A stretch of 64,000 bases of DNA from Peptoniphilus sp. ING2-D1G (lineage in GTDB: Bacteria; Bacillota; Clostridia; Tissierellales; Peptoniphilaceae), in the NCBI GenBank assembly GCA_000952975.1, contig LM997412.1:186001-250000 (forward strand). Direction: 5' to 3'. Below the pieces are notes generated by a model. That model was not told the DNA's origin and did not search any database. It saw only the letters and a program-made list of their open reading frames with translations. Shown piece by piece: positions 1-64,000 of this stretch (its first letter is position 1; the number at the start of each line of letters is the position of its first letter). The translations under genes and the position numbers were made by a program.

Positions 1-1
1 T

Positions 2-415
2 ACGGACATAGTAAATTCAAAATTTGCATTGTCAATTTGTTGCCAAATAGTTTCTTTGATTGTAGTATTTTTCATCTCCTTTATTATAAATACCACAATA
101 AAGGCTACACCTATAGATGAATTTATCTCTTATTTTGCTACAAGTGCCTTTGTGATTTATGCCATAACCGTAATATATCTGGTATACATACCTTTTATAT
201 TCAAATTCGGAGTAAAAAAATCCTTAGTAGCTTTGTTTATATTTGCATTTCTATTGACCTTTGCCTTCGGAATGATCATGTCTAAATTTAAAAATATAGA
301 TATAAATTTAAATTTATCCACAAAGAGTATATTTATTATTTTAATATTTTCAGGGCTATTATTCTCGTTTTTATCCTATATAATTTCCATAAAAATAGTT
401 AAGTCGAGAAAATAA
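2..415 (+). CDS. ABC-2 type transporter permease, C-terminal part (5' truncated by window)
   Basis: The reading frame is open from the first bases of the window, so the gene begins upstream and only its C-terminal ~137 residues are visible. What remains is almost entirely membrane: about four hydrophobic helices separated by short loops, ending in a basic tail with SIKIVKSRK. The loop before the third helix (FKFGVKKS) and the short basic C-terminus resemble ABC-2 permeases of the PF13346 type, which export peptides or lipids with a separate ATPase. The partner ATPase would lie upstream, outside the window. An internal TTG at 29 is not a credible start because no ribosome binding site precedes it. 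The family assignment rests on hydropathy and the tail only. Confidence 0.55.
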   Translation, partial: TDIVNSKFALSICCQIVSLIVVFFISFIINTTIKATPIDEFISYFATSAFVIYAITVIYLVYIPFIFKFGVKKSLVALFIFAFLLTFAFGMIMSKFKNIDINLNLSTKSIFIILIFSGLLFSFLSYIISIKIVKSRK

Positions 416-441
416 AGAGGTATAAATATAAGGGTGATATT

Positions 442-1167
442 ATGAGCGAGGATTTGGTTAAAAATAGAGATTATAGTGATTTTCCCTTTGAAGAAGTATC
501 AGATACAAGATGGGCTTTGTCCATGGGCGTACTTTTCGGAGGATTTCTGTGGATGAGTTTAAGCGGAGGATTTATATTTTCCGATAATGACTTCATAAAT
601 GGAGCAATGAATTTTCTTTTATTCATATTTGTGGAAATTTCATCTCTTTTTGTGCTTGATTTCAAATGGCCTAAAAGATTGCTTAAACCTCTAAAACTGA
701 AGGATTTGTTCATAATAATCGCTGTTTTGATACTTACCTATGCGGCGGCGTTTTTCTCATTGTCCTTTTTGGACATAGGTGAAGCGGTGGAAAATCCGGT
801 AGTGGATTTTATAAGTAAAGATAATATGTTGCTTTTGGGAGCAGTGCTTTTTATACAGCTCTTTGTGGAAGAAGTGCTTTTTGTAGTGCCTTTTTTGTTT
901 ATCTACAATAAATTTAAAGACAAGAGCAAAGTTTTTGCATTAATGACGGCGTGGATTTTAAGCTCGTTGATTTTCGGGGCATTGCATCTGCCCACATATA
1001 GCTTCAACTTTGCTCAGAGTTTTTTAGTCATAGGTTCAATTAGATTTGTCCTTAGCTTTGCATATATTTGGAGAAAGAATTTATTACTTCCCTATATAAT
1101 TCACGTTCTTTATGACGGATTGATATTTTTGTTCATATATATAGCGAAGACTCAAGGTTTGGTCTAA
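442..1167 (+). CDS. CPBP family intramembrane metalloprotease-like protein
   Basis: A 241-residue polytopic membrane protein with about seven helices. It carries the three CPBP (Abi) motifs: the glutamate pair at residues 143-144 (FVEEVLF), FGALH at 178-182 and HVLYD at 221-225. These supply the Glu and His residues thought to bind the metal. Family members cleave prenylated or membrane substrates, or protect against bacteriocins. The usual first motif is EExxxR, but here the arginine position is valine, so activity may be altered. It lies 26 bp after the truncated permease with its own GGTGAT site, which suggests co-transcription with it. Substrate unknown. Confidence 0.8.
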   Translation: MSEDLVKNRDYSDFPFEEVSDTRWALSMGVLFGGFLWMSLSGGFIFSDNDFINGAMNFLLFIFVEISSLFVLDFKWPKRLLKPLKLKDLFIIIAVLILTYAAAFFSLSFLDIGEAVENPVVDFISKDNMLLLGAVLFIQLFVEEVLFVVPFLFIYNKFKDKSKVFALMTAWILSSLIFGALHLPTYSFNFAQSFLVIGSIRFVLSFAYIWRKNLLLPYIIHVLYDGLIFLFIYIAKTQGLV

Positions 1168-1186
1168 GCATAATCGAAAAATAAAA

Positions 1187-1234
1187 ATGACAAATCAAAG
1201 ATTTCCTGTTATACTTATCAGTGCCTGGTATAAT
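1187..1234 (+). promoter_or_regulatory. Two overlapping candidate promoters for the qrtT-queL unit
   Basis: One promoter reads ATGACA (1187-1192), 17 bp, TATACT (1210-1215). The second is a perfect extended -10, TGGTATAAT (1226-1234), which would start RNA near 1241. Either places a leader of roughly 85-105 nt ahead of the ECF transporter gene. Confidence 0.55.
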
Positions 1235-1240
1235 CCGCAC

Positions 1241-1327
1241 AAGTGGCGGGACTTGTTTGAGAGCTCCAAGAATAAAAAAATTAGGGCGTTATTTTTATGA
1301 GTTCTCCTATAATTAGGAGGTTTTTTT
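1241..1327 (+). promoter_or_regulatory. Candidate preQ1-type riboswitch leader with RBS-sequestering terminator-like hairpin
   Basis: Directly visible: CTCCTA (1304-1309), loop TAAT, TAGGAG (1314-1319), then G and seven T. The stem covers the whole AGGAGG site (1315-1320) and, with its T-run, could also terminate transcription. Upstream, CTTG (1252-1255) and CAAG (1267-1270) can pair around an 11-nt loop and are followed by an A-rich strand (1271-1280). GCTC in the loop (1263-1266) can pair with GGGC (1284-1287) to make an H-type pseudoknot. The strand TAGGG (1282-1286) can instead pair with TCCTA (1305-1309) and open the hairpin. This two-state logic and the A-rich tail resemble preQ1-I riboswitches, and the downstream genes look like queuine salvage. 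I cannot confirm the aptamer consensus by eye; the ligand is inferred. Confidence 0.45.
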
Positions 1328-1870
1328 ATGCAAAAATTTAAGACGAGAGAAATTGTAATAGTGGGAATAGCTGTGGTGATAAATATAATCGGGGCCTTTA
1401 TAGCTGTAGTTACCAAGGTGCCGCTTTTACTTGACCACATAGGGACAATGATGATCTGTTTGATGTTCGGGTGGAAATTGGCGGTAGCCTGTGCCTTTGT
1501 TTCATCCTGTATAGTGGCGATGCTTTTTGATCCCTATGCACTTCCCTTTGCTCCTACGGGAATGCTCATGGTTTTTATGTTGGGGATGTTTTTGAAACAG
1601 AACTTTATTGATAAATTCGGTGCACCTGTTTCAATGATATTTATCGTGTTGCCTGCAGCCGTATTGGGAGCTGTTATTGCAGGGTATATCTTCGGCGGAG
1701 TTACCTCCAGCGGTTCTTCCATAATCGTGAGATTTTTGATAAATTCAGGAGTAAATCCGGCAGTTTCCACTTTTGTAATACAGTTTTTCATGGAATACTT
1801 CGACAGACTCATGTCTTTTTATATAGTAGAGAAAATATATGCGAGGTTTCATATTGATAAGATACAGTAA
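1328..1870 (+). CDS. qrtT: ECF transporter S component, probable queuine/queuosine transporter (QrtT-like)
   Basis: A 180-residue, very hydrophobic protein with about six helices and the small size and N-terminal TREIVIVGIAVVINIIGAF segment typical of substrate-binding S components of energy-coupling-factor importers. These work with a shared EcfA-EcfA'-EcfT module, which is not in this window. The start has a strong AGGAGG site 7 nt upstream, inside a hairpin. The gene overlaps a small radical SAM gene. The pairing of an ECF S component with a small radical SAM lyase is the arrangement described for queuine salvage in Clostridioides difficile (QrtT with QueL). The specificity call therefore rests on context; by sequence alone I would say only ECF S component. 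Confidence 0.55.
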   Translation: MQKFKTREIVIVGIAVVINIIGAFIAVVTKVPLLLDHIGTMMICLMFGWKLAVACAFVSSCIVAMLFDPYALPFAPTGMLMVFMLGMFLKQNFIDKFGAPVSMIFIVLPAAVLGAVIAGYIFGGVTSSGSSIIVRFLINSGVNPAVSTFVIQFFMEYFDRLMSFYIVEKIYARFHIDKIQ

Positions 1871-2552
1871 AATTTTAGAAAAACAAAAAAGAGAAATCGT
1901 ACTATTGGTGGGCAGACCCTGTTTTTGGGGCAAGTGTACCTTTTGCGACTATATAGATGACAACTCAAGGGATGATGAGTACATGATAAACTTCAACAGA
2001 GAGGTACTTGAAAATGTAACGGGAGAATTCGGAAAACTGGAATGCATAAATTCCGGTTCTGTATTTGAACTGCCACTCCAAACTCTCCAAGATATAAAAA
2101 ATAAAGCAAAGGAAAAAAACATAGCTACGCTCATCTTTGAAGCACATTTTGCATATAAAGACAGACTTTCCGAGATAAAGGATTTTTTTAACGAGACGAA
2201 GGTGCTGTTTAAAATCGGAGTTGAAACCTTTGACAAGGATTTCAGAGAAAAAGTGTTAAATAAAAATGCCAAGTTTACAGAAGTTGAAGAAGTTGAAAAA
2301 TATTTTGATGCACCCTGTTTGTTAGTAGGTGTGGAGGGTCAGAGCAGGAAAATGATAGACAGAGATATGGAGATAATAAAAAATCACTTCCGATGGGCTA
2401 CGATAAATATATTTGTTGAAAACACCACAGATGTGAAAAGGGATGACGCATTGGTTAAGTGGTTCATGGATAAGTATGGATATTTAAAAGACGATCCGAG
2501 AATTGATTTTCTATACGAAAACACAGATTTCGGTGTTGGAGCGGAAGAATAG
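1854..2552 (+). CDS. queL: Small radical SAM enzyme, probable queuine lyase QueL
   Basis: A 232-residue protein with the cluster motif CFWGKCTFCDY (C-x4-C-x2-C) near its N-terminus, which binds the [4Fe-4S]/SAM centre. No SPASM or other auxiliary domain is present, so this is a minimal radical SAM fold. QueL enzymes of gut Firmicutes convert queuine to preQ1 for tRNA modification; size, motif context (WGKCTFCDYI) and the upstream ECF gene fit that role. The TTG at 1854 is preferred over the ATG at 1839 because GCGAGG (1841-1846) lies 7 nt before it. The gene overlaps the ECF gene by 17 bp, indicating translational coupling. No queK nucleosidase is adjacent, so the cell may use imported queuine rather than nucleosides. 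An uncharacterised radical SAM protein is the alternative. Confidence 0.6.
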   Translation: MIRYSKILEKQKREIVLLVGRPCFWGKCTFCDYIDDNSRDDEYMINFNREVLENVTGEFGKLECINSGSVFELPLQTLQDIKNKAKEKNIATLIFEAHFAYKDRLSEIKDFFNETKVLFKIGVETFDKDFREKVLNKNAKFTEVEEVEKYFDAPCLLVGVEGQSRKMIDRDMEIIKNHFRWATINIFVENTTDVKRDDALVKWFMDKYGYLKDDPRIDFLYENTDFGVGAEE

Positions 2553-2574
2553 TATGGAAATTTCATAATTTCCC

Positions 2575-2651
2575 GTAGGGGTGGTCTCCTTCGTCCATCC
2601 GTTATATTTCGTCGGTTCATAATGCGGGACGATGAGGGCATCGTCCCCTAC
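2575..2651. repeat. Dispersed nested palindrome, copy 1
   Basis: The element begins with GTAGGGG and ends with CCCCTAC. The left arm forms one hairpin (GG..GTCTCCTTCGTCC..CC, degraded here). The right arm is an intact hairpin, GGGACGATG...CATCGTCCC. Related copies occur near 11.7, 15.0, 15.1, 23.5, 31.4 and 60 kb. Confidence 0.8.
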
Positions 2652-2712
2652 AATTCTTATATTTATGTTTCGCAGGGGTAGCAAGTGGCTTGTTATTTTA
2701 TCAAAAATTTGT

Positions 2713-2736
2713 AAATAGGGGAAACCCTATTTTTTT
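2713..2736 (+). terminator. Rho-independent terminator after queL
   Basis: AATAGGG, loop GAAA, CCCTATT (2714-2731) followed by a T-run. It lies between the repeat and the dnaJ promoter and ends the qrtT-queL transcript. Confidence 0.8.
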
Positions 2737-2758
2737 ATTATAAATTTACTATAAAATG

Positions 2759-2811
2759 TTGCATTTTATGTGAGCATATATTATAATATATTAAGGTCAA
2801 AGAAGGTCAAA
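2759..2811 (+). promoter_or_regulatory. Promoter with CtsR operator ahead of dnaJ-clpB
   Basis: The -35 is TTGCAT (2759-2764) and the -10 is TATAAT (2782-2787), with a 17-bp spacer. The tandem heptamer GGTCAAA-GAA-GGTCAAA (2795-2811) is a perfect match to the known CtsR box. It covers the predicted start of transcription, so CtsR binding should block this promoter until stress releases it. Confidence 0.9.
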
Positions 2812-2845
2812 AACTTCTCGAACCACACAATAAGGAAGTGATTAT

Positions 2846-3748
2846 TTGAAATACAGAGATTATTATGAAATCCTCGGAGTTGACAAAAGTGCCACTCAGA
2901 AGGAAATTAAATCAGCATATAGAAAGTTGGCAAAAAAATATCATCCCGATTTAAATCAAGGTGATGAGACTGCACAAGAAAAATTAAAAGAAGTCAATGA
3001 AGCCTATGAGGTATTATCGGATAAGGATAAGAAGGAAAAATATGATAAATTCGGCTCAAATTACGACTTTGTAAACGGAGCTAATTTCGATCCCACTCAA
3101 TACGGATACACTTATACAAATGCGGGCGATGGAGGCAAATTCTCAGATTTTTTCAATATGTTTTTCGGAGATGAAAAAACCACCGGTGGATTCAGTTTTT
3201 CCGATATATTTTCAGATATGAACTCCGGAAGCAGAAGAAAACCGAGCAAGACAAGACAAAGATACAACACGGATATAGAGATATCTTTGGAAGACGCCTA
3301 TAATGGTGCACAAAGACAGCTTAATTTATACTTGAATGACAAGCCGATAACTGTAGATTTAAAAATCCCGGCAGGTATTACTCCCGGCAAAAAAATAAAG
3401 GTAAGAGGAGAAAAATACGGAGTTTCGGGAGATATTTACTTTAAGATAAACCTACGCCCCGACAAAGAATTAAAACTCGAAGGGCTTAATATCTACAGGG
3501 AAAAGGAAATATATCCGTGGCAAGCGGCTCTTGGAGACACCATAACCGTAGAAACTCTCGACGGAAGGATAAAACTGAAAATCCCGAAAAATACCAAGGG
3601 CGGATCAAAGCTCAGAATTGCAGATAAGGGATTTAAAGATCTAAAGGGAAACAAAGGAGATTTATATATAGTATTTAAAATAGTAAATCCGACTAATTTA
3701 ACTGAAGTACAATTGAAATTATACGAACAATTGAAAAATATTTCTTAA
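2846..3748 (+). CDS. J-domain co-chaperone (DnaJ/CbpA-like, no zinc finger)
   Basis: A 300-residue protein with an N-terminal J domain (residues 1-70) carrying the HPD tripeptide that stimulates DnaK ATPase. A short linker rich in Gly, Asp and Phe follows, then the two beta-sandwich substrate-binding domains of DnaJ (about 145-300, with [15 protein letters not shown] and a [18 protein letters not shown] segment). The four CxxCxGxG repeats of a full DnaJ are absent, so it belongs to the CbpA-like type II class. Translation begins at TTG 2846 with AAGGAAGTG just upstream. A CtsR-controlled promoter precedes it and clpB follows after 8 bp. It probably feeds aggregated clients to DnaK and ClpB during heat stress. 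Confidence 0.85.
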
Positions 3749-3762
3749 GGGGAGGAATGGAT

Positions 3763-6342
3763 ATGAATTTTGAAAAATTTACTCAAAAATCACTGCAATC
3801 TTTGCAGGATGCACAAAACATCGCTTCGTCCTACGGCAATCCTCAATTGGAGGAAATCCATTTAAACTACGCACTTACAAAGGATAAAGACGGACTTGTT
3901 CCGAGAATTTTAAAATATATGGGAGTCAGTGTAGATGATGTAGTCAGGGATTTAGAAAGAGAAATTGAAAGACTTCCAAAACAAAGGGGTTCAGATGTCT
4001 ATGCATCAGGAGAATTTAAAAAGATAATAGATGATGCCGGAAAATTTGCCATAGATTTTAAAGATGATTATGTATCAGTGGAACATCTATACTTGGCATT
4101 GCTATCCTTAAACGGTTCAAAGTCAAGAAAGATTTTTGAAAAACACAGCATAACCTTAAACGGATTTTTAAGTGCATTGAAAAAAATCAGGGGGAATCAA
4201 CTGGTAAATACCGACAATCCGGAAGCGACCTATGACGCTCTTGAAAAATATGGAAGAGATTTGAGCAAGGACGCAAGAGATGGTAAAATCGACCCTGTAA
4301 TAGGACGAGATGAAGAAATCAGAAATGTAATTAGAATACTTTCCAGAAGAACAAAGAACAATCCGGTGTTGATAGGTGAACCCGGTGTGGGAAAAACAGC
4401 CATAGTTGAAGGACTTGCGCAAAGAATTATCAACGGAGACGTTCCCGAAGGTCTAAAGGACAAGACGATATTTTCTTTGGACATGGGAGCTCTTGTAGCC
4501 GGAGCCAAGTACAGAGGAGAATTTGAAGAAAGACTTAAGGCTGTGTTTTCCGAAGTAAAAAAATCCGACGGACAGATAATAATGTTCATAGATGAAATTC
4601 ACAACATAGTCGGAGCAGGCAAGACCGAAGGAGCAATGGATGCTTCCAACCTTTTAAAACCCATGCTTGCAAGGGGAGAACTTCATGCCATAGGCGCTAC
4701 AACTCTTGATGAATACAGAAAATACATCGAAAAAGACCTCGCCCTTGAAAGAAGGTTTCAAAAAGTTCTGGTTCAAGAACCCACAGTGGAAGACACCATT
4801 TCAATTCTAAGGGGATTGAAGGAAAAATACGAAATATTCCACGGAATAAGGATTTCAGACTCCGCAGTAATAGCCGCAGCAACACTTTCAGACAGATACA
4901 TTACAGATAGATTTTTGCCCGATAAGGCGATAGACTTGATGGATGAATCCTGCGCCATGTTGAGAACCGAAATAGATTCCATGCCCACAGAAATCGACGA
5001 TGTACGAAGAAAAATTCTTCAACTGGAAATCGAAAGGGAAGCACTAAAAAAGGAAACTGACGAACCATCCAAAAATAGGCTTCAAATACTGGAAAAGGAA
5101 TTATCTGAAGAAAAATCCGAATTTGATAAATTAAGCGCAAAATGGGAAAGCGAAAAACATGAATTAGATAAAGTAAAAAACATCAAAAAAGAAATAGAAG
5201 ATGTAAAACACAGAATAGAAGAAGCAGAAAGAAATTACAACCTCGAGGAACTATCAGAACTTCGTTACGGGAAATTGCCACAGCTGGAAGAAGAATTAAA
5301 AAAAGCGGAAAGTGTAACCAAGGAAGAAGACTCCATGGTCAAGGAAGAAGTAACAGAAGACGAAATCGCCCACGTAGTAAGCAGATGGACAGGAATACCC
5401 GTTGAAAAGTTGAACAAAACCGAAAGAGATAAATTAATCAATCTTGAAGACACACTTCACAAAAGAGTAATAGGACAGGATGAAGCGGTAAAAGTCGTAA
5501 GTGATGCGGTACTTCGTGCAAGAGCGGGTCTTAAGAGTGAAAACAGACCCATCGGCTCCTTTATATTTTTAGGACCCACAGGTGTGGGTAAAACGGAAAC
5601 AGCAAAGGCACTTACTGAAAACCTATTCGACGACGAAAAAAACATCATAAGGATAGATATGTCGGAATATATGGAAAAACATTCCGTTTCAAGACTTGTA
5701 GGTTCTCCTCCGGGATACGTTGGATACGAAGAAGGCGGACAATTGACGGAAGCAGTAAGAAGAAAACCCTACAGCGTAGTGCTTTTTGACGAAATAGAAA
5801 AGGCGTATCCCGATGTATTTAACATATTGCTTCAAGTACTTGATGACGGACGACTTACGGATAATCAAGGAAGAACTGTGGACTTTAAAAACACCGTAAT
5901 AATCATGACTTCAAATATAGGATCGCAATACCTGCTTGAAGGAATAGGCGAAGATGGAGAAATCACCGAAGAAGCAAGAGAACTCGTAAGAGGAGAAATG
6001 CGAAGAAGATTCAGGCCTGAATTTTTAAACAGGGCGGATGAAATAGTGATGTTTAAACCTCTTGCAAGAGATGAAATCTACAAGATAATAAAAGCTACAA
6101 TCAAAGATATAGAAGACAGATTATCTGACAGAAATATCAAAATAGAAGTTACGGAAAAAGCTTTGGATTTCATATTGGAAAACTCCTACAACGTACAATT
6201 CGGAGCAAGACCTGTAAAGAGGTATATCCAATCAAATATTGAAACAGAGATGTCCAGAATGATAATCAGAGATGAAATTACCGAAAACAGCAAAGTAAAA
6301 GTTGATATAGAAGAAGATAAACTGAAAATTACAGTTGCATAA
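3763..6342 (+). CDS. clpB: ClpB disaggregase ATPase
   Basis: A Hsp100 chaperone of about 860 residues. In order it shows an N-domain, AAA-1 with Walker A GEPGVGKT near residue 205 and Walker B/ANIVGAG-type region, a charged coiled-coil M domain (about 405-525), then AAA-2 with GPTGVGKT near 605 and [20 protein letters not shown] pore/Walker region. The long M domain separates ClpB from ClpC, which is encoded at 26.8 kb. ClpB threads aggregated protein together with DnaK/DnaJ and does not partner ClpP. Two ATGs are possible. The one at 3763 lies 7 nt after GGGGAGG and gives the family-typical MNFEKFTQK start, whereas the ATG at 3757 is almost on top of the binding site. Confidence 0.95.
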
Positions 6343-6350
6343 AGACATTT

Positions 6351-6390
6351 AAAAACATCGGTTTTCGCCTTGGCGAAAACCGATGTTTTT
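6351..6390. terminator. Bidirectional terminator between clpB and the serine operon
   Basis: A perfect 19-bp stem, AAAAACATCGGTTTTCGCC (6351-6369), a TT loop, and its complement (6372-6390). A-runs and T-runs flank both sides, so it serves the convergent clpB and DUF1015 transcripts. Confidence 0.95.
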
Positions 6391-6435
6391 AATTTCCGAA
6401 CACCTACACGATAAATAGTCGTAGAAAAGTTTGGT

Positions 6436-7668
6436 TTATTTTAAATTGTGAATGAAGAGTCCGGATCTGGGTTTGGGTTCAAACCATGTGGATTTGGGGG
6501 GCATTTCTTTATTTGCATCTGCTACCGCCATGAGTTCTTCAAGGGATGTGGGGTACAGGGAAAATGCTATTTCCATATCGTCTTCTACTCTTTTTTCCAG
6601 TTCTTCTATTCCTCTTATGCCTCCGATAAAGTCGATTCTTTTGTCGGTTCTTGGGTCTTGAATTCCCAGTATTGGAGATAGCAATTTATTTTGAAGTATT
6701 GAAACGTCCAAGTCTTCTATTACATCTCCTGTATTTTCTCCTTTATAGGTGAGTTTGTACCAATTGTTATTCAGATACATTCCAAATTCGGATTTTTTTG
6801 AGGGTTTTACCTGTTGTGTGCTTTTTTCTAATTTGAAATTTTCTTCTATCTTTTCAAACAGTTCTTCTTCGGAAAGACCATTTAAATCCTTGAGTACTCT
6901 GTTGTAATCATAGATTTGCACATTATCGGAAGGAAATAATATGGAGAGGAAGTAATTGAATTCTTCATCACCTTTAAATCCCGGATTCTGCTCTCTTCTT
7001 TTTAAAGAGACCTTAGCCGCCGATGCGCTTCTGTGATGACCGTCCGCTATATAGAGATTTGGAATTTCAGCGAAGTAATTTACAAGGTCTGAAATTATAT
7101 TTTCATCTCTTATGGTCCAAATTCTGTGTCTGATGCCGTCATCGCTTGTGAAGTCTATTTCGGCATCGCATTTAACACATTGTTTTATTGTATTTTTAAT
7201 TCTCTCTTCGTTTTTGTAAGTTAAAAATATGGGACCGGTGTTTGCGTCCAGAGAATCGATGTGATTTATTCGATCAACTTCCTTGTCTGCTCGTGTTTTT
7301 TCGTGTTTTTTAATGGTTCCGTCCAAGTATTCATCAACGGATGTTGCACATACAAGACCCAGTTGAGTGTGGTCCTTCATGGTCATCTCATAAAGGTAAA
7401 GGCAATTTTCATCTTCTTGCATGAAGTAGCCTTCATCCCACATTTTTTTGAAGTTTTCGAAGGCGTGCTTATTTATTGCAATGTTATCTCCATCAAAGTC
7501 CTCGGGAAGTGTTGCAAGGGGTAAATCCACTTGCAGAAAGCTCAAGGGGTGTTTGCTTATTTCTTCTCGTGCTTCTTCGGTATTGTATACGTCGTAGGGA
7601 AGAGCTGCAATTTTTTCAGCGTATTCATTTTTTGGACGAATTGCTTTAAAAGCTTTTATTGTAGCCAT
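6436..7668 (-). CDS. DUF1015 family protein linked to serine biosynthesis
   Basis: A 410-residue soluble protein that begins ATIKAFKAIRPKNEYAEKIA and ALPYDVY, the conserved N-terminus of DUF1015. An interior segment reads NLYIADGHHRSASAA, the family's most conserved motif. DUF1015 proteins are regularly found next to serA and serC in Clostridia and Peptoniphilus-type genomes, but their activity is not established. A kinase-like or regulatory role in serine metabolism has been proposed. Here it is the third gene of serC-serA-DUF1015, 9 bp after serA, with an AGGAGG site. Nothing in the sequence decides its biochemical function. Confidence 0.85.
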   Translation of the reverse strand: MATIKAFKAIRPKNEYAEKIAALPYDVYNTEEAREEISKHPLSFLQVDLPLATLPEDFDGDNIAINKHAFENFKKMWDEGYFMQEDENCLYLYEMTMKDHTQLGLVCATSVDEYLDGTIKKHEKTRADKEVDRINHIDSLDANTGPIFLTYKNEERIKNTIKQCVKCDAEIDFTSDDGIRHRIWTIRDENIISDLVNYFAEIPNLYIADGHHRSASAAKVSLKRREQNPGFKGDEEFNYFLSILFPSDNVQIYDYNRVLKDLNGLSEEELFEKIEENFKLEKSTQQVKPSKKSEFGMYLNNNWYKLTYKGENTGDVIEDLDVSILQNKLLSPILGIQDPRTDKRIDFIGGIRGIEELEKRVEDDMEIAFSLYPTSLEELMAVADANKEMPPKSTWFEPKPRSGLFIHNLK

Positions 7669-7677
7669 ATAATCCTC

Positions 7678-8856
7678 CTATTTTATAAGTCTTACTCTTA
7701 CTACACCTTCTATTTTCCATAGTTCTTCTTTTAATGACTGATCTACTTGTGAATCTATGTCTATCATGGTATATGCCCAATTGCCTTTGTGTTTGTTCAA
7801 GAGGTTTGCAATATTTATGTTCTTTTGAGCCAGTACGGCGGTTATTTGTCCTATCATGTTGGGAATATTTCTGTGGTTTACAGTTATTCTGTGTACGCTT
7901 TGACATTCTCCCATATCGCTGTCGGGGAAGTTGACGGAGTTTTTGATATTTCCGTTGTTGAGGTAGTCCATCATTTGGTTTATCACCATTTTTGCGGAGT
8001 TTTCTTCGCTTTCCGGGGTAGATGCTCCGAGGTGGGGAATGTTGATGGTGTTGGGAAGGGTCAAGCTTTCGGCATTTGGAAAATCAACTACATATTTTGC
8101 CACTGTGCCGTCTTTTAAAGCTGTTCTTAATGCTTTTAAATCCACCAAACCGTCTCTTGCGATATTTATGAGGCGAAGTCCTTTTTTAGCATTTTTTAAA
8201 AGTTCCGCATTTACAAAATTTTCCGTGTCCTTTGTAAAGGGAATATGGATTGAGATGTAATCACATAGGCTGAAGAGTTCCTTGGCATTTTCCATGTATT
8301 TTACGTGGGTGTCCAAATCCAAGGCGCTTTTAACTGAGATGAAGGGATCCAGTCCGTATACGTTCATGCCCATGCTGACACCCATTGATGCGACCAGTCT
8401 TCCTGTGGCTCCCAGCCCTATTACTCCTAAATTTTTTCCGAATATTTCAGGGCCTATAAAGTTTTTCTTGTAGGATTCCACTTCTTTTTGAACTTTTTCG
8501 TCTTTGTCAAGGGTTTTGACCCATTCTATGGCATCGACGATTTTTCTTGAAGAGATTATCAGCGCCAAGGTGACCAGTTCTTTTACGGCATTTGCGTTTG
8601 CTCCCGGAGCGTTTGAAACCACTATTCCCTTTTCGGAACATCTTTCTATGGGGATATTGTTGGTTCCTGCTCCTGCTCTACCGACGAATCTGACGTTTTC
8701 TCCAAATTCAAATTCATGTAGATCGGCACTTCTGACTATAATTGCATCGGGGTTTTCTTCATCTGCATTTATTATGAAATTTGGAGTCATAAGCTCCAAT
8801 CCTTTTTTTGAAATATTGTTTATCGTTTTTATTTTATATGTTTTAACAGTATCCAT
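7678..8856 (-). CDS. serA: D-3-phosphoglycerate dehydrogenase
   Basis: A 392-residue D-isomer 2-hydroxyacid dehydrogenase catalysing the first step of serine synthesis from 3-phosphoglycerate with NAD. Visible are VGRAGAGTNNIPI in the substrate domain, the Rossmann motif GVIGLGATG, the catalytic His in NIPHLGASTPESEENSA, and a C-terminal ACT domain from about residue 320 (NIPNMIGQITAVLAQKNINIANLLN) that may mediate serine feedback. The start is placed at ATG 8856 rather than GTG 8862, because the AAGGAG site runs into the GTG and sits 6 nt before the ATG. The site itself overlaps the stop codon of serC, so translation is coupled. Confidence 0.93.
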   Translation of the reverse strand: MDTVKTYKIKTINNISKKGLELMTPNFIINADEENPDAIIVRSADLHEFEFGENVRFVGRAGAGTNNIPIERCSEKGIVVSNAPGANANAVKELVTLALIISSRKIVDAIEWVKTLDKDEKVQKEVESYKKNFIGPEIFGKNLGVIGLGATGRLVASMGVSMGMNVYGLDPFISVKSALDLDTHVKYMENAKELFSLCDYISIHIPFTKDTENFVNAELLKNAKKGLRLINIARDGLVDLKALRTALKDGTVAKYVVDFPNAESLTLPNTINIPHLGASTPESEENSAKMVINQMMDYLNNGNIKNSVNFPDSDMGECQSVHRITVNHRNIPNMIGQITAVLAQKNINIANLLNKHKGNWAYTMIDIDSQVDQSLKEELWKIEGVVRVRLIK

Positions 8857-8865
8857 ATTCACTCC

Positions 8866-9951
8866 TTAAGAATTTTGCATTTCAAAATCTTTCATGTAAT
8901 CCACCAAGGCGCGCACTCCTCCCATGGGCATGGCATTGTATATACTTGCTCTCATGCCGCCTACAGATCTGTGACCTTTAATGCCTATGATGGATTTTTC
9001 CTTAGCGCCCTTTACAAAGGCTGCATCCAAATCTTTATCTCCTGTGACGAATACCACATTCATAAGAGATCTTTCTTCAGGTTTAATATTATTTTTATAG
9101 AGTTTGCTGTTGTCTATAAAATCATATAAAAGATTTGCCTTTTCTTCATTTATTTTTTGAATAGCCTTTACTCCACCTAAATTTTTAAGCCATTTCATGA
9201 CAAGCCCGCATATGTATATGCTGTAACAGGGCGGGGTATTATAGAGCGAGTCCTTTTCAATATGAGTTCTATAGTCAAACATCGTGGGAAGTATCCTGCC
9301 GTCATCAGGCAGAAAATCTTTGTTTATACCTACAATTGTAAGACCGCTGGGGCCTAAATTCTTTTGCGCTCCGGCAAAGAATATCTCGAACTTATTAACA
9401 TCGTATTCTTCAGAAAGTATATTTGACGACATATCGGCAACCATTTTTGTATTTAGTGAATTAATCACTTGAGGTGAGATCCTGGTTCCGTAAATCGTGT
9501 TATTGATACAAAGATATAAATATTTTGATTCTTTGTCAATTTCATCTTCATTAATTTTAGGAACACAGGTAAAATTTTCATCTTCGGATGAAGCTAAAAT
9601 CTCTATATTTCCAAATAGTTTTGCTTCTTTATAGGCCTTTTTCGCCCAGGAACCGGATATCACGTAACTCGCTTTATCGTCTTTTGACAAAATATTCATT
9701 GGTACCATGGCAAATTGGGTCGATGCTCCGCCCTGTAAGAACAATAATTCATGATTATCGTCTAAGTTTAGAAGTTCTTTTAGCAAGGCTTTTGTTTCCT
9801 GATGAATTTCGTCATATTCAGCGCTTCTGTGGCTCATTTCCATAACGGACATTCCACAACCCCTGTAGTTTAACATTTCTTCCGAAGCTTCTTTTAAAAC
9901 TTCTATGGGCAAAGTTGCAGGGCCGGCTGAAAAATTATAGATTCTTTCCAT
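8866..9951 (-). CDS. serC: Phosphoserine aminotransferase
   Basis: A 361-residue PLP enzyme of aminotransferase class V that converts 3-phosphohydroxypyruvate and glutamate to phosphoserine. Diagnostic are the N-terminus YNFSAGPATLPIEVL, the GGASTQFAM phosphate-binding region and the PLP lysine in FAGAQKNLGPSGLT. The C-terminal KGHRSVGGMRASIYNAMP segment is also typical. It is the first gene of the serine operon, preceded by AGGAGG. No phosphoserine phosphatase (serB) is visible in the operon, so the last step must be encoded elsewhere. Confidence 0.96.
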   Translation of the reverse strand: MERIYNFSAGPATLPIEVLKEASEEMLNYRGCGMSVMEMSHRSAEYDEIHQETKALLKELLNLDDNHELLFLQGGASTQFAMVPMNILSKDDKASYVISGSWAKKAYKEAKLFGNIEILASSEDENFTCVPKINEDEIDKESKYLYLCINNTIYGTRISPQVINSLNTKMVADMSSNILSEEYDVNKFEIFFAGAQKNLGPSGLTIVGINKDFLPDDGRILPTMFDYRTHIEKDSLYNTPPCYSIYICGLVMKWLKNLGGVKAIQKINEEKANLLYDFIDNSKLYKNNIKPEERSLMNVVFVTGDKDLDAAFVKGAKEKSIIGIKGHRSVGGMRASIYNAMPMGGVRALVDYMKDFEMQNS

Positions 9952-10013
9952 TTTATCCTCCTATGTTCAATATTAATCTTTATCTATTTACTATAGGAAT
10001 AAAGATTTACAAT

Positions 10014-10042
10014 ATTATACTCTCATTATCGCATTAATACAA
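10014..10042 (-). promoter_or_regulatory. Promoter of the serC-serA operon
   Basis: On the minus strand the -35 is TTGTAT (10042-10037) and the -10 is TATAAT (10019-10014), with a 17-bp spacer. The roughly 55-nt leader has no T-box or other long regulatory fold. Confidence 0.7.
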
Positions 10043-10147
10043 TGGGAAAATCCCAAGGAAAACATTTATTCATCAAATTTAACTAAAAGTTTAAATCAAT
10101 TTTACAAAAATATTCAGCTAAAAATAATAAGATGGAAAGTAATTTTT

Positions 10148-10156
10148 TGGTATAAT
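10148..10156 (+). promoter_or_regulatory. Extended -10 promoter of murJ
   Basis: TGGTATAAT ends 20 bp before the ATG. No good -35 is present at 17 bp, which is acceptable for an extended -10 promoter. The leader is very short but contains the GAGGTAATT binding site. Confidence 0.6.
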
Positions 10157-10176
10157 AGAGATAAAGTGAGGTAATT

Positions 10177-11682
10177 ATGAAAACATCATATATATTAATG
10201 TTAGTGACTATAATTTCAAAGGTTTTCGGACTTGCAAGAGAAAAAGCTCTGGCGCATTTTTTCGGAACCGGTATGATAGCAGATGTGTTTTTAGTGGCAT
10301 TTCAAATTCCCATGACCTTTACCAACGTCATATCGGGAGCAACTGCCAACGGATACATACCTATTTATAACGAAGTGATGGAAAAAAAGGACCGGAGCAG
10401 TGCAAATAATTTTACTGCAAATCTTTCAAATATAGTTTTTTTATTTTCTCTTGTACTTTCAATTATAGGAATTGTATTTGCTGAAGGGCTTGTGAGTCTG
10501 ATGGCTATAGGTTTTGAGGCGGAGAAGTTTGAGCTTGCGGTATTTATGACCAGAGTTGCTCTTTTAAGTCTATGTGCAACTTCCGTATTTTCCATTTTCA
10601 AGGCCTATCTTCAAATCAAAAAACATTTCATAGTGTCCATTGCCCATGCAATTATCATGAATATCATAATAATTGCTTCCATGGCAATATCCTACAAATT
10701 AGGAGGAAGATATCTTGCCTATGGAATTTTTGCAGGCTTTGTATTTCAATATGTAATATTTTTGCCCTATTTAAAGAAAACGGGCTACAGACATAATTTA
10801 AGTCTTAATCTCAAAGATGAAAATTTTTTGAGACTTCTTAAAATAATACTTCCCGTAATTATTTCAACATCGGTGATTGAACTGAACTTCATAATATCAA
10901 AATCTCTGTCCTCTTCTTTATTTTCCGGAGCTATTTCATCTCTTAACTATGCTTATAAACTTCAAAGTTTTGTAACGGGGATAGTGGTCACATCCATAGT
11001 CACGGCGGTTTATCCCGAGATGGCAAAATTCGGTGCAAAAAGAGATTACTCGGGGCTTAAGTACCAAACGGGCGAGGCCTTGATAACCATGGCGATATTG
11101 GTAATTCCGGCATCCATAGGTCTATTTATATTTTCAGAGCCCATAGTTAAATTTTTGTTTTTGGGAGGAGCATTTTCAAAGTGGGATGCGCACATCACAG
11201 CTACGATTCTTTCCTTTTATGCGCTGGGGATAATCGCCATAGGCATAAGAGAGATAATATCGAGAGTTTTTTACACGGTAATGGATGCTAAAACTCCTGT
11301 TATAAATTCAGTGATAATGGTTGCTATAAACATAGCTTTGAGTATATTGCTCATTAAAAAACTTGAAATCAGAGGGCTTGCCCTTGCAACTACGCTTTCT
11401 TTCATAGTAGGGGCGATAATGATCTACATAAGTGCAAGAAAGAAGATAGGAGAGATTTTTTCTAAAGAAGTGATAATAGAAATTTTAAAAATAATTGTGG
11501 CATCTGTTATCATGGGGGTTGTTTCAAAACTGTTTTTCGATTTCACCACATACTCCTTAGGAGAAAGGCTGGCGCTTATTTTATCCATAGCAGCGGCGGG
11601 AGTCGTTTATCTCGTGATGCTGGTAATATTAAGGAGCAAAGAAATTTTCAATATCATAAATAAAGTTAGAAAGAAAAAATAA
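10177..11682 (+). CDS. murJ: Lipid II flippase MurJ (MviN family)
   Basis: A 501-residue protein with about fourteen membrane helices. The N-terminal segment GLAREKALAHFFGTGMIADVFLVAFQIP is the MurJ signature, including the Arg and Asp residues that line the substrate cavity. MurJ flips lipid II to the outer leaflet for peptidoglycan synthesis; the same fold includes polysaccharide flippases, so MurJ is the best but not the only reading. It is monocistronic: an extended -10 promoter lies just upstream and a repeat element follows. The start has GAGGTAATT 7 nt away. Confidence 0.85.
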   Translation: MKTSYILMLVTIISKVFGLAREKALAHFFGTGMIADVFLVAFQIPMTFTNVISGATANGYIPIYNEVMEKKDRSSANNFTANLSNIVFLFSLVLSIIGIVFAEGLVSLMAIGFEAEKFELAVFMTRVALLSLCATSVFSIFKAYLQIKKHFIVSIAHAIIMNIIIIASMAISYKLGGRYLAYGIFAGFVFQYVIFLPYLKKTGYRHNLSLNLKDENFLRLLKIILPVIISTSVIELNFIISKSLSSSLFSGAISSLNYAYKLQSFVTGIVVTSIVTAVYPEMAKFGAKRDYSGLKYQTGEALITMAILVIPASIGLFIFSEPIVKFLFLGGAFSKWDAHITATILSFYALGIIAIGIREIISRVFYTVMDAKTPVINSVIMVAINIALSILLIKKLEIRGLALATTLSFIVGAIMIYISARKKIGEIFSKEVIIEILKIIVASVIMGVVSKLFFDFTTYSLGERLALILSIAAAGVVYLVMLVILRSKEIFNIINKVRKKK

Positions 11683-11702
11683 AAAATTCACATTAATTAA
11701 CA

Positions 11703-11775
11703 GTGGGGCGGACGCCTTCGTCCGCCCGTTATTTTTTGGGATTATAATTCGGGACGATTAGGGCACCCTCTACAA
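11703..11775. repeat. Dispersed nested palindrome, copy 2
   Basis: The left hairpin is intact (GGGGCGGACG...CGTCCGCCC). The right half is eroded (GGGACGATTAGGGCACCCTCTAC). A weaker partial copy, resembling only the left arm, follows at about 11801-11842. Confidence 0.7.
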
Positions 11776-11869
11776 TTTTTATATTTGCATTCATTTTTTT
11801 GTATGGATGGATGCCTGTCAATCCGTTATATTTTTTGGGATTATATATTCGATATTGAATTAATTGGAT

Positions 11870-13168
11870 TTAAAAAAATTGAGATAAAAATATTATGACG
11901 ATGGCAACGGGTGATATGTATTTAATAGATACAGTCATCCATTTTTTTATGATGGGGTTGGTAATATTGGCAGCTTTTATGGTATTGTCCATGCCCCATA
12001 CATAGCCACAAAAAATTGCGATGATAAAACAGCCGATTACCAAAATATAATTGCTTTCTATTATATCCAGCAAATTGAACAACTCATCGTTGTTTATGGA
12101 TAAAAAAGCTATAATTGATATTATAATCACGGAAATCAGCAGGGATTTAGGCCTTGAAAATCCGTATTTTTCCGTCAATAGTCCTACAATAGCTTCAAGT
12201 ATTCCCACAGAAGAAGTAAAGGCTGCTATATAAAATCCAAGATAGAACAGCACCGACAATATTCTTCCTCCGGGGACTATGTTAAAGGCATTGGGAAGAG
12301 TCAAGAAACTAAGAGCTACTCCCTCCGTTGCTTCCAATCCCGTGGCAAAGACTATGGGCATTATCATTAGGCCTGCCGCAACTCCTGCAAAGATCAAAGC
12401 TATGCAAACAACCGCTGCGGATTTGAATATATCTTCATCTTTGTTCTTTATATAGGAGCCGAAAACCATGGATCCGAGCATTGCAAGACCCAGAGCAAAG
12501 AAAGCTTGTCCCAGACAGGTGAGCATTGAGCCCAATGTGAATTTTGAAAAGTCCGGCAAAAATAAAAACTTAACACCTTCAATGGCACCCTCAAGCCTGA
12601 AGGATGATATGATAATTATCGCCATGATGGCAAAGAGCATGGGAATTAAAAATTTAGATACTCTTTCAACTCCCTTTTGAACTCCGAATTTGATGACCAC
12701 TACATTTAACATCAGATTTATTATAAAAAACATAAATACCGATGTTTTGTTGGCATTGAAATTATTGAAGAAGCTTTGAACTTCTTCAGGGCTTAAATTT
12801 GTCAAATTTCCTGCAATGCTTGATACAACATATTTGAAAATCCATGAATAAATAGGGGCTGTGTAACCCAGTATTAAAATTGCAGCGACCAAGTGCAAGT
12901 ATCCCGCATAGTACCATTTTTTGCCGGGAGCCAGAGCTTTGTAAGCGTCTATGGCTGTTTTTTGAGTGGCAAAGCCTATGGTTATTTCACAAGTCATAAG
13001 AGGTATTCCTATTACGAGTATAATTGCTATGTACATTAAAATAAAAATTGCGCCGCCGTTTTCACCGACTACATAGGGGAAGCGCCAAAGACTTCCTATG
13101 CCCAGTGCAAGACCTATGGCCACCAGAATAAATCCCACTATGGAACTGAATCCTTCTTTTTTTTCCAA
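11870..13168 (-). CDS. Sodium-dependent transporter, NSS/SNF family
   Basis: A 432-residue transporter with eleven or twelve helices. Helix 1 contains LGIGSLWRFPYVVGENGG, the hallmark of neurotransmitter:sodium symporters, which in bacteria import amino acids such as tryptophan or tyrosine. In LeuT-type members the motif is GNxWRFPY and the Asn binds Na+ at site 1; here it is Ser (residue 26). The TTG at 13168 is preferred over GTG 13177 because GGAAGGTGA lies 6 nt before it, and it yields the usual M-E-K-K-E-G start. The gene is divergent from the sigma factor gene. Substrate cannot be told. Confidence 0.85.
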   Translation of the reverse strand: MEKKEGFSSIVGFILVAIGLALGIGSLWRFPYVVGENGGAIFILMYIAIILVIGIPLMTCEITIGFATQKTAIDAYKALAPGKKWYYAGYLHLVAAILILGYTAPIYSWIFKYVVSSIAGNLTNLSPEEVQSFFNNFNANKTSVFMFFIINLMLNVVVIKFGVQKGVERVSKFLIPMLFAIMAIIIISSFRLEGAIEGVKFLFLPDFSKFTLGSMLTCLGQAFFALGLAMLGSMVFGSYIKNKDEDIFKSAAVVCIALIFAGVAAGLMIMPIVFATGLEATEGVALSFLTLPNAFNIVPGGRILSVLFYLGFYIAAFTSSVGILEAIVGLLTEKYGFSRPKSLLISVIIISIIAFLSINNDELFNLLDIIESNYILVIGCFIIAIFCGYVWGMDNTIKAANITNPIIKKWMTVSIKYISPVAIVIIFLSQFF

Positions 13169-13279
13169 TAAAATCACCTTCCATAGATAGTATAATATAA
13201 AAGAAATAAAAATAATATGTAATATTTAATAAAATCCTGCGTATTAACTATTGAAAGACGAGCTCGAGAGGTGATGATA

Positions 13280-13828
13280 TTGGAATATGGAGAAGAAATA
13301 TTGTCTATGAAGAATTCAATTGAAAAAGAACTTGATTTTGAGACTTTGTATGACGATTATTTTGAAAGAGTTTTTAAATTTGTATCTTACAGAATTAACA
13401 ACTATGAAGATGTTAAGGATGTTACCTCTGAAATCTTTCAAAGGATACTGAAAAACATAAATAAATACAATCCTCAAAAGGGAAAGTTGGAAGTATGGAT
13501 TTTTACAATTGCCGGAAATAAAGTAAAGGACTACTATAGATTTAAAAATAGGTTTAAATTGTTGTCTATAGAGGCCTTTACAGATTTTTTTGAAAGTGAA
13601 AAAGCCACAGATGACAACTTACAAAGGCTCGAAGAATATGACTATCTCAGGGAAAAAGTAAGAGAACTTCCTGAAAGACAAAGACAGATTTTGAGTTATA
13701 AATACGGAGCCCAGCTTTCAAATAAAGATATAGCGGAGCTTATGGATATAAGTGTATCAAATGTGGGAGTTATTTTGCACAGGGCAATTAAAGATCTAAA
13801 AAAGAAAATGGAGGGCTACTATGAATAG
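13280..13828 (+). CDS. Sigma-70 family (ECF-like) RNA polymerase sigma factor
   Basis: A 183-residue two-domain sigma factor. Region 2 runs over residues ~20-90 (YDDYFERVFKFVSYRINNYEDVKDVTSEIFQRI), and region 4 over ~125-180, with LPERQRQILSYKYGAQLSNKDIAELMDISVSNVGVILHRA forming the -35-binding helix-turn-helix. Start TTG 13280 is preferred because GAGAGGTGA precedes it by about 8 nt. The next gene overlaps by 8 bp and encodes a membrane protein with a cytoplasmic N-terminus, the usual layout of a sigma/anti-sigma pair. Such pairs normally autoregulate in response to envelope stress; the signal here is unknown. Confidence 0.88.
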   Translation: MEYGEEILSMKNSIEKELDFETLYDDYFERVFKFVSYRINNYEDVKDVTSEIFQRILKNINKYNPQKGKLEVWIFTIAGNKVKDYYRFKNRFKLLSIEAFTDFFESEKATDDNLQRLEEYDYLREKVRELPERQRQILSYKYGAQLSNKDIAELMDISVSNVGVILHRAIKDLKKKMEGYYE

Positions 13829-14714
13829 AAAAGATATGTTTTCTGAAAATTCAGAACATGAATTTAATAAAGACACAGAGAATTATGAAGATTTTGAATT
13901 TGAAGAAAAGCTGAGAAATCTATATAGTCCTCAAAAGAAAGACAAGGATGAGGTGCTATATAAAGTGAAGAAAAACAATAAACACAATGGATTTAAGGTT
14001 GCGACAATAGCGGCATGTCTTCTGGTGGCAATGCCTTTTACATCACTGGGTAAGGAAATCTACACGGTGATAAAAGAAGCGGTTCTTCCTTCAGGAAGAA
14101 TTACGGTAGTTGAAGAAAAAGTAGATGAAGAAGCTCTAAAAAACATGAGCATGGAAATACCAAAAGGACTTGAAGCCTATGACAAAGATGGTAACCCATT
14201 GACACATTTAAAATACGGACAAAGAATGTACAACAAAGACGGCGAAGAAATAGTATCAACGGTATATGATGGCAAAACAGGGCTTACCACAGGATATACC
14301 AAAGAACAAATGGAAGCTCAACAAAAAGATTATACTTATTATGAACCTCAAGAAGAAATAGCAGATAAAATGTTAAACTTTAAACCTCTGATTCTGCCTG
14401 CAAAATATGAATATCAATTCGCTGAAATATTTTCGGAAAAAAGTGAAAAATCGGATTATGCACATTTCTTTTATAAAGATGAAAAAGACAGAGAAATAAT
14501 ACTTTTTGAAAGAGTTTCTTCTGATGAAGCCGGATATGCCACAGGCGACAGCGACGTAGAAGAAATAAAAATTGACGGCATAGATATCATATATCACGGC
14601 AAAGACTCCTTCGATTTTGAAAAGGACGGCCTGCTTGTAACTCTTATGTGCAGAGATATGAACTACGACGAAATTGTAGAAGTATTTAGAGATTTGGAAC
14701 TTTATAATAAATAA
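13821..14714 (+). CDS. Probable anti-sigma factor, single-pass membrane protein
   Basis: A 297-residue protein with an acidic cytoplasmic N-terminus (~50 residues), one membrane helix (VATIAACLLVAMPFTSLG, about 55-72) and an extracellular part of ~220 residues. The C-terminal region (KPLILPAKYEYQFAEIFSE... onward) resembles DUF4367-type domains of sigma-associated membrane proteins. Overlap with the sigma gene argues that it holds that factor at the membrane. No zinc-binding HxxxCxxC motif is present, so it is not a ZAS-type anti-sigma factor. Confidence 0.65.
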   Translation: MNRKDMFSENSEHEFNKDTENYEDFEFEEKLRNLYSPQKKDKDEVLYKVKKNNKHNGFKVATIAACLLVAMPFTSLGKEIYTVIKEAVLPSGRITVVEEKVDEEALKNMSMEIPKGLEAYDKDGNPLTHLKYGQRMYNKDGEEIVSTVYDGKTGLTTGYTKEQMEAQQKDYTYYEPQEEIADKMLNFKPLILPAKYEYQFAEIFSEKSEKSDYAHFFYKDEKDREIILFERVSSDEAGYATGDSDVEEIKIDGIDIIYHGKDSFDFEKDGLLVTLMCRDMNYDEIVEVFRDLELYNK

Positions 14715-14743
14715 ATCAACCCTTAAAATATAATAATTAATTC

Positions 14744-14785
14744 ATTTAAAGGAGGAACGACAGCAGTTCCTCTTTTAAATTTTAT
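14744..14785 (+). terminator. Terminator of the sigma/anti-sigma operon
   Basis: The stem TTTAAAGGAGGAAC/GTTCCTCTTTTAAA, with a 7-nt loop GACAGCA, is followed by TTTTAT. Confidence 0.85.
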
Positions 14786-14826
14786 GAAATTATAAAGTTT
14801 TAAATTTACATAGAATATAAAAAATA

Positions 14827-14855
14827 TTGAAATAAATAAGAAATGGAATTATAAT
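14827..14855 (+). promoter_or_regulatory. Promoter of tRNA-Leu
   Basis: TTGAAA (14827-14832), 17 bp, TATAAT (14850-14855); the -10 ends 12 bp before the mature 5' end. Confidence 0.85.
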
Positions 14856-14867
14856 TATATTCTATAA

Positions 14868-14951
14868 GCGGGTATGGCGGAACGGCAGACGCGCACGGTT
14901 CAGGTCCGTGTAAGGAAACTTGTGGAGGTTCAAATCCTCTTACCCGCACCA
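14868..14951 (+). tRNA. tRNA-Leu (anticodon CAG)
   Basis: The acceptor stem GCGGGTA/TACCCGC closes the molecule, followed by discriminator A and an encoded CCA. The anticodon stem CACGG/CCGTG holds the 7-nt loop TTCAGGT, with anticodon CAG at 14901-14903, reading CUG. A long variable arm (TAAGGAAACTTGTG region) is typical of class II leucine tRNAs. The T arm contains GGTTCAAATCC. Confidence 0.95.
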
Positions 14952-14985
14952 CAAAATGCATTAAAAAATTTTATTATAAATAATC

Positions 14986-15010
14986 ATCCCCGGGCATAAC
15001 CGGGGATTTT
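14986..15010 (+). terminator. Terminator of tRNA-Leu
   Basis: ATCCCCGG, loop GCATAA, CCGGGGAT, then TTTT. Confidence 0.9.
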
Positions 15011-15019
15011 CTAATACAA

Positions 15020-15096
15020 GTAGGGGACGATGTTCACATAGTCCCGCATTATGAACCGATGAAATACAACGGGCGGACGAAGGCGGCCGCCCCTAC
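15020..15096. repeat. Dispersed nested palindrome, copy 3 (inverted)
   Basis: The reverse-orientation copy runs from GTAGGGGACGATG to GCGGCCGCCCCTAC. The stretch 14952-15319 contains only this copy, the next one, and two terminators. Confidence 0.8.
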
Positions 15097-15122
15097 GAAA
15101 AAATAATGAAAATATAAAAATT

Positions 15123-15217
15123 GTAAGGGGTGCCCACATCGTCCCGCATATCGCCATCACATAATATCGCAAAACGACAAATAAACCACTACGGGCGGAT
15201 GAAGGCATCCGCCCCTA
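15123..15217. repeat. Dispersed nested palindrome, copy 4 (inverted, enlarged)
   Basis: GTAAGGGGTGCCCACATCGTCCCGC at the left and GGGCGGATGAAGGCATCCGCCCCTAC at the right. The centre is about 20 bp longer than in other copies. Confidence 0.75.
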
Positions 15218-15261
15218 CGAAACATAGATATACATTAACCGACAAAACACAACGGGCTAAT

Positions 15262-15294
15262 ATAAAAAATCCCTCCCATTATTTAAGAAGGAAT
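15262..15294 (-). terminator. Terminator of the SDR gene
   Basis: Read on the minus strand, ATTCCTTC and GGAGGGAT pair (with two G-U pairs) around a 10-nt loop and are followed by TTTTTTAT. Confidence 0.65.
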
Positions 15295-15319
15295 TTATAA
15301 TTTTTATCAGCCTATTTAA

Positions 15320-16063
15320 TCAGCAATCTACTCCGCCGTCAACTCTTATCAATTGGCCTGTTATAAAGGATGAATCATCTGTAGCTAAGAAAAGAGCCAC
15401 AGTTCCGATTTCTCTACCATCACCCAGTCTATTAAGAGGGCTCATTTCCTTCATAAATCCTAAAGCTTCTTCTCCGCCCGCATCATCAAGCATTTCGGTG
15501 CGTATTGCTCCGGGAAGAATTGCATTTACTCTTATTTCAGGACCTAAATCCCTTGCCATGGCTCTTGTAATACCGTTAACTGCATGCTTTGCCGTTGTAT
15601 ATGCAAATCTTCCCCATCTTGAAGAAGTACTGGCAATGGAACTTGTGTTGATTATTATACCCTTGCCCTTTTCTTTCATAACCGGCGCACAAAGCTGTGC
15701 AAGCTCAAGGTATGAGGTGACATCGATTTTCATAATTCTGTTGAAGTCTTCCACTGAAATATCGGTTATACTGTCGTAATTAATAGCTCCTGCATTGTTA
15801 AAGAGAATATCCACTGTGCCATAGGCTTTTATGGTTTCGTCAAACACCTTTTTAACTTGATTATCTTCAGCTAAGTCAGCCACTACATACATGGCTTCTC
15901 CGCCCTCGGATTTTATATTTTCAACAACTTCTTTAGCCCTTGCTTCTCTTCTACCTACAATTACCACCTTTGCTCCTTCTTCAGCAAACAAATAAGCTGT
16001 GTCTCTGCCCATTCCTGAAGTTGAGCCTGTGATAATAGCAACTTTTCCATCTAATCTACCCAT
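15320..16063 (-). CDS. Short-chain dehydrogenase/reductase
   Basis: A 247-residue classical SDR with the NAD(P)-binding TGSTSGMG (residues 12-19), NNAG (89-92), catalytic Ser near 141-142 and YTTAK with Tyr155 and Lys159. An Arg-rich stretch after the second beta strand (GRREARAKE) hints at NADP preference. Members reduce or oxidise carbonyls in fatty acid, sugar or steroid metabolism; the substrate cannot be deduced, although bile-acid hydroxysteroid dehydrogenases of gut anaerobes share this layout. ATG 16063 is preferred: GAGGGAG lies 6 nt before it, whereas the upstream GTG at 16078 falls in that site. Confidence 0.9.
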   Translation of the reverse strand: MGRLDGKVAIITGSTSGMGRDTAYLFAEEGAKVVIVGRREARAKEVVENIKSEGGEAMYVVADLAEDNQVKKVFDETIKAYGTVDILFNNAGAINYDSITDISVEDFNRIMKIDVTSYLELAQLCAPVMKEKGKGIIINTSSIASTSSRWGRFAYTTAKHAVNGITRAMARDLGPEIRVNAILPGAIRTEMLDDAGGEEALGFMKEMSPLNRLGDGREIGTVALFLATDDSSFITGQLIRVDGGVDC

Positions 16064-16123
16064 TTTTTTCTCCCTCACTTTATAATAAAATTTAAATAAG
16101 TTAGCAATAAAAAAACCTGAAAT

Positions 16124-17077
16124 TTAATAATCATAGCGGTATATGATTTTTCCGTCTTTCTTCACATAATTGTTGTAATAATCTGCGACATTTTGCGAAG
16201 AATCATCATCTGTAAAATTTTGTCTTACTAAATTAAGGATATGAGTAAAGCCGAATTTATCTTTTATCTCAAGATTGACTTCGACTTTGTTTCCTTGAGG
16301 AACGCCAAACTTAATTTTTTTGAAATTTATGAAACAGTCAAATCCCTGAATTTTATCTATGGTGGCTTCGCTTTCATCTTTATATACTATGTTGTAATCT
16401 TCTTTATGTGTGAGTTTATCGTCAATATAGAAGACGACACTTGCAACTTTAGGCTTAAACATATCTTTAATATCTTCTTCTCTTTCAATTAAGTGGTCAT
16501 AATAAATCGAAAAATCCAATTTATCACCGGGAATTTCAAATTCCTGCACTTCATCACCACTTGAATAGGAATAAGATACGGGAATCGCATGAATGCTAAA
16601 GGTTAATTCCTTTAAAGGGAAAATTTTTTCGTCAATTCTTTGAACTCGTGTATTCTCATCATTTGCCAGTGAAAAATTCCCAACTGTAAATTCTTTATCC
16701 ATGGGGATATTTCTATTAAAAATGAAGTCGGATCCGACAAGTACCATTTGTTCTTCAACTCCGTTTATGGATAAATATGCTTTTGAATTTGCAGAATATT
16801 CCTTGGGTGTTATTTTGTAATTAAACTCAATGGTGTTTTTATCTTTGTCGAAGTTTTTGAAATCGTAGTTGGAAAATTCTATGATGGAATTTCCTTCTTC
16901 AACAGCGTTTAATACTGTACTATGGACCATGGATCCGTAGGAATCCATAGAACTGCTCAAATCTACAATCCGCATTCTCAATCCTTCCATATCTTCTTTA
17001 ATACTAAGCAGAAAATAAAAGTTTAAACCTATAGCTAAAATGGCTACAAAGAGAATTAAATATTTTTTCAAATTCAT
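16124..17077 (-). CDS. Hypothetical protein with N-terminal membrane anchor
   Basis: A 317-residue protein of unknown function. It begins NLKKYLILFVAILAIGLNFYFLL, an uncleaved signal anchor, followed by a short heptad-like segment (SIKEDMEGLRMRIVDLSSSM) and a long extracellular region rich in beta-type sequence without cysteines. ATG 17077 is chosen because GAGGCG lies just upstream; a TTG at 17098 lacks a site. It lies 60 bp ahead of the SDR gene with no terminator between, so the two may be co-transcribed. I do not recognise the family. Confidence 0.6.
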   Translation of the reverse strand: MNLKKYLILFVAILAIGLNFYFLLSIKEDMEGLRMRIVDLSSSMDSYGSMVHSTVLNAVEEGNSIIEFSNYDFKNFDKDKNTIEFNYKITPKEYSANSKAYLSINGVEEQMVLVGSDFIFNRNIPMDKEFTVGNFSLANDENTRVQRIDEKIFPLKELTFSIHAIPVSYSYSSGDEVQEFEIPGDKLDFSIYYDHLIEREEDIKDMFKPKVASVVFYIDDKLTHKEDYNIVYKDESEATIDKIQGFDCFINFKKIKFGVPQGNKVEVNLEIKDKFGFTHILNLVRQNFTDDDSSQNVADYYNNYVKKDGKIIYRYDY

Positions 17078-17224
17078 TTTACGCCTCTTTTTTGTCAAAC
17101 GTTATTAATATACAACTATAATTAGGTAATAAATATATTATCACAATTATTAATAATGTAAATAGACCCTAAAATTATTGACTTTAAAATAAAGAATCTA
17201 TATAGAAAAATTCAAGCACATAAA

Positions 17225-17252
17225 ATAAAAATCAGTCCGCTACAATGGACTG
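17225..17252 (-). terminator. Terminator of the radical SAM/FakA-C operon
   Basis: On the minus strand, CAGTCC, loop ATTGTAGC, GGACTG, then ATTTTTATTTT. Confidence 0.75.
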
Positions 17253-17286
17253 AAATAAATTATTTTGCAATATAATGATTGTTTGA

Positions 17287-17538
17287 TTAGCCTTGTAAAC
17301 CTCTTGATTGCCTATCCATGTCTTCTATGACTATGTCAAAGATTTCTCCCAAGGTGGAACAGTATTCAAGCACTTGCCAAGGCTCATTTGTGTGAAAGTG
17401 GATTTTTATCATGTTTTCTCCGCCAACGGCCAGCAGGCAGTCGCCGCTGAAGTTTTCGTTGAAATATTCTCTTATTTCATCTTCCCTTAAATTCGTTCCT
17501 TCTATCAACAATTGTGTATCATATCTAAATTCTATCAT
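17287..17538 (-). CDS. Small stand-alone protein resembling the FakA/DAK C-terminal domain
   Basis: An 83-residue protein. The segments FRYDTQLLIEGTNLREDEIRE, GDCLLAVGGENMIKIHFHTNEPWQVLEY and LGEIFDIVIEDM follow the pattern of the C-terminal domain of YloV/FakA, the ATP-binding component of fatty acid kinase. In full-length FakA this domain follows a DAK kinase domain of about 350 residues, none of which is present here, so it cannot be a kinase by itself. The gene is complete, with AGGAG-type site, stop and terminator, and lies 10 bp after a radical SAM gene. It may be a regulatory or ligand-binding relic domain. Confidence 0.6.
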   Translation of the reverse strand: MIEFRYDTQLLIEGTNLREDEIREYFNENFSGDCLLAVGGENMIKIHFHTNEPWQVLEYCSTLGEIFDIVIEDMDRQSRGLQG

Positions 17539-17548
17539 TTTTTCTCCT

Positions 17549-18445
17549 TTATCTTATAATATCTACATTTCTATCCTTAAGTTCTTTGTCTATGGCTGAA
17601 ATAACTGAAAGTTTATCGGCGCTCCAAAGGGGCGCTATTAGTTTTTCTTTATTGGCATCTCCAGTGAGTCTGTGTATGACCACATCTTTAGGCAACATTT
17701 CAATAGTGTCGCAAACCAATTGTACATATTCATCCTTTGAAAGGAGTTTAAAGGGGTTGTGTTTATAGTATTGGTACAATGGGGCGTCATTTTGTATGTA
17801 GAGGGAGTGGAATTTAACGCCGAAGGGGTGAAGTTTCGATACATAATCTACGGTTTCAAGCATTTCTTTTTTTGTTTCAGTGGGCAATCCGAAGATTATA
17901 TGCACCAGGTACTTAATGTGATTTTTCTCCAGTTTTTTAATGTTCTCATGGAAAATCCCATGGGAGTAGCCTCTTTTTATAAATTCTATGCTTTTCTCAT
18001 GAATGCTCTGCATGCCGATTTCAAGAAATAAAAAAGTTTTTTGATTTAGGCAGGTGAGCATTTCCATGACTTCATCACCCAGACAATCTGCCCGCGTGGC
18101 TATAGAAAGACCTACAATTTCATCCCTTGATATAATATAATTATACAATTTTTTTAAATTTGTTACATCTCCATAGGTGTTTGTAAAATTTTGAAAATAG
18201 GCGATGTATTTTTCCGACTTCCATTTTTTCTTCAACAGATTTTTTTGCGCTTCAATTTGCATGTCTATGTTTTCAAAATCCGATGTAAAATCTCCGCTTC
18301 CTCTTTCAGAGCAAAAAATACATCCTAAGGAGCTTATGGTACCATCTCTATTGGGGCATGTCGCACCGCCGTCCAAAGACAGCTTAACTATTTTTTCTTC
18401 GAATTTTCCTTTGAAAAATGTATTGAAATCCAAGAATCTTCTCAT
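17549..18445 (-). CDS. Radical SAM protein, YhcC/TIGR01212 family
   Basis: A 298-residue protein. The N-terminus LDFNTFFKGKFEEKIVKLSLDGGATCPNRDGTISSLGCIFCSERGSGDF contains the cluster cysteines in the CPNRDG...GCIFC arrangement specific to TIGR01212. Other conserved stretches are FQNFTNTYGD, LEIGMQSIHEKS and KFHSLYIQNDAPL. Members are related to the Elp3/YhcC group, but their substrate is not settled. A promoter region shared with the divergent TPR gene lies at 18446-18510. Confidence 0.88.
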   Translation of the reverse strand: MRRFLDFNTFFKGKFEEKIVKLSLDGGATCPNRDGTISSLGCIFCSERGSGDFTSDFENIDMQIEAQKNLLKKKWKSEKYIAYFQNFTNTYGDVTNLKKLYNYIISRDEIVGLSIATRADCLGDEVMEMLTCLNQKTFLFLEIGMQSIHEKSIEFIKRGYSHGIFHENIKKLEKNHIKYLVHIIFGLPTETKKEMLETVDYVSKLHPFGVKFHSLYIQNDAPLYQYYKHNPFKLLSKDEYVQLVCDTIEMLPKDVVIHRLTGDANKEKLIAPLWSADKLSVISAIDKELKDRNVDIIR

Positions 18446-18486
18446 ACAATCACCGCTAAGACATTATAGCACACTTTGGATTTACT

Positions 18487-18495
18487 TGATATAAT
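18487..18495 (+). promoter_or_regulatory. Extended -10 promoter of the TPR-map operon
   Basis: TGATATAAT, 19 bp before the ATG of the TPR gene; the AGGAGG site follows. Confidence 0.6.
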
Positions 18496-18514
18496 AAAAG
18501 TTTAGGAGGGTTTC

Positions 18515-19435
18515 ATGTCACAAAAGGATAAAAAACTCAATAATTATATGATACTGGCTGAGGGTTTTTCTGATAAGGGAGAATATGAAAAGGCCGTTGA
18601 TAACTATTACAAGGCTATTAATTTTGCAGATGAAAAGGAACAGGAAGAGATATTTTTCGAAATAGCTGATATTCATCTTCTCAAGGAAAATTATTCAGAA
18701 GCTGAAAAAGCATATGATGATATTTTAAAAATAAACAGCTATTCCGCCGGAGCCTATTACGGACTTGCTCTGACAACGGAGCTGAGACAAGGAAATGTTT
18801 CCCGTGTGATAGAAAATTATAAAAAGGCCATAGAGATTGATCCCGGATATGATCGTGCATATTATTATTTGGCACATCAGTATTTGAAGCAAAATGACAA
18901 AAAATCAGCATTGGAAGCTTTAGAAAAGTGTCTTGAATTAAATCCTGAAGACTATGTAAGCTGCAACGATATCGGGTCCATCTATGAAAATGAAAAGAAT
19001 TTTGAAAGGGCGGAAAAATATTTCAGACAAAGTCTTAAAATAAATCCCGAATATTTCAGAGCTCTTTACAACATGGGAGTAGTTTGCAAGGCGAGGGGAG
19101 ACAATGAGAAAGCTCTGTCATATTATAAAAAAGCTAAGGAGTTTTCGAATTTTGAAAATATATATTTGAATATGTCCGCTATATATATTGAAGAAGAGGA
19201 TTTGAAATCAGCTCTTGATATTTTAACAAAGGGCATAAAATTCAATGAAGACAGCATAAACCTGCATTACAACAGAGCTTGTGTCAATGCGAAGCTAAAG
19301 GAATTGGACAAAGCTGTAGAGGATTATAAATGGGCAGTAGGTTTAAATAGAGATGTTGAGATTTGGGCGAGAAAAGATCCCGATTTAAAAGATGTCATAA
19401 AAGGAGTAAAAGATGATAATAATAAAGACGCTTGA
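18515..19435 (+). CDS. Tetratricopeptide repeat protein
   Basis: A 306-residue cytoplasmic protein built almost wholly of TPR units, with motifs such as GEYEKAVDNYYKAINFA, ENYSEAEKAYDDILKIN, PGYDRAYYYLAHQYLKQ and ALEALEKCLELNPEDYVS. About seven to eight repeats can be counted. TPR arrays are protein-binding scaffolds; the partner is unknown. It is the first gene of a four-gene operon and overlaps map by 23 bp. Confidence 0.9.
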   Translation: MSQKDKKLNNYMILAEGFSDKGEYEKAVDNYYKAINFADEKEQEEIFFEIADIHLLKENYSEAEKAYDDILKINSYSAGAYYGLALTTELRQGNVSRVIENYKKAIEIDPGYDRAYYYLAHQYLKQNDKKSALEALEKCLELNPEDYVSCNDIGSIYENEKNFERAEKYFRQSLKINPEYFRALYNMGVVCKARGDNEKALSYYKKAKEFSNFENIYLNMSAIYIEEEDLKSALDILTKGIKFNEDSINLHYNRACVNAKLKELDKAVEDYKWAVGLNRDVEIWARKDPDLKDVIKGVKDDNNKDA

Positions 19436-20168
19436 AGAAATAAAAAAGATGAAAATCGCGGGCAAGGTTTTATCCGATGTTCATCACGAACTTAGAAATT
19501 TGATAAAACCCGGCGTAAAAACTATTGAATTGGATAAATTTGTTGAAAAATACTTAAAGGACCAAGGAGCATTTCCTGAACAAAAGGGATATGAGGGATA
19601 TCCCTATTCCATCTGTTCAAGTGTAAATGACGAGATTTGTCACGGCTTTCCATCGGAATACGAATTAAAGGATGGAGATATAGTCACCATAGACATGGTT
19701 GTAAATGTCGATGGGTGGCTTGCCGATTCGGCATGGTCCTACGAGGTGGGAAGTGTATCCCAAGAAGCCAAGAATCTTTTAAAAATTACAAGAGAGGCGA
19801 TGTATAGGGGAATTGAAAAGGCGATCATAGGCAACAGACTTGGCGATATAGGGCATGCAATTCAGTCTTATGTTGAGCCGAAGGGATACAGCGTTGTAAG
19901 GGAATTTGTCGGACACGGAATAGGCAGAGAAATGCACGAAGATCCGCAAGTATTGCACTATGGAAAACCGGGAAGAGGTGTTAGAATTACAGAGGGCATG
20001 GTGTTTACCGTAGAACCGATGATAAATGCCGGGGCCTGTGATTTAGTCATAGATAGTAACGGATGGACCGCAAGAACGAAGGACGGTTCGCTTTCAGCAC
20101 AATACGAACATCAAATCGCCATTACGAAGGATGGACCTGTCATAATAACAGATCAGGGAGATTGTTGA
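19413..20168 (+). CDS. map: Methionine aminopeptidase, type I
   Basis: A 251-residue enzyme that removes initiator Met. The metal ligands are visible in order: Asp in TIDMVV and ADSAWS, His in FVGHGIGREMHEDP, Glu in VFTVEPMI and Glu in YEHQIAI. The His of ICHGFPS is the catalytic histidine. Start ATG 19413 has GGAGT 6 nt upstream within the end of the TPR gene. Its location outside the ribosomal protein operon suggests this may be a second Map copy, but that cannot be checked here. Confidence 0.95.
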   Translation: MIIIKTLEEIKKMKIAGKVLSDVHHELRNLIKPGVKTIELDKFVEKYLKDQGAFPEQKGYEGYPYSICSSVNDEICHGFPSEYELKDGDIVTIDMVVNVDGWLADSAWSYEVGSVSQEAKNLLKITREAMYRGIEKAIIGNRLGDIGHAIQSYVEPKGYSVVREFVGHGIGREMHEDPQVLHYGKPGRGVRITEGMVFTVEPMINAGACDLVIDSNGWTARTKDGSLSAQYEHQIAITKDGPVIITDQGDC

Positions 20169-20184
20169 TAATTTTAGGAGGAAC

Positions 20185-21573
20185 ATGAGCAAGGGAATAG
20201 ACATTTTAAAAGATGATGTAATGAAGGTGATGGTGAAGTTATCATTGCCTCTTATGGGAACAGCTTTTATACAGATGGCATATTCCATGGTGGATTTGAT
20301 TTGGCTGGGAAAGGTGTCTACAGAAGCTGTCGCCGCAGTGGGAAGTGTCGGGTTTTTCGTTTGGATTTCTCAAGCACTCACCTTAATCGCAAAAACCGGA
20401 CTTTCGGTGGGCATGAGTCAGGCCTATGGAAAAAATGACAAAAAAAGCCTGATAAGCATAATGAGGAGCGGTTTCCAAGTTAATTTTATAATCTTTGTGA
20501 TATTAACTTCAGTATGCATTTTTTTTAAGAAAGAACTTCTGGGAATTTATAATTTGGAACAAAATGTTGAAGTTCTCGCAATGCAATACTTTGAAATAGT
20601 GATATTGGGGTTTGTTTTTACCTTTCTAAGCGCATTTTTTTCCGCCGTGTACTATGCGGAAGGAAATTCAAGGATGCCTTTCAAAATATCCACCATATCA
20701 CTTGTCACAAATATAGTTTTGGATCCGGTATTAATATTCGGAGTGAGTATTTTTCCGGAAATGGGAGTTAGGGGAGCTGCAATAGCGACGGTTTTTGCTC
20801 AAGGTCTGCAGATCTTTATATACTTGTTTCTCGGCAAAAAATACGATGAGATATTTACAAAAGTTAATTTTTTTGAAAAATTCGACCTGAAATTTTTTAT
20901 AGATATTTTGAAATTGGGAGTTCCCACATCTATCACATCCATAGTCCATGCTTTTGTAGGAATAAAATTAAACAGTTACATAGCGGCCTTCGGTTCAGCT
21001 TCGGTAGCTGCATATACCATAGGCTCTCAAATCGAATCCATATCATGGATGAGCGCGGAGGGATTTGCCACTGCCTTAAGCACGATATTCGGGCAAAATT
21101 ACGGAGCGGGAAATTTTAAGCGATTGAAGGAAGCAAGAAAAAAGGGCTTGAAAATATTGACATACATAGGAGTTTTTGCCGCAGGGCTGCTCTTTATATT
21201 CGGGAAAAACATTTTTGAAATCTTCATACCTGTGGATGCTCATGTAATAATGATAGGTGCCAACTATTTAAAGATAAATGCCATATCGGAGTTGTTTATG
21301 TGCTATGAAATAGGAACAACAGGAATGTTAAACGGTTTGGGACTTACAAAATACCCTGCAATTAATTCAGTGATATTAAACGTAATGAGAATTCCCATAG
21401 CTCTAATGTTAATGCCGATACTGAATGTAGACGGAATCTGGTTTGCAATGTCGATTTCAAGTTGCATAAAGGGAATTACAATACTTTTAATTTATGTATA
21501 TTTAAGAGATAAGACCTCCGGATTTAGGGTAGATATGGAAAAATATGTAAGCAGAGTAAAGGATGTAGTTTAG
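20185..21573 (+). CDS. MATE family efflux transporter
   Basis: A 462-residue protein with twelve membrane helices in two homologous halves. It carries the typical N-terminal LSLPLMGTAFIQMAYSMVDLIWLGKVSTEAVAAVG and the equivalent GVPTSITSIVHAFVGIKLNSYIAAFG near residue 245. MATE proteins export cationic drugs or metabolites using Na+ or H+ gradients. AGGAGG precedes the start, 16 bp after map. Confidence 0.93.
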   Translation: MSKGIDILKDDVMKVMVKLSLPLMGTAFIQMAYSMVDLIWLGKVSTEAVAAVGSVGFFVWISQALTLIAKTGLSVGMSQAYGKNDKKSLISIMRSGFQVNFIIFVILTSVCIFFKKELLGIYNLEQNVEVLAMQYFEIVILGFVFTFLSAFFSAVYYAEGNSRMPFKISTISLVTNIVLDPVLIFGVSIFPEMGVRGAAIATVFAQGLQIFIYLFLGKKYDEIFTKVNFFEKFDLKFFIDILKLGVPTSITSIVHAFVGIKLNSYIAAFGSASVAAYTIGSQIESISWMSAEGFATALSTIFGQNYGAGNFKRLKEARKKGLKILTYIGVFAAGLLFIFGKNIFEIFIPVDAHVIMIGANYLKINAISELFMCYEIGTTGMLNGLGLTKYPAINSVILNVMRIPIALMLMPILNVDGIWFAMSISSCIKGITILLIYVYLRDKTSGFRVDMEKYVSRVKDVV

Positions 21574-21581
21574 GAGGAAAT

Positions 21582-22181
21582 ATGATAGAACAATTAAAAA
21601 AACCTGAAGAGGGAGAAGAGATTGTAATTTTAAGTACGAACCACGGCGAGATAAAAATAAGGCTTTTTCCTGAAGCTGCACCGAAAGCGGTGGAAAACTT
21701 TAAAGAGTTGATAAAAAAAGGATATTATGACGGATTGATTTTTCACAGAGTAATAGACAACTTCATGATCCAAGGCGGAGACCCTTTGGGAACGGGAGTT
21801 GGCGGAGAAAGCATTTGGGGCAAACCCTTTGAAGATGAATTTGATTTGAATTTCAGAAATTTCAGAGGTGCGTTGTCCATGGCAAATGCAGGTCCCAATA
21901 CTAACGGTTCGCAATTTTTTATAGTTCAAATGGGTCCCATTGAGGATGAAACAATCAGAAAAATGAGATCAGCAGGTGAAGAAAAGGGATATCCCGATGA
22001 AATAGTCGACGTCTATGAAAACCTCGGCGGAGCGTACTGGCTTGACGGCAGACATACCGTATTCGGACAGGTGTTTGAGGGCATGGAAACAGTTGATGAA
22101 ATCGCATCGGTCAGAGTTGATTTCAGAAACAAACCCGTGAAGGACGTAATTATTGAAAGTGCAAAAATAGAGTTATGTTAA
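21582..22181 (+). CDS. Cyclophilin-type peptidyl-prolyl cis-trans isomerase
   Basis: A 199-residue cytoplasmic cyclophilin with no signal peptide. Signature FHRVIDNFMIQGGDP contains the catalytic Arg; FRGALSMANAGPNTNGSQFFI supplies the Gln/Phe active-site residues, and WLDGRHTVFGQVFEGME the Trp-region. An insertion of about 40 residues (EDETIRKMRSAGEEKGYPDEIVDVYENLGG) between the last two motifs is common in clostridial members. It is the last gene of the TPR-map-MATE operon, followed by a terminator. Confidence 0.94.
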   Translation: MIEQLKKPEEGEEIVILSTNHGEIKIRLFPEAAPKAVENFKELIKKGYYDGLIFHRVIDNFMIQGGDPLGTGVGGESIWGKPFEDEFDLNFRNFRGALSMANAGPNTNGSQFFIVQMGPIEDETIRKMRSAGEEKGYPDEIVDVYENLGGAYWLDGRHTVFGQVFEGMETVDEIASVRVDFRNKPVKDVIIESAKIELC

Positions 22182-22194
22182 TTTAAATATTAAG

Positions 22195-22226
22195 AAAAGC
22201 TTAAATTTAAGTATTTAGGCTTTTTT
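22195..22226 (+). terminator. Terminator of the TPR-map-MATE-cyclophilin operon
   Basis: AAAGCTTAAAT pairs with ATTTAGGCTTT around TTAAGT and runs into TTTTTT. Confidence 0.85.
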
Positions 22227-22273
22227 GTATTTTAATCTGAATATCAGATGATATAATCAAATTGGTGAATAAA

Positions 22274-23467
22274 ATGAAAAAAGTTTTTTATGCCCTATTG
22301 GCAATAGCCTTTGCCTTTATGGCATTGTTTATCGGAATATACTACAGCGGATTTTCCCTTGCTAAAAAAGACGATATAAAAATAAAAAATTCTGTCAAAA
22401 CTGAGCAAAAGGCGGAAGTCCAAGAGCCTAAAACCCATGAGGTGAAAATTTGGGCGACAGGGGACATAATGTATCATATGCCTCTATATAAAAATAATTT
22501 TAATCCAGAAAATGCGGAGTATGACTTTTCAAATTACTACAGAAGAGTTTCAGAGTATTTAAATGGTGCGGACTTAGTAATAGGCAATTTTGAAAGCACC
22601 ATCAATAGGAATAAACCCCTTAGTGGACATCCCATGTTCAACACTCCTCCCGAAGCTGTGAAGTATTTGAAGGAGTCAGGATTCGACATTTTATCCACGG
22701 CGAATAATCATTGTTTAGACACGGGAGTTGAAGGGATTTATACCACTATAGATGCAATGGATAATGTAGGAATTAAACATTTTGGAACCTTTAAAGACAC
22801 AAGAGAACCCCTTATAGTTGAATGCAATAATATAAAAATCGGGTTGATTTCCTATTCCGAGATATTTAACGGACTGGATCCCTTGGTGGGCGAAGACCAA
22901 AAACACATAATATCTCCTCTTGATGAAGAACTCATAATAAATGACATCACCCGACTTAAAAATCGAGGGGTCGACTATATAATCTGTTACCCTCATTGGG
23001 GCATAGAATACAGCAGAATGCCAAGCGAAACTCAAAAATACTTCAAGGATTTTTTAATAAAAAACGGAGTCGATTCGGTTTTAGGTTCACATCCTCACGT
23101 CATACAACCCTTTGAAACTATGGAATTTGAAGAAGATGAAAAATTCACCATATACTCCATGGGCAATTCCATCTCCAATCAAAGGATAAAATGGATTGGA
23201 AGAAGGGGTGTGGAATCAGGAGTATTCGTGGAATTAAATCTTGAAAAAACAGGAGATAAAACAAAGCTTAAAAGTTATAATTTGTTTCCCACTTACGTAA
23301 ACAGGTACATCGATGAAAGAGGAGTTATTCAATCGGAAGTGGTTCTTTATTACGATTTGTTGGAAAATGGAAAATACCGTGATATTTTAAGTGAAGGAGA
23401 CAAGGTCTTTGTAGATGAAAACTATAAAGAGACTATGGAAGTTTTAAATAGCAAAGTAACAAAGTAA
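22274..23467 (+). CDS. CapA family protein (metallophosphoesterase-like)
   Basis: A 397-residue protein with an N-terminal membrane anchor (KKVFYALLAIAFAFMALFIGIYYSG) and an extracellular CapA/PgsA domain starting at VKIWATGDIMYH. Conserved points are GNFESTI, FDILSTANNHCLDTGVEGI, CYPHWGIEY and VLGSHPHVIQP, which form a calcineurin-like metal site. CapA proteins take part in poly-gamma-glutamate or other capsule export and anchoring, but no capBC genes are nearby, so the role here is open. ATG 22274 is chosen with a weak GGTGA site; it is flanked by terminators and is monocistronic. Confidence 0.88.
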   Translation: MKKVFYALLAIAFAFMALFIGIYYSGFSLAKKDDIKIKNSVKTEQKAEVQEPKTHEVKIWATGDIMYHMPLYKNNFNPENAEYDFSNYYRRVSEYLNGADLVIGNFESTINRNKPLSGHPMFNTPPEAVKYLKESGFDILSTANNHCLDTGVEGIYTTIDAMDNVGIKHFGTFKDTREPLIVECNNIKIGLISYSEIFNGLDPLVGEDQKHIISPLDEELIINDITRLKNRGVDYIICYPHWGIEYSRMPSETQKYFKDFLIKNGVDSVLGSHPHVIQPFETMEFEEDEKFTIYSMGNSISNQRIKWIGRRGVESGVFVELNLEKTGDKTKLKSYNLFPTYVNRYIDERGVIQSEVVLYYDLLENGKYRDILSEGDKVFVDENYKETMEVLNSKVTK

Positions 23468-23479
23468 ATAATAGAAATT

Positions 23480-23526
23480 AAAAAACGGAACTCATGTAGC
23501 TAATTCTCTACTGAGTTCCGTTTTTT
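23480..23526 (+). terminator. Terminator of the capA-like gene
   Basis: AAAAAACGGAACTCA (23480-23494) pairs with TGAGTTCCGTTTTTT (23512-23526); an inner GTAG/CTAC extends the stem. The T-run abuts the next repeat. Confidence 0.92.
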
Positions 23527-23605
23527 GTAGGGGCGTCCGCATTCGTCCGCCCGTCATAATTCGCTATATAATATAATGCGGGACGATGAAGGCATCGTCC
23601 CCTAC
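23527..23605. repeat. Dispersed nested palindrome, copy 5
   Basis: GTAGGGG at the left, GGGACGATGAAGGCATCGTCCCCTAC at the right. It starts immediately after the terminator T-run. A degraded arm lies at about 23628-23662. Confidence 0.8.
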
Positions 23606-23735
23606 AATCTCACATTTTTATTCATTATCCGTCGTGGCGGATGTCCGCGTCCGTTCGATACAATTTCATATTTTTATTCATTGGTCAATTGGTCGTTTCA
23701 GTTTTTTATACAATGATTATCTACATATTTCCCCT

Positions 23736-23761
23736 GTAGGGGCGGTCGCCTTCGTCCGCCC
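23736..23761. repeat. Half-copy of the dispersed palindrome (left arm only)
   Basis: GTAGGGGCGGTCGCCTTCG followed by TCCGCCCG forms a single hairpin; the right arm is missing. The rest of 23606-23814 holds no gene that I can support. Confidence 0.65.
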
Positions 23762-23814
23762 GATACACAACAGACTAACCGATTCCCATAGATGTGACCT
23801 GTGATTTAAAGGGA

Positions 23815-24309
23815 TTATTGCACCTTCAATATGCCTTTGATTTCCTTCAAAAGGTCAAGTTGCGTTTCATAAACACCGTCTACATCTTCGTTTTCGGAGT
23901 CAAATTTATAATATCTTGCGTTGTTTTTGCCATAGGGCTTGATATCGCAAATCCTGAAATATTCATATGTAAACTCACCTAAATGCTGATCGAATAAAAG
24001 CTCTATATCTCCGTCGTGCAAATCCTGATGATTTTCTTCGTCGGATTTTTTTAATGAAGAGAGAAGTTCTGTAATCTGCTCTATCATTTCATCGCTTAAT
24101 TCTATATCTTCCGGAGTCTTTGAGTCGCCATCTTCTCGCATTATTTGAGTTTTCAAAGTGTTAAAAGAATATTTTTCACCTGAGGCGAAATCTATTGTGT
24201 AGGTGGGCAATTTGGAGTCTGTATCTTTATTTTCTTTTTCTGAAACAGTATCATTTTTTGTGCATCCTATTAAAATAAAAGCAAGCACGAAAATTAAATA
24301 TTTTTTCAT
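23815..24309 (-). CDS. Hypothetical lipoprotein
   Basis: A 164-residue protein with a type II signal peptide: KKYLIFVLAFILIGC, with the lipobox cysteine at residue 16. The mature part is hydrophilic and acidic (TKNDTVSEKENKDTDSK linker) and ends in DLLKEIKGILKVQ. No recognised domain. AGGTGAT precedes the start; the gene is divergent from the next small membrane protein. Confidence 0.7.
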   Translation of the reverse strand: MKKYLIFVLAFILIGCTKNDTVSEKENKDTDSKLPTYTIDFASGEKYSFNTLKTQIMREDGDSKTPEDIELSDEMIEQITELLSSLKKSDEENHQDLHDGDIELLFDQHLGEFTYEYFRICDIKPYGKNNARYYKFDSENEDVDGVYETQLDLLKEIKGILKVQ

Positions 24310-24335
24310 AACATCACCTCTTAAATAATAACATA

Positions 24336-24344
24336 TGGTATACT
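24336..24344 (+). promoter_or_regulatory. Extended -10 promoter of the small membrane protein gene
   Basis: TGGTATACT, about 30 bp before the ATG; AAGAGGTAATT is the binding site. Confidence 0.5.
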
Positions 24345-24374
24345 ATAATCCACTGATTAAAATAAGAGGTAATT

Positions 24375-24743
24375 ATGAGCAGGAAAAAGAAAAAACAAAT
24401 TACATTAAGAGATATTAAAAAGATTGAGCTGACGGAAGAAGAAAAAAACATTGCAAAGAAAAAATCTATACTTACAATACTTCTGTGTATTTTGTGGCCG
24501 GTTACATTATTTATGCTGTGGCCCGGAGCAAGAAATGCCTTCGGAAATTTATATTTTTTAATTGCCGCAATCTCAATTTTAAATGTGGCGATGACTTATT
24601 TGTACTTAAATCTCGAAATCTCAAGAGATAAATACATTTCCTACACCTTCAATTCCGGTATCGGCAAAATAGAGAGAATAGCCATGTTGTTTTTAATTGT
24701 GGAAGTGGTATTTATCCTCTTATATATTTTTGTACTTAATTGA
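24375..24743 (+). CDS. Small membrane protein of unknown function
   Basis: A 122-residue protein with a very basic N-terminus (SRKKKKQITLRDIKKIEL) and three hydrophobic helices at about 32-48, 58-76 and 102-121. No known family recognised. It has its own promoter and GAGGTAATT site and lies 130 bp ahead of ctsR. Confidence 0.6.
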   Translation: MSRKKKKQITLRDIKKIELTEEEKNIAKKKSILTILLCILWPVTLFMLWPGARNAFGNLYFLIAAISILNVAMTYLYLNLEISRDKYISYTFNSGIGKIERIAMLFLIVEVVFILLYIFVLN

Positions 24744-24773
24744 GAAGATGTGATTTTAAAACTCACTTAGGGA

Positions 24774-24864
24774 TTGACAAATATACGATTCCGATGTACT
24801 ATATAAATAGTTGATTATGAAGATAATCGATTATTTTTTAACTTAAAGGACAAAGATGGTCAAA
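24774..24864 (+). promoter_or_regulatory. ctsR operon promoter and CtsR operator
   Basis: TTGACA (24774-24779), 17 bp, TACTAT (24797-24802). The tandem heptamer GGACAAA-GAT-GGTCAAA (24848-24864) matches the CtsR box with one change in the first half-site. It ends 9 bp before the ctsR ATG, so it overlaps the ribosome-binding region rather than the promoter. This implies autorepression by a roadblock, or use of a second, closer promoter. Confidence 0.85.
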
Positions 24865-24873
24865 GGTGATTAT

Positions 24874-25329
24874 ATGGCAAAACTTTCAAATTCAATTGAA
24901 GAATTTTTAAATGCTCTTTTAGAAGAAACAGACGGAATTTTAGAAATTCAAAGATCGAAAATTTCAGACAAATTTAATTGTGCCCCGTCGCAAATTAACT
25001 ACGTTTTGACTACAAGATTCACACCCTATAAGGGATATTATGTTGAATCAAGAAGAGGCGGTGGCGGTTATATTAGAATAGTAAGGGTAGAAATAAAGAA
25101 TAAGAGCAGAATGGAAAAAATATTTAATGATGAAATCGGAGAATCTTTAACTAAGGGAAAAGCGGATCAAATAATCGACGAGTTGGTACATCTTGAATAT
25201 TTAACAGACAGAGAAGCTGAACTTATAAAGGTATTGATAAATGACAGGTCCTTAAATAAGGCCAATGAAAATAAGAATGAACTTCGAGCGGATATATTGA
25301 AAAATATAATGCTTGTGATTCTACAATAG
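24874..25329 (+). CDS. ctsR: Transcriptional repressor CtsR
   Basis: A 151-residue repressor of class III heat-shock genes. The N-terminal winged helix-turn-helix (AKLSNSIEEFLNALL...APSQINYVLTTRFT) ends in ESRRGGGGYIRI, the glycine-rich wing that reads the CtsR box and acts as thermosensor. The C-terminal helical domain mediates dimerisation. ATG 24874 is preferred over ATG 24856, since the latter lies inside the operator and AAAGGTGAT precedes the former. It regulates this operon and, by the box at 2795, dnaJ-clpB. Confidence 0.95.
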   Translation: MAKLSNSIEEFLNALLEETDGILEIQRSKISDKFNCAPSQINYVLTTRFTPYKGYYVESRRGGGGYIRIVRVEIKNKSRMEKIFNDEIGESLTKGKADQIIDELVHLEYLTDREAELIKVLINDRSLNKANENKNELRADILKNIMLVILQ

Positions 25330-25338
25330 GAGGTTACT

Positions 25339-25857
25339 ATGCTTTGCGATAATTGTAAAAAAAACGAAGCTATTATTTCATATACAAAAATGATCGGCAA
25401 TGAGATAGATGAAGTGCATCTTTGCGCTGAGTGCGCTGAAAAAAAGATGAAGGAAGATATGGTTTTTAACAATGTTGTGACAGATAAAGTGGAAAGTTTT
25501 TTAAGGGAACTTTTTAAGCTTACGGGTAAAAATGAAAAATTTGTCGGAGATAAGAAGTGCAGCAGTTGCGGAACTACTTTTAAGGAATTGGAGCAAAACA
25601 GACTTGGTTGTGAAAATTGCTATGAAGAGTTTAAGGACGAAATAGAAAGCATGCTTCAAAGCCTGAAATTTTCTTCAAAACACATAGGTAAAATTCCCAA
25701 AGGTGCGGGAGAAGCTCCTATCCACAGACGTGAAGAAGAAGAATTGATAAATAAATTAAAAAATGCCGTAGATACTGAAAATTATGAAGAAGCGGCGGTT
25801 TTACGTGATAAATTAAAGGAGTTAAGAGAGACAAATGAGTGTAATATTATACAATGA
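25339..25857 (+). CDS. mcsA: McsA, zinc-binding regulator of McsB/ClpC
   Basis: A 172-residue protein with two paired zinc-binding motifs, CDNC...CAEC (residues 3-34) and CSSC...CENC (~73-95). A C-terminal UVR motif (LINKLKNAVDTENYEEAAVLRDKLKEL) is of the kind that contacts ClpC. In Bacillus, McsA activates the McsB arginine kinase and helps release CtsR. All eight cysteines are present. AGGAGG lies upstream and the gene overlaps mcsB by 23 bp. Confidence 0.95.
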   Translation: MLCDNCKKNEAIISYTKMIGNEIDEVHLCAECAEKKMKEDMVFNNVVTDKVESFLRELFKLTGKNEKFVGDKKCSSCGTTFKELEQNRLGCENCYEEFKDEIESMLQSLKFSSKHIGKIPKGAGEAPIHRREEEELINKLKNAVDTENYEEAAVLRDKLKELRETNECNIIQ

Positions 25858-26809
25858 ACTTAAGTTGTCAAGAAATGTATCAGGTCTTAATTTTCCGTCA
25901 AAAATCGATAATGAAAGCGCAGAGAGAATCCTGACAAAGCTTGATTATATATTGAGTAAAAAAGAGTTCAAACTCAAGAGGACAAGAGATTTATCCTCTC
26001 TTGAAAAACTGCAACTCTATGAAGATTGTGTTTTAAACGCGAGCATATTGAAGCATGAACACTTCAGCGCGGTATTTATCGATGAAAATGATTTAGTTGT
26101 AAGAGTTAACGGCGATAATCACATCGAGATATACAAAAGTACCAAAGAGAAGAACTTACCTGATATTTTTGAACAAATAAATGAAGTGGACGACTATATT
26201 GATGATAATATAAAGTATGCCTTCAGAGAGGATTTCGGATACTTAAATTCCAATCCAAATTATTGCGGAAACGGACTTGTGGCGGAGGTGTATCTCCATT
26301 TGCCGGCAATTAACTATTTTGGAAGAAATTCTCTTATGAACACTTTAAACAGGCTGGGATACAATATCAGTTCCCTTAACATGGGAGATAAGGCAGTGGG
26401 TTCAATTTATAAATTGTCCTTGGACAGAACAATAGGTATAGATGAAAAGGAATATCTAAGTAAGTTGATTAATATTTCCAATGAAATAGAGGATATGGAA
26501 GAGCAAAACAGAAAAAAACTCTATCTTGATGAAATTATAGACTTGGAAGATTTAGTTAACAGAGCCTTTGGAATTCTGAGAAATTCAAGGGTTATAGATG
26601 AACTGGAAATGATAGATAAAATGAGCGATTTGTTTTTGGGAATAGAACTGAGTATTTTGAAACCGAAGGAAAAATTGGACTTGATAGATTCTATAAAACA
26701 ATTTAAAAACGGTCATCTGCAAGTGGAAAGGGGAGCACTTTTAGATGAAAAATCGCGAAATATTTTAAGAGCTAACAATATAAGAAAGATGATGAAGGAG
26801 GTTTTTTAA
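25835..26809 (+). CDS. mcsB: McsB-family protein with eroded kinase active site
   Basis: A 324-residue homologue of protein-arginine kinase, identified by operon position and by retained framework segments (NEVDDYIDDNIKYAF, VYLHLPAI, KAVGSIYKLS, FGILRNSRVIDE, LGIEL and RNILRANNIRK at the C-terminus). The kinase residues look lost. The ATP-binding SSRIRLAR region reads YNELKLSR (6-13). The acidic NEEDHxR loop reads NGDNHIE (92-98). The phosphagen-kinase signature CPTNxGTG reads NPNYCGNG (140-147), without its cysteine. GLRAS reads GLVAE. It is also shorter than the usual ~350 residues. By family knowledge it should therefore not phosphorylate arginine and may act as an adaptor or CtsR antagonist. 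The comparison with canonical sequences is from memory. Confidence 0.85.
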   Translation: MSVILYNELKLSRNVSGLNFPSKIDNESAERILTKLDYILSKKEFKLKRTRDLSSLEKLQLYEDCVLNASILKHEHFSAVFIDENDLVVRVNGDNHIEIYKSTKEKNLPDIFEQINEVDDYIDDNIKYAFREDFGYLNSNPNYCGNGLVAEVYLHLPAINYFGRNSLMNTLNRLGYNISSLNMGDKAVGSIYKLSLDRTIGIDEKEYLSKLINISNEIEDMEEQNRKKLYLDEIIDLEDLVNRAFGILRNSRVIDELEMIDKMSDLFLGIELSILKPKEKLDLIDSIKQFKNGHLQVERGALLDEKSRNILRANNIRKMMKEVF

Positions 26810-26812
26810 CCT

Positions 26813-29260
26813 ATGAATATATTCGAAAAATTTTCTCAAAAGGCGCAGAGGGCAATTTTACTTGCTCAAAACGAAGCAAGGGAATCAAGAGTTAACTATG
26901 TGGGCTCGGAACATCTTTTATTGGGAATAATGAAAGAAGGTTCAGGGACGGGAGCAGATATTTTAAAATCCATGGGTCTGGATTATAAGACTTTAAAACT
27001 TGCCACCTATGAAATAATCACAAGGGGCAATTCAATGCCAAATGCAAATTTGATATATACTCCAAGAACCAACAAGATATTTGAACTTGCCTTTGAAGCG
27101 GCAAAGGAAGATGGACTTGAATTCATCGGCACGGAACACATACTTCTCGGAATTATAAGAGAAGGACAGGGAATTGCCATATTGGTATTAAGAAGATTGG
27201 GAATAGACGCAGCTACTCTTGAAAATGCAATAATGAATACTGAAATTGATGAAGAAGATCAAGAGAGTTCAGAAAAAAAAGACACCACGCTTGGCAAGTA
27301 CACCATAAACTTAAATGAAAAGGCAAAGGAAGGTAAGATTGATCCCATAATCGGAAGAAGAGCAGAAATTGAAAGGGTAATTCAAGTTTTATCAAGAAGA
27401 AAAAAGAACAATCCGGTGTTAATCGGTGAACCGGGAGTTGGGAAAACTGCCATAACGGAAGGTCTTGCAATGCGAATCATCAACAAAGAAGTTCCTGAAA
27501 TAATGCAAGATAAGATCATAAGAACCCTCGATGTTTCGGGACTTATTGCAGGAGCAAAGTATCGTGGAGATTTTGAAGAAAGGCTTAAATCTGTAATAAA
27601 TGAAGTTATAGATTCAAAAAACACCATTCTTTTCATTGATGAAATGCACGTGATAATCGGAGCGGGAGCGGCTGAAGGGGCAATTGACGCCTCAAACATT
27701 TTAAAACCCTTTTTAACCAGAGGGGAACTTCAAATAATCGGCGCGACAACTATAAATGAATACAGACAAAGAATAGAAAAAGATCCCGCCTTTGAAAGAA
27801 GATTGATGCCCATAACTGTAGAAGAACCCACCATAGAAGACTCGATATTGATAATAAAGGGATTAAAAGAAAAATATGAGGAGTTTCATGATGTGGAAAT
27901 TACCGATGAAGCCATAGAAGCTGCAGTAAAGCTTTCCGACAGATATATAAATGACAGATTTTTGCCGGACAAGGCCATAGACTTAATAGATGAAGCATGT
28001 TCAAAAATAAGAGTAAAAAACTTTGAAAGCCCTGATTTTAAATTGGAGTACGAAGCTGAACTTGAAAGAATAAACAATGAAAAGAAAAAGGCGGTAAGCA
28101 ATCAAGATTTCGAACTGGCTGCATCCTTAAGGGATGAGGAACAAAATCTCAAGAAAGAATTCGAAGAAAAAACCAAAAAATACAAAGACAGCAAGGAAAG
28201 AGAAAAGGTGACCTACGAACAGATTTCGGAAATAGTATCCAACTGGAGTAAGGTCCCTGTAAATAAACTTGATGAAAGAGAAAAGGAAAAACTCGTAGAT
28301 CTGGAAAAGAAGCTTAAGAAGAGAGTAAGAGGACAAGATGAAGCCGTAGATACAATTGCAAAGGCGATAAAAAGATCAAGAGTGGGACTTAAGGATCCCA
28401 ATAAGCCCATGGGAGCCTTTATATTTGTAGGACCCACGGGAGTGGGTAAAACCTATCTTGCAAAATGCCTTGCCTATGAACTTTTCGGCAGTGAAGAAGA
28501 CATGATAAGGATAGATATGTCCGAATACATGGAAAGATACTCCGTATCCAGACTTATAGGGTCACCTCCAGGATATGTGGGCTATGATGAAGGCGGACAA
28601 CTCACAGAGGCCGTCAGGACAAATCCCTATACCGTGCTTTTACTTGATGAAATAGAAAAGGCGCACCCCGACGTGTTCAACATCTTGCTTCAAATACTGG
28701 ATGAGGGAAGACTTACCGATTCCAAGGGCAGAACTGTAAGCTTTAAAGATACGGTTATAATCATGACATCAAATGTGGGCGCAAGCAGTTTAAAAAATAA
28801 GACGACCATAGGATTTTCCGATGAAGATAAAGAAACCGGTGAATACAATAAAATGAAGGAAATAGTAAATTCCGCACTGAAGGATACCTTTAAACCCGAA
28901 TTTTTAAACAGGTTGGATGACGTAATAGTCTTTAAGGAACTTGGACCTAAGGAAGTTCAAAGCATTGTCGTAATAATGCTTGATGAATTGAAGGAAAGAC
29001 TTTCAGAAATGGGAATAGATGCAACCTTCACCAAGAAAACCGAAAAATATATCGCTGAAAAGGGATTTGACAGAAACTTCGGCGCAAGACCTCTGGAAAG
29101 AGCCATAAGAACTCATATTGAAGATGAACTTGCCCAAAAAATCCTCGAAGGAGAATTCGGCAAGGGAGATGCGATAGAAGTGGATTTCAACAGAAAATTA
29201 ATTGTAAAAAAGCTTGACGGAGCTAAAAATGAAGAAAAAGAAAACGAAGTTTCTATGTAA
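26813..29260 (+). CDS. clpC: ATP-dependent Clp protease ATPase subunit ClpC
   Basis: An 815-residue Hsp100 ATPase that unfolds clients for ClpP. The N-domain has two repeats, each ending in GSEH/GTEH-LLLGI; the Glu at 33 and 108 correspond to the phosphoarginine-binding glutamates of Bacillus ClpC. Walker A GEPGVGKT lies near residue 206, a short linker with a UVR-like segment (AVSNQDFELAASLRDEEQNLKKEF) near 425-450, and GPTGVGKT near 540. The short linker distinguishes it from ClpB. AAGGAGG lies 11 nt upstream; the gene follows mcsB by 3 bp. Confidence 0.96.
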   Translation: MNIFEKFSQKAQRAILLAQNEARESRVNYVGSEHLLLGIMKEGSGTGADILKSMGLDYKTLKLATYEIITRGNSMPNANLIYTPRTNKIFELAFEAAKEDGLEFIGTEHILLGIIREGQGIAILVLRRLGIDAATLENAIMNTEIDEEDQESSEKKDTTLGKYTINLNEKAKEGKIDPIIGRRAEIERVIQVLSRRKKNNPVLIGEPGVGKTAITEGLAMRIINKEVPEIMQDKIIRTLDVSGLIAGAKYRGDFEERLKSVINEVIDSKNTILFIDEMHVIIGAGAAEGAIDASNILKPFLTRGELQIIGATTINEYRQRIEKDPAFERRLMPITVEEPTIEDSILIIKGLKEKYEEFHDVEITDEAIEAAVKLSDRYINDRFLPDKAIDLIDEACSKIRVKNFESPDFKLEYEAELERINNEKKKAVSNQDFELAASLRDEEQNLKKEFEEKTKKYKDSKEREKVTYEQISEIVSNWSKVPVNKLDEREKEKLVDLEKKLKKRVRGQDEAVDTIAKAIKRSRVGLKDPNKPMGAFIFVGPTGVGKTYLAKCLAYELFGSEEDMIRIDMSEYMERYSVSRLIGSPPGYVGYDEGGQLTEAVRTNPYTVLLLDEIEKAHPDVFNILLQILDEGRLTDSKGRTVSFKDTVIIMTSNVGASSLKNKTTIGFSDEDKETGEYNKMKEIVNSALKDTFKPEFLNRLDDVIVFKELGPKEVQSIVVIMLDELKERLSEMGIDATFTKKTEKYIAEKGFDRNFGARPLERAIRTHIEDELAQKILEGEFGKGDAIEVDFNRKLIVKKLDGAKNEEKENEVSM

Positions 29261-30599
29261 AAACTGCGGTTATGAATCTGCCGGATTTTTCGGGAAATGC
29301 CCATCTTGCGGAGAATGGAACACTTTAGAAGAGGTTGAGATAGTTTCTGCAACAGCAAATTCAAATAAAACAAAAAAGAAGACCGGTTCAAAAAAACTTG
29401 CGGATATAGAATCCTCATCTTCCTTTAGAGTAAAGACGGAAATAGAGGAATTTAACAGAGTGATGGGAGGTGGAATTGTAAAAGATTCCATCTCCATCAT
29501 CACTGCAAAGCCGGGCGCAGGCAAATCGACCTTGCTTCTTCAAGTGGCAAACGATCTGGCAAAATCAGGCTATAAAGTGCTTTACGCTTCAGGAGAAGAA
29601 TCGGAAAATCAAATAAAAAACAGAGCGAACAGAATAGAAGAGGAGATTTCTGAAAACATATATGTCTATTCCGAAAATATTATGGACTATGTACTTGAAG
29701 AAATTGAAAAAATAGATCCCGACATGGTAATCATAGATTCAATTCAAACCTTTACACTGATGGAACTTCAGTCCAGAGCGGGAACTCCCACTCAAGTGAT
29801 GGAATGTGCACACAAGCTTGTGGATATAGCCAAAAATCCTCAAAGGCCGAGAATGATATTTTTAGTCGGGCAGATGACCAAGGAGGATGAACTTGCGGGT
29901 GTGAGGTCCTTGGAGCATTTAGTGGATACGGTATTATTAATTGAAAGCGAAGACAATGAAGAATTAAGATACTTGCTCACTACAAAAAACAGATACGGAT
30001 CCACAGGAGAGATGGGATTTTTTATCATGACTGAAAAGGGGCTGTTGTCCTTAGATAACCCTTCGGAATATTTTATGACCAGAAGAAAAACAGGAGAAGA
30101 GCTTCCCGGTTCAGCATTGACAGTGATAAGAGAAGGGACAAGGCCTATAATACTTGAGATAGAAGCACTGTGCTCTCAGAATTTCTTGCCCTATCCATCA
30201 AGAATTTCTGAAAATATGAGAAGAGAGCAACTCAACACCTTGATTTCAATATTGGAACAAAGAGCGAATTTGCGACTTATAGATAAAAATGTAGTCGTAA
30301 AAACCACAGGTGGTATAAAATTAAAGGAAACAGCATCTAATCTTGCTGTGATAATGAGCATTTATTCGGCGGCAAAAAATATAGCCATAGACACATCAAC
30401 AGTCTTCATTGCCGATGTCGGACTTACAGGAGAATTAAAATCCGTGCCCTCACTGGAACTCAGACTTAAAGAAGCGGACAGACTGGGATTTAAAAGGGCC
30501 TTTGTGGCTTCGGTGAATATAAATAAAAAACATTTTGATAATCTTGAAGTCATCAAATGTGTTAAAATATCAGATGTAATTGAAAAAACCATGAAATAA
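29229..30599 (+). CDS. radA: DNA repair protein RadA (Sms)
   Basis: A 456-residue DNA repair ATPase for recombination intermediates. It begins with a zinc finger (CKNCGYES...CPSCGEWNT), then a RecA-like core with Walker A AKPGAGKST, the RadA motif KNRYG (TTKNRYGSTGEMGFF), and a C-terminal Lon-like domain (TVFIADVGLTGELKSV). ATG 29229 is preferred, with GGAG 7 nt upstream inside clpC, giving a 32-bp overlap. It is the last gene of the ctsR operon. The 223 bp after it contain no clear terminator. Confidence 0.96.
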   Translation: MKKKKTKFLCKNCGYESAGFFGKCPSCGEWNTLEEVEIVSATANSNKTKKKTGSKKLADIESSSSFRVKTEIEEFNRVMGGGIVKDSISIITAKPGAGKSTLLLQVANDLAKSGYKVLYASGEESENQIKNRANRIEEEISENIYVYSENIMDYVLEEIEKIDPDMVIIDSIQTFTLMELQSRAGTPTQVMECAHKLVDIAKNPQRPRMIFLVGQMTKEDELAGVRSLEHLVDTVLLIESEDNEELRYLLTTKNRYGSTGEMGFFIMTEKGLLSLDNPSEYFMTRRKTGEELPGSALTVIREGTRPIILEIEALCSQNFLPYPSRISENMRREQLNTLISILEQRANLRLIDKNVVVKTTGGIKLKETASNLAVIMSIYSAAKNIAIDTSTVFIADVGLTGELKSVPSLELRLKEADRLGFKRAFVASVNINKKHFDNLEVIKCVKISDVIEKTMK

Positions 30600-30822
30600 A
30601 AATTTAATCTCAATAGCATTTTTATAATAAAGAATTTCCTGACGGGATATTTTTAGTATTTAACGGGTAGAAATTGTTTTGAACTCTAAAAATAGTATTT
30701 ATAAAATACACGGAATTTAAAATATTGTAGTTAAGGATGCTAAAGAGATTATTTTATTGTAAAAAACAAAAAAATGATATAGATTAAAATCTAAAATAAG
30801 AAGAAAGGTAATTGATTGAAAT

Positions 30823-31329
30823 ATGAAAAACATAAAGAAAACCTCTGAAAGCAGAGTGTCCTTTACCCACGCCACTCTCCCGACGGATTTAAACGAAGGG
30901 GGAAGAGTATATGGTGCAAGGCTTCTTGAATGGGCGGACAACATTTCTGCGGTAGTTGCGATAAAACACAGAAGAGGTTGGGTTACTACAGCGGCATTTA
31001 ACAGTTTTGACTTTATCCAAGCTATAAATTTGGGAGATTTTATTTATGGAAAGGCCTTTATAAGCGGAGTAAGTGAAAAATCCATGGAGATATTTGTAAA
31101 ATTTATCGGAGAAGATTCGGTATCGGGGCAGAGATATGTAGCGGCCATGGGATTTATAACCTATGCGGCGCTTAAATTAAAAGATGGCGAAAAACTTGCA
31201 GGCATAGAAGGAGAGACTGAGGAAGAAATTGAAATCATAAAGGGCTATCCCCATAGAAAAAAATTCGACAAGCAAAGGTACTTGGAGCATAAAGAATTAG
31301 CGGCTAAACTGGATTTAGAAGATATTTAA
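30823..31329 (+). CDS. Acyl-CoA thioesterase, hotdog fold
   Basis: A 168-residue single hotdog-domain protein. The segment LPTDLNEGGRVYGARLLEWADNISAVVAIKHRRGWVTTAAFNSFDFI follows the acyl-CoA hydrolase (YkhA/BACH) pattern, with the long central helix and the VTTA strand. It probably forms a hexamer and hydrolyses cytosolic acyl-CoA; chain length cannot be told. The preceding 30600-30822 shows no other gene. The AAAGGTAA site lies 13 nt from the ATG, a long spacing. Confidence 0.82.
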   Translation: MKNIKKTSESRVSFTHATLPTDLNEGGRVYGARLLEWADNISAVVAIKHRRGWVTTAAFNSFDFIQAINLGDFIYGKAFISGVSEKSMEIFVKFIGEDSVSGQRYVAAMGFITYAALKLKDGEKLAGIEGETEEEIEIIKGYPHRKKFDKQRYLEHKELAAKLDLEDI

Positions 31330-31421
31330 AGCAGAATTATTTCATAATATAAAATCTATTCAATAATAGAATACATTAAACATTTTCACAATTTTCCATT
31401 TTCACATTTACATTCATTTTT

Positions 31422-31499
31422 GTAGGGGCGGATGCTTTAATCCGCCCGTCATATTTTGATGTCGAGCATAATTCGGCATGATAAGGGAACAGTCCTTAC
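31422..31499. repeat. Dispersed nested palindrome, copy 6 (right arm degraded)
   Basis: GTAGGGGCGGATGCTTTAATCC plus GCCCG is intact; the right arm (CGGCATGATAAGGGAACAGTCCTTAC) has many changes. A further partial left arm lies near 31525-31545. Nothing else is seen in 31330-31559. Confidence 0.65.
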
Positions 31500-31559
31500 A
31501 ATTTTCACATTTGCATTTATTTTTTACAGGGGTGGATGCCACGCTGAAGCATGATTATT

Positions 31560-32813
31560 TTAAAAGTGAAAAATTTTTTCCCAAAGTTTAAATTCACCCG
31601 TTGCATATCTATCCTTTAAAAATCCGAAGCTTAAGTAGGACCCGCCGAATTGCATTAGAAGGCAAAGAAGTACAATGCCCACATAGCCTGCTGAATTCAG
31701 CTTGAGAAACAAATTCGTCAAATCCCTAAAATACATTAAAAGTAGAAACAAAACAATCCACGAAGCATTTTCAGGAAATAAGTTCGCCGCGGAGAATATA
31801 AATATATTTGCAAGGAACAGGGCGGGAAGTATATTGACATCTTTTATTTTTAAAAAGTATGCAATGGCTATATAAAGGCCGTTAAAAAACAATACAGTCA
31901 ATAATTTGAATATTCTGTCCTTCACATATATCTTGTATATATTATAGGGAAAGGCAACCAAAATATTTTCCGGAGGATATACAAGCAGTAAAACCATAAT
32001 AAAAGGAAGGAAATTAAAGATTGCCACACCTACGGATATTTTATTTTTCAATACATCCTTTGCAATTAGTAAAAGTATAAGAATAATAGCAAATTTAGAA
32101 ATTTTAAATCCGTTAAATGTCCAAAGCTTGAGCCTTTGATATACTCCGAATTTTGATGACCTCATGTCCTTGATTTTTTTGATTTCTTTGTCTTTCTTTT
32201 TAAATTTTTCCTTCAAAAAGTTTTTACTGAAGTGGAGGGAGGATATTAAAAATAAAATTGATGAAATAAGGATTCCGATGAGATTATATCTTATGAAATT
32301 GTCCGTGTCCCCAGGTATATCGGCAAAGGAAGATCCCATAATAAACCCTGCTATAATATATACGTAGTACAGAGAAAGAATTATTCTTTCAAATTTTGTA
32401 TAACTCTTAACCAGTACTTTGACGAATGAACTAATCAAGATAAAATTTATTTGCATCAACAAAAATTCTCCAGGAGGAGTGCCCGTCAACAGATAAAAGG
32501 GAATAAACAGAATTAAATAAAATCCCAAAACCAGGAATTCACTTAACAAAACACTCCAAGGATAGATTTTAAAATTCGTCAAGGGTAAGGATAGGAGCAA
32601 ATTTTTATCTGCATCTATGGGTCTTACATAAAATATCGCAGCTATTAAAAATGCGTGATAAAGGAGTAAAAACAGTTCTTGATTTCCTTCAAATCTGAAC
32701 TTTGAATTGATGAATTGAAAGAAGTACAATATGAGAAAAAGCACAGTAGTTACATATAGAGTTGTTTTTGAGCTTATGTAGTGCATATATAGAAATTTTT
32801 TTAAATCCTTCAT
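31560..32813 (-). CDS. ABC transporter permease subunit (exporter type)
   Basis: A 417-residue membrane protein with about eleven hydrophobic segments and no recognised motif beyond the ABC-2-like pattern. It is assigned from position: its start lies just after the ATPase gene stop (ATPase 32819), and GGAAGTGA inside that gene's end drives ATG 32813. With the GntR and ATPase genes it matches the YtrA-YtrB-YtrC layout of cell-envelope stress ABC systems. Confidence 0.7.
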   Translation of the reverse strand: MKDLKKFLYMHYISSKTTLYVTTVLFLILYFFQFINSKFRFEGNQELFLLLYHAFLIAAIFYVRPIDADKNLLLSLPLTNFKIYPWSVLLSEFLVLGFYLILFIPFYLLTGTPPGEFLLMQINFILISSFVKVLVKSYTKFERIILSLYYVYIIAGFIMGSSFADIPGDTDNFIRYNLIGILISSILFLISSLHFSKNFLKEKFKKKDKEIKKIKDMRSSKFGVYQRLKLWTFNGFKISKFAIILILLLIAKDVLKNKISVGVAIFNFLPFIMVLLLVYPPENILVAFPYNIYKIYVKDRIFKLLTVLFFNGLYIAIAYFLKIKDVNILPALFLANIFIFSAANLFPENASWIVLFLLLMYFRDLTNLFLKLNSAGYVGIVLLCLLMQFGGSYLSFGFLKDRYATGEFKLWEKIFHF

Positions 32814-32818
32814 GTGTA

Positions 32819-33667
32819 TCACTTCCCGTAGTAGTAGTACATTATATCTTGAATCGTGGCATCTCTTATAACATCGCCTTCGACTATGCTTTTTATATTT
32901 TGTTTTTCGATCAGGCCTGAGAAGTAAAATTCATTTTCTTCAAATCCGATAAAATCTTGTAAGTTGTAGTTCGTCTTGTTTTGCGAAGTAGTCTTCAGTA
33001 TTTTGTATTTATCCCTTAGAGTTTCAATGTCCGTTGTAAAAATCAATTCTCCCTTATTTATAAAGGTTATATAATCGGCAATTTGCTCCAAATCTTCCGT
33101 TATATGGGTGGAGAAGAGGACGGCTGCATTGGTCTTTTCTCTGTATTCTCTCAATACCTTTAAAAGCTCTCTTCGAACTACGGGGTCAAGACCTTGAGAG
33201 GGTTCATCCATCACTATGAATTTCGCATTGTGTGAAAGTGCAAGGACTATTTGTGTTCTCATCAAGTTTCCCTTTGATTGGTCCTTTAAATTTTTTAATT
33301 TGCTTATTTTAAACCTTTCCACCAATTCATCAAAGTATTCCTTGTCAAAGTTTGAATAGATATTTTTGTAGATAAATTCCAATTTGTCTAAATTTAAGTA
33401 TTCGGGATAAATTGACTTATCAAAGACGAATCCAATATTGTCCTTTATGTATTCGTTGTTTTCCAGAGTGTTTTCTCTTCCGAATATTTCTATTTCACCC
33501 TTTGAGGGTTTTATTAAATTCATTATTAAGTTGATGATGGTGGTTTTACCTGCACCGTTGGGGCCTATGAGTCCCATTATGTATCCTTCTTCTAATTCAA
33601 AGGATATATCTTTAAGCTCAAACTCAAAGTCGTAATAGTCCTTATAAATATTTTTAAGTTTCAACAT
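32819..33667 (-). CDS. ABC transporter ATP-binding protein (YtrB-like)
   Basis: A 282-residue ATPase with Walker A GPNGAGKT, a signature loop of the variant form QSKGNLMR instead of LSGGQ, Walker B FIVMDEPSQGLDP and H-loop STHITED. The SKGN-type signature is typical of GntR-linked ABC exporters. It is encoded 8 bp after the GntR regulator and co-transcribed with the downstream permease. Confidence 0.9.
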   Translation of the reverse strand: MLKLKNIYKDYYDFEFELKDISFELEEGYIMGLIGPNGAGKTTIINLIMNLIKPSKGEIEIFGRENTLENNEYIKDNIGFVFDKSIYPEYLNLDKLEFIYKNIYSNFDKEYFDELVERFKISKLKNLKDQSKGNLMRTQIVLALSHNAKFIVMDEPSQGLDPVVRRELLKVLREYREKTNAAVLFSTHITEDLEQIADYITFINKGELIFTTDIETLRDKYKILKTTSQNKTNYNLQDFIGFEENEFYFSGLIEKQNIKSIVEGDVIRDATIQDIMYYYYGK

Positions 33668-33675
33668 ATTTTACC

Positions 33676-34047
33676 TCACAATAATTTTATTATTTCTATT
33701 AAAGTTTCTTTATCAATTCCGTATTCCTTTGCAGAATTTAAGATTTTTTCCAACTCCTTTTCTATGAGAAGAAGTTGGTTTTCTCTGATGGAATCTACAT
33801 TTTGCTCGCTGACATAGGAACCCTTGCCGTATATAATAGTTATAAGCCCGAGGTTCTCCAATTCGTCATAGGCCTTTTTAACTGTAATCAAGGAGACCTC
33901 CAAGGTATCTGAAAGGACTCTTATGGAAGGGAGCTTGTCCCCCGATTTTAAATTGTTTTTCATGATTTCGGATCTTATACTCTCCACAATTTGTTGATAC
34001 AGGGGTATTTTATTGTCCTTTGAAAATATAATATTAATACTGACCAC
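33676..34047 (-). CDS. GntR family transcriptional regulator (YtrA subfamily)
   Basis: A regulator of about 123 residues with an N-terminal winged helix (IPLYQQIVESIRSEIMKNNLKSGDKLPSIRVLSDTLEVSLITVKKAYDELENLGLI) and a short C-terminal helical tail, the YtrA-type architecture. It begins the exporter operon and should repress it through the 17-bp inverted repeat just upstream. The start is uncertain: no Shine-Dalgarno is evident. GTG 34047 is listed; a TTG at 34056 lies inside the operator. The mRNA may be leaderless. Confidence 0.85.
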   Translation of the reverse strand: MVSINIIFSKDNKIPLYQQIVESIRSEIMKNNLKSGDKLPSIRVLSDTLEVSLITVKKAYDELENLGLITIIYGKGSYVSEQNVDSIRENQLLLIEKELEKILNSAKEYGIDKETLIEIIKLL

Positions 34048-34052
34048 CGCCC

Positions 34053-34111
34053 ACAAGTGTTATAACTGTTATGATTTATACATAAATTATATATACAGTT
34101 ATAACACTTGT
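34053..34111. promoter_or_regulatory. Operator: perfect 17-bp inverted repeat between GntR and DUF503 genes
   Basis: ACAAGTGTTATAACTGT (34053-34069) and its exact complement ACAGTTATAACACTTGT (34095-34111), centres 42 bp apart, bracketing an AT-rich core. Each arm contains an inner partial palindrome GTTATAAC. Sited at the GntR gene start, it is the likely autoregulatory operator. Confidence 0.85.
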
Positions 34112-34144
34112 CAATAGATTTTTGAGATTAAATTTAAAGTTTTA

Positions 34145-34153
34145 TGATATAAT
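34145..34153 (+). promoter_or_regulatory. Extended -10 promoter giving a leaderless mRNA
   Basis: TGATATAAT ends only 6 bp before the ATG at 34160, so transcription should begin at or next to the start codon. Confidence 0.6.
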
Positions 34154-34159
34154 CTTTTT

Positions 34160-34444
34160 ATGGTTATTTGTAGATGTTCGGTTGAACTTAGGTTGTATTC
34201 ACCTAACAGCCTTAAAGAAAAAAGAAGGATACTTAAATCTTTAATAGAACGACTAAAAAACAGATTCAATATTTCCATTTCGGAGGTAGGAAGCAATGAC
34301 CTTTGGCAAGTGGCGGAAATAGGCATAGCTACAGTTGCCAACGATTCCATCTTTGCCAATGAGGTCATGAACAAAGTTGTGGACTTCATAGATAATTTTG
34401 ATTCTGTTGAAATAATAAATATTAATATGGAAATGATTGATTAA
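34160..34444 (+). CDS. DUF503 family protein (YlxP-like)
   Basis: A 94-residue protein with the DUF503 signature: an N-terminal beta strand CSVELRLYSPNSLKEKRRILKSLIERLKNRFNISISEVG and the ending NDSIFANEVMNKVVDFID. The family (YlxP in the Bacillus nusA-infB operon) is small, likely ferredoxin-like in fold, and of uncertain function. Its translation appears to rely on a leaderless transcript. The stop TAA is immediately followed by the ATG of nth, so the two are coupled. Confidence 0.85.
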   Translation: MVICRCSVELRLYSPNSLKEKRRILKSLIERLKNRFNISISEVGSNDLWQVAEIGIATVANDSIFANEVMNKVVDFIDNFDSVEIININMEMID

Positions 34445-35083
34445 ATGCGAAAATTACTCACAAAAAAAGAGGCGGAAGAAGTTCTTGTAATATTGGAACG
34501 GGATTACCCCGATGCGCAGTGTGAATTGGATTACACAACGCCCTTTGAACTTTTGGTCGCAACTATACTTTCCGCACAATGCACCGATGTGCGAGTCAAT
34601 ATTGTCACGGGAGAATTATTTAAATTATACAACAAACCTATAGATTTTTTGAATCTGGGTATAGATAAAATTGAACCGCTAATAAGAACATGCGGATTAT
34701 ACAAAAATAAAGCTAAAAATATTTACATGGCATCGAAGATGCTCGTGGAAGAATATAATTCGGAGGTACCCTCTACAATAGAAGAGTTGATGAAACTCCC
34801 GGGAGTGGGAAAAAAGACCGCCAACGTTGTGGCATCCAACGCCTTCGGAGTGCCTGCCATTGCGGTGGACACTCATGTGTTCAGACTTGCAAACAGAATT
34901 GGATTTGTAGATGAAAAGGACGTCTTAAACACGGAAAGAGCCCTTCAAAGGAAGATAAAAAAGCAGCGTTGGACCAAAGCTCATCATCTTTTGATCTTTC
35001 ACGGCAGAAGAGTTTGCAAAGCGAGAAACCCCATGTGTGAAGAATGTAGTATAAGAGAGTATTGCAGATATTTCAAAGGGTGA
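34445..35083 (+). CDS. nth: Endonuclease III (DNA glycosylase/AP lyase)
   Basis: A 212-residue base-excision repair enzyme. The helix-hairpin-helix is LPGVGKKTANVV with the catalytic Lys, followed by AVDTHVFRLANR with the catalytic Asp. The C-terminal [4Fe-4S] motif is C-x6-C-x2-C-x5-C (CKARNPMCEECSIREYC). It removes oxidised pyrimidines. Its ATG directly abuts the stop of DUF503, with no independent ribosome binding site. Confidence 0.96.
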   Translation: MRKLLTKKEAEEVLVILERDYPDAQCELDYTTPFELLVATILSAQCTDVRVNIVTGELFKLYNKPIDFLNLGIDKIEPLIRTCGLYKNKAKNIYMASKMLVEEYNSEVPSTIEELMKLPGVGKKTANVVASNAFGVPAIAVDTHVFRLANRIGFVDEKDVLNTERALQRKIKKQRWTKAHHLLIFHGRRVCKARNPMCEECSIREYCRYFKG

Positions 35084-35093
35084 TTAATAAAGT

Positions 35094-36485
35094 ATGGAAA
35101 TGAACAAAAAACAAATAATTGTCATTGCTGTGTTACTGGTTATTTTAGTGACCGGATTTTCCTACTATTCAATAGAAAGTAAAAAAGAAGTAATTCACAG
35201 AGGTATTAAGATCTCTCAAATAGATGTGAGTAACCTGACAAAGGAAGAAGCTCTGAAAATGGTGACAGATATTAAAGCCGAAGAGCTCAAGGACTATAAA
35301 TTTGAGTTTACAGCCTTGGATAACAGTTATTTTATAGATTACAGAGATATCGGATACAATTTGGATGTAGAAAAAGCTGTGGATGAAGCCTACAATGTGG
35401 GAAGAAGCAAATCATACTTTAAAAATTTCTGGGATATTACCAGCAGTGTGATCGTCAACAAAAACATAGAATTAGATGAAAGTTTTGACTCTGCAAAGGT
35501 AGATGAAGCGATAAACACCCTGGTGATGAAGGTTTATAAAGAACCTGTGGACGCTAAGATATACTATGATGAGATCAACGGGTTTACGCTTTTAAACTCA
35601 GAGAACGGAAGATATGCTGATGCTGATACCTTAAAAGGTTTAATTATGGATAATATCGCGACCAAAACAGCTGTAGAAATTCCACTTATAGTTTCTTATC
35701 CGAAAATAAAGGAAGAACAATTTGAGGGAATTGATTCGCTTTATGCACAGTTCAGCACCGATTATGAGAAGTCCATACAAAACAGGAAGGACAACATTCT
35801 CTTGGGAGCGAGCTATTTTAATGATTTACTCATAAAACCCAAGGAAGAAGTATCCTTTAACGACACCGTGGGAGTAATTTCATCCTCCACTGGATTTAAA
35901 GATGCGGCGGTCATAGTAAACGGGGAATTTGACCAGGGAATCGGAGGAGGAATCTGTCAAGTTTCCACAACATTGTACAATGCACTTATAAGATCCGATC
36001 TTGAAATTGTTGAAAGACACAACCATTCAAGACCCATATCCTATGTACCTCTGGGAACAGATGCCGCTGTTGCAGAAGGATATAAGGATTTAAAATTTAT
36101 AAATAACACCGAACACAACATCTATATAAAATCCTTTGCCGATGGAAATGAACTTAAATTCCAAATTTTTGGGAACTCAGCCGACAAAGATTATGAAGTG
36201 GAGATAGTGCCGAAGCTCTTAAGTGTAAATGAACCCAAGACCATAAAAAAATACACCACAGATATGACAGAAGGCGAAAGCAAAGTTGAAAAAAAGGGTT
36301 CAAAGGGCTACAGCTATGCCACTTATAAGGAAATAATCAAAGATGGATCTGTAGTTGAAACCGCCAAAATTTCCAATTCCAATTACATCGCTCAAGACAG
36401 GATAGTGATTATAGGCGAAGGAGTAAAAGTTGAAGAAACAAAGGACAACTCTGAAAAAACTGCAAAAAAAGATGATAAAGATTAA
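35094..36485 (+). CDS. VanW family protein with peptidoglycan-binding-like domain
   Basis: A 463-residue protein anchored by an N-terminal helix (IIVIAVLLVILVTGFSYY). The first half contains a PG-binding-4-type domain (SQIDVSNLTKEEALKMVTD, FKFTA-like repeats). A VanW domain follows (FNDTVGVISSSTGFKDAAVIVNGEFDQGIGGGICQVSTTLYNALIRSDLEIVERHNHSRPISYVPLG). The tail is Lys/Glu-rich. VanW proteins occur in glycopeptide resistance clusters but also as housekeeping envelope proteins (YoaR), which is more likely here. A terminator follows. Confidence 0.9.
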   Translation: MEMNKKQIIVIAVLLVILVTGFSYYSIESKKEVIHRGIKISQIDVSNLTKEEALKMVTDIKAEELKDYKFEFTALDNSYFIDYRDIGYNLDVEKAVDEAYNVGRSKSYFKNFWDITSSVIVNKNIELDESFDSAKVDEAINTLVMKVYKEPVDAKIYYDEINGFTLLNSENGRYADADTLKGLIMDNIATKTAVEIPLIVSYPKIKEEQFEGIDSLYAQFSTDYEKSIQNRKDNILLGASYFNDLLIKPKEEVSFNDTVGVISSSTGFKDAAVIVNGEFDQGIGGGICQVSTTLYNALIRSDLEIVERHNHSRPISYVPLGTDAAVAEGYKDLKFINNTEHNIYIKSFADGNELKFQIFGNSADKDYEVEIVPKLLSVNEPKTIKKYTTDMTEGESKVEKKGSKGYSYATYKEIIKDGSVVETAKISNSNYIAQDRIVIIGEGVKVEETKDNSEKTAKKDDKD

Positions 36486-36520
36486 AAAACGGCGGTAACA
36501 TTTTAAATTAACTTTTCAAT

Positions 36521-36566
36521 AAAAACCTTCTGATTAAGTTTGTTTTACTTAATCAGAAGGTTTTTT
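36521..36566 (+). terminator. Terminator after nth-vanW operon
   Basis: AAAAACCTTCTGATTAAGT pairs fully with ACTTAATCAGAAGGTTTTT around TTGTTTT. It is symmetrical and may also serve the minus-strand XRE gene. Confidence 0.95.
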
Positions 36567-36626
36567 ATGGGAATAAAACATCTTAAAACAAATCAAAATA
36601 TCAACACCATAATTCAAACCGAAATT

Positions 36627-37031
36627 TTATTGTTCTTCTTTCTTTGTAAAGGCAGTAACGGCAAGACATGCCAATCCCAAGCCGAGCATGCCCAAGGCTG
36701 AGTTAACATCCAATTTATTCAGCTTAGAAAGAACGACAACGGCAACACCCATTGCAAGGGCTACAGCCTTCATGATCATGTTGATAATAGGTGTGATATC
36801 TTTCTTCTCCTCATAGTTGGAAGCCGCCTTTACCTGCATCAATTCATCCACACTCACATTGAATATATCTGCAAGTTTGGGTATTGTACCCACATCAGGA
36901 CAAGAAAGATCCCTTTCCCATTTGGAAACGGCCTTATCTGTAACACCCATTTTTTCAGCCAATTCAAGCTGAGTAATTCCCATTTCTTTTCTTAAAGATG
37001 CTATCATCATACCAAGTGTTTTTTTACTCAT
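36627..37031 (-). CDS. XRE family regulator with membrane-associated C-terminus
   Basis: A 134-residue protein. Residues 7-62 form a Cro/cI-type helix-turn-helix (IASLRKEMGITQLELAEKMGVTDKAVSKWERDLSCPDVGTIPKLADIFNVSVDELM). The C-terminal ~55 residues contain two hydrophobic helices (MIMKAVALAMGVAVVVLSKL and ALGMLGLGLACLAVTAF), so the regulator is probably membrane bound. Such proteins often sense envelope or membrane state. AGGAGC precedes the start, and a large inverted repeat lies upstream. Confidence 0.85.
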   Translation of the reverse strand: MSKKTLGMMIASLRKEMGITQLELAEKMGVTDKAVSKWERDLSCPDVGTIPKLADIFNVSVDELMQVKAASNYEEKKDITPIINMIMKAVALAMGVAVVVLSKLNKLDVNSALGMLGLGLACLAVTAFTKKEEQ

Positions 37032-37083
37032 AGATTTTTTGCTCCTTTCTTTTGATGTCTACAGCATAGCACTTCATTTCAGA

Positions 37084-37152
37084 GCACTCAACCGACCGCA
37101 GGTTTAGTTCGGTAGACCTGTGGTTTACTTTTAATTTCACGCAGTTGAGTGT
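37084..37152. promoter_or_regulatory. Nested inverted repeat upstream of the XRE gene
   Basis: Outer arms CACTCAAC (37084 onward) and GTTGAGTG (near 37145-37152) enclose an inner stem CCGCAGGT/ACCTGTGG. It lies between the hydrolase stop and the XRE start, both on the minus strand, so it could be an operator or an RNA structure in a read-through transcript. Confidence 0.5.
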
Positions 37153-37169
37153 TTGCGACTTAAAAATTG

Positions 37170-38288
37170 CTAATTTTTTGTTTTTTTCAGCTCCAACAGG
37201 GCCTCAATGAACTGATCCGGCAAATCGGCATGTATATCGTGAGTCGATTGATAACCGGACTTCAGTATGCTGCCTTTAATTAGAGCATTTACTTCCGCAG
37301 CATCCCTTTTATCCATGGCGGAAATCAAAATTCCATTTTGGTCATAATAATCGGGAGCAGTTTCCTTAGTCGGTGCCACATGTAAAATTATAGTCGGACA
37401 TTGTATATCCTTTAGAGCCTCCCTTTGGTCAAATCCCTCAAACCAAGAAAAATCATAAAAGGTCTTTGCGAATCTCATGTCATAGTCACCCGTTCCGTCC
37501 TGCAGATTGCGGGTGAGATAAACCAATGAGTTCAATCCGATTTCAGGAGGATAATACCAGACTATGGGCATCTTCCCGGTATTTTCCTCTATTCGTTTTG
37601 TGTAAGGATTTTTCACAAGAGCTGACCAGTTGTCCTTGCCATCGGCATTAAAAAACTCTTTTATATAATTGTGTTCAAGATAATATCTCGTATAATTTTT
37701 TTCAATGTTTTGTGCAAGAAAATTATTTATTCCTTCAAATTCAAGATAAGAAAAAGTATTTTTAGCTCTTCCGGGTTCTGTTGAGAAAAAGGGACCGTCT
37801 TCAAGGAGCAAACCTGACATTTGTTCATTATTTTTTGCAGCTATGGCAGCACTTATCAGGGCTCCCGAAGAATGACCCGACACAAAGGTCTTTTCTTGAA
37901 TGACTTCTTTCATAAAAGAAATCAAATCATCGCGAATTGAAATTATATTGTATTTATCAGGATCCTTTGATGACTTTCCATGACCGTAACAATCCACCGC
38001 AAAAACATGAAAATGTTTTGAAAGTTCCGGTAAAACCTTGGCATAGTCCTCTTTAGACACATTTTGACCGTGAATCAAAAGAAGCGGTTCACCCTTACTT
38101 GGTCCTTCAAGATAGGCAATTTCACTTCCGTCCTTTGTTCGGTATGTTTTTTCTTGAAATCCTATAGCCAAGCCTTTGTTTTCCATGAAACGATCGTTGC
38201 CATAATCATAATTGAGATTTCTGTAGGCAAAGGTCGATACCAATACGGCAAGAAGGATGAGGATAATTATTATAAATCTCCACCTCAT
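37170..38288 (-). CDS. Membrane-anchored alpha/beta hydrolase
   Basis: A 372-residue protein with an N-terminal anchor (RWRFIIIILILLAVLVSTFAY), so the hydrolase domain is probably extracellular. The oxyanion strand is LLLIHGQN, the nucleophile elbow GHSSG with Ser140, and the last catalytic residue is probably the His of STHDIHADLP near residue 354. A long lid region (~155-260) is present. Substrate unknown. Its start overlaps the end of an AbrB-type regulator gene by 4 bp, so the two form an operon. Confidence 0.85.
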   Translation of the reverse strand: MRWRFIIIILILLAVLVSTFAYRNLNYDYGNDRFMENKGLAIGFQEKTYRTKDGSEIAYLEGPSKGEPLLLIHGQNVSKEDYAKVLPELSKHFHVFAVDCYGHGKSSKDPDKYNIISIRDDLISFMKEVIQEKTFVSGHSSGALISAAIAAKNNEQMSGLLLEDGPFFSTEPGRAKNTFSYLEFEGINNFLAQNIEKNYTRYYLEHNYIKEFFNADGKDNWSALVKNPYTKRIEENTGKMPIVWYYPPEIGLNSLVYLTRNLQDGTGDYDMRFAKTFYDFSWFEGFDQREALKDIQCPTIILHVAPTKETAPDYYDQNGILISAMDKRDAAEVNALIKGSILKSGYQSTHDIHADLPDQFIEALLELKKTKN

Positions 38289-38542
38289 AATATTTTTCCC
38301 TTGATTTTAACAAGAGTATCTCTCATGTTATCTCCACTGACCAATGCGATTCCCTGAGTTTTATCTCCAAGCAAAAGCACCGTATCACCACTGTTAATAT
38401 TAAATATATCTCTTGCTTCCTTGGGAATTACAATCTGTCCCTTGCTTCCCACCTTTGCCGTCCATGCGAACAGGCCTTGCTCTCTCTTACTTTGTGCATC
38501 TGCAAATTCTAAATTTTCAGTATCTTGTTTTTCTGTTTTCAT
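38285..38542 (-). CDS. AbrB/SpoVT-family DNA-binding protein
   Basis: An 85-residue protein with a swapped-hairpin AbrB domain: WTAKVGSKGQIVIPKEARDIFNINSGDTVLLLGD. The N-terminal 30 residues are polar. ATG 38542 is preferred, with GGAAGTGA just upstream. Paired with the hydrolase, it most likely autoregulates the operon through the inverted repeat at 38568-38598. A MazE-type antitoxin role is less likely because no toxin gene is adjacent. Confidence 0.85.
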   Translation of the reverse strand: MKTEKQDTENLEFADAQSKREQGLFAWTAKVGSKGQIVIPKEARDIFNINSGDTVLLLGDKTQGIALVSGDNMRDTLVKIKGKIL

Positions 38543-38567
38543 ATACTTCACTTCCATTAACAATCAG

Positions 38568-38598
38568 TTGGTATAACAAATCATACTTTTCATACCAA
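38568..38598 (-). promoter_or_regulatory. Promoter with inverted repeat covering -35 and -10 of the AbrB-hydrolase operon
   Basis: On the minus strand, TTGGTA (38598-38593), 17 bp, TATACC (38575-38570). The arms TTGGTAT and ATACCAA are inverted repeats that coincide with the two promoter elements, so a dimeric repressor on them would exclude polymerase. Confidence 0.6.
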
Positions 38599-38599
38599 T

Positions 38600-39065
38600 T
38601 ATATATTATAAAAAGACTTTGTCAATATAGAAATAATCATCAAAATCAAAGCAAAACCCCTCGGCAAGTAAACCTTGTATGGAGATTTTCTAAAGCATAA
38701 AAAAGAAGATTAGTGATAATTCCAAAATATGGTGAAATCTGCTAAAATTTTTAGTCTAAAATCTGTATTTAAATATTTTATTAAAGCAAAAATATTTTTC
38801 TATAAAATTAGTATATATGTATTTATTATTATATTTACCATTTAAAATTGTTAATTGCATAGGTTAGTTTAGGTGAAATACACATTAATGACAAGCGGAT
38901 TATAAAAAGTTACATATTTTTATAGATAATTTTCAAAATATTCATTTTAAAAAGACTAAAAATTTACTGAAAAGTTACTACCCTCTAATACTTATTTTAC
39001 ACTTAACTTGTAGACTATATGAGGTATATTTAAGTCGCCGGAATTAATTGCTGGGGAGGTAATTT
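38600..39065. other. Gene-free AT-rich region ahead of the ABC importer operon
   Basis: About 465 bp with no coding frame I can support. It consists of AT-rich runs with no strong terminator, tRNA or recognised riboswitch. The last 70 bp must hold the operon's promoter; GGGGAGGTAATTT is the binding site at the end. No confident -35/-10 pair was found. Confidence 0.5.
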
Positions 39066-40106
39066 ATGGCTTCAATTCGTATGTCAAATATAAAGAAAAT
39101 TTATTCGGGTGGAAAAATTGTCATGGAAGACTTTAATTTGTTTATCAAAGACTCTTCTTTTACAGTTTTAGTTGGACCCTCCGGATGCGGGAAAACTACA
39201 GCCATAAGGATAATTTCAGGGTTGGAAGATATTCAGGGAGGAAGCATTTATATAGGAGATAAAGATGTGACAAAGGAAGATCCTGGAGACAGAGGGATAG
39301 CGATGGTATTTCAAAATTATGCTCTATATCCTCATATGACCGTTGAAAGGAATATTTCTTTTGGTTTGAAGAATTATGGTTTCTCTAAATCAGAAATAGA
39401 TGAAAAAGTGAATTCTGTACTTGAACTGGTAGGGTTGAAAGAATATAGAAATTCAAAACCGGCAAACTTATCCGGAGGTCAAAGACAACGTGTAGCTTTA
39501 GCACGTGCTATATCAAAAAACCCTGATGTATTTTTGATGGATGAACCCTTATCGAATTTAGATGCTAAATTACGTGTACAAATGAGAAGTGAATTAGTAC
39601 GCCTTCACAAAAAATTAAACACAACTTTCGTTTATATAACTCACGATCAAATAGAAGCACTAACTATGGCGGACTACATCATAGTTATGAACGAAGGAAA
39701 AATCATGCAATATGGTACAGCTCAAGATGTTTATGAAAATCCGGAAAATCTTTTTACCGCCAAGTTTATCGGTGAATCAGGAATGAATACCATTAAGTTA
39801 AATGATGGTAATTATATTGGATTTAGAGCAAATAAAATCTTTAAGGAAAAACCGGAAAACTTTAACGGAATTACTTTTTCTGCTCCCATTTCTACAAAGG
39901 AAAGATTGGGATCAGACTTTAACTACACTATTTTATATGAAGGTGAAGAAATTTCTTATAAAACTGACCGAGAGTTAGAATATGCTAAAACCTATAGTTA
40001 CTATATTCAGTATGAAGATTTATATGCCTTTGACAAGTCGGAAAATCGAATTGATATAAATGAAATATCAAAGGATGCTCTTGAAAATTCAGTTGAGAGG
40101 ATTTGA
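39066..40106 (+). CDS. ABC importer ATPase (UgpC/MalK family)
   Basis: A 346-residue ATPase of carbohydrate-type importers. It contains Walker A GPSGCGKT, Q-loop FQNYALYPHMTVERN, signature LSGGQRQRVALARAI, Walker B VFLMDEPLSNLDAKLR and H-loop ITHDQIEA. A C-terminal regulatory OB/TOBE-like region follows residue 240. Unusually for these systems the ATPase is encoded first, in the same operon as its permeases, rather than as a shared component elsewhere. Confidence 0.92.
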   Translation: MASIRMSNIKKIYSGGKIVMEDFNLFIKDSSFTVLVGPSGCGKTTAIRIISGLEDIQGGSIYIGDKDVTKEDPGDRGIAMVFQNYALYPHMTVERNISFGLKNYGFSKSEIDEKVNSVLELVGLKEYRNSKPANLSGGQRQRVALARAISKNPDVFLMDEPLSNLDAKLRVQMRSELVRLHKKLNTTFVYITHDQIEALTMADYIIVMNEGKIMQYGTAQDVYENPENLFTAKFIGESGMNTIKLNDGNYIGFRANKIFKEKPENFNGITFSAPISTKERLGSDFNYTILYEGEEISYKTDRELEYAKTYSYYIQYEDLYAFDKSENRIDINEISKDALENSVERI

Positions 40107-40110
40107 GATA

Positions 40111-41007
40111 ATGAAGATTAGAAAAATGTATATGAAATATATAAATCCAATCATAGGCAATCCTTATATTTTAATACTTCCGGCTTTCATTCTTTGTGTG
40201 ATTTTCAGTATAATTCCTGTCTTAACTATAATAACCGGAGGATTTTTTTATCTGGATATAGTTACCAATACTCATAAATTTGTAGGTTTTAATAATTATA
40301 TTACGATTTTTCAAGATGAAGGTTTTTTACTTACATTAAAAAACACACTCATTTTTACCTTTTCTACTGCATTTATAGGGATAATATTAGCTCTATTCAT
40401 TGCCGCATTCTTAAATAAAAATAATTTCATATATAATGCTGTTCAGAGTTTAGTATTTACTCCTCATATAATATCTTTTGTTTCAATTGCAGTGCTGTGG
40501 ATGTTTCTAATGGATCCAAAATCCGGTCTTTTAAATTATATATTAAGCTGGTTCGGTGTTGAACCTCTCTTGTGGACTAAAAGCGCTGAAACATCTTTGC
40601 TTTCAATAGGCATAGTGTATGTTTGGAAAGGTTTGGGATACAATGTGATGATTATTTTAGCCGGTATGCAAAGTGTTCCGAGGGAAGTATATGAAGCTGC
40701 AAAGTTGGATAAATCAAATTATATGAGAACTTTTTTTCAGATAACTATTCCAATGATTTCTCCAACCCTTGTATTTCTTACAACATACAGCTTAATTGGC
40801 TCATTCAGCGCCTTTGATATAGTAAATCTGATGACTAAGGGAGGACCTAAGAATTCTTCAAATCTATTGGTTCACTGGGTTTATGAAAATGGATTTCTAT
40901 ATTACAGGCTCGGTAATGCATTAGCCGGAAGTGTAATACTACTTTTGGTAATAGGTACTATTTCTATTCTGAATTACACTTTATTAAACAAAAGGGCTCA
41001 TTATTAA
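40111..41007 (+). CDS. Sugar-type ABC importer permease 1 (UgpA/MalF-like)
   Basis: A 298-residue six-helix permease. The EAA loop that contacts the ATPase reads VPREVYEAAKLDKSNYMRTFFQITIPMISPT. The start is placed at ATG 40111, 4 bp after the ATPase stop; longer frames reach into the ATPase gene without a site. Its pair is the next gene. Confidence 0.9.
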   Translation: MKIRKMYMKYINPIIGNPYILILPAFILCVIFSIIPVLTIITGGFFYLDIVTNTHKFVGFNNYITIFQDEGFLLTLKNTLIFTFSTAFIGIILALFIAAFLNKNNFIYNAVQSLVFTPHIISFVSIAVLWMFLMDPKSGLLNYILSWFGVEPLLWTKSAETSLLSIGIVYVWKGLGYNVMIILAGMQSVPREVYEAAKLDKSNYMRTFFQITIPMISPTLVFLTTYSLIGSFSAFDIVNLMTKGGPKNSSNLLVHWVYENGFLYYRLGNALAGSVILLLVIGTISILNYTLLNKRAHY

Positions 41008-41019
41008 AAGGTGATTGAA

Positions 41020-41859
41020 ATGAAAAATAAAAAATTAATCAAGAATATTACAAAAATTTTATCAGTAATAGCTCTATTGATATTATCAGCCGTCTATATT
41101 ATTCCCTTTGTCTTTACAATTGGGACTTCTTTGATGACATTTCCGGAGACTATCGCTTATCCTCCGAACTTATTGCCGAAGGAACCTCAATTTGAAAATT
41201 ATGTAGTTGCTTTTGAAAATATAAACTTACTTCATTACTTAAAGAATTCAATTATAATTACAACCGTTGCAATCATAGGGCAAATATTTGTATGCATACC
41301 TGCTGCTTATGCCTTTGCAAAAAAGAAATTTAAATTCAAAAATTTCCTTTTCCCTTTTATATTGTTTGATTTAATTATACCTGCTGCAGTTGTTTTTTTA
41401 CCTATATTTCTTACAGTCGTAAAATTTGAGTGGTTAAATACCTATAAGGCCTTAACAATTCCATTTTTTTATTCGGCATTCAGTATCTTTTTTTTGACTC
41501 AGTCTTTTCGTACAATTCCCGACGAATTGTTGGATGCTGCCAAAATAGATAAAGCTTCTGAATTTCAACTAATTAAGGATATACTCATACCTTCATCAAG
41601 AGCTGTAATTATAACGGTAGGTCTCTTTACATTCATAAGCAGATGGAATGACTATTTTTGGGTAACCGTATTAACTACTGATGAAACAGTAAGAACATTG
41701 CCTATGGCGGTTCAAAATCTTCTGTCTGTTGGAGATGGAATGATTCATTGGAATATAGTCATGGCAGGAAACGTATTTTTGATGGTGCCGATGCTGATTA
41801 TTTACTTTTTTGCAAGTAAATCTATAAAAAAAGCTTTCACTTACGGTGGTATTAAGTAG
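41020..41859 (+). CDS. Sugar-type ABC importer permease 2 (UgpE/MalG-like)
   Basis: A 279-residue six-helix permease with EAA motif IPDELLDAAKIDKASEFQLIKDILIPSSR. ATG 41020 follows AAGGTGATT at good spacing; the GTG at 41011 lies within that site. It forms the channel with permease 1. Confidence 0.9.
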   Translation: MKNKKLIKNITKILSVIALLILSAVYIIPFVFTIGTSLMTFPETIAYPPNLLPKEPQFENYVVAFENINLLHYLKNSIIITTVAIIGQIFVCIPAAYAFAKKKFKFKNFLFPFILFDLIIPAAVVFLPIFLTVVKFEWLNTYKALTIPFFYSAFSIFFLTQSFRTIPDELLDAAKIDKASEFQLIKDILIPSSRAVIITVGLFTFISRWNDYFWVTVLTTDETVRTLPMAVQNLLSVGDGMIHWNIVMAGNVFLMVPMLIIYFFASKSIKKAFTYGGIK

Positions 41860-41914
41860 GTGGTACGGATTTATCCTTATCATAAATTCATTTAAAAATA
41901 AGTAGGAGGAAAAA

Positions 41915-43267
41915 ATGAAAAAGAAAAACTTGTTACTATTGGCATTAGTTGTCGCAATGTTAATGTTATCTGCTTGTTCAGGCTCTAATACATCATCAAC
42001 TGCCAACAACAAAACACAAAGTGGAGGAAATGAAGCAACAACCGCTTCAGGAACTGAAAAAACAACAGTTGAAGTTTGGTCGGTTTGGGATGTGGATGCT
42101 GAATCAGGCAGCGGTAAAGCATTAAGAGATGCGTCTGAAAAGTTTATGGAAGAAAACCCTGACATTGAAATTACTATAGCAAATCAAGGTAGCTATGATA
42201 AAATAGCCGAAAAAATAGAAACATCCATTGTCGGAAAAACAACACCGACTTTAGCTACCGTTGAAGAAACTCACGTTAAGCGTTTTGCCCCTGTTTGTGC
42301 CAACCTAACAGATTATTTAAGTAAAGATATTATTGGAAATTACAACGAAGGATTACTCTTATCCTGCAATATCGACGGAGAAATGAAAGCTGTTCCTTTT
42401 GGAAGATCCAGTACTATTTTGTATATGAATAAAAATCTATTGGAAAAAGCCGGACTTCCTTTAGAAGGACCTAAGACTTGGGAAGAATTTGATGAATATG
42501 CAAAGAAAATGACAGATCCCGCAACTGATACATATGGTTGGGGACAAGATTGGGATACAGATGGTTGGATTTGGGAATCAATGATGTATTCACGAGGTGG
42601 AGAAATTATATCAGATGATTTAAAAACGGTATTATTTAATGAAGGTACAGCAGGAACAGATACAATTGCTCATATGCAAAGAATGGCAAAGGAAGGATAT
42701 CTATTTAACCCATATGAATATCAAGGAGAGGCATGGGATATACTAAAAGCTAAATTTGTAGAAGGCAAAGTAGGTCTTATGATAAATTCCATAGCAAGTT
42801 CAAGCGGTATTAAGAAACTTGCCAATGAAAATGGATTTGATATCTTACTTGACTATCAACCTAAGGGAACGAGATTTTCAATGCCGACAGGCGGAAACAA
42901 CATTATAATGTTTAACGAAGCGACAGAAGAGCAAAAACAGGCAGCTACAAGATTCTTAGAATTTTTGGCTTCTGATGAGATAGCTTCAATACACACCATG
43001 GAGTCAGGATATTTTCCAATCACAAAGACAGCTATAAACTCCGATATTATGCAAGAACACCTTAAGAATTTTCCAACTTATCAAAATGCCTTAGATCAAC
43101 TTCAATACGCACATACAAGACCCATGACCAAGAATTGGAAAAATATGTACACTGTTTTGATGGACGAATTAAGTGAATGTATGGTCAATACGGACACGGA
43201 CCCTGCTAAAGCGGTGGAATCGGCAGCAGAGAAATGTCAAAAAATACTGGACGAGAACCCGGATTAA
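41915..43267 (+). CDS. Extracellular solute-binding lipoprotein (UgpB-like, family 1)
   Basis: A 450-residue lipoprotein with signal peptide KKKNLLLLALVVAMLMLSAC, modified Cys21, and a Ser/Thr/Asn-rich linker. The domain begins TTVEVWSVWDVDAESGSGKALRDASEKFMEENPDIEI, as in sugar and glycerophosphodiester binding proteins, and is rich in Trp around residue 205-220 (GWGQDWDTDGWIWE). Aromatic-rich clefts are typical of sugar ligands; the ligand itself is not known. AGTAGGAGG precedes the start. Confidence 0.92.
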   Translation: MKKKNLLLLALVVAMLMLSACSGSNTSSTANNKTQSGGNEATTASGTEKTTVEVWSVWDVDAESGSGKALRDASEKFMEENPDIEITIANQGSYDKIAEKIETSIVGKTTPTLATVEETHVKRFAPVCANLTDYLSKDIIGNYNEGLLLSCNIDGEMKAVPFGRSSTILYMNKNLLEKAGLPLEGPKTWEEFDEYAKKMTDPATDTYGWGQDWDTDGWIWESMMYSRGGEIISDDLKTVLFNEGTAGTDTIAHMQRMAKEGYLFNPYEYQGEAWDILKAKFVEGKVGLMINSIASSSGIKKLANENGFDILLDYQPKGTRFSMPTGGNNIIMFNEATEEQKQAATRFLEFLASDEIASIHTMESGYFPITKTAINSDIMQEHLKNFPTYQNALDQLQYAHTRPMTKNWKNMYTVLMDELSECMVNTDTDPAKAVESAAEKCQKILDENPD

Positions 43268-43282
43268 TGCAGAGGATAGTTT

Positions 43283-44236
43283 ATGAGAAAAACTAATTTT
43301 AACGAGAAAGGTTCTTTTTACAAAGGGAATCTTCACTGTCATTCAACCAGGTCTGATGGACATTTGGAACCTGATGAACTTGTAGAAGCTTACAAAAATC
43401 AAGGTTATGATTTTTTAGCCATCACCGATCATAATATATTTAGTGATTTCAAAGAATTCAACTCCGATGATTTTATTCTTATTCCCGGTGTCGAGGCTAA
43501 TCCTACGATGCCTACAGGAGATTATAGAGCCTATCACTATGTTGTATTTCAGGGAGACCAAGAAAGAAAAAATCAGGCAACAAAACCTCAGTTTGTGCAC
43601 GGGGAAGTCTTAGATAGCCCTACAGTTAACAACGAAGAGGAGATGCAGAATTATGTTGATGACCTTCATACAAGAGGATACCATGTATGCTTTGCTCACC
43701 CTTTCTGGTCAAGAATAGAGTATGATGAAATTTTATATCTTAACAATCTCGATTCTGTAGAAATTTTTAATTTCTGCTCACAAATCAGTGAAAATATGGG
43801 AGAGTCAAATGTTTGTTGCGATGCACTTCTTCGAAATAACAAGAAATTATGGTTTTTGGCAGTTGATGATAATCACAATATCTTTCCCCTTTCTCATCAA
43901 CTTAATGATTCCTTCGGAGGATTCATAGTTGTTAAATCGGAGAAATTAAGTGTGGACGATATTGCCAAAAATATTGCCGAAGGGAGCTTTTACGCATCTC
44001 AAGGCCCGGAAATTAAAGATTTTTATGTAGAAGATGGAGAGATACATTTTAAATGTTCTCCTTGTGAAAAAATATATTTTAACGGTGATATAAGACAAAT
44101 ACACGCCTTTGTCAGTGATGGAAAAGAATTGTTAACTGAAGCATCTGCTCCCTTGCATAAAAATCAAAAATATGTGAGAGTTGAATGCTACGATACAGAA
44201 GGGAAAAAAGCCTATACAAATCCGATTTGGTTGTAA
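43283..44236 (+). CDS. PHP-domain metal-dependent phosphoesterase (CehA/McbA-like)
   Basis: A 317-residue protein with the PHP ligands HCHSTRSDGH (His18, His20), ITDHN (Asp49, His50), the Glu of IPGVEAN, HPFW and VDDNH. No signal peptide, so it acts in the cytoplasm after import. Located 15 bp after the binding-protein gene, it is the only enzyme of the operon and probably hydrolyses a phosphorylated or phosphodiester cargo of the transporter. The exact substrate is inferred only in this general sense. Confidence 0.88.
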   Translation: MRKTNFNEKGSFYKGNLHCHSTRSDGHLEPDELVEAYKNQGYDFLAITDHNIFSDFKEFNSDDFILIPGVEANPTMPTGDYRAYHYVVFQGDQERKNQATKPQFVHGEVLDSPTVNNEEEMQNYVDDLHTRGYHVCFAHPFWSRIEYDEILYLNNLDSVEIFNFCSQISENMGESNVCCDALLRNNKKLWFLAVDDNHNIFPLSHQLNDSFGGFIVVKSEKLSVDDIAKNIAEGSFYASQGPEIKDFYVEDGEIHFKCSPCEKIYFNGDIRQIHAFVSDGKELLTEASAPLHKNQKYVRVECYDTEGKKAYTNPIWL

Positions 44237-44260
44237 AAAAGGCTATTACTTTCAGATAAA

Positions 44261-44300
44261 ATGCCTCCTATTAGGATCTCCTGGTAGGGGGCATCTTTTA
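44261..44300 (+). terminator. Terminator of the ABC importer-PHP operon
   Basis: ATGCCTCCTA (44261-44270) pairs with TAGGGGGCAT (44285-44294), followed by CTTTT. Confidence 0.85.
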
Positions 44301-44399
44301 TGTGAAGCGGATGCCCTCCAGCTCTATAAAGTTACTAAAAATTTACTTTTATTTGTCCGACAGCAGTTATTTATTAAGCGTTTTTCGACTTAAAAATTG

Positions 44400-44850
44400 T
44401 TAATTTTTATGTTCTTTTACTGCTAAAATATCCGCAAAAAATATACTTATCAAAGTATATAAAAGCCATGATTTTCTGCTGAAGCTCACATATACGGGTT
44501 GCCAATCCGATGCAAATTTTTGTTTGTAATTTCTTAAACCTTTAAAAGAATAAAATTTGTCACTGAATGTATATATTAAAAATGCGAGTTTTTCTTGCAC
44601 AAAGCTGTTTTCGTTTATGCCTACATTGGATAGAAGAGCCATTCCTATGAAAAAAGGAATTATATAATAAAATAGCCTAAAAAGCATCAACCATGACAAG
44701 ACTTTTTCACTTTCAAGTCCCATGGCTGTAAAAGAAGTTAATGCCATAAGGTCAAAAGAGCCCAATCCACCAGGAATCATGGAGAGGAGTCCTACTAAGA
44801 CAGACGCGATATATACTGTAATGATGTCGGCTAAACCTATATCAACGCCA
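44400..44850 (-). pseudogene. MprF/LPG-synthase-like membrane protein, C-terminal remnant
   Basis: The frame retains the conserved C-terminal signature of flippase-like LPG synthase transmembrane domains: IASVLVGLLSMIPGGLGSFDLMALTSFTAMGLESEKVLSWLMLFRLFYYIIPFFIG, followed by ~75 residues of tail. The N-terminal helices (roughly 200 or more residues) are missing. Homology stops upstream of GVDIGLADIITVY, at about 44850. An open frame continues to an ATG at 44900, but those residues (KGIFQQLKYKYFF) look unrelated. This is a gene broken at the edge of the accessory island. Intact MprF-type proteins modify or flip phospholipids for resistance to cationic peptides. Confidence 0.7.
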
Positions 44851-44851
44851 T

Positions 44852-45943
44852 TATAACAGAAAAAATATTTATATTTCAGTTGCTGAAAGATTCCCTTCAT
44901 TTAATAACACAACAAACAAAGCAATTATTGATTTAGATACTATAAAGCGTGTTTCTTACATTGTTGTTGACCTAGATTACTGCAGATCTTCTGAATGGAG
45001 CCATGAAAAAGCAGAGCAAGTTTATAACGCATTAAAAACATTTAATGTATTTGATGATGTCCTTTGTCCTCATATAATACTTAATTCAGGTAGAGGGTTA
45101 CATCTGTTTTATTTAATAGAACCTGTCTATTTTTATAAAGACAAAATAAAAAAAGAAAAACAGATAAGTTTGTACCAAGATTGTGCAGCATATCTAAAAG
45201 AAAGTTTGTATGAAAAAATCTCTGAATTAAAAGTCGCAGATGTCTATGCATTAAAAAACATTGATTTAGATAAAAACGTTGGATCAAATATATTACAAAT
45301 TATAAGATTACCCTTATCTTATAATAGCTCAGCTAAAGCAAGGGGGACTCTAATAGGAATTAACGATTTTTCTAGATATTATCTTGGTTTATGGATAAAT
45401 GAACTAAAGCCAGAGAAAGATATAAATAAAAGCAACTATATCCATAAAGCAAACATCGAAAAATTAAGCTTAAAAAGAATTGCTGATTATAAAACATTAA
45501 TTAAAATAAGGAAGGAAAATAATACACTTGTAGGTAGTAGAGATAAAATAATGATTCAGGCAGCTTGGACAATTGTTAATGGAGACCTATCTAAAGATGT
45601 TTTATATGAAATCGGAAGTTTAATTGGCGGAGGATTCGAAAAAGAGAGGTATATAGAATCGAAATGGAGGAGTGCTATAAGAAATGTAGCTTCTAAATTC
45701 AAGAAATTATCAAACAAGAAAATCATGGAATGGTTAGATATTTCAGAAGAAGAAAGTCAGTTTATGTCATATCTCAGACCTTATACTAAAAAAGAAGTCA
45801 TAGCTCAACAAAAAAGAGAAGAAAAAGAAAAACTAATTTTAGCAGTTAAAGAATATTATCATGAGAATGGGAATATATCTGAAACTGCGAGGAAGTTTAG
45901 GTTGTCAAGGAGTACAGTTAGGAAATACATTAAACTTGAGTAA
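44852..45943 (+). pseudogene. Mobile-element primase/replication protein, 5'-truncated
   Basis: An open frame of ~363 codons with no ATG, GTG or TTG until 45170, so the beginning has been lost. Visible parts are YISVAERF, VVDLDYCRSSEWSHEKAEQV and HIILNSGRGLHLFYLIEPV, the spaced acidic and SGRG/H motifs of archaeo-eukaryotic-type (PrimPol) primases of integrative elements and plasmids. The C-terminus ends in a helix-turn-helix, NISETARKFRLSRSTVRKYIKLE. It abuts the MprF remnant, both genes pointing away from the joint and both without 5' ends. It is the only mobile-element gene left in the island. Confidence 0.65.
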
Positions 45944-45957
45944 GTAAGGATTTATAA

Positions 45958-45991
45958 AAGCAGTAAATATTTCTATACATATTTACTGCTT
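45958..45991. terminator. Bidirectional terminator between primase remnant and CBASS effector
   Basis: AAGCAGTAAATA pairs perfectly with TATTTACTGCTT around a 10-nt loop. It serves the two convergent genes and touches the effector's stop codon. Confidence 0.85.
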
Positions 45992-46988
45992 ATACTTTTA
46001 TAAATTTACAAAAAATTCTTGATTGTCCCTTTTTTTTAATTAACTTATCTGTATTTTCAGTCAGTATTTTCCAAGTATGATTGGCTATATTATCTTGTAA
46101 ATTCTCGGTTCCAATTTCCATACCTTGACTTTTTATCTGTAAACTATTAGCAAAAATATACTTATCTGATTTATTGATTGACATTTTTTTCAAATACTCC
46201 TCTTGCTTTTCAGATAGCTCTAACTCTACTATATCAGCTAAAAGCAATTCATAAGGTTTAAATGATGTTCTAATAATTTCAGTCATATGTCGACCTATAT
46301 ATCTATATTTTATCTCTTCAAAAATAATTTTATCTAGTATGTCTGTCTTTATTAATTCTTCTGTAAACTCTCTTGATAAATCTGTTATATTCTCTCTTGA
46401 TTTAGTGTCATTAAATCTCTTAACAAAATCTCTTAAATATTTATTTTTTATATTTAATCTGTAATCATTTCTTGTTGTTTCATTTACTGGTATACAATCA
46501 TCATCTTCTGCAGCGAATTCATCATCTAAATATTTTCTCTCTTCATCCTCAAACTTATAAGCCCCACCAACAGGTTGAAATTTTCCTGTTCTGGAATTAG
46601 GTACTAACAAGTATTTTCCATCTACCTTGATTCTAAACAAATAAGCAAAAGATATTCTTACCTTAGTATCTTTTTTAAGCAATCCACTTCTTTGCAATTG
46701 CCTCTGGGAGGCCTTCCACTCCTCATTGTCTTGCAAATTTTGTATTGAAGGCCATAATTTAGTAAAAAGTATACCAATTATACCGAAGAATGCTTTAGGA
46801 ATCATTTCCTTAAGACCTGGGTAATTCATAAAAAGTCTAGGCGTTATTGCTATTAAATTATTCTGATTGTAGAAATCCATTTTTGCACCAAAATAAACCA
46901 TGATAACAAATAATAAGATTGTTGCTACAGATTTTATTCGATTCCATTTATCATATTTAAAAAATATATTGAACGATTTACTATTCAT
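45990..46988 (-). CDS. cap16: CBASS effector: two membrane helices plus SMODS-associated Nudix domain (Cap16-like)
   Basis: A 332-residue protein. Two hydrophobic helices lie at about 20-36 and 65-80. A Nudix-like domain begins at ISFAYLFRIKVDGKYLLVPNSRTGKFQPVGGAYKFED (112-148) and includes REFTEEL (206-212), the core of a Nudix box lacking the preceding Gly and Glu spacing. This is the architecture of SMODS-associated Nudix effectors, which sense a cyclic nucleotide and damage the membrane. The start overlaps the stop of the CD-NTase gene in TAATG, so the two are produced together. A role in abortive antiphage defence is inferred from this pairing. Confidence 0.8.
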   Translation of the reverse strand: MNSKSFNIFFKYDKWNRIKSVATILLFVIMVYFGAKMDFYNQNNLIAITPRLFMNYPGLKEMIPKAFFGIIGILFTKLWPSIQNLQDNEEWKASQRQLQRSGLLKKDTKVRISFAYLFRIKVDGKYLLVPNSRTGKFQPVGGAYKFEDEERKYLDDEFAAEDDDCIPVNETTRNDYRLNIKNKYLRDFVKRFNDTKSRENITDLSREFTEELIKTDILDKIIFEEIKYRYIGRHMTEIIRTSFKPYELLLADIVELELSEKQEEYLKKMSINKSDKYIFANSLQIKSQGMEIGTENLQDNIANHTWKILTENTDKLIKKKGQSRIFCKFIKV

Positions 46989-48331
46989 TACTTATCTCCT
47001 ATTGGTATATCAACGCGATCTATTGCAACACATACACCATTCTTAATTAAATAGCACTCTATATAATGTGGTCCATAGAAATCGGATGTTTCTTTTATCT
47101 TTTTGCCCCTATCCTCTATTTGTCCACGAATCATATCTCTTTCCTCTGCTACATTACCAACATTTTTTACTTTCCATAGAATTTTATAATCTGGCGGACA
47201 ATTAGTTGTTTTAATTGAGCATCTTATATCAAAATTATGTGGCAATAAAGAAAAGAATTCTTTTAAATATCTAATGATTGGCATTGTTCTAAAACCATCT
47301 TTTTCTATCTCACAGTCAATCTGAAGGTTATATTTTAAATCAATAGGGTACATATCTTCAATAAACTCTTCCGTGTCTTTATATATATAGTTTTCCACTT
47401 TTAAACTTTCTCCTAAGTTTTCCAAATAACTATTATTGAAAAATTCTCCCCAGGTTTCTAGAGCATCTTTTTTACTACAATCGTTAAATAAAACATCTAA
47501 TTTATTAAGTTCAGTATTTAAACGATTTTTCCAGTTTCGCATATTTGTATAATCAGATTCTCTGTATACTAATGCTCTTCCATTATCTACTGGTGCTTCT
47601 ACTTCTAGTTTATAAAGTAATCTATTATAAATATTCTTCATTGTATAATAAAAAATCTCATCTATTCTATCGTATTCATCGGCTAACTCTTCTTCGCAGA
47701 GCACAGTTTGAATTAAACCACTTGGCATATTTTTCCATGATTTTCTTGATCTAGTAAACATCTTTGATAGTCTTACAACTTTTCTTAATTTACCATCACT
47801 ACTTTTATTTTTTTCGTCAAACCACTCTTCGATTGCTCTTATATCCCTGATCGACCAATCTGCACCAGCATGTTCATAAATGAAATTTTCATCTTCATCA
47901 TTTTCCTTGTATCTTTTGAATACTGCAAAATCAACATGATATCCTGTAGAATATTTTATTCTAACACACCCAGTTTTAACTTCAGGTTCTTCTGAAAATT
48001 GTGCTGTTTCTTTTTTTAATGCATTTGCCACTATATTTCTTGTTGACTCTGGACCTTTGTCTTTTAAATCATTTTCATCAAATACAATAGCTACATCAAT
48101 ATCATAGTTATTTTCATCATTTTGAACCACTGTATGCATAGACATGCTGCCTTGTATTAAATCTTCTTCAATATTATACGAGGCATTATTTTCTTGATTA
48201 TATTTTTCTAAACCTTCTTTTAATCTTTTAATATTTTTTCTTCTACTATCCCATAGTTTATCTTTATCTTTCTTTGGTAGAACAACTTTTTCATTATAGA
48301 ACTTATTTAATTCTGCTGAACAGTCAAGCAT
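46988..48331 (-). CDS. cdnT: CBASS CD-NTase (SMODS) with AGS-C sensor domain
   Basis: A 447-residue cGAS/DncV-like nucleotidyltransferase. GS at 61-62 (LIQGSMSMHT) is followed by YDIDVAIVF with Asp77 and Asp79 and the third carboxylate at Asp134 (YHVDFAVF), so the catalytic triad is complete. The C-terminal ~67 residues (WKVKNVGNVAEERDMIRGQI, TSDFYGPHYIECYLI, DRVDIPIG) match the AGS-C domain (adenylyl/guanylyl and SMODS C-terminal sensor). It makes a cyclic oligonucleotide on infection; which one cannot be read from the sequence. GGAGAGG precedes the start, 46 bp after hsdR with no terminator. No Cap2/Cap3 or HORMA/TRIP13 genes are present, so this is a two-gene (type I) CBASS. Confidence 0.88.
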   Translation of the reverse strand: MLDCSAELNKFYNEKVVLPKKDKDKLWDSRRKNIKRLKEGLEKYNQENNASYNIEEDLIQGSMSMHTVVQNDENNYDIDVAIVFDENDLKDKGPESTRNIVANALKKETAQFSEEPEVKTGCVRIKYSTGYHVDFAVFKRYKENDEDENFIYEHAGADWSIRDIRAIEEWFDEKNKSSDGKLRKVVRLSKMFTRSRKSWKNMPSGLIQTVLCEEELADEYDRIDEIFYYTMKNIYNRLLYKLEVEAPVDNGRALVYRESDYTNMRNWKNRLNTELNKLDVLFNDCSKKDALETWGEFFNNSYLENLGESLKVENYIYKDTEEFIEDMYPIDLKYNLQIDCEIEKDGFRTMPIIRYLKEFFSLLPHNFDIRCSIKTTNCPPDYKILWKVKNVGNVAEERDMIRGQIEDRGKKIKETSDFYGPHYIECYLIKNGVCVAIDRVDIPIGDK

Positions 48332-48377
48332 ACAAACTCCTCTCCAAATCTCTCACAATAATGCGAGTTAGCTCTTT

Positions 48378-51290
48378 CTATTTACTTATTACCGTCATTA
48401 TCTCTTCAAAAACCGAATCAGATAACCACTTTTTGAACTGTTGATTAGAAGTAAATTGCAAGAATAACTCCATGTTATCCTTCATAATAGCTCTCATTAC
48501 ATCTGCTAATACATTTTCATATTCTATTTTTACATTTCCTTTATCTGAGTTTTTAATTGCATTTATAATTCTTTCATCTTTAGCTACCATATCAGGAAGT
48601 TCTTTTATTTGCCTTGCTACATTATCCTTATCATTCCAATCAATATTACCAAAAATATCATTGAAGTTGGCAATAATGATATCTAATGATTCCATTTCAG
48701 GTTCAAACGGTCTTGCAGTTCCAGCTTGATTTGAAGAAGTTTCTCCATCTTCATTTTCTAGAGCTATATTAAGTTCATTTTGTTTTTCAAGTCTATAAGA
48801 TTCTAAGTCAATTGACTCTAATATTTCATTTATTCCTTCATCATCCCTAGGTGTTGGCAAGCGATGGACAAGCAATTCAAAAAATATTGATTTTTTAGCC
48901 CATTCAATTTGACCAATAGGTAAAATTGCTGATAGAAAGTTATAAGTTCGTATGAAGGACTTAACCCCAGATTTAAACTCAACTTGATCTTCCTCATCTA
49001 AACCCTTATATCTTTCAACACAAGTATCCATAATAGGATCAATAAATTCTCTTGATTTATTTTCAAAGAACATATCTATGACTCTATCAACCTCATCTTC
49101 TTCGTAAACATTTAAATAATCAAGCTTTCCTAGTATTTCATACAATTTATTTGGATCTGTTCCTTCAATAAGCTTAGTTTCCTTGTAGAACGGCTGAAAA
49201 GCATCTTTTATATCATCTGCATCATTTGCAAAATCAAGTACGCAAGTATCTATTTTATTTTCACAGCATCTATTAAGCCTGGAGAGAGTCTGAACAGCCT
49301 TTACATCGTTTAAAATTTTATCTACATACATTGTATGAAGAAGCGGCTCATCATATCCTGTTTGATATTTATCTGCAACAATTAAAAACTTGTATTCATC
49401 TTTCTTAAAAACTTCTGGAGTTTCCTTATCGGAAAATTCATTTAATAAGCTCTCGGTAACTTTTTTCCCTTTATACTCTTTTTCCCCAGAAAAAGCTACA
49501 AGTGCCTTAAATGGACTTTTGTAAGCATTCAAGATATCATTTATGGCAAAATAATACTCAATTGCTCTAAGTATAGATGAAGTTACAACCATAGCCTTGG
49601 CTTTACCATTTATCTTCTTAGAAGAATTATTAATAAAATGATTAACTATTTCTTCGGATTTTTGCCTAATTGGGAACTCCTGTCCTTCAACAAAATTTCT
49701 AATCTTCCTGCTAGCCTTTTTAGACTCAAAAAGGGGATTGTCTTCTACGGTTTTATATACTTTATAGTAATTTCCATAAGTTGTGTAATTTTTTAATACA
49801 TCAAGAATAAACCCTTCTTCTATTGCCTGCTTCATAGAGTAAAGGTCAAAAACAGAACCAAACATCTCTATGGTCTTTGCTTTAGGTGTTGCAGTAAAAG
49901 CAAAATAAGATGCATTTTCTGGCATTTTTCTAGCCTCAATAATTGCATTGATGTAGTCTTCACTATCCATGTCATCTGTAACTTTATAATTGCCTGAAAT
50001 TGCAGTAGAAAGAGATGCCGCAGCTTTGCCCGATTGAGAAGAGTGGGCTTCGTCAATAATAACAGCAAAATTTTTCCCTTTCATTTTCGTTCCAATAGTT
50101 TCAATAATATAAGGGAACTTTTGTACAGTAGTAGTGATTATTTTCTTGCCATCTACTAGGAGTTTTTCTAATTCTTTTGATGAATCAGAATGAGCAAAGT
50201 TTGAAGAAACAGAAATAAAGCTTCTTATATTATCGGAAATTTGTTTGTCCAAATTCTTCCTATCAGTAACAACAATGACCGAATCAAAAAGCTTTTTGTA
50301 GTCTTTTTCTGCTTCTACCAATCTATAAGCTAGCCATGTTATTGAATTTGACTTACCACTACCTGCTGAATGTTGAATTAAATACCTACCACCTACACTG
50401 TTTTTCTCTACATCCTCTACCAGTCTAGTAACTACTCTATATTGGTGAAATCTTGGAAAAATTAAAGTTTCTTTTGTTTTCTTTGTTTTTGTATCTTTTT
50501 TCCTTTGTATATAAACAAACTGAGTAATTAAAGAACGAAGAGTCTTTTTAGAAAGAAAGTCCTTCCAAAGATAATCTGTCATCGTCCCTTCGCCAATAGG
50601 ATTTCCAGCACCACCGTCTCCATTGCCCTTATTAAAGGGCATAAAGAAAGTATCTTTGTCATTAAGTTTTGTAGTAAAGGAAACATAGTTTTCGTCTACT
50701 GCAAAATGAGCAAAGCATCTCTTAAACATGAAGAGAGGCTCCCTCGAATCCCTGTCATTTTTATATTGGTCTTCTGCGTCCTTACAGGTCCAACCTGTCC
50801 CGGACATTCTCGACTTTAATTCCATCGTTATAATGGGAAGTCCATTTATAAATACACATACATCAAGCTCAAGACCAGGATTTGCTTCCGAATAAGTTAG
50901 CTGATTTGTAACAGAAAAAATATTAGAATTAAACTCATCAAAAGAAGAAGGCCTTTTCTTATCAAGGGCGTGGTAAAAGAAAATCACGCCCGTTGGATAC
51001 ATCTTGACCCCTTCTTTTAATACATGGGCGATGCCGTCACGAATTAGAGCAGATGAAAGGTTATTTAAAAATTTTTGTCTACCTAAGTCAGTATCTAGTC
51101 TATGGTTGTGATATGCCGTAGGCTGGGTCTTTTCTATAAAAGAAAATAGTCTTTTCTCATCAATAGCATACTTTTTGTTATAAGAAAGCTTCATCTCACT
51201 TGGCTTTACATAGTCATATCCAATAGTTTGCAAATATTCTATTATTTGACTCTCAAGAGCTGATTCTGCCTTTTCTGTGCGAATACCCAT
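48378..51290 (-). CDS. hsdR: Type I restriction enzyme, R subunit
   Basis: A 970-residue translocase-nuclease. The N-terminal PD-(D/E)xK nuclease includes GLELDVCVFINGLPIITMELKSRM. The helicase core has Walker A HSAGSGKSNSITWLAYRL, Walker B VIIDEAHSSQSG, SAT-like FAFTATPK and motif VI region VQTLSRLNRCC. ATG 51290 (GIRTEKAESALESQIIEYL) is chosen because GGAG lies just upstream and the hsdS stop is 1 bp away; a longer frame to 51323 lies wholly within hsdS. The subunit cleaves unmodified DNA after translocation. Confidence 0.95.
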   Translation of the reverse strand: MGIRTEKAESALESQIIEYLQTIGYDYVKPSEMKLSYNKKYAIDEKRLFSFIEKTQPTAYHNHRLDTDLGRQKFLNNLSSALIRDGIAHVLKEGVKMYPTGVIFFYHALDKKRPSSFDEFNSNIFSVTNQLTYSEANPGLELDVCVFINGLPIITMELKSRMSGTGWTCKDAEDQYKNDRDSREPLFMFKRCFAHFAVDENYVSFTTKLNDKDTFFMPFNKGNGDGGAGNPIGEGTMTDYLWKDFLSKKTLRSLITQFVYIQRKKDTKTKKTKETLIFPRFHQYRVVTRLVEDVEKNSVGGRYLIQHSAGSGKSNSITWLAYRLVEAEKDYKKLFDSVIVVTDRKNLDKQISDNIRSFISVSSNFAHSDSSKELEKLLVDGKKIITTTVQKFPYIIETIGTKMKGKNFAVIIDEAHSSQSGKAAASLSTAISGNYKVTDDMDSEDYINAIIEARKMPENASYFAFTATPKAKTIEMFGSVFDLYSMKQAIEEGFILDVLKNYTTYGNYYKVYKTVEDNPLFESKKASRKIRNFVEGQEFPIRQKSEEIVNHFINNSSKKINGKAKAMVVTSSILRAIEYYFAINDILNAYKSPFKALVAFSGEKEYKGKKVTESLLNEFSDKETPEVFKKDEYKFLIVADKYQTGYDEPLLHTMYVDKILNDVKAVQTLSRLNRCCENKIDTCVLDFANDADDIKDAFQPFYKETKLIEGTDPNKLYEILGKLDYLNVYEEDEVDRVIDMFFENKSREFIDPIMDTCVERYKGLDEEDQVEFKSGVKSFIRTYNFLSAILPIGQIEWAKKSIFFELLVHRLPTPRDDEGINEILESIDLESYRLEKQNELNIALENEDGETSSNQAGTARPFEPEMESLDIIIANFNDIFGNIDWNDKDNVARQIKELPDMVAKDERIINAIKNSDKGNVKIEYENVLADVMRAIMKDNMELFLQFTSNQQFKKWLSDSVFEEIMTVISK

Positions 51291-51291
51291 A

Positions 51292-52656
51292 TTACACTCC
51301 CTCTTCAATTTCTTCTTCATCATAATTTATATATATGTTTTCATCTTTTTTACACTTTGGAATTTCTATATTGCTAACATCGATTTTCCCTGTAACCACA
51401 TCTGATATAATGGATTTTTTTACAAGTTCAAGTAATTTTAGTCTCTCTTCTGATATTTTTATTGTTTGTTTATTGATTCTTATATATTCACTTAACTTTT
51501 CCACAATAGAATCCTGTTCTGTTTTAGGTGGTAATAAAATATCAATATTACCCAATACATTCCAACTTCTAAAATCGCTAGTATTTTGTCTTACTCCATT
51601 TGAATAGGGCTTATACATACCCATGAAAGCTAATAACCTCAAATAATAAACGATGTACTCATTATTTTGTTTAGATTCACAAACGTGAACTACTCTTGTA
51701 CATTTCCCATTATGATTAGAAATGCATATTGCTCCATGCCATGTATCCATCCCATGTATCATTATTTGATCTTTTTCTACTTTTTGATAATAACGATTAT
51801 CCTCTGAACTAAGTCCAATCTTTTTTTCTCCCCTATAGAATGAATAACCATGATTTGAACAAATAACAATCTCATCATCTTTATTAGCATCAATTTCAAT
51901 TTTGTTTAATACTTTTTTTAGCTTAACAACTTTCCAATTTGAAGGAATTCCATCTACAAATTTCTTGTCTGTAAAATTCATAGATTTATTTTTTAATTTA
52001 CCTAAAATTAAATCCTTATGCGCTGATTTAATTGATTTCTTTATAATTTTAATTTTTTTATTTTCATTTTCAATTAACCTATCAATATAATTAATTTTCC
52101 AATCTAAAAATTTTGCAATTTGCTCTTGATCTTCTTTTGGCGGGATTGGTATTTTCAAAGTTTTTAATGTATCCCATGATATCCTCATTCTAACAGTAGT
52201 TAAGTTCCCACTTTCTGATTCATTCATCATAATGCCTTTGCCTAAACCAACCATACCTCTTTGGAAGTCATAATTTCTAAAAAGATACTCCATATAATAT
52301 TTGTTGTTGTATTTATTAGTAACTAATGGATAATATACAGGACTAACGGCACCAAAATAATTAGATATTCCTACTGCACCAGCAACAACATTCATACAAT
52401 TTACTAGAATATCCCCTTGATAGCAAAGATTATATTTAGTTAAATCTGACTTTGGTTTATTTCCGCCTTTTTCCTTTTTTTCCGAATAAGGAGTAACCCC
52501 ATATTTTGCACTTAATGATAGAACTTCTCCTGTTTTTATAGGATCATTCTTTTCTTTTCTAATATCAAATACACTAGCTATTCGTTGAATCTTCCAATGA
52601 CTTGGCACTTCATCAAGCCATGGTATATCCACCTTTTTGTATTCCCTATATCTCAT
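51292..52656 (-). CDS. hsdS: Type I restriction enzyme, specificity subunit
   Basis: A 454-residue protein with two target-recognition domains, each followed by a coiled-coil spacer. TRD1 begins KVDIPWLDEVPSHWKIQRI and ends IPPKEDQEQIAKFLDWKINYIDRLIENENKKI. TRD2 starts VDGIPSNWKVVKLKKVLNKI and ends LLPPKTEQDSIVEKLSEYI. The repeated PSHWK/PSNWK and PP-K-Q segments are typical. It sets the bipartite recognition site, which cannot be predicted here. It overlaps hsdM by 11 bp. Confidence 0.95.
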   Translation of the reverse strand: MRYREYKKVDIPWLDEVPSHWKIQRIASVFDIRKEKNDPIKTGEVLSLSAKYGVTPYSEKKEKGGNKPKSDLTKYNLCYQGDILVNCMNVVAGAVGISNYFGAVSPVYYPLVTNKYNNKYYMEYLFRNYDFQRGMVGLGKGIMMNESESGNLTTVRMRISWDTLKTLKIPIPPKEDQEQIAKFLDWKINYIDRLIENENKKIKIIKKSIKSAHKDLILGKLKNKSMNFTDKKFVDGIPSNWKVVKLKKVLNKIEIDANKDDEIVICSNHGYSFYRGEKKIGLSSEDNRYYQKVEKDQIMIHGMDTWHGAICISNHNGKCTRVVHVCESKQNNEYIVYYLRLLAFMGMYKPYSNGVRQNTSDFRSWNVLGNIDILLPPKTEQDSIVEKLSEYIRINKQTIKISEERLKLLELVKKSIISDVVTGKIDVSNIEIPKCKKDENIYINYDEEEIEEGV

Positions 52657-54838
52657 AGTCTAACCCCTCTAGGATAGAGTCCATAAGCCCTTCGGATTTT
52701 GCTTCCAGTCTTTTTATGTCTTCTACCAGCTCTTTTACGCTTGGTAATTTTTTAGGCACATAGAAGTATTTTGTAAAGTTTATTTCATAACCTGTTTGGA
52801 TAGATTCTTCGTCTACCCATGCATCTTTGTGGTATGGCATAACTTCTTTTTCAATAAAGGCTTGTATACCGCCTTCATAGTTTAGTGGTATCTGTTCTGT
52901 ATCTCTTAAATCTGGGTCAGGGGTAATATTCCCCTTCTTATCTTTTATGACTTCTGCCTTTTCATCTTTTGACACAAAAATGTCTAGTAGTCCAGTTTTA
53001 TTTAAATTGTTTATGGTAATGCCAGCCATCCCTTTAGATTTTTTACTAAATTCTTTTTCAAATTCTGTATAGGATAAGTAGTCTTCATCTCTTTCTATTT
53101 CTTTTAAAATTTCTATATAGCTTATCATCTTATCTTTACTTGCTAATTCATCTTTTGATCCCTTTGTGTTCTTCACTCCCAGGTCAGAAAATTCTTTCAC
53201 TTTATTTTTATCAAATTTACCTTCAAGAACTCCAAGTTTTTTTAGTATTTCTTCAAACTTTGAGACTATATCTTTATTTACACTTACTTTTTGTCTAAGT
53301 GGTCTTTCAACTGTCACTTGATAGTAACCAAATTCTTCATTGTCAATTATTTTTGAATTTTCATTTTCTTCAAAATTTAGATATAAATTCAATATTTCTT
53401 CTTGGTTTTCCCTACTTAACTCACAATTTTTCTTACCCATATTTTTTCTAAGTGGAGTTTTGATTTTAGACCCGTCTATTAGTTGGATTTTGCCCTTTCT
53501 TTTTTCTTCCTTGCGGTTGGATAAAATCCAAATATATGTTGAAATTCCAGTATTATAGAAAATATTTTCTGGTAGTTGGATTATAGCTTCTATGAGGTCA
53601 TTTTCTATCATATATTTACGGGCATTGTTGGCACCATTACCAACTCCACCAGTAAAAAGGGCTGATCCATTATGAACTTCTACAATGCGTGATCCCATTT
53701 CTGTATCTTTCATCTTGGAAATATTATTTAACAAAAACAAAAGCTGTCCATCAGATACATCTGGTATCATTCTGAAGTCTGTTTCTTCATTATGAGTCGT
53801 GATAAATCTTGGGTCTATAATATTCTTTTTTAAATCTTTATCTGCTCCTTGTCCCATCTTTTCAAGGTTAGTTTTCCAGTTTTTTCCATAGGGTGGATTT
53901 GATAGCATAAAATCAAATTCCTTACCTTGTAACATATCATTGGAGAGGGTTGAGCCAAAGAAAATATTATCTGCATCTCTTCCTTGTCCTTTTAGAAGCA
54001 TATCTGCTTTTGCTATTGCATAGGTTTCAGGATTTATTTCTTGTCCGTATATATGAGTAGTTATATTTTTTCCCTTATTTTTCGCTAAATTTTCAAGTCT
54101 TTCTACTGCAACAGTACACATACCAAGAGTACCTGCAGCTCCATCATATAAAGTATAAGGTGCATCTTTTAATCTATTTTCTATTGGTGTAATGGCAATA
54201 TCTGCCATAAGCTCTACTACATCTCTTGGTGTAAAGTGTTCACCTGCTTCTTCATTGTTTTCTTCATTAAATCTTCTTATAAGTTCTTCAAATAGAACTC
54301 CCATAGTATGGTTATCAAGAGCTGGCTTTATAACATCCCCTTCTGAATTTAAAACAGGGTATGGGCTTAGGTTTATATCATAGGATACGAATTTTTCAAT
54401 TACATAGCCTAATATCCCCGCTTCAGTCATAGTATCTAATTGATTTTTAAATTTAAATTTATCTAGTATTTCTCTTACATTTGGAGAAAATCCGTCTAAG
54501 TATTCTTCAAAATTTTTCTTTAAATTTTGGGCATTTGTTTCGCTTTTTAAGTCTTTTAAAGTAAATTCGGAAATATTATATATTGGTAAATTTACAGCCA
54601 GGCCCATAGCTTCTTCAAGGTTTTCTGCATTATTTTTTTTGAAAATTTCTTTTAATTCCAAAATTTCTTTTTTCTTTGGTTCTATTACAGAATCAAACCT
54701 TCTAATTACTGTCATAGGCAAAATAACGTCTCTATATTTACCTCTTACAAATACATCTCTTAGACAATCATCAGCGATTGACCAAATGAAATTAACAAGC
54801 TTTGTATATTCAGCTGTATTTAATTTTTGATTATTCAT
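52646..54838 (-). CDS. hsdM: Type I restriction enzyme, modification subunit, with C-terminal extension
   Basis: A 730-residue adenine methyltransferase. An N-terminal helical HsdM domain leads to a SAM-binding motif I of the form DGAAGTLGM (usual DPxCGTGG, so Cys and one Gly are replaced) and the catalytic motif IV NPPYGKNW. Conserved HFTPRDVVELM precedes motif I. After about residue 520 there is an unusually long C-terminal region of ~210 residues ending in EDIKRLEAKSEGLMDSILEGL, partly coiled-coil. The gene begins in the stop codon of the XRE gene (TAATG). It methylates the sites protected from HsdR. Confidence 0.93.
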   Translation of the reverse strand: MNNQKLNTAEYTKLVNFIWSIADDCLRDVFVRGKYRDVILPMTVIRRFDSVIEPKKKEILELKEIFKKNNAENLEEAMGLAVNLPIYNISEFTLKDLKSETNAQNLKKNFEEYLDGFSPNVREILDKFKFKNQLDTMTEAGILGYVIEKFVSYDINLSPYPVLNSEGDVIKPALDNHTMGVLFEELIRRFNEENNEEAGEHFTPRDVVELMADIAITPIENRLKDAPYTLYDGAAGTLGMCTVAVERLENLAKNKGKNITTHIYGQEINPETYAIAKADMLLKGQGRDADNIFFGSTLSNDMLQGKEFDFMLSNPPYGKNWKTNLEKMGQGADKDLKKNIIDPRFITTHNEETDFRMIPDVSDGQLLFLLNNISKMKDTEMGSRIVEVHNGSALFTGGVGNGANNARKYMIENDLIEAIIQLPENIFYNTGISTYIWILSNRKEEKRKGKIQLIDGSKIKTPLRKNMGKKNCELSRENQEEILNLYLNFEENENSKIIDNEEFGYYQVTVERPLRQKVSVNKDIVSKFEEILKKLGVLEGKFDKNKVKEFSDLGVKNTKGSKDELASKDKMISYIEILKEIERDEDYLSYTEFEKEFSKKSKGMAGITINNLNKTGLLDIFVSKDEKAEVIKDKKGNITPDPDLRDTEQIPLNYEGGIQAFIEKEVMPYHKDAWVDEESIQTGYEINFTKYFYVPKKLPSVKELVEDIKRLEAKSEGLMDSILEGLDYEI

Positions 54839-55050
54839 TACATGCCTTCTTTCTTTTCCATTGCAATAATATCCTTAAAATCCACATCTAAATTTTTGCA
54901 AATTCTGTAAAGGACCTGCATGCTAACAAATTCACCTTTGGTCATTTTTGCTACAGTTGCAGGTGATAGCCCTACTTTTTCCATCAAGTCTTTTTTATTC
55001 ATATTCTGATCTATCAAGACTTTCCACAATCCATTATAATTAATTTTCAT
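54838..55050 (-). CDS. XRE family regulator leading the defence operon
   Basis: A 70-residue Cro-like helix-turn-helix protein (NYNGLWKVLIDQNMNKKDLMEKVGLSPATVAKMTKGEFVSMQVLYRICKNLDVDFKDI), all DNA-binding domain. ATG 55050 gives the family-typical MKINYN start, with AAGGATGG upstream; an ATG at 55059 is less likely. It is translationally coupled to hsdM and preceded by an inverted repeat, so it probably represses the hsd-CBASS unit, much like a control protein of restriction systems. Confidence 0.88.
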   Translation of the reverse strand: MKINYNGLWKVLIDQNMNKKDLMEKVGLSPATVAKMTKGEFVSMQVLYRICKNLDVDFKDIIAMEKKEGM

Positions 55051-55082
55051 CCTTACCATCCTTAAGCAAATTTAATTTTATT

Positions 55083-55155
55083 ACGCAAAGTAAACTTATG
55101 CGTTTATGAATTTTTTATTTATTATATTATACCATATATTCATTATCCATTTCAA
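55083..55155 (-). promoter_or_regulatory. Promoter and probable operator of the XRE-hsd-CBASS unit
   Basis: On the minus strand, TTGAAA (55155-55150), 18 bp, extended -10 TGGTATAAT (55134-55126). About 22-42 nt downstream lies the inverted repeat ACGCA (55083-55087)/TGCGT (55099-55103), well placed for the XRE protein to block elongation. Confidence 0.65.
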
Positions 55156-55184
55156 AATCCGCTTCATAAAGCCACTTTTAAACA

Positions 55185-55212
55185 AATAAATAAAGGCAGT
55201 CCGAAGACTGCC
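55185..55212 (-). terminator. Terminator of the rlmD-cvfB operon
   Basis: On the minus strand GGCAGTC, loop TTCG, GACTGCC, then TTTATTTATTT. It separates the core operon from the defence island promoter. Confidence 0.9.
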
Positions 55213-55332
55213 GATACTTCTCTCTGTGCCCTTAATACGCTCATTCTTATTTACCTTAGATTTATCATCTGTTTTAAAGCTTATTATTTTACCTTCACAG
55301 CCTTATGAAACAAAGTTAAAATATTCGATTTC

Positions 55333-56874
55333 TTAAACCATTCCAAAATACTCTAAAGCATTTTCTATTGCTTTTTCTTTTTCTTCTGGACAATTTGGTA
55401 TTCTTTGATTTTCTTTCTTGCTAATATTGTAGTTTTCTCTTTCTATTAGACCGTGTTTCCTTTTTACTTGTGCAATATATAGGCTTGAAACTTTTAACCC
55501 GTATTTATCTAACACATACTTTTTAATTTCTCCATAAGTTGCCTCTTTTGAAAAGTCAATTTCAGATAATTCATCTTCCCCTATTTCTATATCCAAATAA
55601 TTCTCTGTGTTTAGTTTGGACAATAACGCTACCGTCTCCACATGAACACTGTGACAAAACAAGTCCACTGCATAGGCTTTTTCAATTTTGTATGATTTGC
55701 TTAAAAGTTTTAAGTCTCTTGCCTGTGTTGAGGAGTTACATGAAATATAGGATATTTTTTTCACTTTCATGTGGTTTAGTATATCTATTAAGGAACTGTC
55801 AAGGCCTGCTCGTGGCGGATCCAAAATTATTTTATCGGGGATGAATTTTTCTTCTTGTGTCAATTTTTCTATTATATCTTCCGACTTGCCTGCTGCGAAG
55901 TATGCATTTGTAATTTTATTTTCAGCTGCGTTTTCTCTTGCATTTTCAACGGCTTCCTCGGAGATTTCAACTCCGCAGACTGCCTTTGCATTTTTTGCCG
56001 CATTTAATGAGATGGTACCCACACCGCAGTAGAGGTCTAAAATTTTATCTTCTTTATTTATTTCTAAGTAGTCCAGAGCTAATTTATACAGTTTTTCCGC
56101 TTGTGTTCTGTTGACTTGGAAAAAGGAAGAGGGAGATAATTTAAATTCGAAGTTCATCAGTTTGTCTTTGATGTAATCTTCTCCGTAGATTTTGTTGAAT
56201 TTTTCTCCAAACCTGAGTTTGCCTGTATTTATATTTTCAAATAGAGAATTGAGATTTAATTCAAGCAATTCATTGAGTAAGTTGTTGGTGTACTTGACTC
56301 TGTCCTTAGTTACAAGCACTATGCTCAATTGATTTTTGTAATTCTGTCTTAGGATTATCTCATCACAGGAGGACAGTCCTTTCCAACAGGATAGGATTTC
56401 AATGGCTTTATTTATTTCATCTTCGGCTATAAGACAATGTTTAACGGGCACCAAATCCTTTGAATTTTTACCGAAATATCCCAATTTGCCGTCTTTTACC
56501 TTCAGTTGAATATTATTTCTATAGGCGAGGGGGTTTTCCATACCGTAGATTTTTTCCACTTCGACATCAAGAGATCCTATTCTTCTGAAGTCTTGATTTA
56601 CCTTGTCTTTTTTCCATTTCAACTGTTCCGCATACTTGTAATTTAAAAAATCACAACCTCCGCAGTTTTCGAAATAGGGACATTTAGGAGCTATTCTGTT
56701 TTTTGATTTATTTAAAATTTTTTGTGTCCGTGCAAGGGTGAATTTTTTCTTTTTATAGGTGAGGGTGGCTTCTACGGTATCGCCTATTACGGCTCCTTCT
56801 ACAAAGTAGATTTTTCCGTCTTTTTTGGCAACTCCTCTTCCTTTGTAATCAAAATCCGTTATTTCCAGTTTCAT
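55333..56874 (-). CDS. rlmD: 23S rRNA (uracil-5)-methyltransferase, RlmD/RlmCD-like, with C-terminal extension
   Basis: A 513-residue m5U methyltransferase. An N-terminal TRAM domain (~1-55) is followed by [4Fe-4S] ligands Cys65, Cys71, Cys74 and probably Cys147, SAM motif LYCGVGT (281-287), LDPPRAGLD (351-359) and catalytic Cys379 in SYISCNSSTQ. The enzyme proper ends near 420. A further ~90 residues follow (ATYGEIKKYVLDKYGLKVSSLYIAQVKRKHGLIERENY...), a small domain appended to some Firmicute RlmD proteins; its function is unknown. It overlaps cvfB by 4 bp. Which uridine is modified cannot be told, as RlmCD paralogues differ. Confidence 0.9.
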   Translation of the reverse strand: MKLEITDFDYKGRGVAKKDGKIYFVEGAVIGDTVEATLTYKKKKFTLARTQKILNKSKNRIAPKCPYFENCGGCDFLNYKYAEQLKWKKDKVNQDFRRIGSLDVEVEKIYGMENPLAYRNNIQLKVKDGKLGYFGKNSKDLVPVKHCLIAEDEINKAIEILSCWKGLSSCDEIILRQNYKNQLSIVLVTKDRVKYTNNLLNELLELNLNSLFENINTGKLRFGEKFNKIYGEDYIKDKLMNFEFKLSPSSFFQVNRTQAEKLYKLALDYLEINKEDKILDLYCGVGTISLNAAKNAKAVCGVEISEEAVENARENAAENKITNAYFAAGKSEDIIEKLTQEEKFIPDKIILDPPRAGLDSSLIDILNHMKVKKISYISCNSSTQARDLKLLSKSYKIEKAYAVDLFCHSVHVETVALLSKLNTENYLDIEIGEDELSEIDFSKEATYGEIKKYVLDKYGLKVSSLYIAQVKRKHGLIERENYNISKKENQRIPNCPEEKEKAIENALEYFGMV

Positions 56875-57686
56875 TTTTTCTTAAGCACTATTCTATCGGG
56901 ATACAGCTCTACAAGTTCTTCCTTATAAAGAGCACCCTCGGCTCTTTTGAAGGCTTTTTTTGAAAGCCCTGTAATCGTCTTTATTTCTTCAGGGTCTGAT
57001 TTATCGCCTAATTTCAAAACTCCCTTTTGCTCCTTCAACAGCTCAAGTAGCATTTCCGCATCCGCATGCATTTGTTTATAGGATTTTTGCCTTATGGTAA
57101 GAGTTATCATGCCGTTTTTTAAAATCCTTTGAACACGGGCATCCACTTTGTCGCCGACTCTGTATATTCCCTTCAGTTCCTCCTTTAAAATCAATCCGTC
57201 GTATTTATTGTCAATGGCAACTTTTGCTCCCTTTTCATCAATTTCATAAATGGTACCCGAGAGAATATCGTTGACTTTAAATTCTTCATTTAACTTCAAC
57301 TTATCTTTTATATCCATGCTTACACAAAGTCTGTCGGATCTGTCGATGTAAAGATGCATCAAGTAGTGTTCTCCCACATCTATTCTTCCTTTTCTCTTTT
57401 GGAAGGGCAAGAATATGTCCTTGTCAAGTCCGATGTCTACAAAGTATCCGTACTTCGTCTTATCGACAACTTTTAAATTCTTAACTTCTCCTACATCTAT
57501 CAAGGGTTTTTTAGTTGTGGCAACTCTTTCTCCCTTGGGATCGTCATAGATAAATACACTTACTTCATCATTTAATTTTAAATTTTCATTTTTATCTTTT
57601 AGTCTGATCTCTTCTTTTGTATCGGTAAGTATTATTCTATCCTTCGAAATACTCTTGACTTTCAGGTTATTTCTTCCTAATTTCAT
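56871..57686 (-). CDS. cvfB: S1-domain RNA-binding protein CvfB
   Basis: A 271-residue protein with tandem S1-type OB folds (VGEVKNLKVVDKTKYGYFVDIGLDKDIFLPFQ and VNDILSGTIYEIDEKGAKVAIDNKYDGLILKEEL...VDARVQRILKNGMITLTIR) and a C-terminal winged helix (LLELLKEQKGVLKLGDKSDPEEIKTITGLSKKAFKRAEGALYKEELVEL). This matches CvfB, an RNA-binding regulator of virulence genes in Staphylococcus. It overlaps the genes on both sides. Confidence 0.9.
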   Translation of the reverse strand: MKLGRNNLKVKSISKDRIILTDTKEEIRLKDKNENLKLNDEVSVFIYDDPKGERVATTKKPLIDVGEVKNLKVVDKTKYGYFVDIGLDKDIFLPFQKRKGRIDVGEHYLMHLYIDRSDRLCVSMDIKDKLKLNEEFKVNDILSGTIYEIDEKGAKVAIDNKYDGLILKEELKGIYRVGDKVDARVQRILKNGMITLTIRQKSYKQMHADAEMLLELLKEQKGVLKLGDKSDPEEIKTITGLSKKAFKRAEGALYKEELVELYPDRIVLKKK

Positions 57687-58212
57687 TTATTCGCTCCTCT
57701 ATTCTATGTACTTTTTCACCTGATCTCCTAAGGATATTATCCCTTAAAACCGGATAAATTTGTAGAGTTTTGATAGCCTTAAAGGAATATTCGCTAAACT
57801 CTTCGTGAATTGCCAAATCAACTATTATTTTTAAAGCGCCCCTTACGTTTATGAGTGGATAAAATCCGCTTAATATTATGCCGAACTTTACAGATTCCAC
57901 ACTATGTGTATTTCTCATGAGCAGGATTGAAAGCCCTACAAGTTTTTGCTCGTTGAAGATTTCAATATTGTACAGATAATTTAAAAATTTATCTATCACG
58001 CAATCAGCTCTATGGTTTTCAAAATATTTGTCAAACTCTTCAATTGATTCACTGTTTCTGTCGTAAAAATCTTCAAAGGCCTTTATCAACCCTGAAATAT
58101 CGTCATCTTTGTTTTCTGTTTCATCAAAAATCAACTCATCAATGGAGTTGCTTTTTTCACTTTCTAAAATAGTTCCGTAAATTGTATCGTCTTTCCTTTT
58201 TTTCTTAAACAT
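57667..58212 (-). CDS. Conserved hypothetical, alpha-helical
   Basis: A 181-residue protein without recognised domains. The basic start KKKRKDD and acidic residues 15-45 precede a helical region (~50-180) with ARM/HEAT-like hydrophobic spacing (SVESVKFGIILSGFYPL, GALKIIVDLAIHEEFSEYSFKAIKTLQIYPVLRDNIL). It overlaps cvfB by 20 bp and is the first gene of the hypothetical-cvfB-rlmD operon. I do not recognise the family. Confidence 0.7.
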   Translation of the reverse strand: MFKKKRKDDTIYGTILESEKSNSIDELIFDETENKDDDISGLIKAFEDFYDRNSESIEEFDKYFENHRADCVIDKFLNYLYNIEIFNEQKLVGLSILLMRNTHSVESVKFGIILSGFYPLINVRGALKIIVDLAIHEEFSEYSFKAIKTLQIYPVLRDNILRRSGEKVHRIEERINEIRKK

Positions 58213-58339
58213 TTTTAAATTTCCTCTAATTCAAGTATTCTGTATTCAGCTTTTAATCTCTATATATTGACCTGTGTTACATAATTATACACCTTTATTT
58301 TATCGCATTTATATGTTAAATTAAACCTATGAGGTGCAT

Positions 58340-59851
58340 ATGAAAATAAACATTTTTGCAACAGCCGACATACACGGCAGAGTAGTTCCCTATAATTATG
58401 GAACAAACTGCCCTACAGACAATTCCATAGCCAATTTGCACAGCGCCTACAAAGCTCTGAAGGATGAAAATTCCATCTTGGTGGACAATGGAGATATGAT
58501 AAAGGGCAATTTTATTGAAAAATTCGTCTATTTCCATAGGCATCCTGCGATAGAAATCATGAATTTCATGGAATATGATCTGTGGAATTTGGGCAATCAC
58601 GAATTTAATTACGGGCTTGATAACATCTACAGATTGATGAATGATTTCAAAGGCACAACTCTGCTGGCAAACTCCAACGGCAATTTCACACCTTATAAAA
58701 TAATCGAAAAAAAGGGGATTAAAATTGCCTTTATCGGCATAGAGACCCTTTTTGTGAACGAGTTTGAAGCTCAGCAGCTGGGAGATTTTAAAATCACCGA
58801 TCCTGTGGATGTGTTAGATTCAATAATAGATGAAATCCGAGAAGATGTCCATGCCATAATAGGACTTTTTCACCTGGGACTAAGTGATGAAAATGGAGTT
58901 GTCCACGCCGGCATACTTTCCATTATCGATTCAATGAAACATAAAAAATACTTAGACGCAATCATATCGGGGCATACTCATGATGGTTTCGAAAGTTTTA
59001 AATATAAGGATATATTGATAGCGCAGCCGCCTGCTTACGGAAGAGGTCTCATAAAGTTGGAGCTTGATTTTTCAGAGAAAAAATTAAACAGGATAAATTC
59101 AAAAATAATAAAATCTTCAGACTATGAACCCGATGAAGATATTATCGATATATATGAACCCTATCACAAAAAAATTCTTGAATTTACAAATAAGATTTTG
59201 GGATTTGTGGACAATGTAGAGGGAGATTACAACTATGATTTGGAAGATGGACCTTTAGTTCATCTCATAACCGATGTAATGCGCTTTTATTATCCCGCCG
59301 ATGTGGTCGCCTTTCAACTTGATTCTCCTGATACTAAAATGAAAAACGGATTTTTGAGAAGAACGGATATAGCCAGATTTTACACCTATTCGGGAGGAGA
59401 GGTCAGTTTATATGAAATCACCGGCTCGGACTTAAAAGAATACATGAATTGGAGCAGCAGGTACTATATTTATGAAGATGGGGAACTCAAAAAAAATCCC
59501 AAGAGACAAAGCTTCAAATATAAAACCTTTGATATATTCGGAAACATCAAGTATATTTTGGACTACAGGAAGGAAGACAGGATCACCTGCCTGAAGAGGC
59601 TTGACGGCAGTGATATTTTAGATGAAGACAAACTCATAATAGGAATGAACGAGTACAGGATGAACTACTTGATGTCCGATATGGGACCTTTAAAATATAA
59701 AAATTTCCAACAGATATCATCCTCTCAATACATTCAAAAGGGTTTTGAAAATTATGGAACCATCAGGGAACTGGCTGAAATATTTTTTGATGGATTGCCT
59801 GAAAATAAATTCGTCTATAACGGAAAAACTAATTTTGAAATAAAATATTAA
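58340..59851 (+). CDS. 5'-nucleotidase/2',3'-cyclic phosphodiesterase family metallophosphatase
   Basis: A 503-residue enzyme without signal peptide, so cytoplasmic, unlike UshA or CpdB. The metallophosphatase ligands are ATADIHGR, DNGDMIKG, LGNHEFNYGLD, LFHLGLS and SGHTHDG. The C-terminal 5'-nucleotidase domain starts near residue 300 (GPLVHLITDVMRFYYPADVVAFQL) and contains the FxxYSGGEVSLYEITGSDLKEYM region that binds the base. ATG 58340 follows GAGGTG. The exact nucleotide substrate is unknown. Confidence 0.88.
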   Translation: MKINIFATADIHGRVVPYNYGTNCPTDNSIANLHSAYKALKDENSILVDNGDMIKGNFIEKFVYFHRHPAIEIMNFMEYDLWNLGNHEFNYGLDNIYRLMNDFKGTTLLANSNGNFTPYKIIEKKGIKIAFIGIETLFVNEFEAQQLGDFKITDPVDVLDSIIDEIREDVHAIIGLFHLGLSDENGVVHAGILSIIDSMKHKKYLDAIISGHTHDGFESFKYKDILIAQPPAYGRGLIKLELDFSEKKLNRINSKIIKSSDYEPDEDIIDIYEPYHKKILEFTNKILGFVDNVEGDYNYDLEDGPLVHLITDVMRFYYPADVVAFQLDSPDTKMKNGFLRRTDIARFYTYSGGEVSLYEITGSDLKEYMNWSSRYYIYEDGELKKNPKRQSFKYKTFDIFGNIKYILDYRKEDRITCLKRLDGSDILDEDKLIIGMNEYRMNYLMSDMGPLKYKNFQQISSSQYIQKGFENYGTIRELAEIFFDGLPENKFVYNGKTNFEIKY

Positions 59852-59958
59852 AGTGAGCAATTTTATATCCAATGAATTTTGTAATGTGTCTTCAAAATTC
59901 AGAGTGTAGACAAACCAACTTGCACGCTAAACTACTACGAAAATTTTACGATTTTCTC

Positions 59959-60004
59959 GTAGGGGCGGATTATAATGCGGGACGATGAGGGCATCGTCCC
60001 CTAC
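59959..60004. repeat. Dispersed nested palindrome, copy 7 (internally deleted)
   Basis: GTAGGGGCGGATTATAATGC joins directly to GGGACGATGAGGGCATCGTCCCCTAC; about 31 bp of the centre are missing. Confidence 0.75.
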
Positions 60005-60092
60005 AATGTTTATATTTATATTTTGTTGTTTTATGATTCCTGACAATTCTGACATAGTCCCCAACAATTTTCGTATTTGCATTCATTTTCTC

Positions 60093-60169
60093 GTAGGGGC
60101 GGATGCCTTCAACCGCCCGTTATATTTCGTCGGCTCATAATGCGGGACGATGAGGGCATCGTCCCCTAC
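60093..60169. repeat. Dispersed nested palindrome, copy 8 (reference-quality)
   Basis: 77 bp with intact outer ends GTAGGGG/CCCCTAC. Long imperfect terminal repeats, GTAGGGGCGGATGCC at the left and the complement of GTAGGGGACGATGCCC at the right, enclose two local hairpins. Confidence 0.85.
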
Positions 60170-60257
60170 AATTTTTATATTGATATTTCGTTGTTTTATG
60201 ATTCCTGACAATTCTGACATAGTCTCCAACAATTTTCGTATTTGCATTCATTTTCTC

Positions 60258-60334
60258 GTAGGGGCGGATGCCTTCAACCGCCCGTTATATTTCGTCGGCT
60301 CATAATGTGGGACGATGAAAACATCGTCTCCTAC
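60258..60334. repeat. Dispersed nested palindrome, copy 9
   Basis: A tandem-duplication product of copy 8, with changes in the right arm (GGGACGATGAAAACATCGTCTCCTAC). The hairpin stem is largely kept. Confidence 0.8.
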
Positions 60335-60464
60335 TTGTCTATAATGTTATTTCAAATAATATTGTTAAAAATTTATCTAATTTATCAATATTTAATAGCG
60401 CTAAATTAAAATTAGTGATAGAATATTTTTAGAATGTTTATATATAAAGTATGAGAGGTGTGTT

Positions 60465-61802
60465 ATGGATACAAAAAATCTTACTTTTAGTGTGGGCGGA
60501 GTTCATATGGATGAACATAAGGAGCTTACCGAGAAACTTCCCATAGAAGTGATGCCCGAACCTAAAATAGCCTACATACCCTTGAGCCAACACATCGGTG
60601 CACCCGCAACGGCCTTGGTGTCAAAGGGAGATAGGGTTAAAATCGGTCAGATGATCGGTAATTCAGAGGCTTTTATTTCCTGTTCAGTTCATTCCTCAAT
60701 TTCAGGCACAGTTAAATCCATCGAAAAAATGTATACGGCAGATGGAAGATATTGTGACTGTGTAGTAATTGAAAATGATTTCACAGGAGAAAAGGTAGAG
60801 GCGGAACCTCTATTGAATTATGAAGATTTGACAATTGATGATGTGATTCCCTTCATAAAAAATAAGGGGATTGTAGGTATGGGTGGAGCAGGTTTCCCGC
60901 TTCATGCTAAGCTCAAAAGTGAAAATCCGATACTGGACGAATGCATAATAAACGGGTCGGAATGTGAACCCTATTTGACATGTGACCACAGGATAATGCT
61001 TGAAAGAACGGACGATATTCTTGAAGGGCTCAACATCTTTTCAAAATTTTACAACAAGGAAGTCTCCTACATGGCAATAGAAGAAAACAAACCCGACGCC
61101 ATAGAAGCTATGCAAAAGAGAATATCGGAAACGGACAGGTGGAAACATATTAAGGTTGTAAGTTGTCAGACGAAATATCCTCAAGGAGATTCCAAGAGGT
61201 TGTCTGAAGCTGTAGTGGGCAGAATAGTTCCACAAAACAAAGTTACAAATGATGTCGGAGTATTCCTTACAAATGTAGGTACAACTCTGGCTTTTTATGA
61301 GGCCATGATAGAAGGAAAACCCTCTTATGAAAGAGTGATGACCGTAAGTGGTTCAGGAATAAAAAATCCCAAGAACATACTTGTTAAGATTGGCACTCCT
61401 ATTGAAGATATATTGGAATTTTGCGGTGGTGTAAAGGAAGATTACATAGACTTGGTATGTGGCGGACCCATGACGGGCAAATCAGTATTTGATTTAAAAT
61501 CTCCCGTTACAAAAACCACTTCAGGATTTTTGGTACTGTGTGCATCTGAAATAAACGCCGGTGAGGAAAGTCCCTGTATCAGATGTTCAAAATGCGTGGA
61601 TCATTGTCCCGCCAACATCAGACCTACAGAAATTAATTTGGCAATACTCAAGGGCGATGTTGAACAATGTTCGATTTTGCATGCGGACCAATGCATGGAA
61701 TGCGGTATTTGTTCCTTTGTCTGTCCTGCCAAGAGAAATCTTTCGCCTTCGATGAAGCTTGCGAAAAGAGAAATAAGAATGAATATGATGAGATCGAAAT
61801 AA
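60465..61802 (+). CDS. rnfC: Electron transport complex subunit RnfC
   Basis: A 445-residue peripheral subunit of the Rnf ferredoxin:NAD+ oxidoreductase, which pumps ions across the membrane. The NADH/FMN-binding core has GMGGAGFPLHAKL and INGSECEPYLTCDHR; an SLBB-type region follows, then two [4Fe-4S] motifs, CIRCSKCVDHCP and CMECGICSFVCP, each C-x2-C-x2-C-x3-C. GAGAGGTG precedes the start. It opens the operon in the clostridial order C-D-G-E-A. Confidence 0.97.
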   Translation: MDTKNLTFSVGGVHMDEHKELTEKLPIEVMPEPKIAYIPLSQHIGAPATALVSKGDRVKIGQMIGNSEAFISCSVHSSISGTVKSIEKMYTADGRYCDCVVIENDFTGEKVEAEPLLNYEDLTIDDVIPFIKNKGIVGMGGAGFPLHAKLKSENPILDECIINGSECEPYLTCDHRIMLERTDDILEGLNIFSKFYNKEVSYMAIEENKPDAIEAMQKRISETDRWKHIKVVSCQTKYPQGDSKRLSEAVVGRIVPQNKVTNDVGVFLTNVGTTLAFYEAMIEGKPSYERVMTVSGSGIKNPKNILVKIGTPIEDILEFCGGVKEDYIDLVCGGPMTGKSVFDLKSPVTKTTSGFLVLCASEINAGEESPCIRCSKCVDHCPANIRPTEINLAILKGDVEQCSILHADQCMECGICSFVCPAKRNLSPSMKLAKREIRMNMMRSK

Positions 61803-61812
61803 GGAGTAAAAT

Positions 61813-62802
61813 ATGGAAAAAAACATTAATAATGAACAAGAGATTAAGGGTTTAAGAGATGATTTTTTTGTATCGCTTGCTCCACATATCAGGTCCAATG
61901 ATTCCGTAAACAAGATAATGATGGATGTAATAATTGCAATGTTTCCGATTTTAGCAGGATCTGTGTATTTTTTCGGATTAAATGCAATTAAGTTGGTGGT
62001 TGTATGCGTAGCATTTTGCGTAGCATCAGAATATTTATTTCAAAAAGCTCTTAAAAAAGATGTCAGAATCAACGATTTATCCGCTGTTGTAACAGGCATG
62101 CTCATAGCGTTCAATTTACCGGCTACAATGCCTTGGTGGATGGCGGCTTTCGGTTCTGTATTTGCAATGGTAATAGTTAAAGGATGTTTTGGAGGAATAG
62201 GTTCAAACTTTATGAACCCGGCCCTTGGAGCGAGAATTGTTCTTATGTCCTCTTGGGCAAAGGAAATGACTACTTATTCGGATCCTGTAGGATTTGGAAG
62301 TGCGGCTGATGCCATCAGTTCTGCTACTCCCCTTCAACTTATAAAGGCCGGAGATTATGCAAATCTACCGAACTTGGCGGATATGGCCATAGGAAGAATT
62401 CCCGGAGTTATCGGAGAAACATCAGCAATTTTAATATTAATAGGCGCAGCTTACTTGATCTACAGAAAGGTAATAAGACCCGATGTGCCTGTAATTTATG
62501 TTTTAACTACCGGAATAGTACTATTCGCATTGGGAATACCGGCGAATATCATTCCCTATGAATTAATGGGTGGAGGACTTTTACTGGGCGCGGTTTTCAT
62601 GGCTACAGATTATTCTTCGGCTCCCATAACCAGAAAGGGCAAGATTATATTTGCACTTGGATGTGGGATTATAACAGCGGTCATAAGAGCAAAGGCATCT
62701 CTTCCCGAGGGAGTATCCTATGCGATATGCATTATGAATGTCGTAACTCCATTAATAGATAGATTAACCTTAGGTGAAGCATATGGGGAGGCGAGCAAAT
62801 GA
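61813..62802 (+). CDS. rnfD: Electron transport complex subunit RnfD
   Basis: A 329-residue membrane subunit with about nine helices. The motif SSATPLQLIK near residue 170 holds the Thr expected to carry covalently bound FMN. N-terminal SLAPHIRSNDSVNKIMMDVIIAM is conserved in RnfD. It overlaps rnfG by 4 bp. Confidence 0.95.
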   Translation: MEKNINNEQEIKGLRDDFFVSLAPHIRSNDSVNKIMMDVIIAMFPILAGSVYFFGLNAIKLVVVCVAFCVASEYLFQKALKKDVRINDLSAVVTGMLIAFNLPATMPWWMAAFGSVFAMVIVKGCFGGIGSNFMNPALGARIVLMSSWAKEMTTYSDPVGFGSAADAISSATPLQLIKAGDYANLPNLADMAIGRIPGVIGETSAILILIGAAYLIYRKVIRPDVPVIYVLTTGIVLFALGIPANIIPYELMGGGLLLGAVFMATDYSSAPITRKGKIIFALGCGIITAVIRAKASLPEGVSYAICIMNVVTPLIDRLTLGEAYGEASK

Positions 62803-63386
62803 AAGAACCTATAAGATTTGGAATTGTACTTTTCTTGTTTTGCGCTATTTCTGCAGGGCTTTTAGCCGTTGTAAACGGATTTACAGCTCCGATTATCGAA
62901 GCTGCGGAACTTGAGGCAACAATGAATTCTTATAAAATCATATTCGGAGATGCGGCAGACGATTTTGAAAGATATGATGAAGCTGAAATTGCAAAAATCA
63001 AAGAAGCATATCCCGATATACAAGATATTTTCACTGCAAAAAAATCAGGTGAAGTCGTAGGATACGGAATGACCGTTACAGCAAACGGATTTGGCGGTGC
63101 TATGACCAATGCCATAGGCATAAGAACCACAGATGATAAAATAGCAGGTTTTAGAAATATAGTCCATCAAGAAACTAAAAACTTCGGAAGTTTGATTGAA
63201 GAAGAAGATTACTACACATCCTACAACGAAAAATCAGCTACAGGAGAACTCACAATCTCAAAGGAACCGCAAGGTGACAATGAAGTTCTTTGGATAAGCG
63301 GTGCCACTGTGACATCAAAAGCTGTTGTGTCGGGAAGTAACATAGTTCTTCAAGCGTATAATGAGTTTTTAAGGGAAAGCAAGTAG
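62799..63386 (+). CDS. rnfG: Electron transport complex subunit RnfG
   Basis: A 195-residue protein with one N-terminal helix and an FMN-binding domain outside the membrane. The flavinylation motif SGATVTSKAVV (S/T-G-A-T) is present; the second Thr is the expected FMN attachment site. A separate ApbE flavin transferase is needed but not visible here. Confidence 0.95.
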   Translation: MKEPIRFGIVLFLFCAISAGLLAVVNGFTAPIIEAAELEATMNSYKIIFGDAADDFERYDEAEIAKIKEAYPDIQDIFTAKKSGEVVGYGMTVTANGFGGAMTNAIGIRTTDDKIAGFRNIVHQETKNFGSLIEEEDYYTSYNEKSATGELTISKEPQGDNEVLWISGATVTSKAVVSGSNIVLQAYNEFLRESK

Positions 63387-63396
63387 GGGTGAGAAT

Positions 63397-63993
63397 ATGA
63401 ATACAAAAAAAGTTTTTATGAATGCTTTAGGAAAAAATAACCCTGTATTTATGCAACTCATAGGTTTGTGTTCGGTACTGGCGATAACAAATGCCTTATC
63501 GAACTCTGTAGCGATGGGTATTGCCGTAACCTTTGTTTTAATAATGAGTAATGCGGTTGTATCAATACTCAGAAAGGTGATACCCGATAAAATAAGAATT
63601 CCCTGTTTTATAGTGGTAATCGCAACCTTTGTAACCTTGGTTCAAATGATACTTCAAGCCTATGCACGACCCATATACAATGCTTTGGGAATATTTTTAC
63701 CACTTATAGTTGTTAACTGTTGTATACTCGGTGAAGCTGAAGGTTTTGCCTATAAAAACAGTCTTTTGCCCTCAATTATAGACGGACTCGGAACAGGTAT
63801 GGGATATATGCTCGCTGTAGTATCAATGGGAGTTATTAGGGAGTTTTTCGGATATGGAACATTGTTTAATGTACAAATCCTTCCCGAGTCTTACCCCGGA
63901 ATAGGAATTATGGGTGCTCCGGCGGGTGCGTTTATATTACTGGGATTTTTAATAGCGGCATTTAGAAAAATTTTAAACAGGAGAGGTGAATAA
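63397..63993 (+). CDS. rnfE: Electron transport complex subunit RnfE
   Basis: A 198-residue membrane protein of six helices with the RnfA/E fold: NPVFMQLIGLCSVLAITNALSNSVAMGIAVTFVLIMSNAVVSILRK and AFAYKNSLLPSIIDGLGTGMGY-type segments. It lines the ion path with RnfA. The stop is followed after 1 bp by the start of the next gene. Confidence 0.95.
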   Translation: MNTKKVFMNALGKNNPVFMQLIGLCSVLAITNALSNSVAMGIAVTFVLIMSNAVVSILRKVIPDKIRIPCFIVVIATFVTLVQMILQAYARPIYNALGIFLPLIVVNCCILGEAEGFAYKNSLLPSIIDGLGTGMGYMLAVVSMGVIREFFGYGTLFNVQILPESYPGIGIMGAPAGAFILLGFLIAAFRKILNRRGE

Positions 63994-63994
63994 T

Positions 63995-64000
63995 ATGTTG
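63995..64000 (+). CDS. rnfA: Start of rnfA (cut by window end)
   Basis: Only ATG TTG is inside the window. GGAGAGGTGA lies 7 nt upstream, and rnfA follows rnfE in clostridial operons, so the assignment is by position alone. Confidence 0.55.

Follow-up and report, generated by a model that had tools for sequence, protein, structure and literature searches.

In this work, we focused on the mcsB gene of a 64,000-nucleotide stretch of the Peptoniphilus sp. ING2-D1G genome (hereafter the window). Homology and alignments strongly support that its product cannot phosphorylate arginine, i.e. that it is a pseudokinase, and comparisons with relatives showed that the gene has been maintained as a protein under strong purifying selection. 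We consider it fairly probable that McsA and this dead McsB would still form a complex that controls CtsR, Clp targeting or both, with no need of arginine phosphorylation.

The locus carries ctsR, mcsA, mcsB, clpC and radA in that order (Table 1), with mcsB between mcsA and clpC, in agreement with the intact ctsR-mcsA-mcsB-clpC order claimed in an earlier note on this DNA. The mcsB frame is open, its first 23 nt overlap the end of mcsA and its stop lies 3 nt before clpC, so the intact frame coupled to mcsA described in that note was recovered as well. The product matched PF00217 (106 bits), and the NCBIfam protein arginine kinase models matched it over its full length far under their cut-offs (207 bits against 385 for NF002194, 180 against 500 for NF053707), the protein scoring below every NCBIfam equivalog cut-off. 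Homology to McsB sequences of the PDB covered the whole length (E 1e-30 to 1e-41 overall), the best matches being the McsB structures 8wtb, 6tv6 and 6fh1 (E 1e-39 to 1e-41). McsB structures also came first in a Foldseek search (6fh1, E 1.9e-19) with an AF2 model of modest quality, built from six sequences (mean pLDDT 69.7, falling under 50 in the C-terminal domain). By these comparisons, the gene encodes a genuine McsB homologue with the phosphagen kinase fold, and no second PF00217 gene was found in the whole genome (1.60 Mb, one contig). Relatives of the protein were retrieved from a Peptoniphilus MAG (85 % identity), Peptoniphilus obesi (65 %), P. mikwangii (55 %) and two Anaerosphaera (56-57 %).

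Table 1. Positions of the mcsB homologue, of its altered and retained segments, and of neighbouring features in the window
Feature	Position	Strand	Basis
mcsB homologue without catalytic residues (predicted pseudokinase), 324 aa	25835..26809	+	homology, alignments, PF00217
mcsA, with two zinc fingers, of which the second (CSSC...GCENCY) binds McsB	25339..25857	+	
YNELKLSRN in place of SSRIRLARN (R29E, R31K; R34, N35 kept)	25850..25876	+	alignments
NGDNHIE in place of NEEDHIR (E121D, R125E; H123 kept)	26105..26134, approximate	+	alignments
GYL loop kept, then NPNYCGNGLVAE instead of CPTNVGTGLRAS (C167N, R176V)	26234..26290, approximate	+	alignments
Lid segment without R207 and E212	26369..26399, approximate	+	alignments
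C-terminal dimerisation domain, R272, R281, R337 and R341 kept (KSRNILRANNIRK)	26550..26806, approximate	+	
clpC; E32 and E106 (N-terminal pArg-site glutamates) kept, K85 replaced by Asn	26813..29260	+	
ctsR	24874..25329	+	ATG 24874 likelier start
CtsR-operator-like heptad repeat GGACAAAGATGGTCAAA, 1 mismatch	24848..24864	+	position before ctsR

Residues were numbered according to B. subtilis McsB, with C167 and the R337-D338 pocket as checkpoints, and eight of them were taken as the core active-site set (R29, R31, E121, R125, C167, R176, R207 and E212). None of the eight is kept in the window McsB (R29E, R31K, E121D, R125E, C167N, R176V, R207S, E212G). Further changes relative to B. subtilis and Geobacillus McsB are S27Y, S28N, E120G and D122N; all the motif changes listed in the earlier note proved real in this alignment, and the losses of R207 and E212 add to them. 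Retained positions are R34, N35, H123, G162-Y163-L164, G172, E251, R255, R272, R281, R337 and R341, which leaves R34 as the sole active-site arginine of a protein that has lost both the catalytic Cys and the catalytic Glu. In B. subtilis McsB, each of the substitutions R29K, R31K, R34K, R125K, R176K, R207K and R337K abolished kinase activity in vitro, and C167S is a kinase-inactive allele (PMC7235348).

A survey of McsB in the Peptoniphilaceae, proposed in the earlier note, was carried out on 130 genomes. PF00217 was matched in 102 of them: 22 carry an intact or nearly intact McsB (including one with C167S, G012, and a partly degenerate one, G019) and 80, spread over 14 genus groups, a dead one, i.e. 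without a usable active site; the remaining 28 have none. All eight core residues are kept in 37 of 38 intact McsBs (reference, family and outgroup sequences), the last one keeping seven, and in 15/15 order-level outgroups. The dead McsBs of the family keep none (53 proteins), one (23) or two (4) of the eight, and C167 in no case (0/80). When the 51 positions conserved at 95 % or more in intact McsBs were considered, dead McsBs retained the core eight at 5 % vs 51 % for the other positions, and the clade of the window at 7 % vs 67 % (Mann-Whitney p about 2e-4 to 3e-4, to be taken as indicative since the sequences are related). Judged on these alignments, the pattern of residue loss is far beyond chance. 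The control genome named Bacillus subtilis matched PF01451 and neither PF00217 nor CtsR; the species has both McsB (PF00217) and CtsR, and the controls are uninformative for both families.

To place these losses, a tree was built on ClpC without its N-terminal domain. The dead state required at least three changes on well-supported branches and five on the best tree, direction not being counted; the clade of the window (genus groups g1, g5, g9, g22, g25 and g19; SH-aLRT 97) lies close to a clade with intact McsB. Since the outgroups are intact, repeated loss is the natural reading. The survey was extended to 391 genomes of the class, 265 of which matched PF00217; 24 low scorers were examined, of which 19 proved dead (0-3 of the 8 core residues) and the rest partial or incomplete. 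These dead McsBs belong to at least six other families (f60, with 10/10 sampled, f27, f74, f82, f98 and f99) and share R34, G162 and Y/F163 (19/19 each) and H123 (18/19). Dead McsB thus probably arose repeatedly. In three McsBs, i.e. L153 (G012), L244 (G158) and L245 (G198), the catalytic Cys is replaced by Ser with most other residues intact, a possible first step to a dead enzyme.

The alignment was also inspected for catalytic residues displaced from their usual place, and none was recognised. The Cys C144 of the window McsB sits 4 residues further on, at the position of residue 171 (about 26264-26266); we rejected it as a displaced active site because no intact McsB has a Cys there (0/38) and all the active-site arginines but one are gone. 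Enzymatic activity through such rearranged residues, or a different reaction taking place in the former pocket, is very improbable on the same grounds: a residue-171 Cys does recur in several dead lineages and in no intact McsB, but most dead McsBs lack it, and even within the genus the lost residues are replaced by different ones, with no new conserved polar motif. This Cys was counted in 18/80 dead McsBs of the family and 4/19 of the class sample, and occurs in dead McsBs of g1, g5, g9, g19, g21 and g24 and of the class families f27 and f74; possibly, it is a redox thiol near the McsA-contact loop.

The arginine phosphatase YwlE provided an independent line of evidence. The matches to LMW-PTP in the family fell mainly into two motif classes: CTGNTCRSP, which we take to be YwlE-type, its Thr being the one that gives YwlE its specificity for arginine, and CVHNSCRSQ, which we take to be the ArsC-type LMW-PTP motif. 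With an independent DNA pattern, a YwlE-type phosphatase was detected in 20 of the 22 intact-McsB genomes vs none of the 80 dead ones (Fisher p 3e-19, without correction for relatedness). In one genome (G076), the sequence behind the match is not of YwlE type (CHGNTCRWA), and another (G014) was YwlE-positive without a PF00217 match, its ctsR-mcsA running into a contig end. As had been suggested earlier, we searched the window genome for YwlE and found none: the single LMW-PTP match carries CVHNSCRSQ, and this sole candidate was discarded as ArsC-type. At class level, the YwlE motif occurs in 128/229 genomes with presumed intact McsB, 2/31 with dead McsB (one probably spurious) and 6/126 without McsB; since only 128 of those 229 carry it, the absence of YwlE is supporting evidence and not proof. 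The pseudokinase reading of the earlier note is strongly supported by the loss of the whole core set, the absence of YwlE and the sharing of this loss across the genus and far beyond. In G019 (L149, L179), McsB is half-degenerate and the phosphatase motif is altered too (CIGNTARS), which would suit a joint loss of the two.

We further assessed whether the dead gene is maintained. The window was compared with its closest relative (85 % identity) by the Nei-Gojobori method, synonymous sites being near saturation; dN/dS values were 0.043 for mcsB, 0.068 for ctsR, 0.069 for mcsA and 0.050 for clpC. Twelve other close pairs with dead McsB gave 0.042-0.109 and intact pairs 0.036-0.117. Whole genera keep a dead McsB (31 species of g24, 14 of g22). 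A sequencing error or pseudogene was ruled out, as the same losses are found in relatives down to 55 % identity and dN/dS is low; the earlier statement that the gene is under selection and not decaying is upheld by a value close to those of its neighbours and by conservation across the genus and beyond. These values also bear on the idea of a transitional relic, i.e. a gene heading for deletion as the need for arginine phosphorylation decreases and held by translational coupling in the operon only. A graded series from intact through Cys-to-Ser and dead to deleted McsB, the overlap of mcsB with mcsA and the translational coupling of McsB and ClpC in B. subtilis (PMC5506225) would all suit this explanation. 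It is nevertheless improbable: dead pairs are as constrained as intact ones (0.04-0.11), many species show no frameshifted copy, dead McsB is conserved over whole genera (g24, g22) with McsA finger 2 kept alongside, and coupling alone would not conserve an amino-acid sequence. CtsR was found in 123/130 family genomes, and in 20 genomes with CtsR and no PF00217 match mcsB is missing and the operon reads ctsR-mcsA-clpC, so the function of dead McsB appears dispensable in some relatives.

What is conserved in dead McsBs points to McsA. Binding between McsA and McsB goes through finger 2 of McsA (PMC7235348); in S. aureus, this finger contacts a McsB loop (Y147-Y153) that immediately precedes the catalytic cysteine (PMC12467219). 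All 80 genomes with dead McsB retain finger 2, vs 3/20 without McsB, as do all the intact-McsB genomes whose McsA was read; it is also present in nearly all cases in the McsA encoded upstream of the class dead McsBs. Finger 1 behaves the other way round: g20 and g21, which keep a dead McsB, have lost it. The 20 McsB-less genomes (L199-L218) keep mcsA, in 17 of them with the N-terminal zinc finger only. On the McsB side, the GYL loop is retained in dead family proteins (G162 in 79/80, Y/F163 in 80/80). The window McsB combines G162 and Y163, of the loop contacted by McsA in S. aureus, with R255, R272, R281 and R341, whose mutation removed stimulation by McsA in B. subtilis. Tree-aware pair tests yielded 2-4 independent pairs, none against expectation, too few to reach significance. 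Taken together, the contact loop, the coupling arginines and McsA finger 2 suggest that the link to McsA has been kept; they do not indicate which output is used.

Within the clade of the window, R255, R272, R281, R337 and R341 are kept in 25-28 of 28 proteins (R337 in 26, R341 in 28), and R29, R125, R176 and R207 in 0/28. As to the earlier remark that fold segments and an Arg-rich C-terminal stretch remain, McsB structures are the nearest and R337 and R341 are kept. This C-terminal retention holds for the clade of the window only: over all dead family McsBs, R272 is found in 34/80, R281 in 31/80 and R337 in 26/80. The two arginines kept in this clade could be taken as a sign that dead McsB reads phosphoarginine through its C-terminal pArg pocket, a role that we regard as very improbable, since the genome has no arginine kinase to make phosphoarginine, the window McsB carries Asn for D338 and Glu for S285, and R337 is missing from most dead McsBs.

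The reading that we favour is a binding-only, McsA-gated control of CtsR, because the conserved parts match what McsA gating requires. McsB, unable to phosphorylate arginine, would be kept as the structural partner of McsA, and the McsA-McsB complex would act purely by binding, controlling CtsR and perhaps also handing it or other clients over to a Clp ATPase. Finger 2 of McsA would hold McsB; upon its oxidation or unfolding, free McsB would pull CtsR off its operators. Under thiol stress in B. subtilis, oxidised McsA releases McsB, which removes CtsR from DNA while not acting as a kinase (PMC5506225), and it would be this kinase-independent branch that was kept after loss of the arginine-phosphorylation branch. 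We infer complex formation, CtsR removal and redox gating from these likenesses, and we likewise infer that the branch kept is CtsR removal and not the Clp-adaptor role.

The mechanism put forward in the earlier note was a pure adaptor. In the form considered here, dead McsB would bring CtsR, or else misfolded proteins, to ClpC or ClpX by binding only, with no removal of CtsR from DNA. This mechanism is plausible as a reading of the sequence, although we hold it unlikely as the whole explanation. B. subtilis McsB binds ClpC (PMC5506225), its C167S variant keeps partial adaptor function on MgsR, possibly through ClpX, and supports MgsR degradation better than deletion does (PMC7235348), and the clade of the window retains the C-terminal dimerisation domain. 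Against this, B. subtilis McsB working with ClpCP needs its kinase activity both for ClpC stimulation and for substrate degradation (PMC5506225), and in other dead lineages the C-terminal domain is much less conserved, whereas the McsA contact is kept in all. An McsA-gated, possibly redox-controlled CtsR antirepressor would fit the sequences at least as well as a pure adaptor, and antirepressor and Clp-adaptor actions can coexist.

ClpC itself was considered as a source of support. Residues P82, R83, K85, E32, E106 and H107 of its N-terminal domain are invariant in intact-McsB genomes (20/20), and several of these residues drift in dead lineages such as g24, g20 and g21 and in McsB-less genomes. 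In the clade of the window, E32 is kept and E106 largely kept, and E32, E106 and K85 also affect the resting state of ClpC (PMC12583610). Decay of the site was therefore dropped as an argument for the window, and its ClpC, which keeps both glutamates, counts against the binding-only reading, with the reservation that these sites are also structural. As for the DNA targets of CtsR, an operator-like repeat precedes ctsR and overlaps the ATG at 24856, which makes ATG 24874 the likelier start; by chance, the window is expected to contain operator matches with up to 2 mismatches, and the support for GGACAAAGATGGTCAAA is therefore its position. A perfect CtsR-type operator, GGTCAAAGAAGGTCAAA, lies at 2795-2811 of the window, shortly before a DnaJ-like gene and clpB (2846-6342), which suggests that DnaJ and ClpB belong to the CtsR regulon of this genome.

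More tentatively, we extend the binding-only reading to the class: McsA-McsB may repeatedly have lost its kinase, and mostly YwlE too, with the interface kept, in which case the more widely needed role would be a binding-only, McsA-gated CtsR switch, from which phosphorylation can be dropped. The kinase and adaptor activities of B. subtilis McsB are hard to separate (PMC5506225). Their separation has occurred many times in nature, some 100 sampled genomes having kept McsA together with an McsB whose active site is unusable, and dead McsBs offer a comparative handle on the roles of McsB apart from arginine phosphorylation, as natural separation-of-function proteins for the CtsR/Clp switch. For the genomes concerned, the annotation 'protein arginine kinase' would be wrong, and the presence of mcsB is no ground for assuming phosphoarginine signalling. 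A literature search returned no description of natural McsB pseudokinases; subscription papers were mostly outside its coverage, so that absence is not proven.

Among known systems, the active McsBs of B. subtilis, G. stearothermophilus and S. aureus (6tv6, 6fh1, 8gqd, 8wtb) resemble the window McsB in whole-length homology, operon position and a dimerisation domain with R341, and differ from it in that the latter has lost the catalytic Cys, the catalytic Glu and all active-site arginines but one, in a genome without YwlE. With the McsA-McsB redox switch of B. subtilis (PMC5506225, PMC7235348), the window shares ctsR, a finger-2 mcsA, mcsB and a CtsR-like operator. That switch needs McsA binding and not phosphotransfer. 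As a member of the Peptoniphilaceae, the host is probably a strict anaerobe, so the signal may differ. Bacterial Ser/Thr pseudokinases also represent kinase-family proteins kept without catalysis, on an unrelated fold, and their review names McsB in its reference list only (PMC12599244). Finally, the window McsB is predicted to share with B. subtilis McsB C167S the lack of arginine kinase activity; C167S is a single laboratory mutation, whereas the window McsB represents the natural loss of a whole active site over many species.
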